Source of the DNA: Terriglobia bacterium
GTDB lineage: Bacteria; Acidobacteriota; Terriglobia; UBA7540
Length of the DNA stretch: 64,000 nt
Direction of reading: 5' to 3'
Assembly (NCBI GenBank): GCA_035712365.1
Contig: DASTAW010000003.1
Location: forward strand, 1 to 64,000
In this document: piece after piece, positions 1 to 64,000 of the stretch
Layout: each line of letters opens with the position of its first letter
Numbering within the stretch: position 1 is the first letter of the stretch
The notes under the pieces: model-generated
What the model saw: the letters and a program-made list of their open reading frames with translations, nothing else
The model's database searches: none
What the model was told of the DNA's origin: nothing
Translations under genes and position numbers: made by a program

Positions 1-194
1 TCGCAAACTGGAGCAGATTCACGCCCTGGCCGACCGACGCCTCAGCCCCAAAGCTCCAAATTCGTCTCAAAGCTCGGTTACATTTTAGATGGCGCGACAT
101 GTACAACCCAAAGTTACTTTCTTAAATGGCTTGATAGGGCCCGTCGCGCCGTTTTAGGTGTAACCCGAATCCAGGGAGATGGAGGAGGGTTGCC

Positions 195-455
195 ATGAGT
201 CGTCACTCGAGACGGGAGTATTTTCTTTCGATCTACGGCCGCTATCGCAGAGCGGACCGAAAGCTGAAGCAGGTGATCTTGAACGAATTTTGTGCCAACA
301 CGGGCTACCACCGGAAGTACGCCATCCGGATGCTGAACGGGCCTCCGCCCAGCCGGGTGCGGCAGGACCGCCGCCGGCCTCGCTCGCCGAGTTATGGCCC
401 GGCGGTGGTGTCGGTGCTTCAGGCGGTGTGGGAAGCGGCGGGCTATCCCTGGTGA
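195..455 (+). pseudogene. Truncated transposase/integrase, N-terminal fragment
   Basis: The 86 codons match, from memory, the start of a transposase family common in Acidobacteriota and Nitrospirota: an SRREY start, then a helical region with EFCANTGYHRKYAIRMLNGP, ending at WEAAGYPW. Intact members run on for several hundred residues into a DDE catalytic domain. Here a TGA follows YPW at once and the downstream DNA is an antisense antitoxin gene, so this is a 5' relic. The ATG at 195 lies 7 nt after GGAGGAGGG, a good ribosome site. No terminal inverted repeat of an insertion sequence could be identified on either side. Confidence 0.7.
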
Positions 456-588
456 GCCCAGGTGTCCTCTTCCGCAGCACGATGATGTCCCTCACCACTT
501 CAAACTCCACTTCCGTGGCCGGGCGGAGCCTGAACTTCTTGCGAATAGCCTTCGGGATGGTCACTTGTCCTCGTTCGCCGATTTTCAT
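456..588 (-). pseudogene. AbrB/MazE-type antitoxin, 3'-truncated
   Basis: From the ATG at 588 the reverse strand encodes MKIGERGQVTIPKAIRKKF followed by RLRPATEVEFEVV, the swapped-hairpin AbrB (SpoVT/MazE) DNA-binding fold of antitoxins. The homology lasts about 44 residues and stops where the transposase fragment on the other strand begins (about 455). Beyond this the frame stays open through Pro/Ala-rich antisense sequence that looks like no antitoxin tail. A normal member would be 75-90 residues with a toxin-binding C-terminus and a toxin gene (usually PIN) behind it; neither is present. I read it as a broken antitoxin, possibly still able to fold as a DNA-binding domain. Confidence 0.65.
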
Positions 589-811
589 ATTTTTAAGTGT
601 GACTCGAAATCCATACCACGCCAATCGCAACCAGGCAAGAGGAGTGCGCCGCTCGAATTCCGGCATCGATCGCGGCCTAAGCTAACACCTGCCCAAAAAG
701 GGAAGCCCACCGCCGAATTTGCTTGACTTGTGTCGGCTAGTATAATCGCGTAAATACCCAGCCTGCACCTGGCAGGATGAAACCGTCGCGCCTTTTCCTG
801 CGCGACATGGA

Positions 812-2098
812 CTACCTCAGGGCAGCCCAGATAGCTTTGACCAAGCCTTTGCCGAATTCCATCCGGTCATCGATTGTCGGGCACCGGCTCAACTTTCCGA
901 CACGGGCGATCCGCTGCTCCATCAGGAATGCCGGGAGGGAGTGCTGGTAATAGAGGGCTTGGGCCACGTCCATTCTGCCGGGCTCGAGCGGAGTGACCTT
1001 TCCGGGGTCCTCTTCGTAATCGTGGCTGGGGTCAAATGTCGTTGTTTGCATAAGCTCTTCAAACACCTTTTGCCCCAGAGGCCGGAATGTTGCGGAAGGC
1101 GGGCCGATCAGGTATTCGTTCGTTTCATCATTATGGAGCGAGAGGAAAAAGTCGATTCTGCCGCCATGGTCTGCCCAGTTCAAAATAGCGCTGCGCGCCG
1201 CCGTAATCTCCGGCATTTTCACGGGGTCGTGCGTGTCCCAGTTACGGTTGAGGTCATACCCGTAGGCATTAAAGCGCACGCCGCCGCGGAAGACGCCGTC
1301 AGGGTCTTGCATGGGGAGGATTTTAAAGATGGTTTCCCTGCGAATTCGAGCTGCGATGGGGTCCGGCGACAGCAGGAACCGGATGGCGCCCTCGCCCGCC
1401 CAGGACGATCCAGCTTCCCAGGCGTGCTGCCGGAACATCAGCCACACCACTTTTTTCTGCATCTGGCCGGCACCGGGGTCGGTGATGGTCAGCAATGGGA
1501 TGTCGCGGCCCTGGACGGACTTGCCGATCGCCTGGTATTCGAGCGCGGGCGCGCTCCTGATCTCTCCCAGCAATCGAGCGAGGTGCCGGTTGGTATAGGG
1601 CGTGATGTGGGCGATCCACAGGCGGGGTTTTGCAGGCTTGATTCGGAGCCGCATGCTGCCCGCAGCGGCGTGCCAGTTCTCTTTGGCCACGTGCGTCCAG
1701 TGCCGCCCGTCGTAGCTGTAAACGGGGAGCGTATCGGGCGTGACGGCGTGGTTACCGGGACGAAAATTGTACTCTCCGGCAAGGTCTGTGAACTCGATGG
1801 TCAATTCTGAATCCGGGGCGCCGTCAATCCGGAAGTAATACCAACTGACCTGCCGGTTCCGGCCAAGCTGGTCGACTTCTCCGAGCAGGATGCATCGAGT
1901 GTAGGTGTCCGTGACACGGATAACTTTGCCCAGACTCCCGCCTTCAAAGCCCGTGGTAAAGGTCATGCCGGGCCGCCTGGAGACGGAGACTTCTTCTTGT
2001 GGCGCCAATAGGGTTCCTTCTGCAGGGGATGGTATCTCCGCAGCCAGCATGCTGCCGAGACCAGCCGCTGTGTTGCGCAGGAAATTCCGTCTGTGCAT
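812..2098 (-). CDS. Secreted M14-family zinc carboxypeptidase
   Basis: Metallocarboxypeptidase of family M14, 428 residues, probably exported. The start at 2098 is preferred because GGAGAGGG lies 6 nt upstream; it gives MHRRNFLRNTAAGLG, a Tat-like or Sec signal. Residues about 45-165 form a beta-rich N-terminal domain as in cytosolic-carboxypeptidase-like M14 enzymes. The zinc ligands are visible as H225-x-x-E228 (RQHAWE) and H322 (LSLHND); DLNRNW at 282-287 carries the substrate-carboxylate Arg, and E394 in FLMEQR is the likely catalytic Glu. All key residues are present, so the enzyme should be active. The peptide substrate cannot be deduced. It is a single gene with no operon partner. Confidence 0.85.
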   Translation of the reverse strand: MHRRNFLRNTAAGLGSMLAAEIPSPAEGTLLAPQEEVSVSRRPGMTFTTGFEGGSLGKVIRVTDTYTRCILLGEVDQLGRNRQVSWYYFRIDGAPDSELTIEFTDLAGEYNFRPGNHAVTPDTLPVYSYDGRHWTHVAKENWHAAAGSMRLRIKPAKPRLWIAHITPYTNRHLARLLGEIRSAPALEYQAIGKSVQGRDIPLLTITDPGAGQMQKKVVWLMFRQHAWEAGSSWAGEGAIRFLLSPDPIAARIRRETIFKILPMQDPDGVFRGGVRFNAYGYDLNRNWDTHDPVKMPEITAARSAILNWADHGGRIDFFLSLHNDETNEYLIGPPSATFRPLGQKVFEELMQTTTFDPSHDYEEDPGKVTPLEPGRMDVAQALYYQHSLPAFLMEQRIARVGKLSRCPTIDDRMEFGKGLVKAIWAALR

Positions 2099-2258
2099 GG
2101 GTGCCCTCTCCGTGGAACTGTGGCCCGTCGCCATACAAGCTATTCCAGGCGCGCGGGGCCCTTCCCGCCTGGCACCGAAATGTGCTTTGACATAGCCGCC
2201 TTTTTAGCAGCCTGGCGGGCTTTTGACAAGAGAAGATGCGCGGAGCAGAAATATCCTC

Positions 2259-2957
2259 TCAGCAAACGTGATCTGAACGTGGTAAAACCTGCTCTACGCC
2301 TTCAATTAGACTTGAATAAAGAGACGCTGTCTTCGCTCTTGCCGCAGGGTGCCAGAATGAGAGGGCAGCACTACGCCTCCATTCGAAGCAAAGAAGGCCA
2401 TTCTCGAGTGGAGACCATTTGGATTCTGGAGCAACGATTTCCTTGACCAATTCCCCTACAGACTGGCGACCGCAGCAGATGATAACCGTAGGGTCGATGA
2501 TTTCCATTTCCTGACGAAGCATCGCTTTGTTGATGGGGTTAGCCACGAATGCGCTCAATTCTCGGGGCCTGGTTTTGCTTTCCCCTCTTGTCTTCTTAAG
2601 ATTGATAATCGCAATAGAGAGGAGACCCCCAGAGGACCTAAATCCTTTTTCCATCTCGCTGAACTGAGGGTGATCAAAAAGCAACCCATGGCTCCATCGG
2701 GCAAGATTTCGCCATGTCGCATATCTGTGCCTACCAGACTCGCGTAGGGTCCGTTCGGCGTGCCTTGCATGGCACCGCATGTCGTCGCTGTGACCATTGG
2801 GCTCTTTAAGTACAAAAAGTATTCGCAATTTCGCCCGGTCATACATGGATTCATCGACTATTCCGTCTGGCGAAAACCCTTGTGCAAGCTCGTTATTGCT
2901 TTTCTGCCAGCATTCAAACAGCTTTTCTAGTTCAGCTGTGCGATTCAAGGTATTCAT
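2259..2957 (-). CDS. Uracil-DNA-glycosylase-fold protein of unknown function
   Basis: 232 residues. The layout resembles the uracil-DNA glycosylase-like superfamily: a first strand-loop LRILFVLKEPNG near residue 45, an aromatic W-R-N-L-A-R-W helix, a central SIAIINLKKTRG strand, TVIICCG near residue 160, and a C-terminal SFWHPAAR that sits where such enzymes have their H-P-S/A loop. The water-activating Asp of classic family members is not obvious, so catalytic activity on uracil is uncertain. AAGGAG directly abuts the ATG at 2957 but is 9 nt from an in-frame TTG at 2948, which may be the true start. Codon use is more AT-rich than in neighbours, compatible with transfer. It is a singleton. 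Confidence 0.55.
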   Translation of the reverse strand: MNTLNRTAELEKLFECWQKSNNELAQGFSPDGIVDESMYDRAKLRILFVLKEPNGHSDDMRCHARHAERTLRESGRHRYATWRNLARWSHGLLFDHPQFSEMEKGFRSSGGLLSIAIINLKKTRGESKTRPRELSAFVANPINKAMLRQEMEIIDPTVIICCGRQSVGELVKEIVAPESKWSPLENGLLCFEWRRSAALSFWHPAARAKTASLYSSLIEGVEQVLPRSDHVC

Positions 2958-3118
2958 CTCCTTATGTTGGGTTTGGTGTGACGACAGACTACACGTTGCA
3001 CTGAAGAGAATCTACACCCGAGAACCTCTCGGCGCAAACTGGTTCGCTCATGGTCGGTAGCCCAGCGTTTGATACGGCGGGGCGGGGCGCGCTAACATCT
3101 AAGCAGATGAGGTGCAGG

Positions 3119-3970
3119 ATGCGCGGAGGAGCATTTCGGACGCTGGCGGTGATGGCGCTGGCGGCGCTGGTTCTGGGCCCGCTGCAACTGCGGGCAGCCA
3201 TCAAGCTGTTCCTGAAGGATGGCAGCTACGTCCTGGTGAAGAGCTACGAGGTGGAGGGCGACCGCGTCCGTTACTACGACCTGGAAAGCTCGGACTGGCA
3301 GGAGATGCCCAAGGCGATGGTGGATTTTGAGGCGACTGAACGCGCCAAAACAGAAACAAAAGCCGAGCAGGCGAAACAATTGAAATCAGCCGAGGAGTTG
3401 CAGAGCCAGCGGCTGGAAATTCCTGTAGATAGCGGCTACCAGATCAAGCCGGACGTCCGCCTGCCAGGCGATGCGGGCGTATATGCCTATGACGGTGCAA
3501 GGGTGATTCGATTGATTCAGGAACCGGGACACGTGGTGACTGACAAGAAGCGCATTGCCCTGATCATGGTGATGCCCGGGCCGCTCTTGAAAAAGCAGGC
3601 CCTGGTGATGCTGCCTGGTCCTAAGGCCGCCGTCAGGATTACGTCAGCCGACCCGGTCTTTTATATTCAGGACACCGAAAACTGGCCCATGCGCGCCCAG
3701 ATGTTTCCTCTGACTCAGAAAAAAGACTCCCGGGTGGTTGAAAAGATTCAGTCCGGAATCGGTCTGGGTAAGTCAGGGGAAAAAAGAACGGACATCCCGC
3801 TCGATCGCAAACAACTGGCGGCCGGCGTCTTTGAACTGAAGCCCACACAGCCGCTCGATTCCGGCGAGTATGCGCTTGGGGAAATGCTACAGGAGAAACT
3901 CAACATCGCCGTTTGGGACTTCGGAATCGATCTGCCGGGCTCAAGCTCGAACGTTGCCAAATCCAAATGA
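3119..3970 (+). CDS. Exported protein of unknown function
   Basis: 283 residues with a signal peptide (MRGGAFRTLAVMALAALVLG, cleaved near LRAA). The mature start, IKLFLKDGSYVLVKSYEVEGDRV, reads as a small beta module that recurs in acidobacterial exported proteins; it is followed by DWQEMPKAMVDFEATERA and a charged helix. The rest is beta-rich with no catalytic motif I recognise. The start at 3119 is chosen because GAGG lies 6 nt upstream; an ATG at 3107 lacks a ribosome site. It faces the pruA gene convergently. No function can be assigned. Confidence 0.6.
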   Translation: MRGGAFRTLAVMALAALVLGPLQLRAAIKLFLKDGSYVLVKSYEVEGDRVRYYDLESSDWQEMPKAMVDFEATERAKTETKAEQAKQLKSAEELQSQRLEIPVDSGYQIKPDVRLPGDAGVYAYDGARVIRLIQEPGHVVTDKKRIALIMVMPGPLLKKQALVMLPGPKAAVRITSADPVFYIQDTENWPMRAQMFPLTQKKDSRVVEKIQSGIGLGKSGEKRTDIPLDRKQLAAGVFELKPTQPLDSGEYALGEMLQEKLNIAVWDFGIDLPGSSSNVAKSK

Positions 3971-4080
3971 CTTTAGAGACGCCGCTGGAGGCGCCTTGAT
4001 GGCATCACCGGCGGGCAGATGGTGTCCCGAGGAAAATGGTCAGTCACAAATTGCCCGGGTATGGCGGTCGGGGCCGGCCA

Positions 4081-5637
4081 CTAACCGTCTTTTTCAGAGA
4101 TGGACTTGGCTTGAGTGAACAGCAACAAATAGTCTCGCCCGCCGGCCTTGGAATCCGTGCCCGACATGTTGAACCCGCCGAAGGGATGCGCGCCCACCAG
4201 AGCTCCGGTGCACTTGCGGTTGAAGTAGAGATTGCCCACGTGGAAACTCCCGGCGGCCTTGTCAATCTTCGCCCGGTTCGCGGTGTATACGGCACCCGTC
4301 AGGCCGTACTCGGTGTTATTGGCAATCTGCAGAGCGTCGTCAAAGTCCGCGGCTTTCAGGACGGCCAGCACCGGACCAAAAACCTCCTCCTGCGACAACC
4401 TGGCGTCAGGAGGAACATCGGCAACCACGGTGGGAGCAACGAAATGGCCATTGCCGGGCGTTTCCCTGCCCCCTGCGATCAGCCGGCCTTCGTTCGTTCC
4501 GATTTTGATGTACTGCAGGATGGATTCTTTGGCGCGGCTGTTAATCACTGGGCCCATGTAAGTTTCAGCATCCAAGGGGTCGCCCACTTTGATGGCTTCA
4601 ACCCGTGCCTTGAGCTTTTTGAGGAATGGCTCATAAACTGCCTCAACGACAATAGCGCGCGAACAGGCGGAGCATTTCTGTCCTTGATAACCAAAAGCCG
4701 AGGCTGTTACCCCATCGACAGCCGAATCAAGGTCTGTTTCGCTGTCCACAATAATCGAGTCCTTGCCGCCCATTTCGGCGATGACACGTTTGATCCAGAT
4801 CTGACCGGGCCGCGGCTTGGCTGCGAGCTCATTGATGTGCAGGCCCACTTCCTTCGATCCGGTGAAGGCGACATACCGCGTGCGCGGATGCGCCACCAGG
4901 GCATCACCAACGGCAGAGCCGGGACCGGGAAGAAAATTCACCATGCCGGCGGGCAGGCCGGCTTCTTCCAACGCTTCAAAAAATTTGTAGGCGATCGTGG
5001 GCGAATCGCTCGAGGGCTTCAGCACAACGGTATTGCCCGTCACAATCGAGGCCGTGGTCATTCCGACCAGAATTGCCAGGGGAAAATTCCATGGAGGAAT
5101 AACGATACCGACACCCAGCGGGATGTACTCCAGGCGGTTGCGTTCCCCGGACACCGGTGTAACCGGCTGGGGGCCAGCCAGGCGCAGCATCTCCCGAGCA
5201 TAGAACTCGCAAAAATCGATGGCTTCTGCCACATCAGCATCAGCTTCGGCCCACGACTTGCCAACCTCATAGACCATCCAGGCGGCAAAATGAAACTTCC
5301 GGTCACGGAGGATGCCGGCCACGGAGGCCAGCAGCCTTACACGCGTTTCCGCCGATGTGCGACTCCAGGTTTCAAAAGCTTTTTCGGCTGTTTCAATGGC
5401 CAGGGCGGCCAGGCGGGAATCACCCTTGGGAAAGGTCCCCACAATCTGGTCTTTGACCGACGGGTTATAAGAATGGAAGGTTTCTTTTGTTTCGATGCGC
5501 TCGGGGCCAACCACTGCGGGATATTTCGCTCCGAGCCGTTTCTTAACATCTTCCAGAGCTTTCTGCATTTGACGGAACTGCTCAGGATTGCCCTTAAAGT
5601 CAGTCAGCGGCTCATTTTTGAACGATGCAATCTGCAT
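4081..5637 (-). CDS. pruA: L-glutamate gamma-semialdehyde (1-pyrroline-5-carboxylate) dehydrogenase
   Basis: NAD-dependent aldehyde dehydrogenase of the P5C group (EC 1.2.1.88), oxidising glutamate semialdehyde to glutamate in cytoplasmic proline or arginine breakdown. 518 residues from the start at 5637, which has AGGGGG 7 nt upstream; this matches the usual RocA/PruA length of about 515. Visible motifs are the PWNFP loop (182-186), LKPS for cofactor binding (207-210), FTGSKEVG (258-265), general-base Glu288 in AEMGGKD and catalytic Cys322 in GQKCSACSR. No proline dehydrogenase gene adjoins it, so the first pathway step must be encoded elsewhere. Confidence 0.93.
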
Positions 5638-6015
5638 TCGTACCCCCTGTTTATCTCTCCTCAAAATCCTCATTATATCGGCAACTTTGAATTGCGGAGA
5701 GGTGATGCGCATATGAGGCGCCGGAATCGGGCGAAACCGAAGTTATTGCTTTGGAGGGTCAGGAGAGCATGGCAGGGCTGATCGAAAGACGTGCAGTAAG
5801 TGGTCGGCCCTGAAGTTGGCCGAACTTGCATATTGCATTCCCTCTGGATGACAGAGCTTTGGCTTAATGAGGATTGCATAATAGAGTGACGGACTTCCGT
5901 AGCGCCGGTCCCGCCAAGCGGTACCGGCCCTGAAAATTGCCGTCGGGACGGCGGCGCTACAAACGATCTTGTCGCCCTATTTTGTAATCCTCAGCAGGAT
6001 GAAAACCGTACGTAA
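5638..6015. other. Intergenic gap, 378 nt
   Basis: No gene is supported. The stretch holds the pruA 5' region and one 62-nt inverted-repeat element (5899-5960, listed separately). AT-rich sequence around 5865-5885 contains promoter-like hexamers, but none with convincing spacing to a gene start. Confidence 0.5.
5899..5960. repeat. Short palindromic intergenic element, GTAGCG...CGCTAC
   Basis: The element begins GTAGCGCCG and ends CGGCGCTAC, a perfect 9-bp terminal inverted repeat. Its interior (GGTCCCGCC near the left, GGGACGGCGG near the right) also pairs partly. It carries no coding potential. A second element with closely related ends (GTAGCGGC/GCCGCTAC) lies at 30282-30334. This looks like a dispersed REP-like or miniature-element family. 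Confidence 0.55.
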
Positions 6016-6600
6016 TCAGTTAGGCTCGTCGCGGCCGTGAAAGATTCGAACCAGATGGATCTCGGTTCCGCCGCCGCGCGACGCAAGGGTCACAACTTTG
6101 TCCTGTTCGCCATGCTTGATCTCGAAGATGACCTTGCCGTTGCGGTCGGCCCCGGTAAAGCTGGTGATTTCGCCGCCCAATTGCTGCCTGTAAAATTCCT
6201 GGACCTTGCTCAGCGCGTCGGGGGTGTTGAATTTGGCTGCTGCAACGCGAAGGTTTGCCTCATTAGGGAGGTCAAAGTTAAGGGAAAAGGAGTTGTTGTC
6301 ACTAGAATCCGCAGCCCTCGTAGCTCCTGGATACACCGGAAGCCCCAGATCGAGGTCGCTGGAGGCCGGAGCCTTAGTAATCTTGAATTCGCCGATAGGA
6401 GTCTTGACCGTAGCCACTCTGCTGTCGGCGCCTGTCTCGTTGACCCGGACTCGGACAGCATGGGACACAATGCGCAGACCGAACCAGACCATGAAGATGC
6501 CGGAAACAATGATGAACGCTATAACCAGCAGGATCGCCCAGATCACGTGCTTGTCCACTGGTTTGCGGGGAGGGACAGTGGGTTGGGGCGAAGTAGCCAA
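6016..6600 (-). CDS. Membrane-anchored protein of unknown function
   Basis: 194 residues if started at the TTG at 6600. That codon has AAAGGAG 6 nt upstream, whereas the frame further up has no ribosome site. A Pro-rich N-terminus is followed by one transmembrane helix (about residues 17-42, VIWAILLVIAFIIVSGIFMVWF). The extracytoplasmic part contains GLPVYPGATRA, a motif I associate with small acidobacterial stress-type proteins, then DALSKVQEFYRQQL and a beta-rich end. Such YPGA...V..FY domains are common next to single helices, but their role is not known to me. It is a single gene upstream of the aldo/keto reductase on the other strand. Confidence 0.6.
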   Translation of the reverse strand: MATSPQPTVPPRKPVDKHVIWAILLVIAFIIVSGIFMVWFGLRIVSHAVRVRVNETGADSRVATVKTPIGEFKITKAPASSDLDLGLPVYPGATRAADSSDNNSFSLNFDLPNEANLRVAAAKFNTPDALSKVQEFYRQQLGGEITSFTGADRNGKVIFEIKHGEQDKVVTLASRGGGTEIHLVRIFHGRDEPN

Positions 6601-6778
6601 ATTGTTCTCCTTTCTTTGACAGCATTCTACAGCACCCACCGGAACCGGGGAAAGTTGCCGCGGCCTGCTCGTTGATACGTATGTTACCGGGCGCGGGTTC
6701 CGCAACAAGAAGAGGAGGCCGGGAGTAAAAGCTCGGCGTTCGATGTCGGACCCTGTGCGGAACGCATATCGACAAACC

Positions 6779-6807
6779 TTGAGGCACCATAAACAGGATG
6801 CTATCCT
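6779..6807 (+). promoter_or_regulatory. Possible sigma-70 promoter for the aldo/keto reductase
   Basis: TTGAGG (6779-6784), a 17-nt spacer and TATCCT (6802-6807) lie 40 nt upstream of the ATG at 6847. Both hexamers match the consensus at four of six positions. Confidence 0.35.
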
Positions 6808-6846
6808 GAACTCTCACCGACCAACCGGAAATGGAGGCGGAAGTAA

Positions 6847-7833
6847 ATGCAATTTCGGAAGCTGGGTCATAGTCCATTTTCATTGTCAGCCCTCGGGCTG
6901 GGATGCATGGGCATGTCGGAATTCTACGGCGAGCGTAATGATCAGGAATCGATTGACGTCATCCATCGCGCTCTGGACCTCGAGGTGAATTTCTTTGATA
7001 CGGCAGACGTGTACGGCAAGGGGAAGAACGAGGAGCTGGTGGGCAAGGCCATTCGCGATCGTCGCAGCCAGGTGGTGCTGGCAACCAAATTCGGCAACAT
7101 GCGGGACCCGACAGGAAATTTCGTCGGAATCAGCGGACGGCCGGAATACGTGAAGCAGGCGTGCGAGGCCAGCCTGGGGCGGCTCGGGACCGAAACAATC
7201 GATCTCTATTATCAACACCGGGTCGACACCAACGTACCCATTGAAGAGACCGTGGGCGCCATGTCGCGGCTGGTGGAAGCCGGCAAAGTCCGTTGTCTTG
7301 GACTTTCAGAGGCTGCGCCTGACACGATACGCCGCGCGCATAGGATATGGCCGATCAGCGCGCTCCAAACCGAATACTCGCTGTGGAGCCGCGATCCGGA
7401 AGATGAACTCATCCCCCTGTGCCGCGAGCTGGGGATTACCTTTGTGCCCTACAGCCCGCTGGGCCGAGGCTTCCTAACCGGCAAGTTCAGGAGCCTCGGA
7501 GATCTTAAGCCGGGCGACTGGAGGCGCAACAATCCGCGATTTCAAGGAGAGAATTTCCAGCGCAATCTGGACCTGGTGCATCGGATCGAAGATATGGCGG
7601 CGGATAAAGGCTGCAAGCCTGCACAATTGGCCCTCGCATGGGTCCTGGCTCAGGGAGAAGGTATGGTTCCCATTCCCGGTAGCAGCCGTCGCGCCCACCT
7701 GGAAGAAAACCTGGCAGCCCTCGAGATCAACCTTACCGCAGAAGAACTCAGCCGGATCGATGAGGCTGCTCCCAAGGGCGTCACTGCGGGCGACCGCTAC
7801 CCTGAGGGCGGAATGAAAGTTGTCAACCGCTGA
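6847..7833 (+). CDS. Aldo/keto reductase, YghZ/AKR11-like
   Basis: 328-residue NADPH-dependent carbonyl reductase with the (beta/alpha)8 fold. GGAGGC lies 7 nt before the ATG. The catalytic tetrad is visible: Asp and Tyr in FFDTADVYG, Lys in LATKFG, and His in [20 protein letters not shown] and the C-terminal PIPGSSR nucleotide-phosphate loop are typical of the 'auxin-induced' class of bacterial aldo/keto reductases. The physiological aldehyde or ketone is unknown. It is monocistronic, and convergent with the HicA relic. Confidence 0.88.
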
Positions 7834-7867
7834 GGGGCACTTTCTGCGGAGTTGGGCACCCGCCAGC

Positions 7868-8115
7868 TCATTCCCAATCGCTGTAAAAAAACGGGGCCAG
7901 TTCCGAAGCGGGCACATATCGCGACACTTGGCGAAGAATGGCCCGGCAGGTTCCGGTGTCAAGTTCGCGGTGATTGGGGATGGTTAGGGTTTCGTTTACG
8001 CCACCGACCCCAACACGGCGCAGCTTGATGTGACTTCCTTTTTGGAAATCACTGCGAAACCAAACCTGCGCATGATGGCAACGACTTCCTGGCCGGAGAG
8101 CCGCCTAAGCCGTGG
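7868..8115 (-). pseudogene. hicA: hicA toxin, frameshifted and lacking a start codon
   Basis: Read on the reverse strand, RLSGQEVVAIMRRFGFAVIS leads into the catalytic GSHIKLRR motif only if one G is restored in AAAAAGGAAGTCAC (around 8037-8038). After that the frame continues with VNETLTIPNHREL, TCRAILRQVSRYV and ends YSDWE at the TGA at 7868. This is the complete HicA double-stranded-RNA-binding-fold mRNA interferase, including the catalytic His region. No ATG, GTG or TTG sits in frame at the expected beginning, which overlaps the hicB stop. Two independent lesions suggest an inactive toxin, although a sequencing error could explain the one-base shift. Confidence 0.75.
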
Positions 8116-8353
8116 CCGGATAAGCCTCCAGTTCGAAGGTCACAACGATGGTGGGTGAGGGGGCAAGCCCCAGTTCGGACAGGACCTCGCCTTCCAAATG
8201 CAGTTCCACTGCTTCGCGGAGGTTGCTCGTTACCTCATCGAGGGTATGCCCTTGGGTAACGACTGGAATTTCCAGACACTCGGCGACATAACCCGATTCT
8301 TCCCCAGGTCGAATGGTGGCTTTAATGGTCCGCTGCAGATTCATGGATTGCAC
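8105..8353 (-). CDS. hicB: HicB-family antitoxin
   Basis: 82-residue antitoxin with the partial RNase-H-like HicB fold: IKATIRPGEESGYVAECLEIP, then VTQGHTLDEVTSNLREAVELH. It lacks a separate DNA-binding tail, as in the short HicB class. It is followed directly, with overlap, by the damaged hicA, giving the hicB-hicA order typical of this class. It would normally bind and mask HicA and repress the operon. With the toxin apparently broken it may be a relic or act on a toxin encoded elsewhere. Confidence 0.85.
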   Translation of the reverse strand: MQSMNLQRTIKATIRPGEESGYVAECLEIPVVTQGHTLDEVTSNLREAVELHLEGEVLSELGLAPSPTIVVTFELEAYPATA

Positions 8354-8434
8354 CCAACCGGCGCAAGCCCGGCTCCTGAAATGAAGACTAACAGACTTTC
8401 ATCAGCCTCTCAAGCGCGCGCTGTCGTCCGCTTC

Positions 8435-9604
8435 TTACTGATACGCAGGGATGCCCGTGGCGCGCTCGCCGATGATCAGCGTGTGGATGTTGTGGGTGCC
8501 TTCGTAAGTGAAGACCGATTCCAGATTGCACATGTGGCGAAAGACGGGATACTCGTCCGCCACGCCGTTAGCGCCAAGGATGTCGCGGGCGCTGCGGGCA
8601 ACGTCGAGTGCGATTTTGACGTTGTTGCGCTTCAGCATCGAGATATGGGCGAAGTCGGCGCGGCCAAGGTCCTTCAATCGGCCGACGTGGAGCGCGAGCA
8701 ACTGTGCTTTGGTGATTTCGGTGATCATCTCTGCAATCTGCGCCTGCACCAACTGGTGCCTGGCGATAGGCTTGTCATCGAACTGCCTGCGCACCTTGGC
8801 GTATTCGAGAGCTTCGTTATAGCAGGCCATGGCGGAGCCCACCGCCCCCCAGCCGATTCCGTAGCGTGCCTGGGTCAGGCAATCGAGCGCGGACTTCAGG
8901 CCCGTGGCGGCAGGGAGCATGCTCGACGCAGGGATTCGAACATCCGCGAGCGAGAGTGACGACGTCACTGAAGCGCGCAGTGACATCTTGCCTTTAATGT
9001 CTTTGGCGGTATAGCCCGGCATCCCCTTTTCCACCAGGAAGCCGCGAACACCTTCGGGCGTCCGCGCCCAGACCAGGGCAACATCAGCAATCGAACCGTT
9101 GGTGATCCAGGTCTTCTCACCGTTGAGAACAAAATCACCGCCGTCCTTCACGGCGCGGGCGCGCATGCCAGCCGGGTTTGAGCCAAAATCCGGCTCCGTG
9201 AGTCCGAAGCATCCGATAGCCTCGCCCTGTTGCAACGCCGGCAGCCATCGCTGTTTCTGCTCTTCAGAACCGAAGGCATGGATGGGATACATCACCAGCG
9301 CGCTTTGGACCGAAACAAAGCTGCGGAGCCCGCTGTCGGCGCGCTCGAGTTCTTGCATCACCAGTCCGTACTGCACATTCGACATCTCCGCGCAGCCGAA
9401 CCCGCTGAGGTTAGCTCCCAGAAAGCCCATCTCGCCAAGCGCGGCTGCCAGGTGCATGGGAAATTTGCCTTCGCGGAACCAGCCTTCGATGTGCGGAACT
9501 ACTTCCTTGTCGGCAAACTCGCGCACCGTCTGGCGAACCAGCTTTTCTTCGTCGCTCAGGAATGTGTCGATTTCCATGAAGTCAACGCCGTGAAATGGAA
9601 ACAT
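8435..9604 (-). CDS. Acyl-CoA dehydrogenase, glutaryl-CoA dehydrogenase type
   Basis: FAD-dependent acyl-CoA dehydrogenase of 389 residues; AGGAG lies 7 nt before the ATG at 9604. FGLTEPDFGSNP and WITNGSIAD are the acyl-CoA dehydrogenase middle-domain signatures. The C-terminal TYEGTHNIHTLIIG carries catalytic Glu368 in the position and context typical of glutaryl-CoA dehydrogenases (YEGTHDIH in well-known members). By family this would oxidise and decarboxylate glutaryl-CoA to crotonyl-CoA in lysine and aromatic breakdown. The decarboxylating specificity is inferred from similarity only. No electron-transfer flavoprotein genes are nearby. Confidence 0.85.
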   Translation of the reverse strand: MFPFHGVDFMEIDTFLSDEEKLVRQTVREFADKEVVPHIEGWFREGKFPMHLAAALGEMGFLGANLSGFGCAEMSNVQYGLVMQELERADSGLRSFVSVQSALVMYPIHAFGSEEQKQRWLPALQQGEAIGCFGLTEPDFGSNPAGMRARAVKDGGDFVLNGEKTWITNGSIADVALVWARTPEGVRGFLVEKGMPGYTAKDIKGKMSLRASVTSSLSLADVRIPASSMLPAATGLKSALDCLTQARYGIGWGAVGSAMACYNEALEYAKVRRQFDDKPIARHQLVQAQIAEMITEITKAQLLALHVGRLKDLGRADFAHISMLKRNNVKIALDVARSARDILGANGVADEYPVFRHMCNLESVFTYEGTHNIHTLIIGERATGIPAYQ

Positions 9605-9859
9605 GCTGATGCTCCTGTCGGGAATGATTCAGATGGAAGCGGTTGGCCGCGCGGGCAGTGTGTACCCACTGGCCCGCCTGATCGCAGTTGTCCCATCTCA
9701 GAATTTATCACAGAGTTTGAGGAGGCGGCTGCACGCGCTGGTGAACGGTGATCTGCTGGTGCGCGGCCGTGTACGGATGATCGAGGGACCAACATCAAAT
9801 CGGCCTTGTGGGTTGGCCGCCCATGCCCTCACGCAACCCGCCATCGCCTGGGCCGCCAA

Positions 9860-10747
9860 TCAGGTATACTTTCCGGCGTCCTTGATCTGTTTTTGCGCTT
9901 TGTTAAATTCCGCTTCTTTCGTCTTGTCAGGCTTCTCTTTGAGCATTGCCGCGATGGGTGGACCAAGCCGGGCGGTAACGTCACAAAGGGTTTTCAACTG
10001 ACCGGGGTTGGCAAGGTATTTCGGGCCGAACAACTCAAGTCCATGCACCATGTGCTTTTCAAGAAAGAGAGCGACGTCCAGGCCATTCAACTTGACCGGG
10101 CCAGCCCCCATCGCAGCGCGGGCATTGCTACGGTCTCCACCAAGAAGTTCCGCCAGAACCTCGGCGATCGCCTTGTGCTGAACGTCGAGCCCGGCGCTAT
10201 CCTGTGCATCCTCAGGGACCCAGGCCCCCCGTTGGATTCGCCCGAAGGCGTCGATAACCTTCGGGCCTTCCACGTCCGGCCATGGCGCATCCAGCGTGAA
10301 CTCTTTGGGGAAATCAGGCTTGGAAGTCAGTTGCATGACGACTTCCCCAAGACTGAGAGCGGCTTCGCCGCCGTACTGCAAGGCATTGCTCCGACGCCGG
10401 TTATAAGACGTTACAGTTTGTGATTTCGTCGCGACATTGCTCCCCTTTTTGTACGTATCGGCCAGTTGCCGGTAAGCATCGATTCGTCCGCAGTAAATGA
10501 CAGCCCGAAGCACACGGGCCTCCAGCGTAACGGTAGTGTTCGCCTTGTCTGCAGCCATGGCGTCAGTCAGGCTGAGCGCACGGTCCAGGTCGCCCTGCTT
10601 GAACATAACCTGGGCCTGCTGGTAATCCACCGCGGAGCCCTTTGGGGGCGCGACGGAGGAAGAGCACGCCGTAAGGCACAAGATCAGCAAGATGGATGGG
10701 ACCCATGGACAGACTGAACCTGATTCAGAAGGACCATGTCTATTCAT
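9860..10747 (-). CDS. Lipoprotein with TPR-like N-terminus, function unknown
   Basis: 295 residues from the ATG at 10747, which has GAGAGG upstream. A lipobox is clear: LLILCLTAC with the modified Cys near residue 27. DYQQAQVMFKQGDLDRALSL reads as a TPR-like helix pair, followed by further helical segments (EARVLRAVIYCGRIDAYRQLADTY). The rest, up to KAQKQIKDAGKYT, has no motif I recognise. It is probably an outer-membrane-anchored periplasmic protein. It is a single gene. Confidence 0.6.
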   Translation of the reverse strand: MNRHGPSESGSVCPWVPSILLILCLTACSSSVAPPKGSAVDYQQAQVMFKQGDLDRALSLTDAMAADKANTTVTLEARVLRAVIYCGRIDAYRQLADTYKKGSNVATKSQTVTSYNRRRSNALQYGGEAALSLGEVVMQLTSKPDFPKEFTLDAPWPDVEGPKVIDAFGRIQRGAWVPEDAQDSAGLDVQHKAIAEVLAELLGGDRSNARAAMGAGPVKLNGLDVALFLEKHMVHGLELFGPKYLANPGQLKTLCDVTARLGPPIAAMLKEKPDKTKEAEFNKAQKQIKDAGKYT

Positions 10748-11144
10748 TGTCAGACCTCTCTGCAGGAATGTTGATAGCGGTGTAAGAAGACGGTTGAGTT
10801 GATGCGACAAGCCAGCCTTGACGGCCGCTATTCTGGCGCTGATTATAGGCTCGGCTGCCGAACACTTCAACCCTGAATTTCAAAAAGGGAGCAGCATATG
10901 CCCGGAGCGAATGAGTCGATGGAGCCGGCCCATGGCTGCCAAACTTCCGCCCGCGCCAAGCCTACGGGAAGTTCTGAATACAGAAGGAGGGTTGCACGAA
11001 TTTTTTCGAAGGAGGCTTCGGCTACCGCATGTGGGACTCCTCCCTCAGCATGGCCACCGCGGCGCTTTTGCCGCTGCCCGAGATTGAGATGGACAGAGCA
11101 GCGTCTTCGTTCGCGACCCGCAGCCTGGGAACGACACTGGGGCC

Positions 11145-11663
11145 CTACTCGCCCGCCGGCTTGACCGTTTGCTCGGCCGAAGCCGTGGAAGTAACCGGCG
11201 TGCCGGCCTGCAGACCCGCAATCTGACCTTGAAGGTCCTTGGCAAGCTCCTCAAGGATGTGAACCTGCTGGCTCTTCCGGTCCAGGGCCGATTGGATCTT
11301 CGCAATCTGCCGCTGCAGCCTCTGATTTTCGCGGCGCAGGACGTCAAGTCCCTGCGGCGGAAACAATTCATCAAGGTCTTTTCCCTTGGCGCCCTGCGTC
11401 CGCAATCCGGTTTTGATCGAAGAGTAGGGGGAAACCTGCGCTTGAGATTCCCGGATAAGAGCATCCAGGTCCTTGCGCTCCTGTGAAGGAGGACAAAGCT
11501 GGCGCAAGGCCATCAGGCGCGCCAGGTCCGGACGGTTCCTGCCGCGTTCCCAGTGCTGGACAGCCCCCTTCGTGGCGTTCAGAAGGCGCGACAATCCCTC
11601 CTGGCTTACCTGAAGCTTCTGTCGCACTCTGCGAATTACTTTTGATACATCGAGCTCAGCCAT
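11145..11663 (-). CDS. XRE-family HTH protein with C-terminal coiled coil
   Basis: 172 residues; AGGAGAAGG precedes the ATG at 11663. Residues 6-60 form a Cro/CI-type helix-turn-helix (VRQKLQVSQEGLSRLLNATKGAVQHWERG). LRRENQRLQRQIAKIQSALDRKSQQV onward (about 110-150) is a strong heptad-repeat coiled coil, probably for dimerisation. There is no peptidase or sensor domain. The very AT-rich stretch just upstream (11690-11770), unlike its surroundings, is probably its promoter and target. Targets elsewhere cannot be guessed. Confidence 0.75.
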   Translation of the reverse strand: MAELDVSKVIRRVRQKLQVSQEGLSRLLNATKGAVQHWERGRNRPDLARLMALRQLCPPSQERKDLDALIRESQAQVSPYSSIKTGLRTQGAKGKDLDELFPPQGLDVLRRENQRLQRQIAKIQSALDRKSQQVHILEELAKDLQGQIAGLQAGTPVTSTASAEQTVKPAGE

Positions 11664-11691
11664 CGAGGACCTTCTCCTGATTAGTTTTCAC

Positions 11692-11720
11692 TTGACATGA
11701 CTATAGTTATAGGCTAGTAT
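11692..11720 (+). promoter_or_regulatory. Consensus-like promoter pointing away from the XRE gene
   Basis: TTGACA (11692-11697), a 17-nt spacer and TAGTAT (11715-11720): a perfect -35 with a four-of-six -10. It fires toward the hairpin at 11739 and, further on, the gene at 12266. It overlaps the presumed XRE promoter on the other strand, so the two could be regulated together. Confidence 0.4.
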
Positions 11721-11738
11721 AGCATAGAACTGAAAATT

Positions 11739-11771
11739 CGGAAGTTTTTTATTGCTTCCGGATATTTTTTT
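11739..11771 (+). terminator. Hairpin plus T-run, terminator-like
   Basis: CGGAAG (11739-11744) pairs with CTTCCG (11755-11760) around a T-rich 10-nt loop, followed by GATATTTTTTTG. It lies only about 20 nt after the start expected for the 11692 promoter, so it would produce a very short RNA or act as an attenuator. The stem is short, hence modest confidence. Confidence 0.35.
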
Positions 11772-12265
11772 GTTGCGCCTGGGCCGCGATTGTATGTCGC
11801 CGTAGAGGGGGGAGACGGGGCAGACAACCGGGGTTCGGATGTCACCGTCTGCGTCGAAGCTCCCCCGCCACAACCCAAAGGGCTCTACGAGCAGTACCAA
11901 TTCACGCGAATTCTGAGTTGTATCACATGCTTAGGCTAATGAGCAAGCAAACGTTTGGGGCGAAAATGTTTACTTGTCTTATACGTAACCCGTTATTCAC
12001 TATCAGCCGCTTCAGACCCGAGCCACTTCTTCAATTCTTTTGTTTTTATCAGCTTACAACAAGTCCTCTGGGAGATGCTGCGTTAGACCTGGTTCCCTTT
12101 CGCCTCTTCAGCCTACCTGTTTCTGCAAGCGCTGCTGTCCGCCTGAAACTGCTCGCAGCCCGGAAAACTCATCTGACTACGCCCGGCCTCGCAGCTCGCA
12201 ACCAGCTATACGATACGATTCATTGCTCGATCCTTACCTCAACCCAATACACAAGGAGGAGTACG

Positions 12266-12670
12266 ATGAAAGAGTCTAACCGGAATATTCATTTTCAGTC
12301 CCTCGTTCGTTCTGCCATCAACTTTGAAGGAAAGGAAGATTCCGCGCCCCCCAGCCGGCTCGCTTGTCAACAGCGGCTTTGCTTCAGCACAGGTTCCGGC
12401 GCAAAGCCTGAGAACACCTCACTTGTAGGCGGACGCTGTTCAGAAAAAGGATGCGTTTTCCCAGCGTCCTCGCCCGGTTATGGCAAGTGTGTCTACCATA
12501 TGCACCAACAGGAAGAGCCGGTGCTGTTTCGGTCCCACCAGCCCACGGGTCTGCTTCTTGACCCCGCAAGGATGATGCCCACCGAAAAAGAGTTTGACGG
12601 CAGCCGCAGACGTGATCGCCGCCGGATGGCCGCTATCTGGGAACGGTTTCAGAACGACGGAACTTCGTAG
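12266..12670 (+). CDS. Small protein with Cys/His cluster, function unknown
   Basis: 134 residues. AAGGAGGA lies 5 nt before the ATG at 12266, so the start is firm although the frame is open far upstream. Residues about 57-80 hold RCSEKGCVFPASSPGYGKCVYH, i.e. C-x4-C-x11-C-x2-H, a plausible single zinc site. The C-terminus is basic and helical (SRRRDRRRMAAIWERFQ). No named family comes to mind. It is followed 165 nt later by an excisionase-like HTH gene on the same strand. I infer a nucleic-acid-binding role, without proof. Confidence 0.6.
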   Translation: MKESNRNIHFQSLVRSAINFEGKEDSAPPSRLACQQRLCFSTGSGAKPENTSLVGGRCSEKGCVFPASSPGYGKCVYHMHQQEEPVLFRSHQPTGLLLDPARMMPTEKEFDGSRRRDRRRMAAIWERFQNDGTS

Positions 12671-12835
12671 CCAAACCACGGTTTCCGGATTCTGCTAGTT
12701 GCGCAACCTGGCGCAGGAGCGCATCCTGACGTATCTGCGATTCCCGGATTTGGCCGATTGGGCTGCAATTCTGAACCTGCCCCGGAATGACCGCTCGGGT
12801 TGAAGCGGTGCCTTTTCTATTTGAGGTGCTAACGC

Positions 12836-13105
12836 ATGGCATTCAATTCCAAATTTGAAGGATCGATGGCTCCCCAGGAGTCCAGCCACACGGACCAATT
12901 CCACTCGCACTCGCCGCTTCTGCCTCCTACGACAGCGTGGCGCATTCTCCGCAGCAGAACTGGGGGCCACATTTCCCGCTCTACTTTTTATCGCTGGCTG
13001 GATTCCGGCAAGGTGTACTCGCTTCGCATGGGTTCGCGCATGTATGTCCCGTGGCAGGCCCTTCAGAAAGTTATTTCGCGCTGCCTTAGCGGCGAACCCT
13101 TCTGA
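12836..13105 (+). CDS. Excisionase-like helix-turn-helix protein
   Basis: 89 residues. GHISRSTFYRWLDSGKVYSLRMG and RMYVPWQALQKVI form the winged-helix core of the excisionase/MerR-like 'DNA-binding domain' family, in which the recognition helix is followed by a short wing and a stretch reading like vPw.al. GAGGTG lies 7 nt upstream of the ATG. Such small proteins act as recombination directionality factors or as transcription factors. No integrase is adjacent, so a regulatory role with the preceding Cys/His protein is as likely. Confidence 0.65.
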   Translation: MAFNSKFEGSMAPQESSHTDQFHSHSPLLPPTTAWRILRSRTGGHISRSTFYRWLDSGKVYSLRMGSRMYVPWQALQKVISRCLSGEPF

Positions 13106-13328
13106 AATGATCTCCCCATGGCGAACTCGGCGAGATTCGAAAATGTGTCTTTTGGCGTTCATGCACCGGCGCGGAACCTGTCGCGAGGCCCTCCGACGGC
13201 GCGTGCGATGCTCCAATTCAGATACACCCGCGCATCCGATGACGAGTCATGATATAAGTCTTCAAAACGGGGTTTGAATGCTTCCACGAGGTTTCCAAGA
13301 TCATAGTCTTCTGAATCGTGAGGCCCAG

Positions 13329-14813
13329 ATGGCGATGGATTTTGACATGGTGGTGGTTGGCGGTGGCGCCGCGGGGCTGACTGCGGCGGGGATCTCGGCC
13401 TCCCTGGGCGCGAAGACCGCCTTAATTGAACAGAACAGGCTTGGCGGTGATTGCACCTGGACCGGTTGCGTGCCGAGCAAGGCCCTGCTGAAAACAGCCG
13501 GACTCGCCAACGCCATTCGCACGTCCAGCCGTTACGGCCTGAAGGCGTCAGAACCAGAGTTTGACTTTTCGACGGTCATGGACAAAGTTCACGAACTTCA
13601 AACCGCGATCTATGAAGAGGCCGACGCTCCTCCCCTCTATCAGAAAATGGGCATCACGATTATCGAAGGAAAGGCCCAGTTCATCAGCCCGAGACAGGTT
13701 GAGGTCCTGGGACAGGGCGGCGGCAGGCGCCAGGTGGCATCCCGCTATTTCGTGATCGCCACAGGCGGACGTCCAGTCATCCCGCCCATCAAAGGGCTTA
13801 CTGAGACGCCTTACCTGACCAGCGAAACGATCTTCACGATTTCAAAGCTGCCGGCAAGGATGATGATCATAGGCGCAGGCCCTGTTGGAATCGAAATGGC
13901 GCAGGCATTCCGCCGTTTCGGCAGCGAGATTGTTGTGCTGGATGCCCAGGACCACATTTTGCCTCGCGACGATGCGGAGCTTTCGGAGCTGCTGCGAGAG
14001 CACCTCGCCGGCGAGGGAATCCGTTTTCTGCTGCGAAGCTCTGTGGAGCGAGCCGAATGCGACGGCGGCAGGATCACCGTCACTTTCAGAAAGGATTCTT
14101 CACGGGTGCTGGAAACCGTGGAAGGAGACGCCCTGCTGCTGGCAGCCGGCCGCTGTCCGAATCTCGATGAGTTAGGTTTGGAAGCTGCCGGCGTCCAGGC
14201 CAGCAACGCCGGAATCACCGTGGACCGCCATTGCCGAACCTCGGCGGAAAACATTTTTGCCTGCGGCGATGTGACGGGACTTTACCAGTTCACACACATG
14301 TCGGAGCACATGGCCAAAGTGGCCGTCACCAACGCACTGCTCCACCTTCGGATGTCGGTAGACACCGTTAACGTTCCCTGGTGCACGTTCACTGACCCCG
14401 AGCTTGCGCACGTGGGCGCTTCTGAAATTGAATTGAAAAACCGCAAGCAGCGGTACGCGATTTACCGTTTTCCCTTCAGCAAAATCGACCGCGCCGTAAC
14501 CGAACGCGAGACCACGGGCATGCTGAAAGTGCTGGCGCGAAGGTTTGACGGAAGGATTTACGGTGCCAGCATCCTGGGCGCCCATGCCGGCGACATGATC
14601 GGCGAATTCGCTCTGGCTATGCGGAACAAGGTATCGCTGCGCAAGATGGCCGATACCATCCACCCATACCCAACCTACGCCCTCGGGAACCGCCGCGCCG
14701 CCGACCAATGGTATGTCCGCAAGCAGTCGCGAATGTTTGTGCGCCTGCTCAAGCTGGTTTTTCGGTATCACGGGCAATTGCCGGACACCAGCGACCCCAA
14801 CCGGATCGTGTAA
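13329..14813 (+). CDS. Pyridine-nucleotide-disulfide oxidoreductase, mercuric-reductase-like
   Basis: 494 residues from the ATG at 13329, which has GTGAGG just upstream. The N-terminal FAD motif GGGAAG, the redox-active pair Cys42-x4-Cys47 in GGDCTWTGCVPSKAL, a second Rossmann fold (IIGAGPVGIEMAQ), ACGDVTG and the C-terminal dimer domain are all present. The protein lacks the NmerA domain and the C-terminal vicinal cysteines needed to handle Hg(II), and the usual HPT is HPYPTYALG. It belongs to the widespread MerA-like flavoproteins of uncertain substrate, not to proven mercuric reductases. No mer genes are nearby. Confidence 0.8.
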   Translation: MAMDFDMVVVGGGAAGLTAAGISASLGAKTALIEQNRLGGDCTWTGCVPSKALLKTAGLANAIRTSSRYGLKASEPEFDFSTVMDKVHELQTAIYEEADAPPLYQKMGITIIEGKAQFISPRQVEVLGQGGGRRQVASRYFVIATGGRPVIPPIKGLTETPYLTSETIFTISKLPARMMIIGAGPVGIEMAQAFRRFGSEIVVLDAQDHILPRDDAELSELLREHLAGEGIRFLLRSSVERAECDGGRITVTFRKDSSRVLETVEGDALLLAAGRCPNLDELGLEAAGVQASNAGITVDRHCRTSAENIFACGDVTGLYQFTHMSEHMAKVAVTNALLHLRMSVDTVNVPWCTFTDPELAHVGASEIELKNRKQRYAIYRFPFSKIDRAVTERETTGMLKVLARRFDGRIYGASILGAHAGDMIGEFALAMRNKVSLRKMADTIHPYPTYALGNRRAADQWYVRKQSRMFVRLLKLVFRYHGQLPDTSDPNRIV

Positions 14814-14880
14814 CCGTGTCCGGTAGAAAATATTCCTGGTTGGGGCATGCTTGCTGGAGTGAAAAATCTACTGGCCAGAT

Positions 14881-16167
14881 TTATGAAGCCAGGTTTTCAT
14901 ACCACTTGACGTTGGCGGTGGATGAGCCGACGGCAACGATGTCCGGCCGGCCATCGCCATTGATGTCTGCAATCGCCAGGCAGGAGGCAGCCATCTCTGT
15001 GTCGAGCGTTTCCCGCTCCCATGCTGCGCCGCTTTCATCGGCGGCGTGGTAGATAAAGAGCGAAGTTCCAGGGCCGCGAAATCCGGCAATGATTTCGTCG
15101 TTGCCGTCGCCATCAAGATCGGCGCAAACCAGGGCGTGCCCGTCGTTGAAGCTCGAGTCGATCACGTGTCGCTCGGAAAATCCGCCCTTCCCTTGCGGGT
15201 ACACCACTACTTTGTCTCCATGCCAAGGCTCGATGGTCGCGAGGAATCGGCGCGCGTAAACTTTACCCACGCCGATTTCGCTGGCGCCGTGGTAACGCTC
15301 AGCCTGCTCGCCTTCCGTCAGCAGCGTCCGCTTCCACTTGAGGTCCGCGCCTTTACCCGCAGATTCGAACAGGCTCACACCTTGAGTGCTGGCCGTCAGA
15401 ACTTCGTCGCGGCCGTCGCCGTTCCAGTCCATCACGTGAACGCCGTGCACGATATTGAGCGAATCGTCGATCAGATACGAGGTCCATTGGCTTGATTGCT
15501 GCCGGGCCGCCACAGCGTGACCCGTCAACATCGCCTCCGGCATCTCGAACCAGGTGATCTGCGCCGGAACGGAATAATCAGGCGGCCGCGATCCGGCGCC
15601 CACGATAGGAACCGCCACCAACTCCTGCCGCCCGTCGCCGTTAAGGTCAGCCCAGTGCAGGCGGTGCAACCCCGGAATCCGCCCGATCAGCGTGAGATTC
15701 CACTCCTCGTCGACCGTTGATCTCGGACTCGCCCACCAGATGTCTCCGCCCGCCTCGGCATGATCAAGGTCAAAGCCGCTTGCGAGCGCCAGACCCTCGG
15801 CGGGATAACCCTGGCGAAACAGCGGCGCCAGGCTGATGTTCTTCTCCGTGGAAGTGGTCACGGAGCGCTCCCGCCACGACGGATTCTGGTGCCAGGCGAC
15901 GATGTTCTTTTCGGAACTGAGAGCCAGGATGTCGGGCCGTCCATCGCCATCGACGTCCGCCACGGCAACCTGGTAGCCGCTGGGAAGGCTTGCGACGGAA
16001 TGCGCCAGCCATCGCGGCCGGCCGTTCCCGGTCTGTGCTGCCCTGCCCATCGAAAAACTCGCAAGCGCGCTGCCGGTCCCCAGCGTAGCCTTCAGAAACA
16101 TCCGCCGCGAGGGACGAGTCTTCTGGCGGCTGGTCGCAAAGAGGTTCTGAGAGTAATTCCGAGGCAT
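14881..16167 (-). CDS. Exported FG-GAP/VCBS-repeat protein
   Basis: 428 residues from the ATG at 16167 (GAGG 4-5 nt upstream). The N-terminus SRRMFLKATLGTGSALASF is a Tat-type signal. Five Ca-binding loops of the integrin-alpha-like beta-propeller are visible: DVDGDGRPD, DLNGDGRQE, DWNGDGRDE, DLDGDGNDE and DINGDGRPD, spread through the chain. This predicts a six- or seven-bladed propeller with a blade or two lacking the loop. Related proteins bind glycans or proteins outside the cytoplasm. No enzymatic motif was found. Confidence 0.8.
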   Translation of the reverse strand: MPRNYSQNLFATSRQKTRPSRRMFLKATLGTGSALASFSMGRAAQTGNGRPRWLAHSVASLPSGYQVAVADVDGDGRPDILALSSEKNIVAWHQNPSWRERSVTTSTEKNISLAPLFRQGYPAEGLALASGFDLDHAEAGGDIWWASPRSTVDEEWNLTLIGRIPGLHRLHWADLNGDGRQELVAVPIVGAGSRPPDYSVPAQITWFEMPEAMLTGHAVAARQQSSQWTSYLIDDSLNIVHGVHVMDWNGDGRDEVLTASTQGVSLFESAGKGADLKWKRTLLTEGEQAERYHGASEIGVGKVYARRFLATIEPWHGDKVVVYPQGKGGFSERHVIDSSFNDGHALVCADLDGDGNDEIIAGFRGPGTSLFIYHAADESGAAWERETLDTEMAASCLAIADINGDGRPDIVAVGSSTANVKWYENLAS

Positions 16168-16353
16168 ACGCCTCGATTCTACGCCCAGACACACTGCTTG
16201 GCCAGAATATCAAACCGCGCGTGGCGCCTGCGGTGGCAGTGTATAATGCGAGCAAATCATGGCACCTCGGGTGCACATGCGACTGGGATTTTGTGAAACC
16301 ATTTCATGCCCGACAGGACTCCCATCTCAGGCCTGCCTTTCACTGGAGAAACG

Positions 16354-16851
16354 ATGACGTTGCGCATTTCCAGAGTGCTGCTCGTTGCTGCCGTTGCGTT
16401 CTATTACACATTAATCGTCCTCAACAACTGCACCGATTACGGAACCAACCATCAGTTTGTTCATCACGTGATGCTGATGGATACGACCTTCCCCGGCAAT
16501 CATGGAATGTGGCGTGCGATTCAAAGCCCCTGGATGCAGAAAGCGTTCTATGATGGAATCATCATCTGGGAAGCGATCATCATGGTCCTGTGCTGGGCGG
16601 GAAGCGCGCGGATGCTACGAGAGTTTCGGGGACCTATCGACGCCTTCCACAAAGCCGCCAGGGCTGCAGTGGCGGGTCTGACGCTTGGCTTGCTGCTGTG
16701 GCTGGTTGCCTTTCTCAGCGTCGGCGGGGAATGGTTCCTGATGTGGCAATCCAACGCGTGGAACGGGCAGGAGGCAGCCCTTCGCATGTTCACGGTGACG
16801 GGCGTCGTGCTGCTGGTGGTTATCATTCCGGAGGGCAGGAATTCGACATAA
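16354..16851 (+). CDS. DUF2165-family membrane protein
   Basis: 165 residues with four predicted transmembrane helices (about 5-25, 62-85, 103-125, 143-160). The extracytoplasmic NNCTDYGTNHQFVHHVMLMD and WRAI.SP..Q are the hallmarks of DUF2165, a small integral-membrane family of unknown function. GGAG 6 nt before the ATG at 16354 sets the start; a longer frame beginning at 16306 lacks a ribosome site. It lies upstream of leuC but is separated by 240 nt and a promoter. Confidence 0.75.
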   Translation: MTLRISRVLLVAAVAFYYTLIVLNNCTDYGTNHQFVHHVMLMDTTFPGNHGMWRAIQSPWMQKAFYDGIIIWEAIIMVLCWAGSARMLREFRGPIDAFHKAARAAVAGLTLGLLLWLVAFLSVGGEWFLMWQSNAWNGQEAALRMFTVTGVVLLVVIIPEGRNST

Positions 16852-16941
16852 CGGAATACAGATTCGTGCTATTGTGGCGCCGGAAGGCTCGTCAAGTACC
16901 CCATTCCGAGGGCGGGGCTGGCAATAGGAAGAAGCAAGAAT

Positions 16942-16971
16942 TTGACAGGTATATGCGAGACGTGCTACATT
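16942..16971 (+). promoter_or_regulatory. Sigma-70 promoter of leuC
   Basis: TTGACA (16942-16947), an 18-nt spacer and TACATT (16966-16971). The start of transcription would fall near 16978, inside the palindrome described next. The leader to leuC is then about 115 nt. Confidence 0.6.
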
Positions 16972-16974
16972 ACC

Positions 16975-16990
16975 TACCGACTGGTCGGTA
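16975..16990. promoter_or_regulatory. Palindromic operator over the leuC transcription start
   Basis: TACCGAC-TG-GTCGGTA: perfect 7-bp arms around a 2-nt centre, immediately downstream of the -10 hexamer. The ACCGACnnGTCGGT form is typical of operators bound by TetR-family repressors. Its position predicts repression. No TetR gene lies in the window. Confidence 0.6.
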
Positions 16991-17091
16991 TCTGCGGCCG
17001 ACGTGCCTGACAGTCTGCAATCAGGCTAAAACCCTGGTTCATCCGGCCTACGGTTTCCGAGCCCTTTCAGGCCAGGTTTAGAGTTGACCTT

Positions 17092-18513
17092 ATGCCGTCC
17101 GAGACAATGTACGAAAAGATCTGGAACGCCCACGTGGTGCGGGAAGCGCCCGGACAGCCGTCGCTGATTTATATTGACCGCCACCTGGTCCATGAAGTGA
17201 CCTCAGCGCAGGCGTTTGCGGGGCTGCGGGCCCACGGACGGAAGGTCCGCCGGCCAGACCTGACCTTTGCCACCATGGACCATTCGGTTCCGACTACCGA
17301 TCGCAGCCTTCCAATAATGGACCAGGCTGCCGTGGCGCAGTTTGCGGCGCTGGAGCGCAATTGCAAGGAAAACAATATCCTGCTGTTTGACATGCAAGAC
17401 CGCAACCAGGGAATCGTGCACATTGTCGGCCCTGAACTTGGCATCACGAATCCTGGCCAGACGATTGTCTGCGGCGACAGCCATACGTCCACTCACGGCG
17501 CATTCGGGGCGTTGGCGTTCGGCATCGGAACCAGCGAAGTAGAACACGTGCTGGCCACCCAGTGTCTCTCGCAATTCAAGTCCCGGCCTATGCTGGTGCG
17601 TGTGAACGGCCGGCGGCCGCAAGGCGTGACGGCCAAAGACATTATCCTTGCCGTCATTGGAAAGATCGGGACCGCCGGCGGAACGGGCCACGTCATCGAG
17701 TATGCAGGCGAAGCCGTTCGGGAGCTTTCCATGGAAGGCCGGATGACCGTGTGCAATATGTCGATCGAAGGTGGGGCGCGCGCCGGCATGGTTGCACCCG
17801 ACCAGACGACCTTCGCATATCTGGAAGGACGGCCTTACGTTCCGCGCGGCAGGGATTTCCAGTCCGCCGTGGATCGCTGGAAGAGCTTTACATCCGATCC
17901 CGGGGCAGCCTATGACAAAGTTGTCGAACTCGACGCGGCGGGAATCGCTCCGCAGGTGACTTGGGGAACGAACCCTGGCATGGTGACCGACGTGACGGGC
18001 AGCGTGCCGGATCCCAGTTCTTTCAGCGATTCGGTGTCTCGGCAATCCGCGGAGCGGGCGCTTGAATACATGGCGTTGAAGCCGGGGACCCGTATCGCCG
18101 AAATCACAATCGACCGTGTTTTCATCGGGTCGTGCACCAACGCGCGAATTGAAGATCTCCGCCTCGCCGCGCGAGTCCTCGACGGTAAGAAAATCGCCGC
18201 AAGCATCAAGGGAGCGCTGGCCGTGCCGGGTTCCCGCCGTGTCAAGGCGCAGGCGGAAGCCGAAGGCCTTGACAGGATTTTCCGCGCCGCGGGGTTCGAG
18301 TGGCGGGACGCCGGGTGCAGCATGTGTCTGGCGATGAACCCGGATGTTTTGCCAAGCGGCGAGCGCTGCGCCAGCACGTCCAATCGCAACTTTGAAGGCC
18401 GCCAGGGCAAGGGTGGACGCACGCACCTGGTGAGCCCGATGATGGCAGCCGCCGCGGCTGTCGAGGGCCATTTTGTGGACATCCGAAACTGGGGCGTTGG
18501 GCACGTTGAGTAG
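17092..18513 (+). CDS. leuC: 3-Isopropylmalate dehydratase, large subunit
   Basis: 473 residues, the usual LeuC length. With LeuD it isomerises 2-isopropylmalate to 3-isopropylmalate in leucine synthesis (EC 4.2.1.33). The aconitase-fold signatures are present: [21 protein letters not shown], and the three Fe-S cluster cysteines in CGDSH (near 129), GSCTNAR (near 346) and CSMC (near 408). The ATG at 17092 has only a weak ribosome site; an ATG at 17107 is an alternative. leuD follows after 169 nt, more than in tightly coupled leuCD operons, and a hairpin lies between. Confidence 0.93.
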
Positions 18514-18620
18514 CCCCTGGACTCGATCGCTGAAGCGCGCAGTTAGAAATTACGAATTACAAGTGACGAATGAGGAGAAGCGGATTATGAATTCTGAATT
18601 ATGAACAACAACGTCGGCAA

Positions 18621-18646
18621 CCTGGCCATGAAACCAGGGGCTTTTT
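18621..18646 (+). terminator. Hairpin with short T-run between leuC and leuD
   Basis: CCTGG (18621-18625) pairs with CCAGG (18634-18638) and is followed by GGCTTTTTC. It is a weak intrinsic terminator or attenuator that could lower leuD relative to leuC. Upstream (18545-18600) lies an AT-rich stretch of near-repeats of ATTACGAATTA/GAATTATGAA type, non-coding. Confidence 0.35.
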
Positions 18647-18682
18647 CATACTTCAGCCTTCATAATTGACTATGGAGTTGCG

Positions 18683-19327
18683 ATGACCCCCTTTACAAGG
18701 TTGACCGGGATTGTAGCCCCGCTTGATCGCGTGAACGTGGACACGGACCAAATTATTCCCAAGCAGTTTCTGAAGGCCATCACACGGGAAGGATTTGGGC
18801 GCTTTCTGTTCAACGACTGGCGCTACATTGAGGGCGAAAAACCAAACCCTGACTTTGTCCTGAACCAACCCCGCTACCAGGGAGCTTCCATCCTGCTGGC
18901 GGGGACCAACTTCGGCTGCGGCTCCAGCCGCGAGCATGCTCCGTGGGCCGTGCTCGATTACGGCTTTCGTGCGATCATTGCACCCAGCTATGCCGACATT
19001 TTCTACATCAACTGTTTCAAGAACGGCATCCTTCCCATTACTCTCCCGACCGCCCAGGTGGATGAACTCTTCCGGCGCACTGAGCAGAATCCGGGATACC
19101 AACTGACGGTGGATCTGGAGAGCCAGACGATCACCGAAGAGACACCTGTTCCAGGAGGCGGACTGAAACTCTCCTTTGAGGTTGACCCCTTTCGGCGTGA
19201 ATGCCTGCTGAAGGGCTGGGACGAAATCGGCCTGACGCTTCGCTTTGGTGACCGGATTGCCGATTTCGAAAGGGCGAACCAGCCGAACGCCACCCGTTAC
19301 GGCTCGCTCGAAACCTCCGGCCAATAA
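18683..19327 (+). CDS. leuD: 3-Isopropylmalate dehydratase, small subunit
   Basis: 214 residues forming the swivelling domain that completes the LeuCD active site. [28 protein letters not shown] at the start and [19 protein letters not shown] near residue 80 are diagnostic of LeuD. The C-terminal extension after residue 190 is normal for the bacterial type. GGAG lies 6 nt before the ATG. It is co-directional with leuC. Confidence 0.93.
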
Positions 19328-19406
19328 GCAAACCTGAACAGGAACAGCATAACTCCTGCCACGGCTATGGGCCCGGAAGCGTGAACTGTGCCTGTCTGCC
19401 AGCAAA

Positions 19407-20345
19407 TCATTGAAAAAGAGGGCTGTTAATCTGAAGGGCCATGAGGGCGAAGGAACCCGCAATGATGACGACGGAAATGACGGCCAGTGCATTCCACAAG
19501 TTTTCAACGGGTCTCGTTTCCGGAACCCCTTCGGGAATGAGATATCCGAGAATCAGGCCAGCGATGAGCCCGCCAAAGTGAGCGGCGTTGTCCACCGGAA
19601 AGAACAACCCGAAGATGGCAATGTAAATCACCCATCGCCACAACATACTGCGGTACTCCTTGCCCAGCCTGCCGTGGTGGAATGTGGCCCCGATCAGAAT
19701 GCCGATCAGGCCCATGATGGCGCCCGAGGCCCCGATCGAAAGGCCCATAGGGCTCCAAAAAAGGCTGACGACATATCCCAGGACCCCCGTCACGAGATAG
19801 AGCACGATATACTTTGACATCCCGAACAGCCCTTCCACTTCCGGCCCCAGATCAAACAGGCACCAGAGATTCATCCCGATGTGTAACAGTCCCGCGTGCA
19901 GGAACATGGCAGTCACCAGCCGCCACCACTCGCCGGCGTAAATCAAAGGCCCGTACTTGGCGCCCAGCCGGATCATTGCCATACCCTGGATGCCTCCGAA
20001 CAAACCTCCGCCTTGGCCTGCGCCACCGGCCTTTTGCGTGAGAAGCCATTCGACCACGAACATCAGTACAATCGCTGCAGCCAGCATGGACGTGGCGCTG
20101 GTGGGCATGGGGATAACGCCCATAATCCGGCCCGAAGCGCCTGTCGGGCCCCGAGCGCGCTGAGGGCCGATTTTGGCGCCGCAATGCGGACAAACCTTGG
20201 TACCACGGGGATTCAAGGCTCGGCATTCCGGGCACATGCGATGAGAAGTGTCGTACTTCTGTTCAGCGGTTCCGAAGGCTGATTCCCACCAGCTTTTTAT
20301 TCTTTGGATTTTGAACCAAATATCTCGAGGAAGTTGCATAAGCAC
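19407..20345 (-). CDS. Rhomboid intramembrane serine protease with N-terminal zinc ribbon
   Basis: 312 residues. C38-x2-C41...C52-x2-C55 (CPEC/CPHC) is a cytoplasmic zinc-ribbon preceding six or seven transmembrane helices. The rhomboid catalytic dyad is Ser208 in GASGAIMG and His256 in NAAHFGG, with N159 in HIGMNLWCL stabilising the oxyanion. All three are present, so the protease should cleave single-pass membrane proteins within the bilayer. The start codon has a weak ribosome site; ATG at 20345 or 20339 are both possible. Divergent from the rlpA-like gene. Confidence 0.88.
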   Translation of the reverse strand: MLMQLPRDIWFKIQRIKSWWESAFGTAEQKYDTSHRMCPECRALNPRGTKVCPHCGAKIGPQRARGPTGASGRIMGVIPMPTSATSMLAAAIVLMFVVEWLLTQKAGGAGQGGGLFGGIQGMAMIRLGAKYGPLIYAGEWWRLVTAMFLHAGLLHIGMNLWCLFDLGPEVEGLFGMSKYIVLYLVTGVLGYVVSLFWSPMGLSIGASGAIMGLIGILIGATFHHGRLGKEYRSMLWRWVIYIAIFGLFFPVDNAAHFGGLIAGLILGYLIPEGVPETRPVENLWNALAVISVVIIAGSFALMALQINSPLFQ

Positions 20346-20579
20346 CAGAAGTTATGGACGTTAGGGGATAAACGGTTATTATAGTCCCCCCCAACGCCAG
20401 CTTGATAGGCCATTTTCACCGGCAGTCCGGGTCCGAAGCTCCGCCCCATTCTCAGGGCCGGCCATCGCAGAGCCATCGAAGCTGCGGTAAAATAGTCCGA
20501 CGGTCGATGGCGGGCTGAATTTTGCCCCGGTCTGGCCGGGAAATCGGAAGGAAGCACGGAAGAATAGAACGCGGAAGTC

Positions 20580-21359
20580 TTGACAAAAAAACGGGCGAAA
20601 CCAGAAATCGTGGTCAAGACGCTAAATCCCAAAATCCGCTCCAGAACGCTCAGTAAATTCGCCCGCCTTCTGTTTCTGGCGGGCCTGGCGTTTTTCTGGA
20701 CCGCTTGCCATCATCGGCCGGCGGTGGTTACGCCCCCATCGCCAGCGCCCGCACCTTCTCCGCCCTCCAGCGGGCGCCCACCCTCAACGGGCCAGAAGCA
20801 ACCCCCGGCCCCTGTCATTCAGGGCGAGGAAGGGATTGCTTCCTGGTACGGCCACCCCTTCGACGGTCGATCCACGGCAAGTGGAGAAATTTTTAACATG
20901 CATGCGATGACCGCCGCTCACCGCACGCTGCCTTTCGGCACCCTGGTAAGGGTACACGACCTGGAGAACGGCGACAGCGTGGTGGTGCGGATCAATGATC
21001 GCGGCCCATTTGTTGAGGGGCGTATTATCGACCTTTCCTATGCGGCTGCGATGGCCATGCACATGCCCGGAACGGCCGTTGTGAGGCTGGAGATACTGAA
21101 CGCCGGGCCCGATCCTCCCGGCGGCGTTTATTCAGTCCAGATCGGCGCGTTTATCGATCGCAGCAATGCGGAACGACTGAAACGCCGCGTCGAGAAGAAA
21201 TTCCATCCAGTCATCATCAGGAAGGAAAGCCACGGCAGCAGTGTTTTCAATCTGGTTCTTGTGGGGCAGGAAAACACCAGCGAGCAAGCACAAGCACTGG
21301 CCAGCGAACTGGTCCGGGAAAAATTTGCGACGGAAACCTACGTGGTAAGGATCAACTGA
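20580..21359 (+). CDS. rlpA: RlpA-family septal lytic transglycosylase-like lipoprotein with SPOR domain
   Basis: 259 residues. The lipobox FFWTAC (Cys near residue 43) follows a hydrophobic stretch, then a Pro-rich linker. [20 protein letters not shown] through [18 protein letters not shown] (about 85-155) is the double-psi beta-barrel of RlpA, with the catalytic-type Asp in [28 protein letters not shown] onward is a SPOR domain that binds denuded glycan at the septum. It is expected to trim stem-less peptidoglycan during division. The start is a TTG with a close GGAAG; it may be misplaced by a few codons. Confidence 0.85.
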
Positions 21360-21383
21360 ACCGAAGGGGGCATTCATCGGCAG

Positions 21384-21734
21384 ATGAAGATGGACAATTG
21401 TATCTTTTGCAAAATCGTCGAACGACAGCAGCCGGCCAGGATTGTATATGAGGACGACCAGGTATTCGCCATTGAAGACATCCGCCCGCAGGCGCCAGTA
21501 CATCTGTTGGTGATACCTCGAAAGCACCTGCCTTCGCTGAAGGAAGCGGACAGCACCGATAGCCCCATGATCGGACGTCTTTTCATCGTAGCTGCCCAAC
21601 TGGCTCGGGAAAGGCAGCTTGAAGCGAGAGGCTACCGCACGGTCATCAACAATGGGCCGTGGGCCGGACAAACCGTTGACCATCTGCACGTGCACTTGCT
21701 GGGTGGGCGCGTGTTCCACTGGCCCCCTGGATAG
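21384..21734 (+). CDS. HIT-family nucleotide phosphoramidase (HinT-like)
   Basis: 116 residues, typical HinT length. DNCIFCKIVERQQPARIVYEDD starts the fold and the histidine triad reads DHLHVHLLGGR, H-x-H-x-H with the central catalytic His. By family it hydrolyses aminoacyl- or lysyl-AMP-type phosphoramidates in the cytoplasm. It follows the rlpA-like gene by 24 nt, possibly in one transcript. Confidence 0.88.
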   Translation: MKMDNCIFCKIVERQQPARIVYEDDQVFAIEDIRPQAPVHLLVIPRKHLPSLKEADSTDSPMIGRLFIVAAQLARERQLEARGYRTVINNGPWAGQTVDHLHVHLLGGRVFHWPPG

Positions 21735-21754
21735 CTTCGGCAGCGTGTGACGGC

Positions 21755-22939
21755 CTAGATTGTCGCCAGCAATGCCGCCAGCAGCGCGGCGCGACGCGGT
21801 AGCCCTCGGATGATCACGTGCTCATGAACCGCGTGCGCGCCGTCCCCCACTCCTCCCAGCCCGTCCAGAGTGGGGATGCCAAGCGCGGCGGACAAATTTC
21901 CATCCGAACCCCCTCCGGTCATCGCGCCCTCAACTTCAAATCCGAGCTGTCCAGCCAGTGTTTTCGCCATTCTAAAAAGACCCTCCGTCATCGCTCGCTC
22001 CATCGGCGGCCTGTTGATCCCACCCTCCACTTTCAACTGGGCGCCCGGATGGACCGCCTTCAGTGCAAAGATTTTATTTTCGATCCGGGCTCGATCTTGA
22101 GCCCTCGGAATGCGAACGTCCACGGTTGCGCGAGCCAGTTCAGGGACAACGTTCGGCCGCGTTCCGCCCTCGACGACGCCGACGTTCAAGGTGAGGCCGC
22201 GCCGCGGCTGCGCCAGTTTCTCAATCTTGAGAATCTGCCGGGCCAGCTCGTTAATGGCGTTGATCCCAGAGGCAGGGTCAATGCCAGCGTGCGCCGATCT
22301 CCCTTGAACGGTAAGGCGAAATTCGCCCACGCCCTTCCGGGCCGTCTTCAGCGCACCGCCTGCCGCAGCCGGCTCCAGTACCAGCACGGCGCGCGAGCGC
22401 CGCGACTCGCGCTCGATCTCACGCCGAAATGCTTCGCTCCCAGTCTCTTCTTCCGGGTTCAGGAAACACCGCACCGGGCTTGCCGGTTCGATAGCCAACG
22501 TCTGGAGCACCCGGACAGCCGCAATCGCCTGCACAATGCCCGATTTCATATCGAGAATACCAGGGCCGTAGGCGCGGCCTCCCCGAATCCGGAACGGCAT
22601 TCGTGCCAGCGTCCCTTTGGACCATACGGTGTCGTGATGGCCGATTAGAAGAATGGGTTTTTGTGCGCCCGTGGTCGCGCGCTTTCCCCCATGGCGACGG
22701 GACCCGGCAGCACGGGGTTTACCCCAGAATTCCGCAATCACTGCCGCACCGGTGGTTGAGTTCTCAAGCAGCGAAACCTTCCCACGAAGGCGGCGGAACT
22801 CGCGCGCAAAAAAGCGCGCTACGCGATCGATATCAGGCTTTGAATATGTGGGAGATTCGATTTCCACCGCTTCACGCAAAAGCTTCATTGTATTGGGCAG
22901 ATCACGCTGGCAGCAGGCAAGTAACGTTCGAAATTCCAA
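21755..22939 (-). CDS. M20-family metallopeptidase (carboxypeptidase G2-like)
   Basis: 394-residue two-zinc exopeptidase. GHHDTVWSKGT holds the first zinc His and the D-x-V dyad; GILDMKSGI holds the bridging Asp; LNPEEETGS holds the catalytic Glu pair; the C-terminal HAVHEHV supplies the last His. The dimerisation domain lies around GRSAHAGIDPASGINAI. It most resembles the glutamate-carboxypeptidase/CPG2 group, which removes C-terminal Glu. The start is a TTG with AAAGGA 5 nt upstream. Divergent from the GH57 gene. Confidence 0.85.
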   Translation of the reverse strand: MEFRTLLACCQRDLPNTMKLLREAVEIESPTYSKPDIDRVARFFAREFRRLRGKVSLLENSTTGAAVIAEFWGKPRAAGSRRHGGKRATTGAQKPILLIGHHDTVWSKGTLARMPFRIRGGRAYGPGILDMKSGIVQAIAAVRVLQTLAIEPASPVRCFLNPEEETGSEAFRREIERESRRSRAVLVLEPAAAGGALKTARKGVGEFRLTVQGRSAHAGIDPASGINAINELARQILKIEKLAQPRRGLTLNVGVVEGGTRPNVVPELARATVDVRIPRAQDRARIENKIFALKAVHPGAQLKVEGGINRPPMERAMTEGLFRMAKTLAGQLGFEVEGAMTGGGSDGNLSAALGIPTLDGLGGVGDGAHAVHEHVIIRGLPRRAALLAALLATI

Positions 22940-23088
22940 TGTTGTCCTTTCGGTTACGCGCGATGTGCGGCACGGGACGAGGCCAAACTTCCCGGTCGTG
23001 ACAATTAACGGCGTTTCATTTTATCCTAGCTGTATCAGTCTAGGCGAACGTTGCCGCAAGGGGCGGTTGTGCAGTCTGAAGGGGTTGC

Positions 23089-25203
23089 GTGTTGAACCAT
23101 ATCTCATTGGCCCTGATTGTTCACGCGCACCAACCTGTCGGCAACTTCGATCACGTTTTCGAAGAAGCCTACCAGAAGGCTTACCGTCCCTTTGTGCTGA
23201 CGTTACTTCGCCATCCGCGCATCCGGGTGGGTCTTCACTTTTCCGGGTGCCTGCTGGAATGGATTGAAAAGCACCATCCCGAATTTTTCGGAATGCTCAA
23301 AGATCTGGCAGCGGGCGGGCAAGCAGAACTGATGGGCGGCGGATTTTTTGAACCTGTATTATGTGCCATACCCGATGCCGATAAGGCCCTGCAGATCGCA
23401 AGGCTCAGCGACTACATCGAGGAACGCTTTGGCGCGCGGCCCCAGGGTGCTTGGCTCACCGAGCGCGTTTGGCGGCAGGACCTGGTGCGCCCGCTGGCTG
23501 AGGCCGGAATCCGCTACGTCATGCTGGACGACACTCACTTTATCGCTGCGGGCGTTGAAGCCACCGGCCTGCACGGGACGTATCTCACTGAGGAACTTGG
23601 TGTTCGGCTCCAGCTTGTCCCCAGCTTGGAAAGGCTGCGCTACACCGTTCCTTTCCGGGATGTGGTCGAGACAATCGATCTGCTCCGCCAGGGAATCGGC
23701 CGGCCCAACGCCTTGTTTGCAGCCGGCGACGATGCCGAAAAGTTCGGGATCTGGCCCGGCACCCACGACCTCTGCTACACGAAAGGCTGGCTGGAACATT
23801 TTTTCCAGGCCATCGAGAATGCCGGCGACTGGCTGGAGACGACCACACTTTCGAGATTCATGGCAACCCACGACCCGCTTGGCAGAGTTTATCTGCCCGC
23901 CGCTTCCTACCCCGAAATGATGGAATGGGCGCTGCCGCCGCGCGCATGCGAGGAGTTTCTGCGATGCCTGGAGGAAACTGAGCACATGCCCTCGGGTGAA
24001 CGTTTCCGCAAGTTTTTGATGGGCGGCACATGGCAGGGATTTCTGAGCAAGTACCCTGAATCGAATCAGATTCATAAACTGATGTTGGAAGTCAGCCAGC
24101 GGCTTCATAGCGCCGAAGTCCAGGTCCCCTCGGGGAGCGAGCGTCACGGCCTGCTCCACCAGGCACGGACCCACCTGCTCGCCGCGCAATGCAATGACGC
24201 CTATTGGCACGGTCTGTTCGGCGGCCTTTATTCTCCACATCTGCGCAGCGCAGTCCTGCAGAATCTGATCCGGTCGGAAGCGCTGCTCGACCAGTTGGAC
24301 GGCAAATCAACTGCGAATGGCATTCGCGTGTCGCAAACCGATTTCGATGTCGATGGCGAAGAGGAAATCGTATTCTCCCATTCCAGGGCTGGAATGATTT
24401 TGAAACCGTCTGATGGCGGAACGGTTTCGAGCCTGCGATTCAAGCCCGCTGCGACGGAGCTCATCAATTCGCTGATGCGCCGGCCGGAGGTCTATCACAG
24501 CCGCATCCGATCGAGAGTCGAGGAACATCCCGAAAGCCTGGAAAAAAAGGCAGACCTCACACAACTTCTGCGTTACGACCGTTACATGCGGCACTGTTTT
24601 CGCACCTATCTATTTCCACGATGGAAACGGTGGAAGGATTTTGAGCAACTCGAATTGCAGGAAGAAAACGGTCTGGCCGCTGGCGCCTGGCAGTTGGCAA
24701 CCGACCCTTCCGCAAACCCTGTGGAGCTATTCCGCCAGTCGCGCTACGAGTGTGACGGAGCAAGCATGGTGATTGAAACTCGCAAAGTCCTGTTGGCAAC
24801 GAGCACAGATGCCGGTTTCCACCTCGAGTGCCGCTCGCTGATTTCAAGCGACCAGTCTCACTCGGCGCCCGCTTCGCTTGGTGTGGAGATGGTGTTCAAC
24901 TTTCTCGCGCCAAACGCGCCGGATCGCTACTTTATGGCTGTGGAGGCACGGCATCCGCTCGAGTTTTCGGGCGAAATCCAGGTCCCAGAGCTGAAGCTCG
25001 TGGACGAATGGCAGGGGGTCAGACTCGTCCTCAAAGCCCGGCCCGAATGCCGCTGGTGGATTGTTCCGATTCGAACAATTTCTCAGTGCGAGACAGGCTA
25101 TGAGGCAGTTTACCAGGGGTCCGCGATCATGGCGGTGTGGGAAACAGACCTCTCCTCCAGCCCCCAAAGCCGGTGGATAGGCATAGACATCAGCCAGAGG
25201 TGA
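23089..25203 (+). CDS. GH57 glycoside hydrolase, 4-alpha-glucanotransferase/alpha-amylase type
   Basis: 704 residues. The N-terminal GH57 (beta/alpha)7 barrel begins LALIVHAHQPVGN (motif HxHQP); the nucleophile is Glu125 in AWLTERVW and the acid/base Asp214 or 215 in GDDAEKFG, the positions known from the Thermococcus-type 4-alpha-glucanotransferase. A middle helical domain and a long C-terminal beta-sandwich (DUF1925/DUF1926 type, ESLEKKADLTQLLRYDRY onward) complete the standard architecture. It would shuffle or hydrolyse alpha-1,4-glucans in the cytoplasm. GTG start with AAGGGG 6 nt upstream. Confidence 0.9.
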   Translation: MLNHISLALIVHAHQPVGNFDHVFEEAYQKAYRPFVLTLLRHPRIRVGLHFSGCLLEWIEKHHPEFFGMLKDLAAGGQAELMGGGFFEPVLCAIPDADKALQIARLSDYIEERFGARPQGAWLTERVWRQDLVRPLAEAGIRYVMLDDTHFIAAGVEATGLHGTYLTEELGVRLQLVPSLERLRYTVPFRDVVETIDLLRQGIGRPNALFAAGDDAEKFGIWPGTHDLCYTKGWLEHFFQAIENAGDWLETTTLSRFMATHDPLGRVYLPAASYPEMMEWALPPRACEEFLRCLEETEHMPSGERFRKFLMGGTWQGFLSKYPESNQIHKLMLEVSQRLHSAEVQVPSGSERHGLLHQARTHLLAAQCNDAYWHGLFGGLYSPHLRSAVLQNLIRSEALLDQLDGKSTANGIRVSQTDFDVDGEEEIVFSHSRAGMILKPSDGGTVSSLRFKPAATELINSLMRRPEVYHSRIRSRVEEHPESLEKKADLTQLLRYDRYMRHCFRTYLFPRWKRWKDFEQLELQEENGLAAGAWQLATDPSANPVELFRQSRYECDGASMVIETRKVLLATSTDAGFHLECRSLISSDQSHSAPASLGVEMVFNFLAPNAPDRYFMAVEARHPLEFSGEIQVPELKLVDEWQGVRLVLKARPECRWWIVPIRTISQCETGYEAVYQGSAIMAVWETDLSSSPQSRWIGIDISQR

Positions 25204-25305
25204 GAAAGATGCATGTTCGTCACACACCGGCATTGGGTTGCTCGGCTTGAATTCCCCTGGACTGTCTGGTAAATTCAAGAAATATCTTTGGTTTGGAGTC
25301 ATACA

Positions 25306-25479
25306 ATGGCTGTAAGCCAGGAATTACTGGATATTTTGGTCTGCCCTCTTTGCAAGACACCCGTCACACTTACTCCGGACGGCCAAGGGTTGAAGTGCGG
25401 CCAGTGTAAGCGCGTCTACCCCATCCAGGACGACATTCCTGTGATGCTGGTGGACGAGGCCAGGATCGATCCGGAATAA
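25306..25479 (+). CDS. Trm112-family zinc-finger protein
   Basis: 57 residues. LLDILVCPLCKTPV and LKCGQCKRVYPIQDDIPVML form the UPF0434/Trm112 fold with four zinc cysteines. By family such proteins stabilise or activate methyltransferases; the partner here is unknown. TTGGAG is about 8 nt upstream of the ATG at 25306. Convergent with the heptosyltransferase gene, 9 nt apart. Confidence 0.88.
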   Translation: MAVSQELLDILVCPLCKTPVTLTPDGQGLKCGQCKRVYPIQDDIPVMLVDEARIDPE

Positions 25480-25488
25480 CGCGGGGTT

Positions 25489-26607
25489 TCAGCAGAAGTG
25501 CGGCCGGCCCAGAAACTCTCCCAGCGCCTCCTTTACTTCTTCAACCCCGATCTCCTTCATGCAAATATTGTCTTTGCAAGTCTTCATGGCCGGGGTTCCG
25601 TAGCACGGCGCGCAGTGAACGCGGTGATAAAGAATATGCGGCGGATGACCCGGTGAGAGGGGGGCTGTCTGCTCGACAATTCCGGGTCCCCACAGCGTGA
25701 CCAGCGAAGCGCCCAGCGCCGCCGCCATATGCGCAGGCCCTGAGTCAACCGTGAGATAGACGTCCAAACGGCCGATCAGCGCAGCAAGCTCCAGGAGCGA
25801 AAGTTCGCCGGCAAGGTCCAGGCACGGGACGCCTGCCTGACGGGCGATATAGCGAGTGAGCGGACGATCGGCCGCCGAGCCTGTTAAAACAACGTGCGTG
25901 CCTCGCTGGTTTACCAGCCAGCGGACCACTTCAGCAAACCTGTCGGGAGGCCAGCTTCTTAACCGCGTCTGGTCTGGAGTTCGAGTCCGTCCTCCCCAGC
26001 CGGCATGGATGCCGACCAGGCGGTGATCGCCGCCTCCCACGCCGGCTTTTTCGAGCCGCCAGGCAACATTTTTGATCGTCTCCGGCTGGTTGTTCAGTTC
26101 CATATGAAGACCATCCTGCCGGAGACGAAGCGGGCGGGCCAGATCGAGGTGATTTTCAATCGAATGCTTCCGAGGATCGAAGTGGGCCGGCTCAAATCCC
26201 TGTACGTGGTCATCGCCGCTGTAGGCGATAATCCGACGGGACCCTCCCCGCCTTGCCATATCGACAAAGCTGGGGTGGCCTTCAAGCACCAGCGCCCAGT
26301 CGAGGTCGAGTTTTCGAAGGGAGCTATGAATCCTCGACTTCTCTCGACTGAGCCATGCCGGGAGATGGCGGTGCGCAATCGGAATCGTTTGGTCGATGTG
26401 AGGATTGTAACGAATCACGTCAAGCGCCGAGGCAGAACAGAGAAAAGCCAGGTGGCATTCCGGAAAAGTTTTTCGCACGGCGCGGACCAGCGGCGTGGCC
26501 ATCAGCGTGTCACCGATGGCTCCGGCACGGACAATCAGGATCCGCGGCCGGCCAAGAGGACGCACATCGGCAGGAGAGGTTTTCCGGTCTGAAGTTAAGT
26601 TAACCAC
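25489..26607 (-). CDS. Glycosyltransferase family 9 (heptosyltransferase-like)
   Basis: 372 residues, GT-B fold. RILIVRAGAIGDTLMATPLVRAV is the GT9 N-terminus with the catalytic-type Asp; the sugar-nucleotide half contains VGIHAGWGG, VVLTGSAADRP and YLTVDSGPAHMAAALGASLVTLWGP. It is expected to add heptose from ADP-heptose to lipopolysaccharide core on the inner face of the membrane. GGAGAAGAA precedes the GTG at 26607. It is divergent from a heptose-phosphate kinase gene, which supports the heptose assignment. Three C-terminal cysteines (CAPCYG, CKDNIC) are unusual-looking but occur in other members. Confidence 0.85.
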   Translation of the reverse strand: MVNLTSDRKTSPADVRPLGRPRILIVRAGAIGDTLMATPLVRAVRKTFPECHLAFLCSASALDVIRYNPHIDQTIPIAHRHLPAWLSREKSRIHSSLRKLDLDWALVLEGHPSFVDMARRGGSRRIIAYSGDDHVQGFEPAHFDPRKHSIENHLDLARPLRLRQDGLHMELNNQPETIKNVAWRLEKAGVGGGDHRLVGIHAGWGGRTRTPDQTRLRSWPPDRFAEVVRWLVNQRGTHVVLTGSAADRPLTRYIARQAGVPCLDLAGELSLLELAALIGRLDVYLTVDSGPAHMAAALGASLVTLWGPGIVEQTAPLSPGHPPHILYHRVHCAPCYGTPAMKTCKDNICMKEIGVEEVKEALGEFLGRPHFC

Positions 26608-26778
26608 TTCTTCTCCGCGGCAGGATTGCGAACCTGCGGGTCCCTCCGTTTAAGGTAGAATAGCGTTTTAGCTGCGTCAACTTGCGCCATCATTGAACGG
26701 CCAGGAGGCGCGGATGATTGTGGGACGCGTTCGCCGCGCTCTGGCCAGGAAGTGTGCATGCCTGCGGCGCCAGGACTT

Positions 26779-27795
26779 ATGAAATCGATTCAAAATCCAT
26801 TGACGAAGATCGTTCGCAAATTCAGCAGCCAGACGGTCGGCGTGCTCGGCGACTTCCTGCTGGACGAACTCCTTCGCGGAGAGGCCACACGTATTTCGCC
26901 GGAAGCGCCGGTTCCCGTTGTGCTGATGAACGGCCATTCCGAGCCGCAACGTTTCCCCGGTGGTGCGGGCAATGTGGCCATCAATATTCGGGCCCTGGGT
27001 GGTCGCTCCATCCCTTTCGGAGCCATTGGAATGGATGAAAGCGGCGACCGGCTTTGCAAGGAACTGAAGGCCCGGGGCGTGGCGTCCGGGACCCTGGTTC
27101 GGGAGCCCGGCCGCATCACCCCGCGCAAGGTCCGGATTGTTGCTCATCAGCATCAGTTGCTAAGGCTTGACTTTGAAAAGCCCGCTCCCATCTCGCCCAG
27201 AACTTCCGCGCGAATGGACCGCAGTTTCACCCGATGGGCGCCCAAATTGAATGCGCTGATCATTTCTGACTATCGAAAAGGTTCGGTTGACACGGAGTTG
27301 TGCAGTCAGGTTTTGTCTGTTGCACGCCAGCAGCGAATCCCAGTGTTTGTCGATCCGAAGCCCGACCACCCTGAAATTTGCCGCCACGCCACAGCCGTCA
27401 CGCCGAACTTGCACGAAGCAGAGCTGATGGCGGGCCAATCCATGCGCGACCACGCCAGCCTGGAAGCGGGCGGCCGCCGCCTGTTGGCTGAGCTTGACTG
27501 TGCCTATCTCTTGATCACTCGCGGAGCTGAGGGCATGACACTCTTCGAAAAAGGCGGCGCAGTCCACGACATCAGAAGCGAGGCCCGGCCCGTCTACGAC
27601 GTCACCGGCGCGGGTGACACTGTGCTCGCGGTCCTTGCTCTGGCTTTCAGTTCGGGAGCACGCATGACGGACGCCGCCAGGCTTGCCAACATCGCAGCCG
27701 GGCGCGTGGTCCTGAAGTTTGGAACGGCAGAAATCAGGCCGAAGGAGCTCTTGATGGCCATCAACGACGGAGGTTACGGAACGGGCGGCAGCTAA
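26779..27795 (+). CDS. PfkB-family kinase, D-glycero-beta-D-manno-heptose-7-phosphate kinase type
   Basis: 338 residues from the ATG at 26779; a start at 26752 is possible. VGVLGDFLLDEL.RGEATRISPEAPVPV is the N-terminus of RfaE/HldE kinase domains, FPGGAGNVAINI the sugar-binding loop, and DVTGAGDTV the PfkB motif with the catalytic Asp. The nucleotidyltransferase half of bifunctional HldE is missing, so adenylylation must be done by a separate HldC-like protein. It makes the 1,7-bisphosphate in ADP-heptose synthesis, fitting the divergent GT9 gene. Confidence 0.85.
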   Translation: MKSIQNPLTKIVRKFSSQTVGVLGDFLLDELLRGEATRISPEAPVPVVLMNGHSEPQRFPGGAGNVAINIRALGGRSIPFGAIGMDESGDRLCKELKARGVASGTLVREPGRITPRKVRIVAHQHQLLRLDFEKPAPISPRTSARMDRSFTRWAPKLNALIISDYRKGSVDTELCSQVLSVARQQRIPVFVDPKPDHPEICRHATAVTPNLHEAELMAGQSMRDHASLEAGGRRLLAELDCAYLLITRGAEGMTLFEKGGAVHDIRSEARPVYDVTGAGDTVLAVLALAFSSGARMTDAARLANIAAGRVVLKFGTAEIRPKELLMAINDGGYGTGGS

Positions 27796-28205
27796 TAAGG
27801 AGAGTAGGCAAGCCCTTTTGACTTCCGATCGACGAGCAAGGCCAGCGCCGGAGTTCGATTGTTGATGGTGACGATCACAATAGCGACCGCGTTCCCTTTT
27901 GATTCGGCCCCGACGATCTTAAACTCGCGGACCTTTCCGTAGTCACCCTGGGGTCCCCAGTCGTGCAGAAATTCATCATAGGTGTAGTCGGGCGCCGGCT
28001 GCCACAAACTATAGGCTTCTTTGTAATTCCCGTTCTGGAGCTGCGTCAGGAAATTCGCCACCGCGCGCTTCTCCGGCAGGTTGTGGAATGCAAAGAATCC
28101 GATAACTCCCGCAACCACAATAATAATCACCACCAGGGGCCAATACTTGCGAATTCCGGTCTTGGGTTTGGGAGCTTCCGAATCAAAGAGCATCGCTGTC
28201 ACCAC
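27792..28205 (-). CDS. Single-pass membrane protein of unknown function
   Basis: 137 residues. A cytoplasmic basic N-terminus (KPKTGIRKYWP) leads into one helix (about 23-42, LVVIIIVVAGVIGFFAF). The external part, KRAVANFLTQLQNGNYKEAYSLW, resembles the start of small DUF4878/DUF4864-like folds of the NTF2 type, followed by beta strands. The start is GTG 28205 or ATG 28193. It overlaps the end of the heptose kinase gene by 4 nt on the other strand. Confidence 0.55.
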   Translation of the reverse strand: MVTAMLFDSEAPKPKTGIRKYWPLVVIIIVVAGVIGFFAFHNLPEKRAVANFLTQLQNGNYKEAYSLWQPAPDYTYDEFLHDWGPQGDYGKVREFKIVGAESKGNAVAIVIVTINNRTPALALLVDRKSKGLAYSPY

Positions 28206-28394
28206 CTGTCACGGGCAAAACACGGCGAGAGCGTGTTTCCCGCGCGAAAATCTTCCGCTGCCCGTAAACACAGACACCGGAAACACTCTTTATGTTCCCA
28301 AAAAGCCTGAACATAAAAACTATCACATTGTTTACGATGCACAAAAGGTCCGCGGCGATCGTCGCGGGCGAACTAGAACACTTGCCCTCCCGAA

Positions 28395-29153
28395 TCACTG
28401 TGCCGTCCAGCCACCGTCAATCAGAATGTCGGTGCCGGTGATAAAGCCCGCAGCATCAGAGCAGAGGAAAACCGCCAGCGGCCCGATCTCCTCCACCTTG
28501 CCCCATCGGCCCACTGGAATCTTCGAGGTAAACTCCGCATTACGCGCGGGGTCCTGCATCAGAACGGTATTCATCTCCGTTGCAAAAGGGCCGGGACTGA
28601 TGGCGTTGGCAGTGACGCCATAAGGCGCCAGTTCAAGCGCCAGCGCCTTCGTCATCCCCAGCAGCCCGAATTTGCTTGTGCAATAGGCCGTGCGGTGTGC
28701 GAGAGCGACGTGCGCCATGGTGGACGCGATGTTGACGACGCGCCCGAATTTCTTTTTCATCATCCCCGGCACAAACACGCGGCTGCAGAGGAAAGCACTG
28801 TCCAGGTTTGTCTGCATCACGCGATGCCACTCGTCAAGCGAGAACTCGTGCAACGGCTTGCGCAGGTTGATGCCGGCATTGTTGATCAGGATGTCGGGGG
28901 CGCCGGCCGCGTCACTCACCTGCCCGGCCATTCTGGTGACTTCTGCTTCTTCGCGGAGGTCCGCGACAAACGCATGGGCTTTGCCGCCCCGGCCTTCAAT
29001 CTCTGCCTTAACTTTCTCCAGCAACTCTCCGCTTCTGGCCACCAGGGCAACCGTCGCTCCGGCTTCCGCCAGCGCCATCGCCATCTGCTTCCCCAATCCT
29101 CTGCTCGCGCCCGTGACCACGGCCACCCGGCCATCCAACGAATGATTTTGCAT
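28395..29153 (-). CDS. SDR-family oxidoreductase (FabG/gluconate 5-dehydrogenase-like)
   Basis: 252 residues. Classical short-chain dehydrogenase: TGASRGLG cofactor motif (residues 14-21), DILINNAGIN, catalytic Ser in NIASTMA, and Y-x3-K in AYCTSK. The basic-residue pattern after the glycine motif (VARS) suggests NADP(H). GAGGAG lies 6 nt before the ATG. The substrate cannot be fixed from sequence; sugar-acid or 3-oxoacyl reductases are the closest guesses. Confidence 0.85.
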   Translation of the reverse strand: MQNHSLDGRVAVVTGASRGLGKQMAMALAEAGATVALVARSGELLEKVKAEIEGRGGKAHAFVADLREEAEVTRMAGQVSDAAGAPDILINNAGINLRKPLHEFSLDEWHRVMQTNLDSAFLCSRVFVPGMMKKKFGRVVNIASTMAHVALAHRTAYCTSKFGLLGMTKALALELAPYGVTANAISPGPFATEMNTVLMQDPARNAEFTSKIPVGRWGKVEEIGPLAVFLCSDAAGFITGTDILIDGGWTAQ

Positions 29154-29292
29154 TGCATTCTCCTCGGAGAATTATAAACGGCGAGAGCGACAAGACCGCG
29201 GGTGCGGTAGCTGGTTCACTGACTGGCGGAGGTTCACCGGCCAATCCCTTCCACTCTGCGGCCCAGACAGATCATACGCTTCTTAGGCCAGC

Positions 29293-29544
29293 CTAACGGC
29301 CTTTTTGATCCTCGACTTCCGGTTCAACATCCGGCGCCTGGCGCAGGAAGCGCATCAATCCGCGGCCGGTTGCCGATCCCGCCCGCCGCTTGAAGAACTC
29401 GGCGGCCGTTTCGATCACTCCAACCTTTTCGGCCACGGCCACGGCGATCCACTGATTGAGAGACACGCCGTCCTCTTTGGCCAGCCGCTCGGCCGCTCGC
29501 TTCACTGAAAGCGGAAGTTTTAAGGGATACGTTGCCTTGCTCAT
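29293..29544 (-). CDS. HicB/CopG-like antitoxin paired with PIN toxin
   Basis: 83 residues. YPLKLPLSVKRAAERLAKEDGVSLNQWIAVAVAEKV is a ribbon-helix-helix domain as in HicB-type and CopG-type antitoxins; the C-terminus (FFKRRAGSATGRGLMRFL) would wrap the toxin. Its ATG overlaps the stop of the upstream PIN gene by 4 nt (ATGA), showing translational coupling. The toxin-first order is less usual than antitoxin-first. It probably represses the pair through the palindrome upstream. Confidence 0.8.
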   Translation of the reverse strand: MSKATYPLKLPLSVKRAAERLAKEDGVSLNQWIAVAVAEKVGVIETAAEFFKRRAGSATGRGLMRFLRQAPDVEPEVEDQKGR

Positions 29545-29975
29545 CGCCTTACCTTTCTTAGCAGATCCGCCGGACAAAGGATAGGAACCTTGAACCGGTC
29601 GCCAGCCAGAGCGAAATGTTTGAGGTTGTAAGTCACCAAAGCGTCCGCCCAGCCGTTGATCGCCGTTTCGAGCACCATCTCGTCGCTCGGATCCCGCACC
29701 TGCGGGCGCCACCGAAAATGCGTTTCAACGGGCTCGATCAGCGCTGCCAGTTCGGCCAGGAAATCGTCGATGGCTTCGATCGCTAGCCCGTGAGCCAGCC
29801 GCTGTTCAGGGCGCTTCAGGGCGTCCTCATATTCCAGAAACAGCGGGGGCGTGGCGAGGAGAACCAACTCCCGGCGTGCCAGCAGGCGCAACACCTGGTT
29901 GGCGGCGCCGCGCCGGGTGCGGAGTGCTGCAACAATCACGGAGGTGTCCACTACCACGCGCCGCAACATTGACAT
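29541..29975 (-). CDS. PIN-domain toxin, putative endoribonuclease
   Basis: 144 residues from the ATG at 29975; GTG 29990 and ATG 29969 are alternatives, none with a strong ribosome site. VVVDTSVIVAAL carries the first metal-binding Asp; EYEDAL, RDPSDEMVLETAI and ADALVTYNLKHF carry the other acidic residues of the PIN nuclease. It belongs to the 'putative toxin-antitoxin system toxin component, PIN family' group. It is coupled with the antitoxin gene that begins within its stop codon. Confidence 0.82.
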   Translation of the reverse strand: MSMLRRVVVDTSVIVAALRTRRGAANQVLRLLARRELVLLATPPLFLEYEDALKRPEQRLAHGLAIEAIDDFLAELAALIEPVETHFRWRPQVRDPSDEMVLETAINGWADALVTYNLKHFALAGDRFKVPILCPADLLRKVRR

Positions 29976-29990
29976 CCCATAATATATCAC

Positions 29991-30009
29991 ATGTCATGAG
30001 AGATGACAT
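29991..30009. promoter_or_regulatory. Inverted repeat upstream of the PIN toxin-antitoxin genes
   Basis: ATGTCAT-GAGAG-ATGACAT: perfect 7-bp arms with a 5-nt centre, 16 nt upstream of the toxin ATG. An extended -10 (TGATATATT, 29989-29981 on the reverse strand) abuts it, so binding here would block the promoter. It is the likely operator for autoregulation. Confidence 0.5.
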
Positions 30010-30330
30010 ACACCGCCGACTATGGCGGCGGGACGCGCGCGCCGCGGTTCGAAACGCAGATTCTTCGGCCGAAAATCGGCCTCAGAATGACAGCTCGCCC
30101 AGCGCAGGTGGCTACTCCCATTGCCAAGTACCCGATCCATGGCTTTGGCGAATGGCGCAATGGCCGTCGCAAATGTGGTTGAGTTTCTTCTGTTGTGGAA
30201 TGCGGGCGAGTCCAGGCGAGAACAGTAACCGCTATTCGTGCCGCAAGGCCACCATCGGGTCCACTTCGGCCGTCCGCGTCCGTAGCGGCTTTACGCCGCC
30301 AATTCCAGATGTGGCGCGGTAAACGCGCCG
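30010..30330. other. Gap between PIN operon and ADOP permease
   Basis: No intact gene. 30010-30230 shows nothing recognisable. The right third holds the 3' relic of another permease gene and a palindromic repeat, both listed separately. Confidence 0.5.
30234..30290 (-). pseudogene. 3' relic of a second ADOP permease gene
   Basis: On the reverse strand this encodes [19 protein letters not shown] followed by TAG. The intact permease next door ends [16 protein letters not shown], also with TAG. The relic is therefore the last 17-19 codons of a related permease, in the same orientation, about 90 nt downstream of the intact stop. The rest of that gene has been lost. Confidence 0.65.
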
Positions 30331-30334
30331 CTAC
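30282..30334. repeat. Short palindromic intergenic element, GTAGCGGC...GCCGCTAC
   Basis: Begins GTAGCGGC (30282) and ends GCCGCTAC (30334), 8-bp terminal inverted repeats, 53 nt long. It shares its termini with the element at 5899-5960. Its right end includes the stop codon of the intact permease gene. Confidence 0.5.
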
Positions 30335-32958
30335 TCGTGCCGCAGCGCCACCATCGGGTCGACTTTTGTGGCGCGGCGGGCAGGGATATAACAGGCCACG
30401 AGCGCCACGGCGATCAGGATCACCGAGACCGCAACGAAGGTGAGCGGGTCGGTGGGCTTGACGCCATAGAGCAGGCTCGATAGGAAGCGCGTCACCGCCA
30501 GCGCCCCGGCAACACCAATCGCCACGCCGATCAGCGCCAGTCTGAGCCCTTGCCCGATGATCATCCGAAGAACATCATTCTTCTTCGCTCCCAGCGCCAT
30601 GCGGATGCCAATTTCGTGCGTGCGTTGAGTGACCGAATAGGAAATCACCCCATACATGCCGACCGCGGCAAGGAGCAAGGCCATACACGCGAAGCCGGCC
30701 AGGAGCAGCGCGACGACCCGCTGAGGCGCGAGTGTCTCCGAGGCGAGTTCTCGCATTGGCATCACGTAACCAATCGATTGATCCTTATCCACCGTCCAGA
30801 TCTTGCTTTCGGCGGCTTTTGCCAAATCAAGCGGGTTGGAAACTGTGCGGATAGCAAAACAAATAATCCGGACTGGACTTTGAGAAAATGGCAGATAGAT
30901 TGCCGAGGTTTCCCCGGATGTGATGCCCCGCTGGTGCACATCGCCAACCACCCCCACAATTTCGGTGGACTTCTTGAGGCCCTGGACGATAATTCGATTG
31001 CCGACTGGATCGGCGTTTGGCGATAGGCGGCGTGCCAAACTTTGGCTGATGACGGCCACGGGAGGCGCAGCCTGGCTGTCCTGGTTTGTAAAGAAGCGGC
31101 CTCTGACCAGCGGAATTTCCATAGCGCGGAAATAGCCTGGTGTTACCGAACTCCACTGGGCCACGGGTCGCTGATCCTCTGGAGTTGGCTGCCCCTTCAA
31201 TGAAACGGAACGCCTGCCTTCCCATCCACTCAGCGGAAGAAAGGTAACCGACCCCGCCGCCCTCACGCCGGGAAGCGATCTGATGCCCTCTAAGGCTTGA
31301 TCGCTAAACGCGATCTGTTGAGCGTCCGTCTTGTACTTGTAGTTTGGCAGAAGAACACGCATGGTCAGGACATGATCTGGGTTGAAGCCCAGATTCCCCC
31401 TAAGCAGGTCGACAAGGCTTTTGAGAGCGAGCCCGGCGGCCACGAGCAATCCTAGCGAAAGTGCAATTTCCGAAATCACCAAGCCGTTGCGAAAGCGCAA
31501 GCGTTGGGCGCTACCCGCCATGGAGCGGCCGGACTCCTTGAGCGCCTCGTTAATGTTCGCGCCGCCCCCCTGCAGCGCGGGAATCAGTCCAAAGACCAGG
31601 CCCACGAGCAACGAAACGCCCAAAGAGAATCCCAGCACCCGGCCGTCAATCGGAATCCTTTCAAGGTGTGGAATGTTGATGTTGAAAATATTGGGGGGAA
31701 ACATTGCCACCGATGCTTGCCCGCCCCACAGAGCCAGAGGCACGCCCAACGTCCCACCGCAGAGCCCCAACAGAACGCTCTCCGCAAGAAATTGCCTGAC
31801 CAGCCGTGAGCGGCCGACTCCAAGGGCCACACGGACTGAGATTTCTTTCTGGCGGCCCGCCGTTTTTGCAAGAAGCAAATTGGCAACGTTCACGCAGGCG
31901 ATTAGCAGGACCACTCCAACTGCGCACAAAAGTACCAGCAGAGCGGGACGAATGTCGCCGCTGATCATCTGGCGCAGGCTGATCAGGTTTGTGGCGTCTT
32001 GGTCTTTGTTGGTCTTTGGGTACTCAAGGGCCAGGCGGCCGGCGATGGTGTTCATTTCCGTCTGAGCCTGCTGGATCGTAACGCCGGGCTTCAACCGGGC
32101 CATCACCCGAAGATAACGGTACCCGCGGTCGTTGGCAGCCTCAGGCGGCACCGTCAATGGGGTCCACAATTCTGTGAACGTGGGATACTGGAAGTCTGGC
32201 GGCATAATTCCAACAACCGTGTAAGGCTCGCCGTTTAATGTAATTGACTTGCCTATCAGATTTCGGTCGCCGCCGAAGCGACTCTGCCAAAAGGAATAAC
32301 TCAGGACGGTCACGTGGTCCTTGCCGGGCTGGTCTTCCGCCGGCAGGAAAGTTCGCCCCAAGAGCGGTTGCACGCCAAGCACGTGAAAATACTCCGGAGA
32401 AAATGCGTACGCGATAATGAGCGCGGGATCTCCCTCACCAGTCAGCGTGTACTCGGCTTCGGTGGACGCCGCCATGCTCTGGAAGACGTGATTTTCGGAG
32501 TGCCAATCGACGAAATCGGGAGGCGAAACCTGATCGGTGTCGAAGCCTCGCGATTTGTTGTAGCTCCAAACGGTCACAAGGCGATCAGCATTTTTGTACG
32601 GTAGCGGGCGCAAGAGCACGGCATTCACCACGCTGAAAATCGCTGTGTTCGCGCCGATGCCGAGCGCAAGGGTGATAACCGCGACCGCCGTGAAGCCGGG
32701 ATTGCGGCGAAGCTGCCGCAGACCGTAGCGCAGGTCCCGGATCAGAGTTTCAATGAATCGTGCGGCACCTACGTCGCGGCATTCCTCTTTCACCTGGTCG
32801 AGGCCTCCGAACTCGACCCGGGCGTGGCGGCGCGCTTCTTCCGGAACCATGCCCGCGGCCACGAGGTCGGCAATCCTCTGCTCGAGATGGAAGCGAAGCT
32901 CGGCGTCGAGATGGCTCTCGGTGAGCTTTCTGCGGAAAAACCGTTGATACCAGCGCAT
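30331..32958 (-). CDS. ABC transporter permease of the ADOP type (MacB-like, double FtsX)
   Basis: 875 residues. An N-terminal cytoplasmic segment ([43 protein letters not shown]) is the hallmark of acidobacterial duplicated orphan permeases. It is followed by [46 protein letters not shown] and two MacB periplasmic/FtsX units with four helices each; the protein ends [10 protein letters not shown]. No ATPase gene is adjacent, as is usual for this class. Its role is unknown: export or envelope sensing has been suggested for MacB relatives. It has its own promoter at about 33150. Confidence 0.93.
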
Positions 32959-33116
32959 GGATTAAGCCTTCAGCTTTCAGCAGTCGGCCGTCAGCAAGAA
33001 CGGAAATGGGAAGTAGGAAATAGGGTTGCCGCGACTTGCTACTCCCATTTTTCAACTTCCGACTTCGGCCGCATGTCCGGTACTCATCACTTACCACTAA
33101 CCACTGCTCTTCAATA

Positions 33117-33159
33117 ATACCTAGAATACCTACATATACCTCCGGTGGGTCAATGTCAA
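33117..33159 (-). promoter_or_regulatory. Promoter of the ADOP permease with three ATACCT repeats
   Basis: On the reverse strand TTGACA (33159-33154), a 17-nt spacer and TATGTA (33136-33131). On the plus strand ATACCT occurs at 33117-33122, 33126-33131 and 33136-33141, i.e. every 9-10 nt over the -10 and start region. Helically phased short repeats in a core promoter suggest a repressor site. ADOP genes are often paired with PadR regulators, though none is in this window. Confidence 0.5.
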
Positions 33160-33268
33160 GCGGCTTTTAGCGGGAGGAGAGGAGCAGCGCGGTTCGCACG
33201 GTGTAGTCGGAGTATGAAAACCGGTACGGCTCTGCGACCTCTGTTGGTTAAAAGCTCTAACACGGAGG

Positions 33269-33296
33269 ACACAGAGGGCCTCTCTGTCCTCTGTGT
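33269..33296. repeat. Intergenic inverted repeat ACACAGAGG/CCTCTGTGT
   Basis: 9-bp perfect arms around GCCTCTCTGT, within a stretch of related CACGGAGG/CACAGAG units (33261-33330). Such motif clusters are frequent non-coding repeats in GC-rich soil bacteria. No function seen. Confidence 0.45.
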
Positions 33297-33456
33297 TGAA
33301 GGTCTTCATGGCGCAGAGAGCACAGAGAAGGACGAACCACACGCCAGTCGCCGAGTAGTCGCGGCCGAACGAAAAGCCGCAGCCTTTAAGGACAAGGCTG
33401 CGCTACCCGGCCAAGGGGCGGCAGGAAGAAGCAGATTCCTCTCCTGCGCGACGGGA

Positions 33457-34611
33457 TCAGAATGACGCCGGAGGCGGCTGCGGCTTGAAGTCGCGGTTGA
33501 GGCGGAAGAGGTCGAGGTTGTGGCGGGTTGCGCCGCTGGTGGCAAGCTCGGCCATGATTTCACCCACCACGCTGCAAAACTTGAATCCGTGGCCTGAGAA
33601 TCCGGCGGCGATGAACACGCGGTCGGACTCCGGATGCGCGTCCAAAATGAAATGCTCGTCCGGCGTGTTGGTAAACAGGCAGACCTTCAGGGCAAGCGTG
33701 GGACCGTTCGCTTGCGGGAAGTAGCGGAGAATGCCTTCGCGCAGCACCGCTTCGTCTTCCGGGTGGCACTCGCGGTCCATCGAGTCGGGGTCCACTCTTT
33801 CATTCCGGTGATGATATCGCCCGATCTTGAATCCCGGAAAGTCGTGCACAGGGAACCCATAGAAATGGCCTTCAGGGCTTTGCAGATTGAAAATCGGGAA
33901 TGCGCCGAGCTGGAAGATTTCCGGACGGAGCGGGCGGGTCCAGATCAGCACCTGCCTTTCCGGCTGGAGAACTTTGCTGAGGGAGGGCATCAGTTTCGAC
34001 GCCCAGGCGCCCGCAGACACGATCAGCCGGCCGGCGGAATAAGTCGCGGTCTCCGTGCGGACGATGACGAAATCCGGACGAACCTCCCAGCCCACGACGG
34101 GCTCGCGGCCATGGACCTCCGCTCCTAGATCGAGCGCGAGGTGCGTGTAGAGCGAGATGGCGCGCTCAGAGAGAACGAATCCGCTGTCAGGCGAATAGAC
34201 GCCGACCATGTCCTTTGAGAGGCGAACGCCCGGAAAGCGTTCCTGCAGATTGGCGGCGTCCAGCACTTCGTGGCGAAGAGAATGCTCCTCGCACGCCGCC
34301 AGCGATCCCTGAACGATCCGGCCGTTCTCAGGGCCGGCATCGATGCCGCCCGTCACAAACAGGATCCTTTCGCCGGTAATGTTTTCAAGGTGGCGCCACA
34401 GTTCGTAAGCGCGAAAAAGCAGCGGAACGTAAGCGGGATGTTCGTAATACGCCAGGCGAATAATGCGCGTGAGGCCGTGCGAGGAGCCCATGTCGTGCAG
34501 AAGATTGTGCTTTTCGAGTCCCAGCACTTTGAGGCCGCGCCGCGCAAGCTGATAAGCCGTGGCGCTGCCCATGCCTCCCATGCCGGCGACGATGGCGTCG
34601 AAATGCTCCAT
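33457..34611 (-). CDS. FAD-dependent amine oxidase, monomeric sarcosine/N-methyltryptophan oxidase type
   Basis: 384 residues, matching the SoxA/SolA length. FDAIVAGMGGMGSATAYQLARRG is the FAD Rossmann motif; SSHGLTRIIRLAYYEHPAYVPL is the family's FAD-contact stretch; Cys311 in KVCLFTNTPDEHFILD is the covalent 8alpha-cysteinyl-FAD residue. It should oxidise a secondary amino acid such as sarcosine with release of H2O2. AGGAG precedes the ATG at 34611. It lies 100 nt downstream of the MFS gene in the same direction, so the transporter may supply its substrate. Confidence 0.87.
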   Translation of the reverse strand: MEHFDAIVAGMGGMGSATAYQLARRGLKVLGLEKHNLLHDMGSSHGLTRIIRLAYYEHPAYVPLLFRAYELWRHLENITGERILFVTGGIDAGPENGRIVQGSLAACEEHSLRHEVLDAANLQERFPGVRLSKDMVGVYSPDSGFVLSERAISLYTHLALDLGAEVHGREPVVGWEVRPDFVIVRTETATYSAGRLIVSAGAWASKLMPSLSKVLQPERQVLIWTRPLRPEIFQLGAFPIFNLQSPEGHFYGFPVHDFPGFKIGRYHHRNERVDPDSMDRECHPEDEAVLREGILRYFPQANGPTLALKVCLFTNTPDEHFILDAHPESDRVFIAAGFSGHGFKFCSVVGEIMAELATSGATRHNLDLFRLNRDFKPQPPPASF

Positions 34612-34712
34612 TCAGCATCTCCTGCTGAAAACCACTCTCTTCGAATCGGCAGTCCGCTACCTGCCTCAGACCGGCTCTCCAGAGCGCCACACCTACAACC
34701 GGGCACTCACGG

Positions 34713-35966
34713 CTACGCTTCCGTATAAACTTTGCCTGCCAGCAATGTTTTAACACTCGCGAGCCCTTTGGACCCTGCCGCGAGCAGACAGAAAGCAGCC
34801 AGAACGGGACAGATACCCGCGATCAGGATTGCCGGGCCAAAATGTTTCTGCGGCCCAAGAAGCCATCCCGTGACAATAGGCGCCAGGACGCCGCCCAGCA
34901 CCGAAACTGTGTTCAGGAATCCGACCGCCCGACCCACCAGATGTTTCGGTGAGGCGTGCTGCACAATCGCCCAGTAGGTGGAATTCCCAATGCCTGTGGC
35001 GCACAACGAAAACGTCAGGACAGGAAGCGACCATTCGCGGCCTGTCACCAGCAACAGCAGAATGGCCCCTGTGCCGATATACCCGAGCACAACAAACCAC
35101 AACCTGGCGCGAAAGACGCTGATGACGGCTGCCAGTCTGTCCGCCAACTTGCCCGCCACGATATTCACCAGGGCCATGATCAGGAGCGCGGTGGAAAGCA
35201 CGCGCCCCATTCCAAGCGTTGAGAATCCTCGCGAGATCACCAGGTAACTCGGCACCCAGGTCAGCACAAAATACCAGTAGTAAGAAGCCAGCAGCGTGGC
35301 CAGCGCCATGGCCCAGAAGGTGCCGTTGCGCAGCAGCATGTTCCACGTCCAGGGCCTGGGCCCGGACGGCTCATCGGCTTCCCTTGCCGCCCGACGCTCA
35401 GCGCGGCTGCCGTCACGCGGAGCGGCTGCCAGCCAGCAGGGCACCCACGCCAGCGCTCCCAGTCCGGTGATGGCAAACATCATCCGCCAGCCGAACCTGT
35501 CGATCAGGATGGTTCCGACCAGCACGCCCAGCGCAGGCCCGATGTTCTGGCCGGCAATATAGATTGAGGTCGGCATCCCCTGTTCCTCGCCGGAAAAGCT
35601 GCTGCGGATGAAAGCAACGCTGGCCAGCGGAGCAACCGATTCGGCCACGCCCAGCGCCATGCGCATGCCAATCACGTCGCCGGGCCCTCGGCTGAGGGCA
35701 ATGGCAGCGGAGGCGAGCGACCAGAACAAAAAAGAGAGCGTGTAGGACCAGCGGATGCCAAAACGGTCTACCAGCATCCCGGACGGGATCTGAAACGCGG
35801 CATAGGTCCAGAAAAAGGCTGAGAGCAGAACGCCCATGCTTTCCGGGTTGATCCGGAAGTCCTTCATCATGTCCGGGGCCGCAATGCTGAGGTTGCCGCG
35901 ATCGACGTAGTTGATCATGATGGCGACAAACACGAGGGCAAGAAGAAGCCAGCGGCAACGGTTCAT
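34713..35966 (-). CDS. MFS transporter, anion:cation symporter (sugar-acid) type
   Basis: 417 residues with 12 predicted helices. NYVDRGNLSIAAPDMMKDF and GVLLSAFFWTYAAFQIPSGMLVDRFG are typical of the ACS group (glucarate, galactonate, hexuronate carriers). A cytoplasmic central loop (PRDGSRAERRAAREADEPSG) separates the halves. GGCGGAAG precedes the ATG. Divergent from the fuconolactonase-like gene, suggesting import of a sugar acid or lactone; downstream lies the sarcosine-oxidase-like gene. Confidence 0.85.
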   Translation of the reverse strand: MNRCRWLLLALVFVAIMINYVDRGNLSIAAPDMMKDFRINPESMGVLLSAFFWTYAAFQIPSGMLVDRFGIRWSYTLSFLFWSLASAAIALSRGPGDVIGMRMALGVAESVAPLASVAFIRSSFSGEEQGMPTSIYIAGQNIGPALGVLVGTILIDRFGWRMMFAITGLGALAWVPCWLAAAPRDGSRAERRAAREADEPSGPRPWTWNMLLRNGTFWAMALATLLASYYWYFVLTWVPSYLVISRGFSTLGMGRVLSTALLIMALVNIVAGKLADRLAAVISVFRARLWFVVLGYIGTGAILLLLVTGREWSLPVLTFSLCATGIGNSTYWAIVQHASPKHLVGRAVGFLNTVSVLGGVLAPIVTGWLLGPQKHFGPAILIAGICPVLAAFCLLAAGSKGLASVKTLLAGKVYTEA

Positions 35967-36406
35967 CGTAAACTTCCGCCTTTCCGGGGCGATTCTGCCG
36001 CTAATCCACCGAGTGCCCAGGCGCCGCGACAGGCCGGGAGGCGCCGCTCAGTTCTGCGGAATCTGTATCCGAGTCCTGTCAACTGTATGCTTTCTCCTGG
36101 ATGGTGCTTATCAAACGGTCCCCGGCCGCGCCAGCATCAACACCGCTGGCGCAACCGCCGCCCATAGGCTCCGATGGCGGCCTGCCGCGAAGCCTGCATT
36201 GTAGCGTCTGCTGACCCCGCGAAGCGAGAGCTTATTGCCGCCGAACCACAGCCTTTCGGAAAATCACGAGCGCAGCAGCTCAACGGCTGCGCTAAACCCG
36301 GAGGTCAGGAGCTGTTTGAACTGGGCAGGTTTGGATGTAAAATCGCACCCGGCGCGGGGGCCGGAAGTGCGGTTGAGCATCTGAGCCAAAGGGATCGGAC
36401 GAAACC
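35967..36406. other. Divergent intergenic region, 440 nt
   Basis: No gene. It contains a hairpin (GCGCCAGC 36128-36135 with GCTGGCGC 36145-36152) and the promoter listed next. A promoter for the MFS gene was not recognised. Confidence 0.5.
36316..36343 (+). promoter_or_regulatory. Sigma-70 promoter of the fuconolactonase-like gene
   Basis: TTGAAC (36316-36321), a 16-nt spacer and TAAAAT (36338-36343), 63 nt before the ATG at 36407. Both hexamers match the consensus at five of six positions or nearly so. Confidence 0.5.
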
Positions 36407-37246
36407 ATGAAGATCATCGACACCCACCAGCACCTTTGGGATCTGGACTTATTTACGTATTCATGGATCGACGATCTCCCTTCGCTGCGGAAAAGCTTTG
36501 GCATGGCGGATTATCTCGAAGCGAGTGAAGGATTGAATATCGAGAAAACCGTGCACCTGGAAGCCGACGTTGATGAAGCGTACATGCTAGGTGAAACGCG
36601 GCACATCCTGGCGCTGGCTGAGCAGAACAATCCGCTGGAGGGCGTTGTGGCCTGCGCAAGGCCGGAAAAAACGGGCTTTGCAGATTATCTTGACCAGATC
36701 GCCGGCCACCCCAAACTGAAGGGCGTTCGAAGAGTGCTGCACACGCAGCCTGACGAAGTCGGGGATTCACGCCTCTTCGCCGAAAATGTGCGGCTGCTGC
36801 ATGCTTACGGACTCTCATTCGACGTCTGCGTGCTGGCGCGCCAATTGCCTGTTGCCATTCGACTGATCGATAAGTGCCCGAAAGTTTCCTTTATCCTTGA
36901 CCACTGCGGAAATCCTCAGGTGAAGGACCAGGTGTTCCATCCCTGGCGTGAGCAAATTCTGGAAGTGTCAAAATTTTCCAACGTCGTCTGCAAAGTTTCC
37001 GGGATCCTGGCCAACGCCAATCTTGAAAAGTGGACGCCCGAAGATTTGCGCCCTTACGTTGAGCATGTGATTGAGTGTTTCGGGTGGGACCGAGTGATGT
37101 TTGGCAGCGACTGGCCCGTATGCACGCTGGCTGCCTCGCTGCGAAAATGGGTGGAAACCCTCAAGCTGCTGACCCAACCCGCCGGGGAAGAGAACCAACA
37201 GAAGCTGTTCTACGAAAACGCCGCCCGTGTTTACCGTCTCGGCTAG
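36407..37246 (+). CDS. Amidohydrolase-2 family lactonase (L-fuconolactonase-like)
   Basis: 279 residues, metal-dependent TIM-barrel hydrolase of the COG3618 group. IIDTHQHLWD carries the H-x-H metal ligands, FILDHCGNP and FGSDWPVC carry the later His and Asp. These motifs match sugar lactonases such as L-fucono-1,5-lactonase and L-rhamnono-lactonase. The neighbouring rhamnose mutarotase and sugar-acid carrier fit deoxy-sugar oxidation. Substrate choice between fucose and rhamnose is open. Confidence 0.83.
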   Translation: MKIIDTHQHLWDLDLFTYSWIDDLPSLRKSFGMADYLEASEGLNIEKTVHLEADVDEAYMLGETRHILALAEQNNPLEGVVACARPEKTGFADYLDQIAGHPKLKGVRRVLHTQPDEVGDSRLFAENVRLLHAYGLSFDVCVLARQLPVAIRLIDKCPKVSFILDHCGNPQVKDQVFHPWREQILEVSKFSNVVCKVSGILANANLEKWTPEDLRPYVEHVIECFGWDRVMFGSDWPVCTLAASLRKWVETLKLLTQPAGEENQQKLFYENAARVYRLG

Positions 37247-37351
37247 ACTCGCGCGGCTCGGCGTATCGCCATTTGGACTAATGTCAGGGGGTTGAAAAAC
37301 GAAGTCGCCTATCGCACAAATGCACTGCTTCTCTTTAGCCGCTGGCGGTCA

Positions 37352-37675
37352 TTAGTCGGTGTGGAAAACCTCTTCCATATTGGCCCACCACTCACCCTTT
37401 TCCCTGGTTGCGACCGGCTGCTGCATCGGCCCCATGATAGCCCACCACTCCTGCGTTTTAGGATCGGCGGCCATCTTTGCCATGTCGGCGCGGTAATCAT
37501 CGCCAAGGTATTCGAAGTAGGCGTACAGGGTATCGTCTTTCAGAAAAATCGAGTAGTTGCGGATGTTGCAATCGCGAATTGTCCGGAGCACTTCCGGCCA
37601 CACCTTGGCATGATAGCGGACGTACTCCTCTTTCGCCCCGGGCTGCAGCCGGATGACCTGCCCATATCGTTTCAT
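37352..37675 (-). CDS. rhaM: L-Rhamnose mutarotase family protein
   Basis: 107 residues, the exact RhaM length. The fold's signature residues are visible: RYGQVIRLQPGAKEEYVRYHAKVWPEVL with the catalytic-type His near 22, NYSIFL, LYAYFEYLGDD and the C-terminal WW..M.EVFH. It interconverts alpha and beta anomers of L-rhamnose (or L-fucose). Convergent with the lactonase gene. Its promoter overlaps an inverted repeat at 37710-37730. Confidence 0.88.
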   Translation of the reverse strand: MKRYGQVIRLQPGAKEEYVRYHAKVWPEVLRTIRDCNIRNYSIFLKDDTLYAYFEYLGDDYRADMAKMAADPKTQEWWAIMGPMQQPVATREKGEWWANMEEVFHTD

Positions 37676-37709
37676 ACTTCCACCTCTCTGTCTCGAGTGC
37701 GCTTGAACA

Positions 37710-37730
37710 ATATATCACATTGCGATATAT
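37710..37730. promoter_or_regulatory. Inverted repeat in the rhaM promoter
   Basis: ATATATC-ACATTGC-GATATAT: perfect 7-bp arms with a 7-nt centre, 35 nt upstream of the rhaM ATG. On the reverse strand TGTGATATATT (37719-37709) is an extended -10, so the repeat overlaps the promoter. It is a candidate operator. Confidence 0.4.
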
Positions 37731-37868
37731 CAGGTCCTGTGCGCCAGCCGTGGACCGCATGCACCGAGGAGCATCCCTGGCTACTGCGCAAATCTGAAAT
37801 TTCGCTTCGCGGTTGGGTGTAAACTCGAAGAGACGCTGGGAGTGCGTCGAGTTCAAGGAGCCGCGGCA

Positions 37869-38990
37869 TTGGGGCATTCGCAAATGATAAACGCACGAAT
37901 CGGCGGAGAAAGCGCGCGAGCGGAAGATCGCGTTTCGGGCAAGATTCAGTCTCGGGCAAAGGGTGGCAAACTGGGTTGGCTGGCGGCACTGCTCGCGACA
38001 GCCGCAGCTCTGGCTTTTGCGCCGCGGCCGTTCACGACGCTGGCGAAGCAAACGCCCCTGCCCTACACCACCATCGCCCATCCGCGATTCATCCCGGCCT
38101 CGCAGGCCTCTTTTATGTCACCTGATGATTTGCTGATTGGGGTAACTGACGATAAAACCGCCAAGGCGTATCCGGCGGCGATCCTGGCGCAGCACGGCGT
38201 TGTGCAGGACCGGATGACGGACGGGAGCATCGCGGTCACCTGGTGATCGTATTGCAACACGGCCCTCGTGTTCAGGGCCGCCGCGCGAGGCAGGGCCCTC
38301 GTGTTCGATACGGCCGGCCTGATCGGCGGCAATGAAGTGTTCAAAGACCGTGAGACAGGCAGCCGCTGGCAGCAATCAACCCGCGAAGCCATCTCCGGGC
38401 CGCTCAAGGGCGCGCATCTGGCGCTCTATCCCTTTCTGTTGACGACCTGGAGGGAGTGGCGCAGGCAGCATCCGGAGACGCTGGTGTTGCAGCCACTGCC
38501 TGGTTACGCGGATCAACTGGCGGCCAGGAACAGGATCATCGATCAGGGAATAATGGGCATGGCTGGCGCGGCGCCGAATGGCGCTTTTAACCACGATCGC
38601 CGGCTGCATCCGAAGGACACGATCGTGGGACTTGAGGCGGGCGGAGAGGTGAAGGCCTACCCGATGTCCGCGCTCGAGCGCACGCGAGTGGTAAATGACA
38701 CGGTAGGAGGCAGGCCGGTATTGATTGTGCATCAGCCCGCCTCGGACACGACCACAGCGTTCGTGGCCGAAGCGGGCGGTGAAAGGCTGCGCTTCCGCGC
38801 CGCCGATTCCGAGGCCGACAAACTTATCGACCTGGAAACCCATTCGACGTGGAACGCCTATGGCGTATGCCTGACCGGGCGTATGAAGGGGACGCGGTTA
38901 AAGCCGCTGATTCTGGAGCCGGAATTCTGGTTTGCCTGGTCGGAGTTTCATCCGAAAACTCTTCTGTACAGATCGAGCCCTGCACATTAA
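37869..38990 (+). CDS. DUF3179 protein with in-frame TGA, candidate selenoprotein
   Basis: One open frame runs from a TTG at 37869 (AAGGAG exactly 8 nt upstream) to 38990, broken only by TGA at 38244-38246. It gives 373 residues, with residue 126 decoded by TGA. After an N-terminal membrane or signal segment (LGWLAALLATAAALAFA) there are two tandem DUF3179 units: DLLIGVTDDKTAKAYPAAIL... and DTIVGLEAGGEVKAYPMSAL.... Family members normally have TYCPLCNTALVF; here the text is VTW-(TGA)-SYCNTALVF, so TGA replaces the first Cys of CxxC, giving a U-x-x-C redox motif. The second unit has lost the pair (VHQPASDTTTAF). A hairpin suited to selenocysteine insertion follows. If TGA is instead a nonsense mutation, this is a pseudogene. 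DUF3179 function is unknown; a secreted or periplasmic redox role is inferred. Confidence 0.72.
38260..38280 (+). promoter_or_regulatory. Candidate bacterial SECIS hairpin
   Basis: CGGCCCT (38260-38266) pairs perfectly with AGGGCCG (38274-38280) around the 7-nt loop CGTGTTC. The loop begins 20 nt after the TGA and has G as its second base. Bacterial SECIS elements need a stable upper stem, a small loop with G among its first two bases, and about 16-37 nt between UGA and loop; all three hold. GC-rich coding DNA forms such stems by chance, so this supports but does not prove Sec insertion. Confidence 0.6.
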
Positions 38991-39087
38991 CCTTTAAGCC
39001 GCGGTCCGGGTGCGATCTGCCTGCTGCGGTTTGAGCGCGCTCCGTACCGCGCGGATTGCGACGACCTTGCGAAAGGAGACTTGCAAC

Positions 39088-39552
39088 ATGACAACTCGAC
39101 GCGAAATGAACAACAGCCTCGCCGCCATGGTGGCCGGATTCTTTCTTGAGAGCGCCGGCACGCCCTTGCGGGCAGCAGCGCAACGGTCCCGACAAGCCGC
39201 CCAGGGCCACATGCAAAACATGCGGGCCATCGGAATTCACACGTTGATGCAGGAACCTTTGGCTGAAATGCCCAATCCAGAGGTGACGGTGCTGACGCTC
39301 ACCGTCGCTCCCGGCGGCAACTCCCAGCCGCACAAGCATACGGGGCCGGTTTTTGCCTATGTGCTGGAAGGCGAGATCGAGAACCAGGTTGACCCGGATC
39401 CTCCCCGGAGATACAAGCCCGGCGAGTACTTTTACGAGCCTCCGATGCATGTCCATCGAGCTCTGCGCAACCTGAGCAGCACAAAGCCCGCAAAGCTTCT
39501 GATTTTTCAGGTCGGGGAAAAGGGAAAGCAGTTCACGATGTCGGCGAAATAG
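39088..39552 (+). CDS. Exported cupin-domain protein
   Basis: 154 residues; AAAGGAGA lies 9 nt before the ATG at 39088. A signal-like N-terminus (NNSLAAMVAGFFLESAGTPLRAAA) precedes a single cupin: PGGNSQPHKHTGPVFAYVLEGEIENQV with two metal-type His and a Glu, then YKPGEYFYEPPMHVHRALRN with the last His. Small cupins of this type bind a metal and may be dioxygenases, isomerases or binding proteins; the role here is unknown. Confidence 0.75.
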   Translation: MTTRREMNNSLAAMVAGFFLESAGTPLRAAAQRSRQAAQGHMQNMRAIGIHTLMQEPLAEMPNPEVTVLTLTVAPGGNSQPHKHTGPVFAYVLEGEIENQVDPDPPRRYKPGEYFYEPPMHVHRALRNLSSTKPAKLLIFQVGEKGKQFTMSAK

Positions 39553-39616
39553 TGGAACGGGCTGTTGGTCATCGTGCTGCGGCATCGGCCAATGACGGGC
39601 AGAAATCGGCGGCTGC

Positions 39617-40567
39617 CTAAGGAACAAACAACTCGCTACATTCCTTTTCGAGCACGCCTCTCACCACCACCGGAGGCGGCGGCCAGTTGGGAATGCCGGC
39701 GTCAGTGAGAATGGGATGCTTTGAGCTGACGCCGCCAATGTGCGGCACGGCCTTTCCCATTATCACCCTGGAAATATGGGCGCTACGAATCACGAACGAA
39801 CACATGAAGCAAGGCTCCGCGGTGGTATATAGCTCGCAGCCCTCGAGTTCGCGAGTCGCTAAATTGCGGCAGGCATCCTGCACCGCTTTGAGTTCTGCAT
39901 GTGCGGTGAAATCCTTTTCGCTCCGCACGCCCTCGATGCCCTCGGCGACAATGCGCCCTTCGCGAACCACCACCGAGCCGACCGGCGTGTCGCCGCGTTC
40001 GAGAGCGGCGCGGGCCAACCGGATCGCCTGGCGCATGAATCCTTCGTCGCGAACTTGCGCCATGTCCGGCTTGGGATCTGTCCCCCCGTAGCCCATGCGG
40101 TTCCCTCGGGCGTTCGCTTGTTTGCCAACTTCAAACTGCGGAAGCAACTCGACCGCCGCGCTCACCGAGTTCGAAATGATGCAGGCTTCCTTCGCGTCTT
40201 TGAAGATCTCTTGCGCAAACGGAATGTCACTCTCCCGGCCGAGCGACACCGTGGGCTGTATTTGGATGTGGGTCACGCGGTATTTCCCGCCGTCGTTCTC
40301 CACGGTTGCTTCGGCACTGCTCTCATAAGCTGATATTTCCAGTTGTCGCCGCTCCGCGAAACTCAGGAAGGTGAGCATCAGACAACTGTTCACCGCGCCG
40401 GTCAGCAACTCCTCCGGGCACCACACGTCCTCCGTCCCCTTGAATTCCGGCGGGCTCCCGATCTCGACCGGCGGGCGCCGGCTGTTCGTCATCGTCCCAC
40501 GCCTGGCGGTCTGCCACGCGATTGCACTTTTGAAATGAAACACCTTGAACGTCTTCTTCGCCTCCAT
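39617..40567 (-). CDS. OsmC-like domain fused to cytidine/guanine-deaminase-like domain
   Basis: 316 residues; AGGAGG sits 5 nt before the ATG. Residues about 30-150 are an OsmC/Ohr-like fold, with Cys62 (GAVNSCLMLTF) and Cys129 (KEACIISNSV) in the places of the peroxidatic and resolving cysteines. Residues about 172-300 are a CMP/dCMP-type deaminase: H223-A-E225 in FTAHAELKAVQ and PC253-x2-C256 in TTAEPCFMCSF, the full zinc site and catalytic Glu; the GDTPVGSVVV and EGCELYTT strands resemble guanine/tRNA-adenosine deaminases. About 20 Gly/Asn-rich residues link them. I know each domain alone, not this fusion. Substrates are unknown. Confidence 0.75.
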   Translation of the reverse strand: MEAKKTFKVFHFKSAIAWQTARRGTMTNSRRPPVEIGSPPEFKGTEDVWCPEELLTGAVNSCLMLTFLSFAERRQLEISAYESSAEATVENDGGKYRVTHIQIQPTVSLGRESDIPFAQEIFKDAKEACIISNSVSAAVELLPQFEVGKQANARGNRMGYGGTDPKPDMAQVRDEGFMRQAIRLARAALERGDTPVGSVVVREGRIVAEGIEGVRSEKDFTAHAELKAVQDACRNLATRELEGCELYTTAEPCFMCSFVIRSAHISRVIMGKAVPHIGGVSSKHPILTDAGIPNWPPPPVVVRGVLEKECSELFVP

Positions 40568-41068
40568 TGGATCCTCCTGGCTCTTTTGATTCGTTTCCCT
40601 TCCCAGCCGTTGCAGCCCATGCCTACCGCCGGCAGTTCGATTTTGCCAGAACTTTCATCAAATCGACGAACTGCAATGTTTTCCAAGTTCCTCGCGGCTC
40701 TCGAGATCTTGCGCCGCAAGGAGGCCGGAGCATACGGGCCACAGAGCCGCTGAAATTCCGTAAGAGCAGTTTTCCAGACAGAACAGGCAGCGTGTGATAA
40801 CCCTCGTAATCGGGCCCTTGCTTCTCCAGCACACGCATGTCCTGTTAACGAATCGTGACACGGAATGGCGCGCCCGAGGCGCAAAAATGTGCGTGCCAAG
40901 TTGAACGCGGGTGCATCTAATTGGTTGATAGCGCCGAACCGCTCCAAGCCGCGCGCCTTTTCCGGAATTGAGCCTGACGGCGCCATGCAGTTGGGCAACT
41001 ACATCGGCGCGGTTAGCCAGTGGGGCAAAAAACCCCAGAGTGCCCTGAAATGAGAGGAGTTCTTCATC
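40568..41068. other. Intergenic gap, 500 nt, with a trpS relic
   Basis: No intact gene. The only recognisable content is the tryptophanyl-tRNA synthetase fragment at 40952-41023. AGGAG (41049-41060 region) belongs to the following comA-like gene. Confidence 0.45.
40952..41023 (+). pseudogene. Relic of tryptophanyl-tRNA synthetase N-terminus
   Basis: The frame reads RAFSGIEPDGAMQLGNYIGA then VSQW. TrpS proteins begin RVFSGIQPSG.LHLGNYLGA..QW, the class I HIGH-equivalent region. About 24 codons are recognisable, lacking the true N-terminus; the HIGH-type His is Gln and the PSG Ser is Asp. The frame ends at a stop 30 nt later. It cannot be functional; it may come from a duplicated trpS or an imported fragment. 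Confidence 0.55.
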
Positions 41069-41911
41069 ATGCCAGAAGCCCAAAATCAACACTCTGACCG
41101 CGCGTTCCCATTTCTGCGGCTGAATGACCGGCCCGCAAAGCCGCGCCAGCGCGGCATCACAGAAATCCGCGGGCCTTATTACACGCCGATGGGCAGCCGG
41201 TATCTTCAGGACATTCTCGACACCATGGGCTGGTACGTGGATGCTCTCAAATTTGCCGGCGGATCGTTCAGCCTGATGCCGCGCCAGACCGTCAAGAAAT
41301 TGCTCGACCTGTGCCATGCGCATGATGTACTCGTCTCCACCGGCGGATTCATCGAGCACGTTCTCACGCAGGGGCCGGAATCCGTGACGCGTTATATCGA
41401 GGAGTGCAAATCGCTCGGCTTCGACATCATTGAAATCTCCAGCGGCTTCATCACCATTCCTCATGACGACTGGCTGCGGCTGATCGAAAAAGTGCAAAAG
41501 GCCGGGCTCAAGGCCAAGCCGGAGGTCGGCATCCAGTTTGGCGCAGGCGGCGCCACCAGCGCCGAAGAATTGGCGGCCGAAGGCTCGCGCGATCCTGATG
41601 GCGCCATCGCCCAGGCCAAGCGCTTTCTGGAAGCCGGGGCCTACATGATCATGATCGAATCCGAAGGCATTACTGAAAACGTCAAAGTTTGGCGTACGGA
41701 TGTTCCGGCGAAATTTGTAAACGCCCTGGGAACCGAGAAGATCATGTTTGAAGCCGCGGACCCGGAAGTTTTCGCCTGGTACATCAAGAATTACGGCGCT
41801 GAAGTGAATCTCTTCGTCGATCACAGCCAGATCGTGCAGCTCGAGTGCCTGCGCTCGGGGCTGTGGGGCACCAAGAGCCTGTGGGGACGTGTCGTGACAT
41901 ACAAGGGCTAG
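41069..41911 (+). CDS. comA: Phosphosulfolactate synthase-like protein (ComA family)
   Basis: 280 residues, TIM-barrel. ITEIRGPYYTPMGSRYLQDILDTMGWYVDALKFAGGSFSLMP, STGGFIEHVL, GFDIIEISSGFITIP, KPEVGIQFGAGG and MIESEGITENV are all typical of the ComA/HSA32 family. ComA adds sulfite to phosphoenolpyruvate to make (2R)-phospho-3-sulfolactate (EC 4.4.1.19), the first step to coenzyme M in methanogens and to sulfolactate in some bacteria. AGGAG is 9 nt before the ATG. No comB or comC partner is nearby, so the pathway end product is unknown. Confidence 0.85.
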   Translation: MPEAQNQHSDRAFPFLRLNDRPAKPRQRGITEIRGPYYTPMGSRYLQDILDTMGWYVDALKFAGGSFSLMPRQTVKKLLDLCHAHDVLVSTGGFIEHVLTQGPESVTRYIEECKSLGFDIIEISSGFITIPHDDWLRLIEKVQKAGLKAKPEVGIQFGAGGATSAEELAAEGSRDPDGAIAQAKRFLEAGAYMIMIESEGITENVKVWRTDVPAKFVNALGTEKIMFEAADPEVFAWYIKNYGAEVNLFVDHSQIVQLECLRSGLWGTKSLWGRVVTYKG

Positions 41912-42007
41912 ATTTTCCCGGGCGCCCGCCTTCGGCGGAGACACCCGGGCTTGTGCAATGGGGCACCAGCACAATAACGCTAATCCAATGAGCTTAAGGG
42001 GGAGGAA

Positions 42008-42085
42008 TGGTAGGCCCGAACGGACTCGAACCGTTGACCTCTACCGTGTCAAGGTAGCGCTCTAACCAGACTGAGCTACGGGCCT
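42008..42085 (-). tRNA. tRNA-Val (anticodon GAC)
   Basis: Reverse strand: acceptor AGGCCCG pairs with CGGGCCT, then A73 and an encoded CCA at 42010-42008. D-arm GCTC...GAGC, anticodon arm CTACC-TTGACAC-GGTAG with GAC, T-arm AACGG-TTCGAGT-CCGTT. All arms pair fully. A truncated tyrosine recombinase ends 12 nt from its 5' end. Confidence 0.95.
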
Positions 42086-42097
42086 GCAAGGACTTAG

Positions 42098-42456
42098 CTA
42101 ATTGACATTCGGCGCTTGGTGTGGAACTTGGTGTGACGCTCCCGCAAAATCGGCCTCTCTCTCGTCCGCCATGGTACTGGGCAAGACCGTGGCAATAAGC
42201 TCTAAGGCCTGCCGTTGAGCTTCGGGCCGGATGTGACCGTAACGCTTGGCCATCCGAATGGCCGTGGAAGCCGACCAGCCAAGCACCTGAGCAACCGTGG
42301 CAATAGGAACTCCGTTTTGGAGCATCTTGGTAACCGCCGAATGTCGCAAATCATGATACCGCAATCTAGAAACCCCTGCCAGTTCGCAAGCCCTGTGCCA
42401 TGCGGTCCGCCAGTTAGCGATCAGTCTGGAAGGATCAACATGGCCGGTTTCGACGT
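42098..42456 (-). pseudogene. Tyrosine recombinase (phage integrase), C-terminal fragment
   Basis: About 118 codons of a tyrosine recombinase catalytic domain: [20 protein letters not shown] holds the H-x-x-R pair, [19 protein letters not shown] holds the conserved W/H position and the nucleophilic Tyr. The first catalytic Arg and all of the core-binding domain are missing. It continues, without a stop, the frame of a thiolase fragment. Its closeness to tRNA-Val suggests the tRNA was the attachment site of a lost element. The fused frame has no sensible start for a working enzyme. Confidence 0.75.
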
Positions 42457-43140
42457 TGCCGCCGCCGAGGCACAGCGCGGCAACTCCGCGGCGCGCGTCG
42501 CGGCGTTCCATTTCGTACAGCAGGTCCACCAGGATGCGCGCTCCCGAGGCGCCAATCGGATGTCCCAGCGCCACTGCGCCGCCGTTCACGTTGGTCTTCT
42601 GCGGGTCCAGTCCCAGTTGCTCGATCACGGCCACCGCCTGCACGGCAAAGGCCTCGTTCAGCTCCACCAGGTCAACATCTTCAACTTTCCAGCCGGTTCT
42701 TTTCAGCAGCGACTCGACCGCGTCAATCGGGGCCATCATCACCCAGCGCGGTTCCACGCCGCTCACCGCCTGCGCCACAATCCGCGCCATGGGCTTTTTG
42801 CCCAGCTTCTGCGCGGTTTCAGCCGAGGTCACCAGCGTGGCGGCGGCGCCGTCATTCGTCCCCGGAGCGTTGCCCGCCGTCACCGTTCCGCCCTGTTTGA
42901 AAGCGGGTTTCAGGCGGGCCAGCTTTTCCAGCGAAGTGTCTTCGCGCGGCGATTCGTCAACGGAAAACTCCCGCATCTCGCTCTTTTTGCAGGGCACGCA
43001 AACAGGCACAATCTGGTCTTTCAGCTTTCCGCTTTTGATGGCCGCAACGGCGCGCCGGTGGCTTTCGAGTGCAAACCGGTCCTGCCGCTCGCGCGAAATC
43101 TGGTATTTTTCCGCCACCAGCTCGCGTGCCGCCGAGCAAT
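42457..43140 (-). pseudogene. Acetyl-CoA acetyltransferase (thiolase), internal fragment
   Basis: The reverse-strand frame encodes the C-terminal half of a thiolase: [65 protein letters not shown] (catalytic His) and ALCLGGGN (second Cys). The N-terminal half with the acyl-accepting Cys is absent, and homology fades near 43140. The last dozen residues of a thiolase are replaced at about 42457 by integrase sequence. The longest start is a GTG at 43117. It cannot be catalytic. Confidence 0.75.
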
Positions 43141-43346
43141 TTGAATCAGGGGTTCCAAAAACCCCTCTGAAACGCCATCTCTAAATCCCGCATTTTCAGC
43201 ACGCGATTTGTATGTTTCCAGGGTTCAGCAAACAAGTGTTTTTGGGAACGAGCACCTATTAAGAATCTGCTCATGAAGGAGCAGTCTTCTACTTAAGCCT
43301 TGGCACGGATGGAAACGGGTCGCGCATGTCCACCGTCCGATTCTAA

Positions 43347-45377
43347 TCAGCGTGGGCGGGTGAATGAGTCGAGCGGCGGAAGCGTGTCCCCTTTGCGATA
43401 GTGATTTTCGAAATATTCCAGCCGCTTCTTCACAGTCCACCAGTAGTCCAACTCTCCATCGAATCTTGCCATGACTCGACGGAGTCGGTACGGCGTATAC
43501 TCTGCGAGCCACGCAATGCGGTAAGGCTGTTGCAGATTGCCGATGGCATCCAATAGGTCCGCGATCCGGCTATGGTCGTGGCTATAGATTTCCCCGCTAT
43601 AAAACGAAAGGTCACTGGGATCCGGCGACTTGCCCAACTGCTGCCAGAATCCACTGATCTGGTCGGCATAGAGATACTTCATGGTTGCGTAGTCGGCCAG
43701 TTGAGCTTCGAGAAGCAGTTCCGGAAGCGCGAGGTGACTGCCGTGTATCTGGAGTGTTTGCATCAACTGGACCTGGGCGTCTTCCGCGGCCCGTCGTGCG
43801 CCATGAATATCTTCCAGATGAGCGTGTATTCGCGAGAGCCGATCGGGCTCAAACGGATCATCCCAGAGTTGGGGGCCCGTTTCCTCACCAACGGCAGTCG
43901 CCAATCGGGATTCTGCTTCAGAAAGATCTCGCAATCCTGCAGACACTTGTGCCCGCAGGGCAGCGGGATATACAACTTCTGCATAATCCGAAAAGAACTG
44001 CGAGCGATCTACGGGCTGGGTTTGCCAGGACGCGATCGCGCCGTAAGCAATTCCGGGCAGGGCTGGGCGCATCAACACCATCACGTCGTCTGTCCATACG
44101 GTATTGATGATGCCCAGAACCCCGTGTGCGCGCCCCGCGGCCAGAAAGTTATCGATGTTGTCGAATGACATGTCGAAGTCCGGCAAGATCTGGTCCCATA
44201 CGCTGACTCCGCTCGCGATGAATTTGGGGATGGGGAGCGTGGCGAATGGCTCCCAGTAAGGTTCATAAACGGTGTGTTCGTAGCCCCATGGTACGACAAT
44301 GGTTCCGCTTGGTATTTGTGGGATCAACGTGGGGTACTTCGCAAACATGTCGCTCCATACCATCACCGTTTTTCCATGACCTCGAACCAGGTTTGAAACC
44401 TTCAGGAATAAATTCATATAGAGCTTATCCGGATTTGACGCGAGCTCCTTCGTTTCACCTGTCTCGTCGAGCCCGATGTGGAAGAAAGAGCTTGGGAATA
44501 GCTGTGAGAACTGATCGATCCAATCGGTGAGTACTGAAATAAGCCTGGAACTCCTCGGATCAAAATCCCTGCCATACCGGATGAATCCCAGCTCCGAGTA
44601 CCGCTCCACCCGGAAGAGATCGTGCTGGTGGCCGTAAAGCTCCAGGCAGGGGACTACGTCAATGTGGCGTTGGCGGGCGTAAGCGATGATCTCCCGGACC
44701 TGCTCCTGCGAGAATCGGCCCTCCGGATTGATCAGCGGGAAAGCCTTCAGTTCGATGCTGTCTTCGCTGTAGAAGTAATATTGATTCGCCTTCCAACGGG
44801 CCATAAAGTCCAGTTGCCGCTGCACTTCCTGCACCGTGGGCAGTGGCCCGTGGCTCATGTCCACCATTGTTCCCCGATAGGCCAGGCTGGGCCAGTCGTG
44901 GATTTCAACTGCGGGCAGGACCGCCTGCCCGCCCTCGCCTTCCAACAACTGCCGCAGCGTTTCCGCGCCGTAGAAGATTCCCGCTGAGGAACGAGCGCGG
45001 ACGGTCACTCCGCTGGGCCTGACCTTCAGCTCGTACGCCTCGCGCGAATCAGGACCGGGCTTTTCACCCGGCATGGGCAGAGCATCCACCGCTCCGGTGC
45101 GTTCCAGCACGATGGCAGGACCATTTCCCTTAACTTCACGAATGGGGATTTCAGCGCCAGCACGGGACCCCAGCCATTTTGCGAGTTGCTCAGCGGCAAA
45201 GCGGTCCTCGGGGGCTGGCGCGGAAGCGAACTCAATCGCCAAGCCTCGCGCTGCCACATGCCCCGACCCGTAATCGATCTGCTGCGGCCGCGGCAGCAAA
45301 GGATTATGCGCAGCACTCGCCGAAACCGAGCACACGATATAAAGGATGATCAGACTAGCGTAGCGGTGAGTTCGCAT
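43347..45377 (-). CDS. GH20 beta-N-acetylhexosaminidase (copy 1)
   Basis: 676 residues from the ATG at 45377 (GAGGA 6 nt upstream), with a signal peptide (RYASLIILYIVCSVSASA). A GH20b-like N-terminal domain (residues 24-160) precedes the catalytic barrel: YRGTMVDMSHG, CLELYGHQHDLFRVERY and the D304-E305 pair in HIGLDETGE, which polarises the substrate N-acetyl group and acts as acid/base. It should release terminal GlcNAc or GalNAc outside the cytoplasm. Residues 22-260 are about 95% identical to the second GH20 at 59758, whereas the remainder is clearly divergent. It lies 180 nt downstream of a GH27 gene in the same direction. Confidence 0.9.
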   Translation of the reverse strand: MRTHRYASLIILYIVCSVSASAAHNPLLPRPQQIDYGSGHVAARGLAIEFASAPAPEDRFAAEQLAKWLGSRAGAEIPIREVKGNGPAIVLERTGAVDALPMPGEKPGPDSREAYELKVRPSGVTVRARSSAGIFYGAETLRQLLEGEGGQAVLPAVEIHDWPSLAYRGTMVDMSHGPLPTVQEVQRQLDFMARWKANQYYFYSEDSIELKAFPLINPEGRFSQEQVREIIAYARQRHIDVVPCLELYGHQHDLFRVERYSELGFIRYGRDFDPRSSRLISVLTDWIDQFSQLFPSSFFHIGLDETGETKELASNPDKLYMNLFLKVSNLVRGHGKTVMVWSDMFAKYPTLIPQIPSGTIVVPWGYEHTVYEPYWEPFATLPIPKFIASGVSVWDQILPDFDMSFDNIDNFLAAGRAHGVLGIINTVWTDDVMVLMRPALPGIAYGAIASWQTQPVDRSQFFSDYAEVVYPAALRAQVSAGLRDLSEAESRLATAVGEETGPQLWDDPFEPDRLSRIHAHLEDIHGARRAAEDAQVQLMQTLQIHGSHLALPELLLEAQLADYATMKYLYADQISGFWQQLGKSPDPSDLSFYSGEIYSHDHSRIADLLDAIGNLQQPYRIAWLAEYTPYRLRRVMARFDGELDYWWTVKKRLEYFENHYRKGDTLPPLDSFTRPR

Positions 45378-45557
45378 AATGGTCCTCGCTGAATTGCTGA
45401 ACGAGTCTTTTCCCATTCCACCTCAGAAGCAGGCAGGTGTCTGGGCTGGTCGACGATGAGACAACAATGGAGCATTATGATCACCGCAGCTCGCTGGACG
45501 GCAAATGGCGCGATTTGCGGTGCCCTGGCATGTCGCGGTGGCAAGCACCGTGCTGCT

Positions 45558-46751
45558 TTATTTCCAGAGCCGGAGCATGACCGCACCACCTTGTGGCACG
45601 GTGACGGTGTAGGAACTGTGCAGAACCCCCAAGTCCCTGTGCGCCCACAGATCGCGTACGTGGAGGGGGCCGCTGAAGCCGATGTCTTTGAAGCGAAAAG
45701 TGAGCGGCTCCGCTTCATCATCGATCACGAAGTTGAAGAGCGCCACCGCCATGGCGCCGCCGCTCAAGGGTCGCGCCCAGATTTGTGGCGGCCCGACGCG
45801 GCGCCCTTGAATGCCCAACCTGTCCTGGTCGACGGCAATGACTTCCGGGTTCATCAGAATGCTTTTGGTCGTCTCGTCCATCCTGGTCAGGTCATTACCT
45901 GCAATCAATGGCGCGGCGAGAATAGCCCAAAGGCTCATCTGAGTCCGATATTCGTCTGGTTTCATGCCACCGTTACCCACCTCCAGCATATCGGGATCGT
46001 TCCAGTGACCCGGCCCCGCATACTTTTCCAGCCCAGCCTGCGAGAAACCTATCAGCGCCATGCTGCGATAAGTGTCACTGATATCGTCGGTCGTTCGCCA
46101 AAGATTGCCTCCCACTTCCGGTCCCCATTCCCAGACGGAACCGACACCGTATTCGCAGAGGCTGTACACAACTAGTCGGTGCGTGTCTACCAGCGCCTGG
46201 TGCATCTTCGAGTAGGCTTGTTTCATCATGTCCAATGCCTTTTGCGGGTCCTGGTGGGTATCATGTAGTTTCATGATCGACATGAAACTGCACAAGTCAT
46301 ACTTCAGATAGTCCACTCCCCAGCCAGCGTAGGTGTTGGCATCCTGCTGCTCATGCCTGTAACTGCCTTCGTAACCTCCGCAGGTTTTGGGCCCAGGCGA
46401 GGAATAGATCCCCAGCTTCAAACCAAGGTTGTGGACGTAATCAGCCAGCGTCTTCATGTCAGGAAAATTCGCATTCGGATGAATAAAGCCGTCGGCGTCG
46501 CGCTTTCCCTCCCAGCAGTCATCGATGTTTACGTAGCGATACCCGGCCGCCTTCATGCCGTTTGTGGCCATCGCTTTAGCCTGTTCGCGTATGATAACGT
46601 CGCTTACACGACAGCCAAAATGATTCCAGCTATTCCACCCCATCGGCGGGGTGCGAGCTAAACTTCGGCTCTGAGCAAAACTCAGAGTGTTCCCTGCGAA
46701 TACCGGCAGGATTCCCAAAAGCAGAGGAATCCATAACCATTTCTCGCGCAT
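45558..46751 (-). CDS. GH27 alpha-galactosidase
   Basis: 397 residues with a signal peptide (LWIPLLLGILPVFAGNTLSFA). GWNSWNHFGC, YVNIDDCWEG, the nucleophile Asp152 in YLKYDLCS and the acid/base Asp222/223 in WRTTDDISD define family GH27. WAILAAPLIAGNDL and IAVDQDRLGIQG are also family motifs, followed by a small beta-sandwich. It should remove alpha-linked galactose or N-acetylgalactosamine. GGGGAG precedes the ATG. In the glycan locus, upstream of GH20 copy 1. Confidence 0.92.
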   Translation of the reverse strand: MREKWLWIPLLLGILPVFAGNTLSFAQSRSLARTPPMGWNSWNHFGCRVSDVIIREQAKAMATNGMKAAGYRYVNIDDCWEGKRDADGFIHPNANFPDMKTLADYVHNLGLKLGIYSSPGPKTCGGYEGSYRHEQQDANTYAGWGVDYLKYDLCSFMSIMKLHDTHQDPQKALDMMKQAYSKMHQALVDTHRLVVYSLCEYGVGSVWEWGPEVGGNLWRTTDDISDTYRSMALIGFSQAGLEKYAGPGHWNDPDMLEVGNGGMKPDEYRTQMSLWAILAAPLIAGNDLTRMDETTKSILMNPEVIAVDQDRLGIQGRRVGPPQIWARPLSGGAMAVALFNFVIDDEAEPLTFRFKDIGFSGPLHVRDLWAHRDLGVLHSSYTVTVPQGGAVMLRLWK

Positions 46752-46942
46752 TTTTAACTCCCCGGTTTGAGTGCTCAGACGAGGCGCACCAATACGGCGA
46801 TTTCCAACGCAACACTGCAGGTTACGCCATTTTTTCTAAGGCTCAAAGCCGCAAGGGCGCGGCAGACAGGCAACTACCGCCTCCCGTGGCTATTGACCAT
46901 GGCTTAGCCTGGGCTTGCGACCCACGCGATAAAATGGCAAGC

Positions 46943-48127
46943 TCAGGCCTTGATGAAGATATTCCTCTTATACATCCAGAAGAGCAACAACCATGCTACG
47001 GCGAAGACCGAAAGGGCTGAAAAGAGTGGGCCAAAAGAGCCTAGCCCTGCCGCAATTGGGGCTGAGAACACGCCCACGATTTTACCAACCGGAATGATGC
47101 TCATAAACATGTAGATGAAAATGGCATTCATCCCGATTACCACCAAGGGCAGCGTCCACTGCTTGTTCCCTCGAACGTCGATAAACCAGAAGAACAAGGC
47201 GAACACCAGACAAGCACATCCTGCTGTCATCACTCCGTAAGACGTCGTCCACATCTTCATGACCACGGGAATGAACGGGCTCAAGACCCATCCCAGCGCG
47301 ATTCCAGACGCCCCGGCGGCCGCGATGATTTTGGCCTTGGTGGCTTTTGGTCGGGAACTCATCAGCAGTTCGCCAATCATCAGGCCGAATATCGTGGTCG
47401 AGATCGTAGGAATGGTTGAGAGGATGGTGCCCCAGCCTTCGGGCGCATAAGGCCACACCTGCCAATGCGGGCGGAGATAAACCAGGTCCACATAGTTGAC
47501 CAGGTTATGATTCAGTTCGTAGGTGCCGGCCGGAATCCCCGGGGCCCCCACAAATGCCAACACGAGCGCGTAACCGATCAATATCAACGATGCTACAGCC
47601 GCTTGTACACGCACGGACTTCCTGGAAATCAGAAATGCCACCAGATAGGCAATGGCGATCGGTTGTAATGCGCTGCTCAGTTCGATGAGGTACGGATGTC
47701 CCAGGAAAATCGATTCGCGAACCGAACCCAGTAGAAACAGCACGATTGCACGCCTCACGGCGTGCCACAGAATCTGGCTCTCGGTCTGACTCTTTGAACG
47801 CTTCGCGACTGCGAACGGGATCGAAATACCTACCATCAACATAAACGATGGCCAGATGCAATCGTAGAATCGAAGACCGCGCCACGGCGTGTGGTTGAAT
47901 TCGTAGACCAAAAAGTTGAAAACTGGGTTCCTGCCTACGGTGTGGAGCGATCGAATAACTGCGTCGCCGCCGGCAAGCCATAGCATGATGAATCCGCGAA
48001 AAGCATCCAGGGAGACCAGTCGTTCTTTTTTCGGACTCACCAGCGAAGCGTCGATTCCCGCTGACTTGCCAGCCTCAGGGCCTGCGCCTTCTTTCCCAAG
48101 GTTTGGATTTGAAATCGTTGTGGCCAT
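46943..48127 (-). CDS. NagX-like membrane acyltransferase (DUF5009/HGSNAT-type)
   Basis: 394 residues from the ATG at 48127 (AAAGGAGG 8 nt upstream). RLVSLDAFRGFIMLWL opens the family, followed by about ten transmembrane helices. FNHTPWRGLRFYDCIWPSFMLMVGISIPFA and WQVWPYAPEGWGTILSTIPTISTTIFG resemble heparan-alpha-glucosaminide N-acetyltransferase relatives and NagX proteins found in chitin/GlcNAc loci. A role in acetylating or moving amino sugars across the membrane is inferred from relatives and from the neighbouring hexosaminidase. Confidence 0.83.
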   Translation of the reverse strand: MATTISNPNLGKEGAGPEAGKSAGIDASLVSPKKERLVSLDAFRGFIMLWLAGGDAVIRSLHTVGRNPVFNFLVYEFNHTPWRGLRFYDCIWPSFMLMVGISIPFAVAKRSKSQTESQILWHAVRRAIVLFLLGSVRESIFLGHPYLIELSSALQPIAIAYLVAFLISRKSVRVQAAVASLILIGYALVLAFVGAPGIPAGTYELNHNLVNYVDLVYLRPHWQVWPYAPEGWGTILSTIPTISTTIFGLMIGELLMSSRPKATKAKIIAAAGASGIALGWVLSPFIPVVMKMWTTSYGVMTAGCACLVFALFFWFIDVRGNKQWTLPLVVIGMNAIFIYMFMSIIPVGKIVGVFSAPIAAGLGSFGPLFSALSVFAVAWLLLFWMYKRNIFIKA

Positions 48128-48218
48128 TGTCCTGGCCTCCTTTATGTAAATCCTAGCGACTAACTCGGGCATTATCTACAATCAGGCCCCTGCCCCCGTG
48201 CCTACCCGGTTGAGCGCC

Positions 48219-50180
48219 CTATCTTGCTGCGTCCAACTTCCAAACGTGCCTTCCCAGCCCCGCGGGAACATCAATCACGAACGGCTGACGAGATAAATCC
48301 TCCGGCCGGATCGTCTTCGCCACCTCTTTATCGATACCCAATTTTATGCTGGGCAGACTCGCAAGCCTTTCCCGTAGCGAATCAGAAAGCCACAAACGCC
48401 AGGAGGAGGGTTGCTTCTCGAAGAACGCACAATATGGATCTTCATAGTCGAAGATCAGTTGCCATTCAGTGCCCGTTGAGGAAGACTCAATTTGACTATG
48501 GACAATCCCAATGTATTGATTTGCGCTTATGGGCTTATACCCGGCGGGCAGCGCGTCCAGGAAACTTTCAACAAAGTCCGGTCGGAGGGAGATATCACGG
48601 TCGTGAAACACCACCATGACCGGCCCATCCGGGTGCGCGGGCTTCAGATCCGTCTGCAGAGTGTTCAGGCGGTCATAACCGGTGGTGAAATGCGGAGAGA
48701 TCCCGGTCATATCCAAAACCATGTGGTGGTCAAGATAGTAATAGAAATCCGGCTCAGCATGGAAGATCCCGAAGCCCAGTTGCGCCGCCAAGCGGCCGGT
48801 GTTATTGAATTGGGACTTTGACCAGCCGCCGTTGCCCGGCCTGAGCTCCAGAGGCCTTTGCCCGAAATCCTTTTCGATATACTTGAGGCCTTGCTCGAGA
48901 TGGAACATCTGCACAATGGCCGGCACTTCCGTACCGCGGCGGTGGTCCGCAAATTCTGAGTACCAGCCGTCTGCAGAAGCTTCCCCTTTCAAATCCGCAG
49001 TCCACCAGGGGCCCGGCGGAGATTCTAAATCCGTCTCCATATGGTCCCATCCGTGGCTTTCAATCTGGAGAACTCCGGCGGCAACGGCATCCAGAAGACC
49101 TCTGTGCGTCGATGCATAATCCTGGTGAAGACCCCATGAGTCGGTAAACGTCTGTTCCCATGGCGAGATGATGCGCTTCGTCTTCCTGTCGGCGTATCCT
49201 GTGATTACATTGGCGGCAAAAATGGCATGGTGCTTTTCAAGCGGAGCAATCAGGTGTTCGCGCAAGGTCTCTTCGCTGGGTTCAAGATAGTGCCAGTAAG
49301 ACAGGAAGCCCTTATCGGCGGTCCCCCAATCGTCCATCTCAATTTCAATCGCGTGGGAATAATCCACATCGGGCTGAACGAGGTATCCCATGCTCCAGAC
49401 GAGCGAGCGAAAGAAAATCTCTCTCCAGTAGGGAGAGTCGCGAAGCAACGAGATCTCAGGAACGCCCAGCCACATTACCGACACATCGCTGGCAATCTGG
49501 TTCAGAGTGAGCACGGGATGGCCTGCTTGGTCGATCAGAACCTTCGCACCTTGCGGTTCAATCCAGAAACGGGTGGCGAAATCCCAATTTGTATTGAGGG
49601 CGTTGAGGCCCTCGGCTGCAAGCTGCCGCGTGATAAAGTGCGGCTCGGTAGTTCGTATCGGATCGGTGGCCGTATACGCCTCTCGAAACTTAGCGCCCAC
49701 TAGATTTTCGAGCGTTGGATCGAGAAACCGCGATTTGGCCACCAGAAGACTTGTTCCGCCCCGCACCGCGTCCGCGAGCGCCGCGATGTTCTGGTCCTTA
49801 TAGGATGGCAAGTCAGCGAGCCAGATCACTGAACCGTATCGAATGTCACCAGACCGGTCAATGAGATAGGTGGCGTCCATGTGCTGCTGATCCAGGCGCA
49901 AAATGTCGAAGGGCACGGACCAGGCTTTAAGCAAGGCCGCAACCGGCTGAAAGCGATCCTTGTCATGGTCAACCAGAACGCTTTCGGGGTCGCTCCATTT
50001 TTCCACTACGAGCAGGACACGGTAGGGTTTCCGAAGGAGTGGCTGCTGTGGCTTAACCTCTCCCCACCCACTAGTGGAGACAAGTAGCAGAAACAGGATA
50101 GCAACGAATGCTGGATTGTTGGCCCGTGCCCTTGGATTCTCAGTAATAGTGGCCCTCCCAATGAGAGATGGAACATACAA
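48219..50180 (-). CDS. Large secreted protein with polysaccharide-deacetylase-like domain
   Basis: 653 residues with a signal segment (FVAILFLLLVSTSGWG). Residues about 50-290 look like a glutamine-amidotransferase-like flavodoxin fold (VIWLADLPSYKDQNIAALADAVRGGTSLLV). Residues about 300-600 look like a NodB-type barrel: IEIEMDDWGTADKG with the metal-type Asp pair, then IESHGWDHME with two His, RPGNGGW and MVVFHDRD. This order fits carbohydrate deacetylases, but the match is by eye and weak. The start is uncertain; the TTG at 50180 has no ribosome site. Divergent from the iclR gene. Confidence 0.55.
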   Translation of the reverse strand: MYVPSLIGRATITENPRARANNPAFVAILFLLLVSTSGWGEVKPQQPLLRKPYRVLLVVEKWSDPESVLVDHDKDRFQPVAALLKAWSVPFDILRLDQQHMDATYLIDRSGDIRYGSVIWLADLPSYKDQNIAALADAVRGGTSLLVAKSRFLDPTLENLVGAKFREAYTATDPIRTTEPHFITRQLAAEGLNALNTNWDFATRFWIEPQGAKVLIDQAGHPVLTLNQIASDVSVMWLGVPEISLLRDSPYWREIFFRSLVWSMGYLVQPDVDYSHAIEIEMDDWGTADKGFLSYWHYLEPSEETLREHLIAPLEKHHAIFAANVITGYADRKTKRIISPWEQTFTDSWGLHQDYASTHRGLLDAVAAGVLQIESHGWDHMETDLESPPGPWWTADLKGEASADGWYSEFADHRRGTEVPAIVQMFHLEQGLKYIEKDFGQRPLELRPGNGGWSKSQFNNTGRLAAQLGFGIFHAEPDFYYYLDHHMVLDMTGISPHFTTGYDRLNTLQTDLKPAHPDGPVMVVFHDRDISLRPDFVESFLDALPAGYKPISANQYIGIVHSQIESSSTGTEWQLIFDYEDPYCAFFEKQPSSWRLWLSDSLRERLASLPSIKLGIDKEVAKTIRPEDLSRQPFVIDVPAGLGRHVWKLDAAR

Positions 50181-50367
50181 GGCCGATCGCGGAGCCTGAC
50201 AAACAGATCCTTGTCCGGCCTCCTTACTAAATCGCTCCAGGTAGATTACCGCTCATGGCCTTCAAGAAAGGTTTTGCGGCGCCGCGCACCGGGAACTGCC
50301 CTGCCCGATTATCCAATTGGCCGATGTGGTCCTTTGCAGGCGCTGCAGGACGATTACATCCCGCCCT

Positions 50368-50394
50368 TTGACTTGTCAAGGCGCATCTGATACT
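50368..50394 (+). promoter_or_regulatory. Probable promoter of the IclR regulator
   Basis: TTGACT (50368-50373), a 15-nt spacer and GATACT (50389-50394). Transcription would start near 50401, directly before the palindrome at 50408-50423, which suits autorepression. Confidence 0.4.
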
Positions 50395-50407
50395 TTCAAG
50401 CCAGTCA

Positions 50408-50423
50408 GTTCAGCATATTGAAC
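50408..50423. promoter_or_regulatory. IclR-type operator, copy 1 (GTTCA-N6-TGAAC)
   Basis: GTTCA-GCATAT-TGAAC lies between the promoter and start codon of the iclR gene. The same arms with the same 6-nt spacing recur at 52289-52304; 15 of 20 aligned bases agree. It is the likely binding site of the adjacent regulator. Confidence 0.6.
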
Positions 50424-50442
50424 AATTTCCGAGAGCTCCCGT

Positions 50443-51216
50443 ATGGTGACCGCATTAAGAGGTTGTGGCGTGCCTTCGGTCGAACGAGCACTGCGCATCT
50501 TTGAACTGTTGTCCCACTCCCAAAGGGGGCTCTCGCTGTCCGAAATCAGTCGAACGCTTGCGCTGCCAAAAAGTTCTGCATTCCTGGTGGTTACAACGCT
50601 TGAGCAGAACGGGTACCTGCAAAAGAACAAACAGACCGGGCACTATTGTTTTGGGCTCAAGCTCATCAGTCTTAGCCGAAGTGCACTGGAAAATCTCGAC
50701 CTGCGCCAGGTGGCGCGACCATTCCTGCAGAAGCTTGCTCAAGAGACCAGGCTTACGGTACATTTGGCAGTCCTGGAACGGGGAGAAGCGGTCCTGATTG
50801 ATAAAATTGAGGCGCCGGGGCTGGTCAAGCTCGCTACGTGGGTCGGGCGCCGGATGGATGTAAACTGCACAGGCGTAGGAAAGGCGCTGATCGCTTTCCT
50901 TCCAAAGGAGTCGTTCGAGCAGGAAATCAGGGGCAAGGTTCTTGCAAAGCACAATGATCAAACCATCGTGTCAGTCCGTGGTCTTGAGAAGGAACTCACT
51001 CGCGTGAGAGAGTTGGGCTATTCCTTCGACGACGAGGAGGATGAAATCGGGCTCCGCTGCGTAGGCGCACCCATTTTCGATTACAACCGGGCTGCGATCG
51101 CGGCGTTGAGTGTCGCAGGAACCGTCAATCAGCTCCCGCTGGAGCTGGTGCCGGACATAGGTGCGAAAGTCAAACAAACGGCTGCCGCCGTTTCTGCAAG
51201 GTTCGGTTTCTCTTGA
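50443..51216 (+). CDS. IclR-family transcriptional regulator
   Basis: 257 residues. N-terminal winged helix (SVERALRIFELLSHSQRGLSLSEISRTLALPKSSAFLVVTTLEQNGYL, about 8-60) and C-terminal GAF-like effector domain (GKALIAFLPKE, RGYSFDDEE-type RELGYSFDDEEDEIGLRCVGAPIFD, about 75-250). Tetrameric IclR proteins bind 15-20-bp palindromes. Two such sites, one in its own promoter and one before the TonB receptor at 52654, point to this protein as the local regulator of the glycan genes. The effector is probably a sugar or sugar acid. Confidence 0.9.
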   Translation: MVTALRGCGVPSVERALRIFELLSHSQRGLSLSEISRTLALPKSSAFLVVTTLEQNGYLQKNKQTGHYCFGLKLISLSRSALENLDLRQVARPFLQKLAQETRLTVHLAVLERGEAVLIDKIEAPGLVKLATWVGRRMDVNCTGVGKALIAFLPKESFEQEIRGKVLAKHNDQTIVSVRGLEKELTRVRELGYSFDDEEDEIGLRCVGAPIFDYNRAAIAALSVAGTVNQLPLELVPDIGAKVKQTAAAVSARFGFS

Positions 51217-51262
51217 GTATTGCGGAAAGTAGACCGGAGTTGAACCAGCAACTTTCTGACTT

Positions 51263-51981
51263 ATGGCGGCCATCCTTAGGAAAGTGTCGAAGGCTAAACA
51301 ACTGCTCGCCAGGCGGGATTTGCTAACTCTTTTGGGCGCCTCGCTCTTGCGACCGGCAATGCCAAGGTGCGCCGGCTTCGCTGAAAGCAAGACTTCGATT
51401 CCCATTCGGTTCGCACTGCAATCCATTCCCTTTCAACTGGAGACAGACGAGACTTTGAAGGCCCCGCACGCTCCGGCGACGATGGCCGGTGGGGTTGCTG
51501 TCTTTGACTACAATCAAGACGGACGTCCCGACATCTTCTTCACGAACGGGGCAAACATTGCGACGTTGAAGAAGGACCTGCCAAAGTACTCCAACCGGCT
51601 GTTTCGAAACGACGGTAACGGGGTTTTCACGGATGTGACGGACCGGTCAGGTTTGGCCGGCACAGGGTACGACTACGGAGTGGCGGTCGGCGATTACGAC
51701 AATGATGGTTACCCGGACCTGTTTGTCACCGGAGTTCACTGCAGGACTCTTTATCACAACAACAGAGATGGCACCTTCAGCGACGCCACGGTCAAATCGC
51801 ATCTGGATAGTTGGAACGATCCGGATTACGGCCACTCTGGTCCGTCGCCGCCGGATGGGTCGCCGTCAACAACGACGGTTTAGTTGACCTGTTCGTGGTG
51901 AACTATCTACGATGGGATTACGCAAACGAACCACGGTGCGGCTTCGTCAGCGCCTACGACTATTGCAGCCCTGATTTCTAA
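51263..51981 (+). pseudogene. CRTAC1-like FG-GAP protein, frameshifted and 3'-truncated
   Basis: The first frame gives LRKVSKAKQLLARRDLLTLLGASLLRPA (signal-like), TMAGGVAVFDYNQDGRPDIFFTNG, RLFRNDGNGVFTDVTDRSGL and VAVGDYDNDGYPDLFV, the VCBS/FG-GAP repeats of ASPIC/UnbV-type proteins. Near 51833 the reading frame shifts: the homologous text continues as WVAVNNDGLVDLFVVNYLRW and EPRCGFVSAYDYCSPDF, ending at TAA 51979. Intact relatives run on for about 400 more residues with a C-terminal ASPIC/UnbV domain. The gene is dead by shift and truncation. Confidence 0.72.
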
Positions 51982-52124
51982 GGACAGCCGAGCCAGAGAG
52001 CGTCGTGTGCTTCCTGAGACAGTGTCTGAGCATCCGATTCCTGCGGCTCCTGTGCATAGACGGCAAGAGAAACCATCAACGTAGCGAGCACCGATACCCA
52101 TAAAGCGGAGTGGCGGAATGACAT
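51978..52124 (-). CDS. Short ORF with signal peptide, possibly a 5' gene relic
   Basis: 48 codons from an ATG at 52124 with AAGGTG 6 nt upstream. It encodes a clear signal peptide (MSFRHSALWVSVLATLMVSL, cleaved at VYAQ) followed by EPQESDAQTLSQEAHDALWLGCP and a stop. The stop overlaps that of the truncated CRTAC1-like gene on the other strand. That suggests either a tiny exported peptide or the first codons of a gene cut off at the same junction. The remainder is not recognised. Confidence 0.4.
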   Translation of the reverse strand: MSFRHSALWVSVLATLMVSLAVYAQEPQESDAQTLSQEAHDALWLGCP

Positions 52125-52231
52125 TGGAGGCACCTTGATTAAGCTACGCCTCTCGACAGTCTACTTTCGAGCCGCTCATTCATCAAGCCAGCAACCCGAG
52201 CTACGTGCGTGACGTGAAGCCAAAGCCTCTG

Positions 52232-52255
52232 ATTCGGACCGCCAACAGTCCGAAT
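52232..52255. repeat. Perfect 8-bp hairpin
   Basis: ATTCGGAC (52232-52239) pairs with GTCCGAAT (52248-52255) across CGCCAACA. No T-run follows on the plus strand. It lies 32 nt before the IclR-type operator. Role unknown; a second regulator site or RNA hairpin is possible. Confidence 0.4.
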
Positions 52256-52286
52256 TCGTCCCTGCCGTCGGTGGACGATCACAAAT

Positions 52287-52306
52287 CTGTTCAATACATT
52301 GAACAG
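52287..52306. promoter_or_regulatory. IclR-type operator, copy 2, upstream of the first TonB receptor
   Basis: CTGTTCAAT-AC-ATTGAACAG: perfect 9-bp arms around a 2-nt centre. It contains GTTCA-N6-TGAAC as does the site in the iclR promoter. It ends 26 nt before the -35 hexamer at 52333, a spacing suited to activation or to looping with the first site 1.9 kb away. Confidence 0.65.
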
Positions 52307-52332
52307 GAGCGACTCCACTGCCTGAATCCCCC

Positions 52333-52360
52333 TTGACTGTTTAATTCCGGGACGTATGAT
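52333..52360 (+). promoter_or_regulatory. Promoter of the first TonB receptor gene
   Basis: TTGACT (52333-52338), a 16-nt spacer and TATGAT (52355-52360), each five of six to consensus. It would give a leader of about 290 nt before the ATG at 52654, containing a gene relic. Confidence 0.55.
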
Positions 52361-52428
52361 CGGGTCGAGTCACGTATTCAGAACCTCGCGCGGAAAAACC
52401 AGGTTTAGATTGGGAGCAATGAGGCTGA

Positions 52429-52563
52429 AAGCTTCCCAAGCAATTGCGGCCTTCCGCAGGGCGAATCCATTTCGCCGGCGCTTATGCGGACAACATGTCC
52501 TGGGGGATGGAGGCCGCTACGCGCTCGGCCAAGCGCGTGGCGAAAGTGATCGACGAGGCATGA
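52429..52563 (+). pseudogene. 3' relic of a flavin amine-oxidase-type gene
   Basis: In the frame ending at TGA 52561 the DNA encodes KLPKQLRPSAGRIHFAGAYA then DNMSWGMEAATRSAKRVAKV and IDEA-stop. GRIHFAGAYADNMSWGMEAA is, from memory, the C-terminal FAD-contact segment of a flavin monoamine oxidase/FAD-dependent oxidoreductase family. Only about 44 codons survive, with no start or upstream domain. It now lies in the receptor's leader, between its promoter and ATG. Confidence 0.6.
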
Positions 52564-52653
52564 TGCGGCGTCTGCGCGTCCATCAAGTCAATTTGCGGGA
52601 TGAGATAACAGCACTGCCTGTGTAATTGGAGAGGAATGGGAGGAGTAATCACC

Positions 52654-55600
52654 ATGAGAGTCGCAAGTTGCAGACGCCTGGTCGACAGCTTTGTGGGGCT
52701 TTATTTCCTTGTGCTGCTAGCAGCAGGGGGCGTCCCGGGCTGGGCTCAGCAAGTGAACGCGACTTTGAGTGGGACAGTACGCGATGCCAGCGGCGCCGTC
52801 GTGCCGCAGACAAGCCTCACGGTTAAAAACGTCAGCACAGGGGGCATTACGACGACGGTTTCCGATGGGTCTGGAAATTATATTTTTCCGTCACTTCGTC
52901 CCGCCACATACATCCTTTCCGCAGAAAAGAACGGCTTCAATACAACGGAGATTTCCAGCATCACTCTGGCGGTCTACGAGAAGTCCACAATCGATGTCGT
53001 CTTGCGTGTGGGACAGGTGAGGCAAACCGTGGAAGTGAAAGGCGCCTCACCACTTGTCAGCACGACGAGCGCCAGCGTCGGCACACTTATTGGCGAGCGC
53101 GAAACCCTCGATCTCCCACTTAACGCCCGCCGCACGAGTGCATTGGCCCTGCTGGTTCCAGCCGTTGCTAATACTTCCGGAAATTCTCTAACTTCGGCCA
53201 ATGGAAATGGTTCAGGTTTCAACCAGACCAGCTTCAGTTCGGTAGGAAGCACCTCTGCCAGCAACCTGGTGTTGATTGACGGTATGCTCAATCGAGCGCT
53301 CAACAATGGAGGATTTGCTCTGGATCTCGCTCCGGAGATGGTGAAGGAATTCAAAATCCAAAACAATGTCTACGACGCCACCTACGGTGTTGCTGCCGGC
53401 GCCGTGATGAATATCGTCACCCCATCAGGAACAAACCAGTTTCACGGCTCTGCGTGGGACTACCTTCGCAACAAAGTGCTGGATGCCCGCAACTTTTTTG
53501 CCCTTAACCAGACCGATCCGGTCACCGGCGCAGAGATCCCTGGCTCCGCGCGGCCGGAATTTATCAGGAACCAGTTTGGCTTCTCGGTCGGTGGGCCAAT
53601 TCGGAAGAACAAGACATTCTTTTTTGGAAGTTATGAGGCATTGCGATTGGTTCAAGGCGAGACATCAACCTCCGTTGTGCCCACTGCCGCTGAGCGGGCA
53701 GGAGATTTCAGCTCTTTTCTTACTGGCCAAAACATCAATCTTTGCGGCGCCGGCGGTCCCGCTAACCTTAACTTTGATTCAGGGCAACTGTTTGATCCGG
53801 CCAGTGAGTACCAATTCACGTGCCCAGCCGGAAGCGCCCTGGCAGGCTCGACTGTACTTGCGGGGCAGCCGGTTGCTGGCAACATTGTCAGCAGCATCAA
53901 TCCCGTTGCACAGAAGGTCTTGTCACTCTTCCCGACGCCAAACGCGCCCGGCATCGTCAACTTCATAAACGGCAAGCCACTGCGCGAGCAGGACGACACG
54001 ATTCTAATTCGAATTGATGAAAACCTCTCTGCGAAAGATCAGTTGTTCGGCCACTATGTATTTGGCAACGCCAACGTATTTAACCCGGGCAATTTTGATC
54101 CTTTTAATACCTTTCAGCATTATCGAGGTCAGAATGGCGTGATAGGGTGGACGCACGTGTTCTCACCGACATTGCTGAGCGAAGCGCGCGTGGGCGTTTT
54201 TCGAGGTTACCTGAAACGAAACTGCGCAGAGTGCCCCCACCCTCCTGGTACGCTGGCTGGCTTCGGAATTCAAGGCGTTGCTGCCTCTTCAACCGAAACT
54301 GAAATAATGCCTTCTGTCGTTTTCGCCAATTTCGCCGAATGGGGAGACGGTGGGTACAACCCGGATGTCGTTCCGGACATGCTGGAAAAATTCGAAGGGA
54401 CGCTGACTAAGATCCGCGGGCGGCACACCATCGCCGTTGGCGGCGATTTTAACTTTTACCAGCTTATCGGGTACCAGGACCCCGCCCAGCTTAACGGGCA
54501 GATCTTCTACAACGGTCAGTACTCTTCATTGGCCGGAGCAGTTCCCGATGCCAGTACGATTTCCGATTTGGCTGATATGGAGTTAGGGTTTCCATCCTCC
54601 GGGAATTACATGAAAAATGCATTCGTCAATGACTACGTTGGAGGAGGTTGGTTCAGCCTGTTTGGCCAGGACACCGTTCGAGTAAGCGATCGATTGAGTC
54701 TTCAGCTCGGCCTGAGGTGGGAATACCGCAAGCAACCCCACGACAGGCACGATAAGATCGCAACGATTTTCCCGCTCAGCAACAGTTTCACGCCGGGAGA
54801 CGCACTTCTGGTTACTGCGCTCCCCGACGCCGAAAATGACGTCCTCTGTTCTCAATCATATTTCATCTCGGCAACGGGGCAGTGCCTCGTGATGACATCG
54901 GCACAGCGGGCGCAATTCGGCCTCACCGGCGGCAAACGCCGACAGGTCAGCCTGGGTGATAGGTGGCATAATTTCGCGCCGCGGCTTGGCATTTCGTGGC
55001 GACCCACAAATTCGAATAGCTTAGTGATCCACGGCGGCGCCGGAATCTTTTATGACTTACCCGAAACCAATCAACTGGTCGCATACAATAACAACAATCC
55101 TGTCAATTCGCAGACGCTCCTTTACGAGCCGGCGATCGGAGAGCCTCCTCCTCTAACGAATGGCGCTCCAACCACCACCGAGACGATGTTTGCCGGAGCT
55201 GCGGGTGCGGCAATACCGCTCTCCGCAGTCGGTGGGCAGGTTCAAGCGCTGCCGATGTACTTTACGCCCACGGTTTATGAATGGAGTTTAATGGTAGATT
55301 CGCAATTCGCGCAAAACTGGGCGTTGGAGGTTGGCTATATCGGGAATCGTGGTGTCCACCTGAGTACGTACTATTCTCCCGGAAATCAGGCCAGGCCAGG
55401 AGTGGGCGATATCGGTCCGCGGCGAGTATGGCCGGATCTCGGCGCCTTTACCTACAACGCCTACAACGGTATCTCACGATACAACGCGCTAACGGCCAGA
55501 GTGACCAAGAGATTTTCGCAAGGACTCTCTGTTCTGGCTGCGTATACCTATTCGAAGCAACTGGATTTTAACGGAGGCGACTCGTCTGAAGTCACGCTTC

Positions 55601-56202
55601 TGCAAGACGCCAATAACCCCAGGGCCAGCTATTCTGTCGGCGATATCGACGTCCCTCAGGTGCTATCGATTAGCCCTATTTGGGAGCTGCCATTCGGCAG
55701 TGGTCGACGGTACCTCAATCGCACAGGTTTGGCCAACGCTCTTGCAGGCGGGTGGGAGTTCAGCGGCATTGTCACTTTCCAGAGTGGAAACCCATATACC
55801 ATATATTCTCCTGAAGACTATTCGAACAGTGGGTCCGCGTCCCCACAACCTGACAGGACATGCAACGGGGCTGGCCCGAAAACTGTCGAGGAGTGGTTCG
55901 ATACGAGTTGTTTTACCACTGCTCCCCTTGCACTCGCCCTCGCCAACGGAGCGCCCCGATTTGGCAACTCCGGCCGCAACATCTTATTTGGTCCGAGTCT
56001 TAAACAATGGGACATCTCCTTTATCAAGCGCAACCAGATCAGCGAACGCTTTACCCTGGAATTTCGGGCGGAATTTTTCAACCTGTTTAATCGTCCCCAT
56101 TTTGGTAATCCCGCCTCTACAACGGATACCGGTGACTTCGGTCTGATCGAGGGCGCGGGAAGTCCGCGGGACATTCAGTTCGGGCTGAAGTTGAGCTTTT
56201 AG
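52654..56202 (+). CDS. Oar-like TonB-dependent outer-membrane receptor (1)
   Basis: 1182 residues from the ATG at 52654, which has GGGAGGAG 8 nt upstream; an ATG at 52636 overlaps that site. After a signal peptide (cleaved at GWAQQ), residues 25-110 form a carboxypeptidase-regulatory-like beta-sandwich (LSGTVRDASGAVVPQTSLTVKN...GNYIFPSLRPATYILSAEK). Then follow a plug-like domain (ERETLDLPLNARRTSAL) and a large barrel (NQFHGSAWDYLRNKVLDARNFF, IRNQFGFSVGGPIRKNKTFFFGSYEALR). It ends in FGLKLSF, a C-terminal aromatic as in barrels. It probably imports an oligosaccharide from the glycan degraded by neighbouring hydrolases. Controlled by the IclR-type site. Confidence 0.92.
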   Translation: MRVASCRRLVDSFVGLYFLVLLAAGGVPGWAQQVNATLSGTVRDASGAVVPQTSLTVKNVSTGGITTTVSDGSGNYIFPSLRPATYILSAEKNGFNTTEISSITLAVYEKSTIDVVLRVGQVRQTVEVKGASPLVSTTSASVGTLIGERETLDLPLNARRTSALALLVPAVANTSGNSLTSANGNGSGFNQTSFSSVGSTSASNLVLIDGMLNRALNNGGFALDLAPEMVKEFKIQNNVYDATYGVAAGAVMNIVTPSGTNQFHGSAWDYLRNKVLDARNFFALNQTDPVTGAEIPGSARPEFIRNQFGFSVGGPIRKNKTFFFGSYEALRLVQGETSTSVVPTAAERAGDFSSFLTGQNINLCGAGGPANLNFDSGQLFDPASEYQFTCPAGSALAGSTVLAGQPVAGNIVSSINPVAQKVLSLFPTPNAPGIVNFINGKPLREQDDTILIRIDENLSAKDQLFGHYVFGNANVFNPGNFDPFNTFQHYRGQNGVIGWTHVFSPTLLSEARVGVFRGYLKRNCAECPHPPGTLAGFGIQGVAASSTETEIMPSVVFANFAEWGDGGYNPDVVPDMLEKFEGTLTKIRGRHTIAVGGDFNFYQLIGYQDPAQLNGQIFYNGQYSSLAGAVPDASTISDLADMELGFPSSGNYMKNAFVNDYVGGGWFSLFGQDTVRVSDRLSLQLGLRWEYRKQPHDRHDKIATIFPLSNSFTPGDALLVTALPDAENDVLCSQSYFISATGQCLVMTSAQRAQFGLTGGKRRQVSLGDRWHNFAPRLGISWRPTNSNSLVIHGGAGIFYDLPETNQLVAYNNNNPVNSQTLLYEPAIGEPPPLTNGAPTTTETMFAGAAGAAIPLSAVGGQVQALPMYFTPTVYEWSLMVDSQFAQNWALEVGYIGNRGVHLSTYYSPGNQARPGVGDIGPRRVWPDLGAFTYNAYNGISRYNALTARVTKRFSQGLSVLAAYTYSKQLDFNGGDSSEVTLLQDANNPRASYSVGDIDVPQVLSISPIWELPFGSGRRYLNRTGLANALAGGWEFSGIVTFQSGNPYTIYSPEDYSNSGSASPQPDRTCNGAGPKTVEEWFDTSCFTTAPLALALANGAPRFGNSGRNILFGPSLKQWDISFIKRNQISERFTLEFRAEFFNLFNRPHFGNPASTTDTGDFGLIEGAGSPRDIQFGLKLSF

Positions 56203-56274
56203 GCAGCAACGGGAAACAGAGGAGAAGTTGCACGGTAAGCACAGAATCCTCTGTTTCCAGGACGGAGGCAAGAC

Positions 56275-59200
56275 ATGAAACTGTATTTGCTTTCAGGGAA
56301 GATATCTCATGCCGGCGAAGCGCGAATCCGCCTTCAGGGTTTATGGCTGGCTCTGGTATTGGCCATTGTTTGCTCGCTTCCTGCCGCCGCACAAACAAGT
56401 TTGTCAACAGTACGAGGGGCTGTTACCGATCAGTCGGGCGCTTTAGTACCCGGCGCACAGGTCCGGTTGATAGATCTGTCGACGAATATTGCTGTCCGGA
56501 CTGTCAGTACGGATGCCAATGGCAACTACGAGATACCTTTCGTAAAGGGAGGCCATTACGAACTTACGGCGTCACACACTGGATTTGACACCTATACTCA
56601 AACGGACATTTTCCTCGCCAGCAATGAAACCAAGCGCGTAGACGCTGTGTTGCACGTTGGTTCAACCGCCACCAAAGTGACCGTGAGTGGGGCGGCGAAG
56701 GTGATCCAGACCGAGGGCGGATCTATTGGTGGCACTTTCACTGCCAGTGAGTACAAAGTTCTTCCGATTCCTGGGAACTCCTATTCTTCTCCGACCGACG
56801 TTCTTGCCACCATGCCTCTACTTCAGTTTGACAGGGAAAACGCATTCAACCCGACCCTGGCCGGGCAGGGCGGCAACCAATTTAATATGAGCATGGACGG
56901 GGTTCTCGAAGAGAACGTCAACACACAGACTGTCAATATGGAGGATGCCGATGAGGTAAGACTCTTGGGTGTCAATAACAGCGCGGAGTACAGCAGGATC
57001 GCAACCTACGATGTCGTCACCAAACGTGGCACGGACAAATTCCACGGAGAGCTGGAATACTACCTGCGCAACTCGGCATTGGGCGCGCGAGGCTTTTTTG
57101 ATTCAACCAAGCAACCGATCATCTACAACACGATGACCGCGGAGGCCTCCGGTCCGCTGGGCCACCGGACCTATTTCTACGGCATGTGGAATGGCGAGCG
57201 CGTTAAGCAGCACACATCTTATCTGACGACCGTGCCCACCGATTTGATGCGGGCCGGGGATTTCTCCCAGTTGCTGCCCTCGACTGTCATTACAAACCCA
57301 GCGACCGGGGCGCCCTATCCAGGAAACGTTATCCCCCCCTCTGACCTTAGCTCCTCTCCGGCCTCAGCCGTGGCTCTGGCGACGCAAAACAATTACATTC
57401 CAAGACCGAACATCGGCGGGCCAAACGCACTGGTTAATAATTTCACATTTGTTTGGCCATACCCTGGAGACCAATACAATGCTGATGTTTACGTCGGCAG
57501 AGTTGACCACACATTTTCCGAAAAGGACTCCATTTACGGCAGATTCTCCAGTTACTTTCCCAAGTATATTTTGGCCGGCAACTACCCGGCCCTCGGAAGT
57601 AGCCGCACGAGGACCAGCTATTCATGGGCGGTGAATGAGACCCACATCTTTGCGCCGAATCTGCTCAATTCCTTCCAATTTGGTGGCAATTATGACTGGG
57701 TAGAGAATGGCCAACCCCTTAATGGGTTTGTTACCCCCAATGGCGCCGATGTTGTATCGAAAATTGGTTTGCAGGGCGTGAATCCCGGAAACTTGTCAGG
57801 CGAGGGCTTCCCTGACATGAGCATCAATGGATTGCCGACTATGAACGCTGCTGAGAATGGAGGAACCTCAGTCGATGCCAAAAATTATTCGTATACTGAC
57901 GATGTGACTTGGGTGAAGGGCCGGCACGTCGTCAAGTTCGGTGCACAAATCAGGACGTACTACACCCGGAACGATCTGATTCCTGACACAACATTCGGAA
58001 GCTTCGCGTTTGACGGCCGTTTCAGCGGCTACCCCTATGCGGACTTCCTGCTGGGCCTACCTGGCACAAGCACACGGCTCGCTCCGATTGTGGACAGGTC
58101 GCAGCACGCTTACGAAATGGGCTACTACGCGACGGATACCTTCAAGGTGAATCGGCGCTTGACCCTGACCTATGGTCTACGCTGGGACTATTTTGGGTCG
58201 CCAACCTTTGGAGACGGCCTGCAGTACAATTGGGACGCGGCCACTGGAAATATCATCGTCTCGCAGGCAAATCTGTCCAAGGTCAGCCCCCTGTTTCCAA
58301 GCAACATTGGAGTTGTGGCTGGAAATCCCACGCCGAGCCCGGACGGCAAAAATTTTGTGCCACGAGTTTCGGCGGCATATCTCCTGGACGAGAAGACAGT
58401 CATTCGGGGCGGTTATGGAATCTTTAACGAGGCCTTGGGTCCGTTCACCATAACCCAGACGCAGCCATCGCAGGGAACAGGCCCGTTCGAACTTAGTGAG
58501 ACCTATATCAACGCATTCCAAAACGGAACATCCGGACCAACGGTCTTCAGCTTCCCGAATCCTTTTCCCGGCACCGGCGCTCAGGTTCCATCGCAAAACC
58601 CTACCGGGTTTCCTCAACAAACGAAAAACGGGATGATTCACCAATGGAACCTCTCCGTGGAGAGACAAATCGCCAGTGTGGGCGTGCGCGTCTCTTATGT
58701 CGGCTCCAAGGGGAGCGATCTCAACTACTTCATCAATACGGACCTGCCTGTGCCGAGTTCGACGCCGTTCGACATCAGCTTGTTGCCGTACCCGCAATTC
58801 GTGGCAACCAACCTTCAACGTAACAACGGTAGCTCGGAATATAACGCTCTCAGCATCGAGGGGAAACGCAGAGTAGGTGCGGTTACCTTCGATTGGAACT
58901 GGACCTGGGCGTCGAATCTTGACACAATGGAAAACCTGCAAAATCCCTATGGTCCGCTTCCGTGGAACCATGATTATCTGACCCCTCATAACAGGGTTGT
59001 CCTGAACACAATGTGGGAGATCCCCGTTGGCAGAGGGCGGCGATTTGGTGCGAAATTGCCGGGCGCAGTCAATCAAGTAGTCGGGGGATGGAGCCTCTAC
59101 TGGATAAGTTATTTCGAATCTGGCCTGTGGTTCACGCCGCAGTTTTCCGGGTCCGATCCTTCCAATACGAATACTTTCAGTCCAATTCCGGACCGGATTT

Positions 59201-59553
59201 GCAATGGGAACTTTCCGCCCAACCAACGCAGCATTAACGGGTGGTTTAACACGTCCTGTTTTGCTGTTCCTCCCAACGGAAGATTTGGAAACAGCGGTGT
59301 CAACATCCTGGAAGGGCCAGGCTTGAACAATCAAAGTGTCAGTTTGACCAAGAACTTTCCTGTGACTGAACGCGTGCACATTGAATTTTCGGCCATGGCC
59401 TCAAACGTTTTTAACCACCCGAACTTCGAAAATCCGGGCACCAACGACATTACGGTTCCGGGAGCGGGTGTGATAGGTGCCGTCCCCGATTATTACAGCG
59501 CAGTGAAGGCAGGGCCCCGGCTGGTTGAAGGACGACTCCGCGTCCTTTGGTAG
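56275..59553 (+). CDS. Oar-like TonB-dependent outer-membrane receptor (2)
   Basis: 1092 residues; GGAGG lies 6 nt before the ATG. Signal peptide cleaved near LPAAAQ, then a regulatory-like sandwich (STVRGAVTDQSGALVPGAQVRLIDLSTN...GNYEIPFVKGGHYELTASH), plug and barrel (FHGELEYYLRNSALGARGFFDSTKQP, RTYFYGMWNGERVKQ). It ends RLVEGRLRVLW, again aromatic. It follows receptor 1 by 72 nt with no terminator seen, so the two form an operon; they are only distantly similar in the barrel, suggesting different ligands or a cooperating pair. Confidence 0.92.
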   Translation: MKLYLLSGKISHAGEARIRLQGLWLALVLAIVCSLPAAAQTSLSTVRGAVTDQSGALVPGAQVRLIDLSTNIAVRTVSTDANGNYEIPFVKGGHYELTASHTGFDTYTQTDIFLASNETKRVDAVLHVGSTATKVTVSGAAKVIQTEGGSIGGTFTASEYKVLPIPGNSYSSPTDVLATMPLLQFDRENAFNPTLAGQGGNQFNMSMDGVLEENVNTQTVNMEDADEVRLLGVNNSAEYSRIATYDVVTKRGTDKFHGELEYYLRNSALGARGFFDSTKQPIIYNTMTAEASGPLGHRTYFYGMWNGERVKQHTSYLTTVPTDLMRAGDFSQLLPSTVITNPATGAPYPGNVIPPSDLSSSPASAVALATQNNYIPRPNIGGPNALVNNFTFVWPYPGDQYNADVYVGRVDHTFSEKDSIYGRFSSYFPKYILAGNYPALGSSRTRTSYSWAVNETHIFAPNLLNSFQFGGNYDWVENGQPLNGFVTPNGADVVSKIGLQGVNPGNLSGEGFPDMSINGLPTMNAAENGGTSVDAKNYSYTDDVTWVKGRHVVKFGAQIRTYYTRNDLIPDTTFGSFAFDGRFSGYPYADFLLGLPGTSTRLAPIVDRSQHAYEMGYYATDTFKVNRRLTLTYGLRWDYFGSPTFGDGLQYNWDAATGNIIVSQANLSKVSPLFPSNIGVVAGNPTPSPDGKNFVPRVSAAYLLDEKTVIRGGYGIFNEALGPFTITQTQPSQGTGPFELSETYINAFQNGTSGPTVFSFPNPFPGTGAQVPSQNPTGFPQQTKNGMIHQWNLSVERQIASVGVRVSYVGSKGSDLNYFINTDLPVPSSTPFDISLLPYPQFVATNLQRNNGSSEYNALSIEGKRRVGAVTFDWNWTWASNLDTMENLQNPYGPLPWNHDYLTPHNRVVLNTMWEIPVGRGRRFGAKLPGAVNQVVGGWSLYWISYFESGLWFTPQFSGSDPSNTNTFSPIPDRICNGNFPPNQRSINGWFNTSCFAVPPNGRFGNSGVNILEGPGLNNQSVSLTKNFPVTERVHIEFSAMASNVFNHPNFENPGTNDITVPGAGVIGAVPDYYSAVKAGPRLVEGRLRVLW

Positions 59554-59757
59554 TCTCTCCGGAAATTGGAGACGGAGCCAGACTTTTTGGAAGGGTACGT
59601 TTAGCTCTCAGGATAATTCTGCCTACGGACAGGGGGTCGCTTCGTTCTCATTGTGACAGAAGGTGGTTGCCCCAGTTGTTGCGGAAGTGTCGTCATCCTG
59701 TCTCTTTAAGCCTTTTTTTGCCTACAAGCAGTTGCAGCCGATGCAGGAGGCTCTTTG

Positions 59758-61818
59758 ATGCGCAAGTTCGAGTTCACCACGCTGCTTATGTTCTTCCTAT
59801 TTCCAGTCTGGGGGCTTGCTGCTCACAACCCCTTGCTGCCGCGGCCGCAGCAGATCACTTATGGCACAGGACATGTGGCTCTCCGGGGCCTGGCGATTGA
59901 GTTCGCTTCGGCGCCAGCCCCTGAAGATCGCTTTGCCGCTGAGCAACTCGCAAAATGGCTGGGATCCCGTGCTGGCGCTGAAATCCCCATTCGTGAAGTT
60001 AAGGGAAATGGTCCTGCCATCGTGCTGGAACGCACCGGAGCGGTGGATGCTCTGCCGATGCCGGGTGAAAAGCCCGGTCCTGATTCGCGCGAGGCGTACG
60101 AGCTGAAGGTCAGGCCCAGCGGAGTGACCGTCCGCGCTCGTTCCTCAGCGGGAATCTTCTACGGCGCCGAAACGCTGCGGCAATTGGTTGAAGGCGAGGG
60201 CGAGCAGGCGGTCCTGCCCGAGGTTGACATCCACGACTGGCCCAGCCTGGCTTATCGGGGAACAATGGTAGACATGAGCCACGGGCCGCTGCCCACGGCT
60301 GAGGAAGTCGAGCGGCAACTGGATTTCATGGCGCGCTGGAAGGCGAATCAATACTACTTCTACAGCGAAGACAGCATCGAGCTGAAGGGCTTTCCGCTGA
60401 TCAACCCGGAGGGCCGGTTTACGCAAGATCAGGTCCGGGAGATTATTGCCTACGCCCGCCAGCGCCACATTGACGTGGTTCCCTGCCTGGAGCTTTACGG
60501 CCACCAGCACGATCTGTTTCGCGTGGAGCGCTACTCAAGCCTTTCCGACCTTGCCCATGGAACTGAATTTGATCCGCGCAACCCGGAAGTCATGAAACTA
60601 CTCGCCAACTGGATCAATCAGCTTGCCGAGTTATTTCCCAGCCGCTTCGTGCATATTGGGTTCGATGAGACGTTCCAGATTCAAATGGCCGTGAAGGAAG
60701 GTGGTACCGGATCAAGCCCCACCAAGCTGTTTGTCGATCAGTTGAACAATGTCGCTCGGCTGTTCGAGCAGCGGGGCAAGCACGTGATGGCCTGGGCCGA
60801 CATCATGGTGAAGTATCCGGAGATTGTGTCCCAAATGCCGGCCGGCATTGTTGCGGTGGCTTGGCATTATGAGCCCGAACCGGATCCGGAATACAAATAC
60901 TGGCTGGGACCCTTGGCTGCCAAAGGCGTGCCCCATATTGTTGCGACTGGCGTGACCAGTTGGAACCAGATCGCGACAAACTTTGACAGGACGTTTGAGA
61001 ACATCAGCACCTTTCTCGCAGCCGGCCGCAAGTCTCATGCCATCGGCTTGATCAATACCGTCTGGACCGACGACGGCCAGATGCTGATGCGGATGGCGTG
61101 GCCTGGCATCGCTTATGGGGCGGCGGCGCCCTGGCAATCGGCTCCGATGGATAAGGCGATGTTCTTTTCCGACTACGCGCGGGTGATGTACGCGCCGGCC
61201 GTCTCCTCTGAAGTGGCCGTCGCCTTGGAGGATCTCAACAAGTCTGAGTTGGCGTTGGAGGGAATTCTTGGGGACGAGACGATGGTCGCGCTTTGGCGGG
61301 AACCCTTCGATCCCCAGATACTGAAGAAATGTACGGCGGGCCAAAGTGATCTGCGGCAGACGCGCCTTCTGGCTGAAGACGCACAAGAGCATCTGGATCG
61401 CGCCTTGAGCCTGGGCGGCGACAGGACAACCCTCGAAAGCCTGCTGTTCGGCAGCCGGCTGCTTGACTACGCAGGTCAAAAATTCCAGACGCCGCCGGAG
61501 CTTGAGGAGCTGTGGCAGAAGCTGGGCCCAACGCGTCCTGGTAATGAGATATGGTGGAATGAGTGGGAGTCAATGACGACCTATCAGGACCATTCGCGGC
61601 TGGTCGACCTGATGGACACCATCACGGAGTTGCGTGCAAAATACCGCTCGGCTTGGCTCGAGGAATACACTCCATACCGTCTGGCCTCTGCGATCGGAAG
61701 GTGGAACGCGGAGTACGAATATTGGCGGCGCATGCAAAGCCGGTTGCTGACGTTCTCGGAATCTTCTCGGGAAGGAGAGAAGCTTCCGCCGCTTGAAACG
61801 CTTGCCGGGGCGCAGTAG
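59758..61818 (+). CDS. GH20 beta-N-acetylhexosaminidase (copy 2)
   Basis: 686 residues; AGGAGG lies 7 nt before the ATG at 59758. Signal peptide (TTLLMFFLFPVWGLAA), GH20b-like domain and catalytic barrel with D303-E304 in HIGFDETFQ. From AAHNPLLPRP to DLFRVERY (residues 21-259) it differs from copy 1 at about 13 positions, and about 100 residues (RGLAIEF... to ETLRQL) are identical. Beyond that similarity drops sharply. It follows the second receptor by 200 nt, in the receptor direction. Likely specificity is GlcNAc or GalNAc, perhaps different from copy 1 because the divergent part holds the active-site loops. Confidence 0.9.
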   Translation: MRKFEFTTLLMFFLFPVWGLAAHNPLLPRPQQITYGTGHVALRGLAIEFASAPAPEDRFAAEQLAKWLGSRAGAEIPIREVKGNGPAIVLERTGAVDALPMPGEKPGPDSREAYELKVRPSGVTVRARSSAGIFYGAETLRQLVEGEGEQAVLPEVDIHDWPSLAYRGTMVDMSHGPLPTAEEVERQLDFMARWKANQYYFYSEDSIELKGFPLINPEGRFTQDQVREIIAYARQRHIDVVPCLELYGHQHDLFRVERYSSLSDLAHGTEFDPRNPEVMKLLANWINQLAELFPSRFVHIGFDETFQIQMAVKEGGTGSSPTKLFVDQLNNVARLFEQRGKHVMAWADIMVKYPEIVSQMPAGIVAVAWHYEPEPDPEYKYWLGPLAAKGVPHIVATGVTSWNQIATNFDRTFENISTFLAAGRKSHAIGLINTVWTDDGQMLMRMAWPGIAYGAAAPWQSAPMDKAMFFSDYARVMYAPAVSSEVAVALEDLNKSELALEGILGDETMVALWREPFDPQILKKCTAGQSDLRQTRLLAEDAQEHLDRALSLGGDRTTLESLLFGSRLLDYAGQKFQTPPELEELWQKLGPTRPGNEIWWNEWESMTTYQDHSRLVDLMDTITELRAKYRSAWLEEYTPYRLASAIGRWNAEYEYWRRMQSRLLTFSESSREGEKLPPLETLAGAQ

Positions 61819-61874
61819 CCTCGACCCCTGCAATGAAGTTCGAGAAAGCAGAAACCGAACGAGGAATTTCCACG

Positions 61875-62870
61875 ATGAAGCGATCCAGTTGGCCGGACAA
61901 ACCAGCAAACTTCCCGGTTGGCGTGGTCGGATTGGGATTGATGGGGACCAGCGTCGCCACATGCCTGCTGGCCGCCGGCCATCCTCTTGCCGCGGTAGAA
62001 ATCGATGACAACAAACGGCGGAGTGCACGACGCAGAATTTTGAATTATTTGCGCCAGATGAAGAAGGAGGGGTTGCTGCGCTCCGATCCAAACGAGGTAA
62101 TCGGCCGACTGACGGTCTCCAACGGGTATGCAAGTTTGGAAACGAGTCATTTGGTTGTCGAATGCGTTTTCGAGAACCTCAGCGTTAAAAAAGACGTTCT
62201 CCGAAAATTGGAGGGGGCGGTCTCTCCTAAGAGCATCATTGGCACCAACACTTCAGGCCTGCCCGTCACGGTGTTGCAGGAGGGAGCACAACATCCGGAG
62301 CGAATAGTCGGCATCCACTGGGGTGAGCCCGCCCACATCACCCGTTTCATGGAAATCATATGCGGAAAACACACCAACCGAAAATATGCGGACGACGCGG
62401 CGGCCCTATCCCATCGATGGGGGAAGGAGCCCTCCATCGTCAGGCGTGACATTCGAGGCTTTATCACTAACCGTTGCATGTACGCGTTGCTGCGCGAGGC
62501 TTTCTACCTGGTGGAGGCTGGTTACGCTACAGTCGCTGACGTGGACCGCTCGCTGCGGAATGATCTCGGGTATTGGATAACTTTGGCCGGACCCTTCCGC
62601 TTTATGGACCTCACGGGCATTCCGGCATACGCGGCGGTGATGAAAGATTTGTTTCCAGAACTGAACTGCGCCCAGAAGGTGCCCGCCCTGATGCGCAAGG
62701 TTGTGAAATCAGGCGCGAGGGGCGTATCCAATGCCAAGGGGTTTTACAGTTATACGCCGCAGGAAGCCGCGCGATGGGAAAAGCAGTTCATGAAGTTCAG
62801 TTACGAGATCCGGGCGCTGGCCCAGAGATATCCGGAGGTAACAGTCAAACAGGAGCGGGCAAAGAAGTGA
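61875..62870 (+). CDS. 3-Hydroxyacyl-CoA dehydrogenase-type NAD-binding protein
   Basis: 331 residues from the ATG at 61875 (GAGG about 10 nt upstream); an ATG at 61833 has no ribosome site. VGVVGLGLMGTSVATCLLAAGH is the NAD motif, VVECVFENLSVKKDVLRKLE and IIGTNTSGLPVT the family core, HWGEPAHI.R.MEI the His-Glu catalytic region, and GPFRFMDLTGIPAYAAVMKDLF the C-terminal helical domain. In a sugar locus it may oxidise a beta-hydroxyacid instead of an acyl-CoA; relatives act on L-gulonate or 3-hydroxybutyryl-CoA. It lies 56 nt after GH20 copy 2, likely cotranscribed. Confidence 0.83.
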   Translation: MKRSSWPDKPANFPVGVVGLGLMGTSVATCLLAAGHPLAAVEIDDNKRRSARRRILNYLRQMKKEGLLRSDPNEVIGRLTVSNGYASLETSHLVVECVFENLSVKKDVLRKLEGAVSPKSIIGTNTSGLPVTVLQEGAQHPERIVGIHWGEPAHITRFMEIICGKHTNRKYADDAAALSHRWGKEPSIVRRDIRGFITNRCMYALLREAFYLVEAGYATVADVDRSLRNDLGYWITLAGPFRFMDLTGIPAYAAVMKDLFPELNCAQKVPALMRKVVKSGARGVSNAKGFYSYTPQEAARWEKQFMKFSYEIRALAQRYPEVTVKQERAKK

Positions 62871-62987
62871 GGTAGATTTTATTTTATCTATGAACTGGGA
62901 AAATAACCTGCGGCCCTGTGGCTTCGCAGGCAATGAGTGCGGCAGGAGTCTATCGGACGCCCCTCAAGGGAGAAAGAAATACTTTCC

Positions 62988-64000
62988 ATGAATAGAAGAG
63001 AATTCATCAGTATGGCGGGCGCGGGAGTCGCGCTTGCGGGAAGTAGCCTGGGAGCCGAGGGACGCGTTCGTATTGGGGTGATTGGGACGGGGCACCGCGG
63101 CACCAGCTTGACGCGGCTCTTGACCTTGTTTGAAGAGGTGGAGATCCCAGTCCTGTGCGACATTAACCCCGAACATCTGGCGAACGGCCAGAAGGTGGTG
63201 ACCGACTCGGGCCGGCGCAAGCCAGAGGGCTACTCGCGGAGCGAAGTGGATTACAAACGAATGCTGGAACGCGGCGATCTCGATGGCGTGCTCATTGCTA
63301 CACCGTGGGAGTGGCACGTGCGCATGGCAACCGACTCGATGAACGCGAAGATATATACCGGCTGTGAGGTTCCCATTGCCAATACCATCGATGAGTGCTG
63401 GCAAATCATCAACACCCAGGAGGAAACTAAGACCCCTTGCATGATGCTCGAAAACTGGAGCTTCCGCCGGGATAATCTTGCCGTCCTGAACATGGTCCGC
63501 AAGGGAATGTTCGGGGATATCACCTATGCACAAGGCGCCTATGCGCATGAATGCAACGGGGAGTGGTTTTTCAATCCGGATGGCACCAACACCTGGGTGG
63601 GTGACCACTTAATGAATCGCAATGCCGACCAGTACCCGACGCACGGAATGGGGCCGATCTTGAGCTGGCTGGACATCAACTGCGGCGACTACCCGGAGTA
63701 TCTGACCTCGACGGCCACGCGCGCCATCGCCGTCAACCGTTATTTCGAAAGGAGGTACGGCACCAACCACCCCACGGCCAAGCGAAAGGTCATGCAGGGC
63801 GATATTGTCACCACCGTGATCAAAACGATTAAGGGTAGAACTATCATGGTCTATAACGACATGGTTTCGCCGCGACCGTACGACAACAAGTGGCAGTTGT
63901 CTGGAAGCAACGGCATTTACAGCCACGAACACGATGCCCTTTACATCGAAGGCGTCAGCCCTCTTCCCCACAGCAATGAGGCCTGGGAACCCTTTGAGCC
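62988..64000 (+). CDS. Gfo/Idh/MocA-family enzyme, GH109-like, 3' end outside window
   Basis: About 337 codons visible, open to the window edge. MNRREFISMAGAGVALAGSSLG is a Tat signal. RIGVIGTGHRGTSL binds NAD(H); CDINPEHLANG, LIATPWEWHVRMATDSM and YTGCEVPIANTIDECW are the GH109 N-terminal core, and ENWSFRRDNLAVLNMVRKGMFGDI with NQYPTHGMGPI-like NADQYPTHGMGPILSWLDIN the second domain. GH109 enzymes are NAD-dependent alpha-N-acetylgalactosaminidases. That fits a locus with GH20 and GH27. About 100 residues appear to be missing at the C-terminus. Confidence 0.83.
   Translation, partial: MNRREFISMAGAGVALAGSSLGAEGRVRIGVIGTGHRGTSLTRLLTLFEEVEIPVLCDINPEHLANGQKVVTDSGRRKPEGYSRSEVDYKRMLERGDLDGVLIATPWEWHVRMATDSMNAKIYTGCEVPIANTIDECWQIINTQEETKTPCMMLENWSFRRDNLAVLNMVRKGMFGDITYAQGAYAHECNGEWFFNPDGTNTWVGDHLMNRNADQYPTHGMGPILSWLDINCGDYPEYLTSTATRAIAVNRYFERRYGTNHPTAKRKVMQGDIVTTVIKTIKGRTIMVYNDMVSPRPYDNKWQLSGSNGIYSHEHDALYIEGVSPLPHSNEAWEPFE

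Follow-up and report, generated by a model that had tools for sequence, protein, structure and literature searches.

An open reading frame joining an OsmC domain to a zinc deaminase in a Terriglobia genome, and a deaminase branch with glutamate at the substrate-anchoring position

Gene P0001 of a Terriglobia bacterium (assembly GCA_035712365.1, contig DASTAW010000003.1) carries domains of two families in one reading frame, which raises the question of whether an OsmC protein and a zinc deaminase are genuinely joined here and, if so, what the joined protein would do. In the window, i.e. the whole stretch of 64,000 nucleotides that was analysed, the gene occupies positions 39617..40567 of the minus strand, stop codon included, as a single open frame with an ATG start, 316 aa and no internal stops (features given below by coordinates lie on this strand unless marked otherwise). 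The preliminary description of the locus, which named no strand, had claimed that OsmC and deaminase-like domains share one frame, that the frame has a good ribosome site and that both halves keep their active-site residues, and all three claims were borne out. Pfam matches to OsmC (PF02566; aa 46-140, E 4.6e-13, 49.9 bits, cut-off 27.5) and to dCMP_cyt_deam_1 (PF00383; aa 173-271, E 2e-24, 85.9 bits, cut-off 25; 39755..40051) fall in the 316-aa frame, an AGGAGG motif (40573..40578) lies 5 nt 5' of the ATG, and Cys62, Cys129, H223-x-E225 and C253-x2-C256 are all present and conserved in relatives.

The protein can be divided into an OsmC half (aa 1-147; 40127..40567), a linker (aa 148-168; 40064..40126) and a deaminase half counted from Met158 (aa 158-316; 39620..40096). 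An AlphaFold2 model built on relatives gave very low confidence to the middle of the linker (aa 151-163, pLDDT < 50) and 10-residue pLDDT means of 90-98 to the deaminase half from aa 171 onward, and the OsmC half modelled alone reached a pLDDT of 87 and a pTM of 0.82. Comparison with a genome of the same genus (G002) by the Nei-Gojobori method yielded dN/dS ratios of 0.31 for aa 1-113 of the OsmC part and of 0.15-0.19 for aa 217-315 of the deaminase part, and both halves are under purifying selection. A chance open frame is ruled out by family matches far above cut-off and by dN/dS < 1 in both halves.

Protein searches were run against overlapping sets of 61 relatives, 39 family members, 399 genomes of the class and 396 of the phylum; all candidates were scored in the relatives and family searches, and the class and phylum searches kept hits at E <= 1e-28 and E <= 1e-35, respectively, with up to five candidates scored per genome. 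Aa 1-316 were found in one frame only in the window's own genome (G000), and none of the other family, class or phylum genomes yielded a second one-frame OsmC-deaminase fusion. The closest arrangement is that of genome G030, in which osmC and the deaminase gene stand in tandem in the same order, in different frames and with a 4-base overlap, the osmC stop TGA sitting within the deaminase start ATGATG. Because both N-termini run 21 aa from Met to a shared FM, Met158 of the fusion corresponds to the start of the free G030 deaminase, and the fusion therefore looks like the tandem pair minus the osmC stop. A weak ribosome-site-like GAGG (40104..40107; motif match only) is found 7 nt before the Met158 ATG, so that deaminase may be made in free form as well. 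In G007 a scrap of an osmC end, detected over 31 residues with a custom OsmC profile (E 5.1e-6) and without a Pfam match, lies upstream of an open deaminase frame. Both halves are present in G002 on separate contig ends, one breaking off near aa 113 and the other starting from aa 217; since the contig ends break the gene at about aa 114-216, G002 neither supports nor opposes the fusion. That genome also holds a second partial osmC-deaminase copy (L025 1-343, L026 1-343, L027, L028) whose OsmC N-terminus is missing; the two copies are 97-98% identical over their shared ends, and behind the deaminase end in L025 comes a PAS/GAF gene, an order shared with G030.

We favour the explanation that P0001 is a genuine in-frame fusion derived from an osmC-deaminase operon pair, with both domains serving the same stress response, and put its probability at roughly 0.55; the explanations that we scored overlap (a regulatory OsmC half, for example, is compatible with a real fusion), and their figures sum to more than one. 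Under this proposal, loss of the osmC stop codon would have converted the operon pair into one frame. The OsmC half would be an organic-hydroperoxide reductase or redox domain working through Cys62 and Cys129, and the deaminase half a zinc hydrolase taking the exocyclic amino group off a free base, a nucleoside or a comparable small nitrogen heterocycle, and not off tRNA. Both activities would belong to the same oxidative-stress or detoxification response, for which fusion would provide co-expression and equal stoichiometry, and the internal start at Met158 might still yield free deaminase. Step-to-step channelling between the halves is not needed in this explanation, and strict coupling is opposed by the separate genes of G030, the location of the two genes on different contigs in G023, the osmC scrap of G007 and, within flanks of about 0.2 to 4 kb, the lack of a nearby OsmC in 24/30 clade genomes. 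Against the favoured explanation as a whole, OsmC is no constant partner of the deaminase clade described below, the G007 remnant is short, and the one-frame form occurs in a single genome.

In the deaminase half, H223-x-E225 (H223-A-E225 in the fusion; 39893..39901) and P252-C253-x2-C256 (zinc ligands C253-x2-C256, 39800..39811) are invariant in 12/12 aligned deaminases, the window's included. The class first proposed for this half, zinc cytidine/guanine-deaminase-like, stood as far as a zinc deaminase is concerned, but the nearest family by sequence and by fold is TadA and not guanine deaminase. The full-length fusion model had its best PDB matches in TadA, and the likeness to TadA (NF008113; 2b3j, 7cph, 1wwr) extends to the fold, with TM-scores to the target mostly of 0.80-0.93, and to 29-41% identity over the deaminase half, both among the matches listed, as well as to the HAE...PCxxC zinc site. 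Unlike TadA, the fusion carries Glu212 (39932..39934) for Asn and a tail of the form GG..S.HPIL...PP...GVL..EC for FF..R. Guanine and guanosine deaminases (GuaD 1wkq, GSDA 7dbf, NE0047 7c3t) share the superfamily and the zinc site, but match more weakly (TM-score to target 0.62-0.78 among the 50 matches listed). Glu212 aligns with the substrate-binding Asn, a position that we take to be N46 of E. coli TadA and that corresponds to Asn69 in GSDA.

Relatives of this deaminase were gathered by a pattern scan of genome contigs (71 loci) together with the protein searches of genomes, and were scored with a profile built from the 12-row deaminase alignment. Full-length clade members scored at least 148 bits, ordinary TadA proteins at most 125 and one Asn-bearing outgroup 121. 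In a tree built from 28 clade and 8 TadA sequences the two groups separated at 100/100 support, with Glu at the TadA Asn46 position in 28/28 clade rows, fusion included, and Asn in 8/8 TadA rows; after the addition of five named outgroup deaminases, of which four have Asn at that position and the fifth Asp, the Glu rows still stood together (97/95). This Glu clade is spread over at least five phyla, spanning Acidobacteriota, Chloroflexota/Thermomicrobiota, Planctomycetota, Bacteroidota and Thermodesulfobacteriota. With the NCBIfam TadA model NF008113 (cut-off 150) the fusion scored 81 bits and five clade members 69-93, and none of these reached any NCBIfam cut-off. The genome's own, separate TadA (G000 C30) has the Asn, an FF..R tail and a score of 191.5 bits against the same cut-off of 150. 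In TadA the C-terminal FF..R tail serves in tRNA binding, and in the 12-row alignment it is absent from the fusion deaminase. By the marks tested, the deaminase half is predicted to be neither a TadA nor a guanine deaminase. The nearest to the Glu clade among the five outgroups tested was a Bradyrhizobium septentrionale 'nucleoside deaminase' (WP_166217985.1, plasmid pBs162S2b), which has a similar tail, GPAPEIVSGLL, but keeps Asn at the substrate position and shows 36% identity; no OsmC was found among the five features annotated in the stretch comprising its gene and 3 kb flanks.

In the OsmC half, Cys62 (40382..40384) is invariant in 19/19 aligned OsmC sequences and Cys129 (40181..40183) is conserved in all 18 alignment rows that reach its column. 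Arg22/Arg23 and Glu52 are present as well, which we take to be the catalytic Arg and Glu of Ohr. The two cysteines are 67 residues apart, and the EstRM paper (PMC5113044) numbers the E. coli pair cys59 and cys125. The best PDB matches of the OsmC-half model were OsmC proteins, with Ta0195 (2onf) and VCA0330 (2d7v) ranked first; among the 50 Foldseek matches listed, the fold was matched with a probability of 1.00 but with modest TM-scores to the target (0.44-0.66) and large rmsd. The half scored 53.9 bits with the model of the SACOL1771 subfamily (TIGR03563), below its cut-off of 166. Family, fold and the two conserved cysteines are thus common to the fusion and to SACOL1771-type and Ta0195-type OsmC proteins (TIGR03563, 2onf, 2d7v), but the fusion differs from these in having an extra cysteine, Cys50 (40418..40420), and a C-terminal deaminase. 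The OsmC half of the fusion forms one branch (93/93 support) with its closest relatives, the OsmC sequences of G002, G023, G030 and G385, and Cys50, within a W-C-P-E motif, is found in 5/5 members of this branch, whereas T, S or G occupies the position in 24/24 other readable OsmC sequences (three more were unreadable). A Glu-clade deaminase is present in 5/5 genomes with a Cys50-type OsmC versus 13/399 class genomes, a contrast that was framed after seeing the data and is inflated by shared ancestry.

Genomic neighbourhoods provide a further link between osmC and this deaminase branch. OsmC was found near a clade deaminase in five arrangements: fused in the window, overlapping in G030, convergent in G385, nearby in G352 and as a remnant in G007. 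G385 belongs to another family, and its OsmC and deaminase genes are convergent at about 0.7 kb; the OsmC of G352 is of a different type and lies about 1.5 kb from the deaminase. On the other hand, no OsmC was found near the deaminase, within flanks of about 0.2 to 4 kb, in 24/30 clade genomes, G023 included, the 30 being our own count of distinct genomes over several overlapping searches. The chance of at least two independent cases of OsmC near the deaminase in 27 loci is given by a Poisson P of about 0.008, assuming 0.5% per locus as judged from OsmC counts in six genomes and with independence counted post hoc. A repeated linkage of osmC and this deaminase branch in genomes is supported by these data.

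In G030 the same-strand run consists of mmgE/prpD, a fumarase/aspartase-type lyase gene, osmC, the deaminase gene and a gene for a PAS/GAF sigma-54 activator. Upstream of osmC in the window there is only a remnant of the 3' end of mmgE/prpD (40568..40869), which lies within a 642-column DNA match, 81.9% identical, to C26 of G002, where the gene has both MmgE_PrpD domains; a Pfam search of window positions 40658-40996 gave no match. Around 25 clade loci, the domains found in neighbouring ORFs included DUF488 (4), PAS_9 (4), CMD (3), PNPOx_N (3), glyoxalase (3) and OsmC (3), in a descriptive tally, made without a control, of 83 ORFs (82/112, 30 having been dropped by eye, plus L058:901-1377). 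The CMD proteins are presumably AhpD-like, and the deaminase gene of G007 adjoins one for an HhH-GPD glycosylase, which we take to be AlkA. The pattern suggests redox and detoxification functions with no single fixed partner.

Several details of these neighbourhoods may be recorded. DUF488 genes lie near the Glu-clade deaminase at three Acidobacteriota loci and one planctomycete locus (L040 954-1568; L043 3401-3958; L062 595-1566; L057 5206-5637), and PNPOx-like genes directly upstream of it at one Bacteroidota and two Planctomycetota loci (L056 2863-3963; L057 2980-3954; L058 2848-3930). Planctomycete loci of the TadA gene look alike in gene order. In G385 (L045 3-1265, plus strand) the deaminase frame extends without a break into a glutaredoxin domain (PF00462, 4e-10), which may represent either one protein or two.

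With these data at hand, the alternatives can be weighed. A possible reading, though one we hold to be on the unlikely side, is that the fusion is real and incidental, the stop codon having been lost without functional coupling, so that the domains would act independently and much of the deaminase would perhaps be made from Met158. The coincidence of Met158 with the free G030 start and its weak GAGG, the low model confidence of the linker, and the reduction of the osmC partner to a scrap in G007 and its place on another contig in G023 are all consistent with such an origin, as are the signs of locus decay seen in the mmgE/prpD remnant and in the truncated second copy of G002. Against this reading, proximity of OsmC and the deaminase recurs in other lineages, and genomes that carry an OsmC of the Cys50 branch carry the deaminase too.

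Somewhat less probable, and unlikely in our judgment, is that the OsmC half is not an enzyme and instead adjusts the activity of the deaminase as a module for redox sensing or dimerisation. EstRM (PMC5113044) offers a precedent for the linkage of OsmC to another enzyme, but it differs from the fusion in that OsmC stands at the C-terminus and is paired with a serine esterase. According to that paper, the EstRM OsmC domain kept both cysteines, yet had no peroxidase activity in the assay used, and its removal raised the esterase activity (PMC5113044); a fused OsmC can thus retain its two cysteines and still show no measurable peroxidase activity, a point that also counts against the favoured explanation. 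The extra Cys50 of the deaminase-associated OsmC branch would also suit a sensing role. Against it stand the conservation of Cys62 and Cys129 and the fact that free OsmC relatives keep the same pair.

Doubtful to a greater degree is an artefact, i.e. that a substitution error or a strain variant in a draft assembly masks the osmC stop, and that two separate genes are present. The preliminary description had tied the fate of the fusion to its being found only here and being explained by a sequencing error that removed a stop and start; the genomes searched did indeed yield no second one-frame form, but a one-base indel fails as the error. In the other two frames no stop is met until 90 and 115 codons after the junction, so a hidden one-base indel is no simple explanation, and a frameshift artefact through a single indel is ruled out as a simple cause. 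A base-substitution error is possible at one of 4/12 linker codons that lie one substitution away from a stop, and the G030 overlap illustrates how tightly the two genes can be packed. On the other side, third-position GC in the linker (0.76) is about that of the OsmC (0.77) and deaminase (0.70) parts, and, although the assembly is a draft of 65 contigs, the fusion-bearing contig is 127.7 kb long and the genome is 98.9% complete.

Returning to the favoured fusion of two domains serving one stress response, the substrate of the deaminase half can be approached through Glu212. According to the GSDA study (PMC9739398), Asn69 of this plant guanosine deaminase contacts the ligand, plays a key part in catalysis and in anchoring the substrate, and is a residue that guanine deaminase conserves. 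The fusion has Glu in place of this substrate-anchoring Asn, and Glu212 precedes the catalytic Glu225 by 13 residues, the same distance as that between Asn69 and Glu82 of GSDA. By analogy, a carboxylate at this position should favour a hydrogen-bond donor on the bound ring, where guanine or adenine would offer an acceptor; candidate donors would be the N7-H of an 8-oxopurine or the amino group of a diamino-heterocycle. A change at the equivalent TadA residue, N46L, is listed among engineered TadA changes (PMC12442613).

One rival, an idea of the preliminary description, builds on this by making the whole protein a detoxifier of oxidised nucleobases, in which the OsmC half would act first, reducing the hydroperoxide of a base or nucleoside, and the oxidised base would then lose its amino group to the deaminase. 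Glu for Asn would fit a donor substrate such as an 8-oxopurine with its N7-H, and at one or a few loci the neighbours (OsmC, CMD, a glutaredoxin domain and, in G007, the HhH-GPD glycosylase) point in the same direction. Diamino-heterocycles would suit Glu equally well, however, and the two domains occur apart in relatives, so that we hold this reading to be improbable. More speculative still, and with a small probability in our estimate, the Glu clade as a whole might comprise undescribed zinc deaminases acting on oxidised purines such as 8-oxoadenine, with Glu accepting N7-H, which in Terriglobia would be wired, and here fused, to a hydroperoxide reductase as a base-oxidation clean-up enzyme. 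Last, a second tRNA adenosine deaminase is very improbable and was rejected, since, although TadA supplies the best PDB and fold matches, the deaminase half has Glu for Asn, lacks the FF..R tail that the genome's own TadA has, reaches about half the NCBIfam TadA cut-off score and coexists with a normal TadA encoded elsewhere in the genome.

Among the papers listed in searches of the open literature, we found no description of OsmC fused to, or paired with, a deaminase, nor of the deaminase branch or of a contact made by the TadA Asn. P0001 is thus a case of known folds in a combination not found in these searches, together with a coherent deaminase branch. This branch is easily recognised by one conserved substitution at the position that anchors the substrate, which also gives a concrete substrate prediction; should its members act on oxidised or xenobiotic heterocycles, a link between peroxide defence and base salvage would be directly testable.

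A defence-system role was also considered and set aside, PADLOC giving just a weak dCTPase match at the zinc motif (27.8 bits, aa 223-269). Among 72,556 plasmid records, 241 contained some match to the fusion protein and none (0/72,556) a match covering at least 80% of it. Beyond the fusion gene, and divergent from it, the window encodes a ComA-type phosphosulfolactate synthase (41069-41911, plus strand; PF02679, 2.6e-85). Further on, a single minus-strand frame (42098-43117) combines later thiolase sequence (the end of Thiolase_N, plus Thiolase_C) with the C-terminal portion of a phage-type integrase (PF00589, 7.6e-11), which is perhaps a mobile-element scar.
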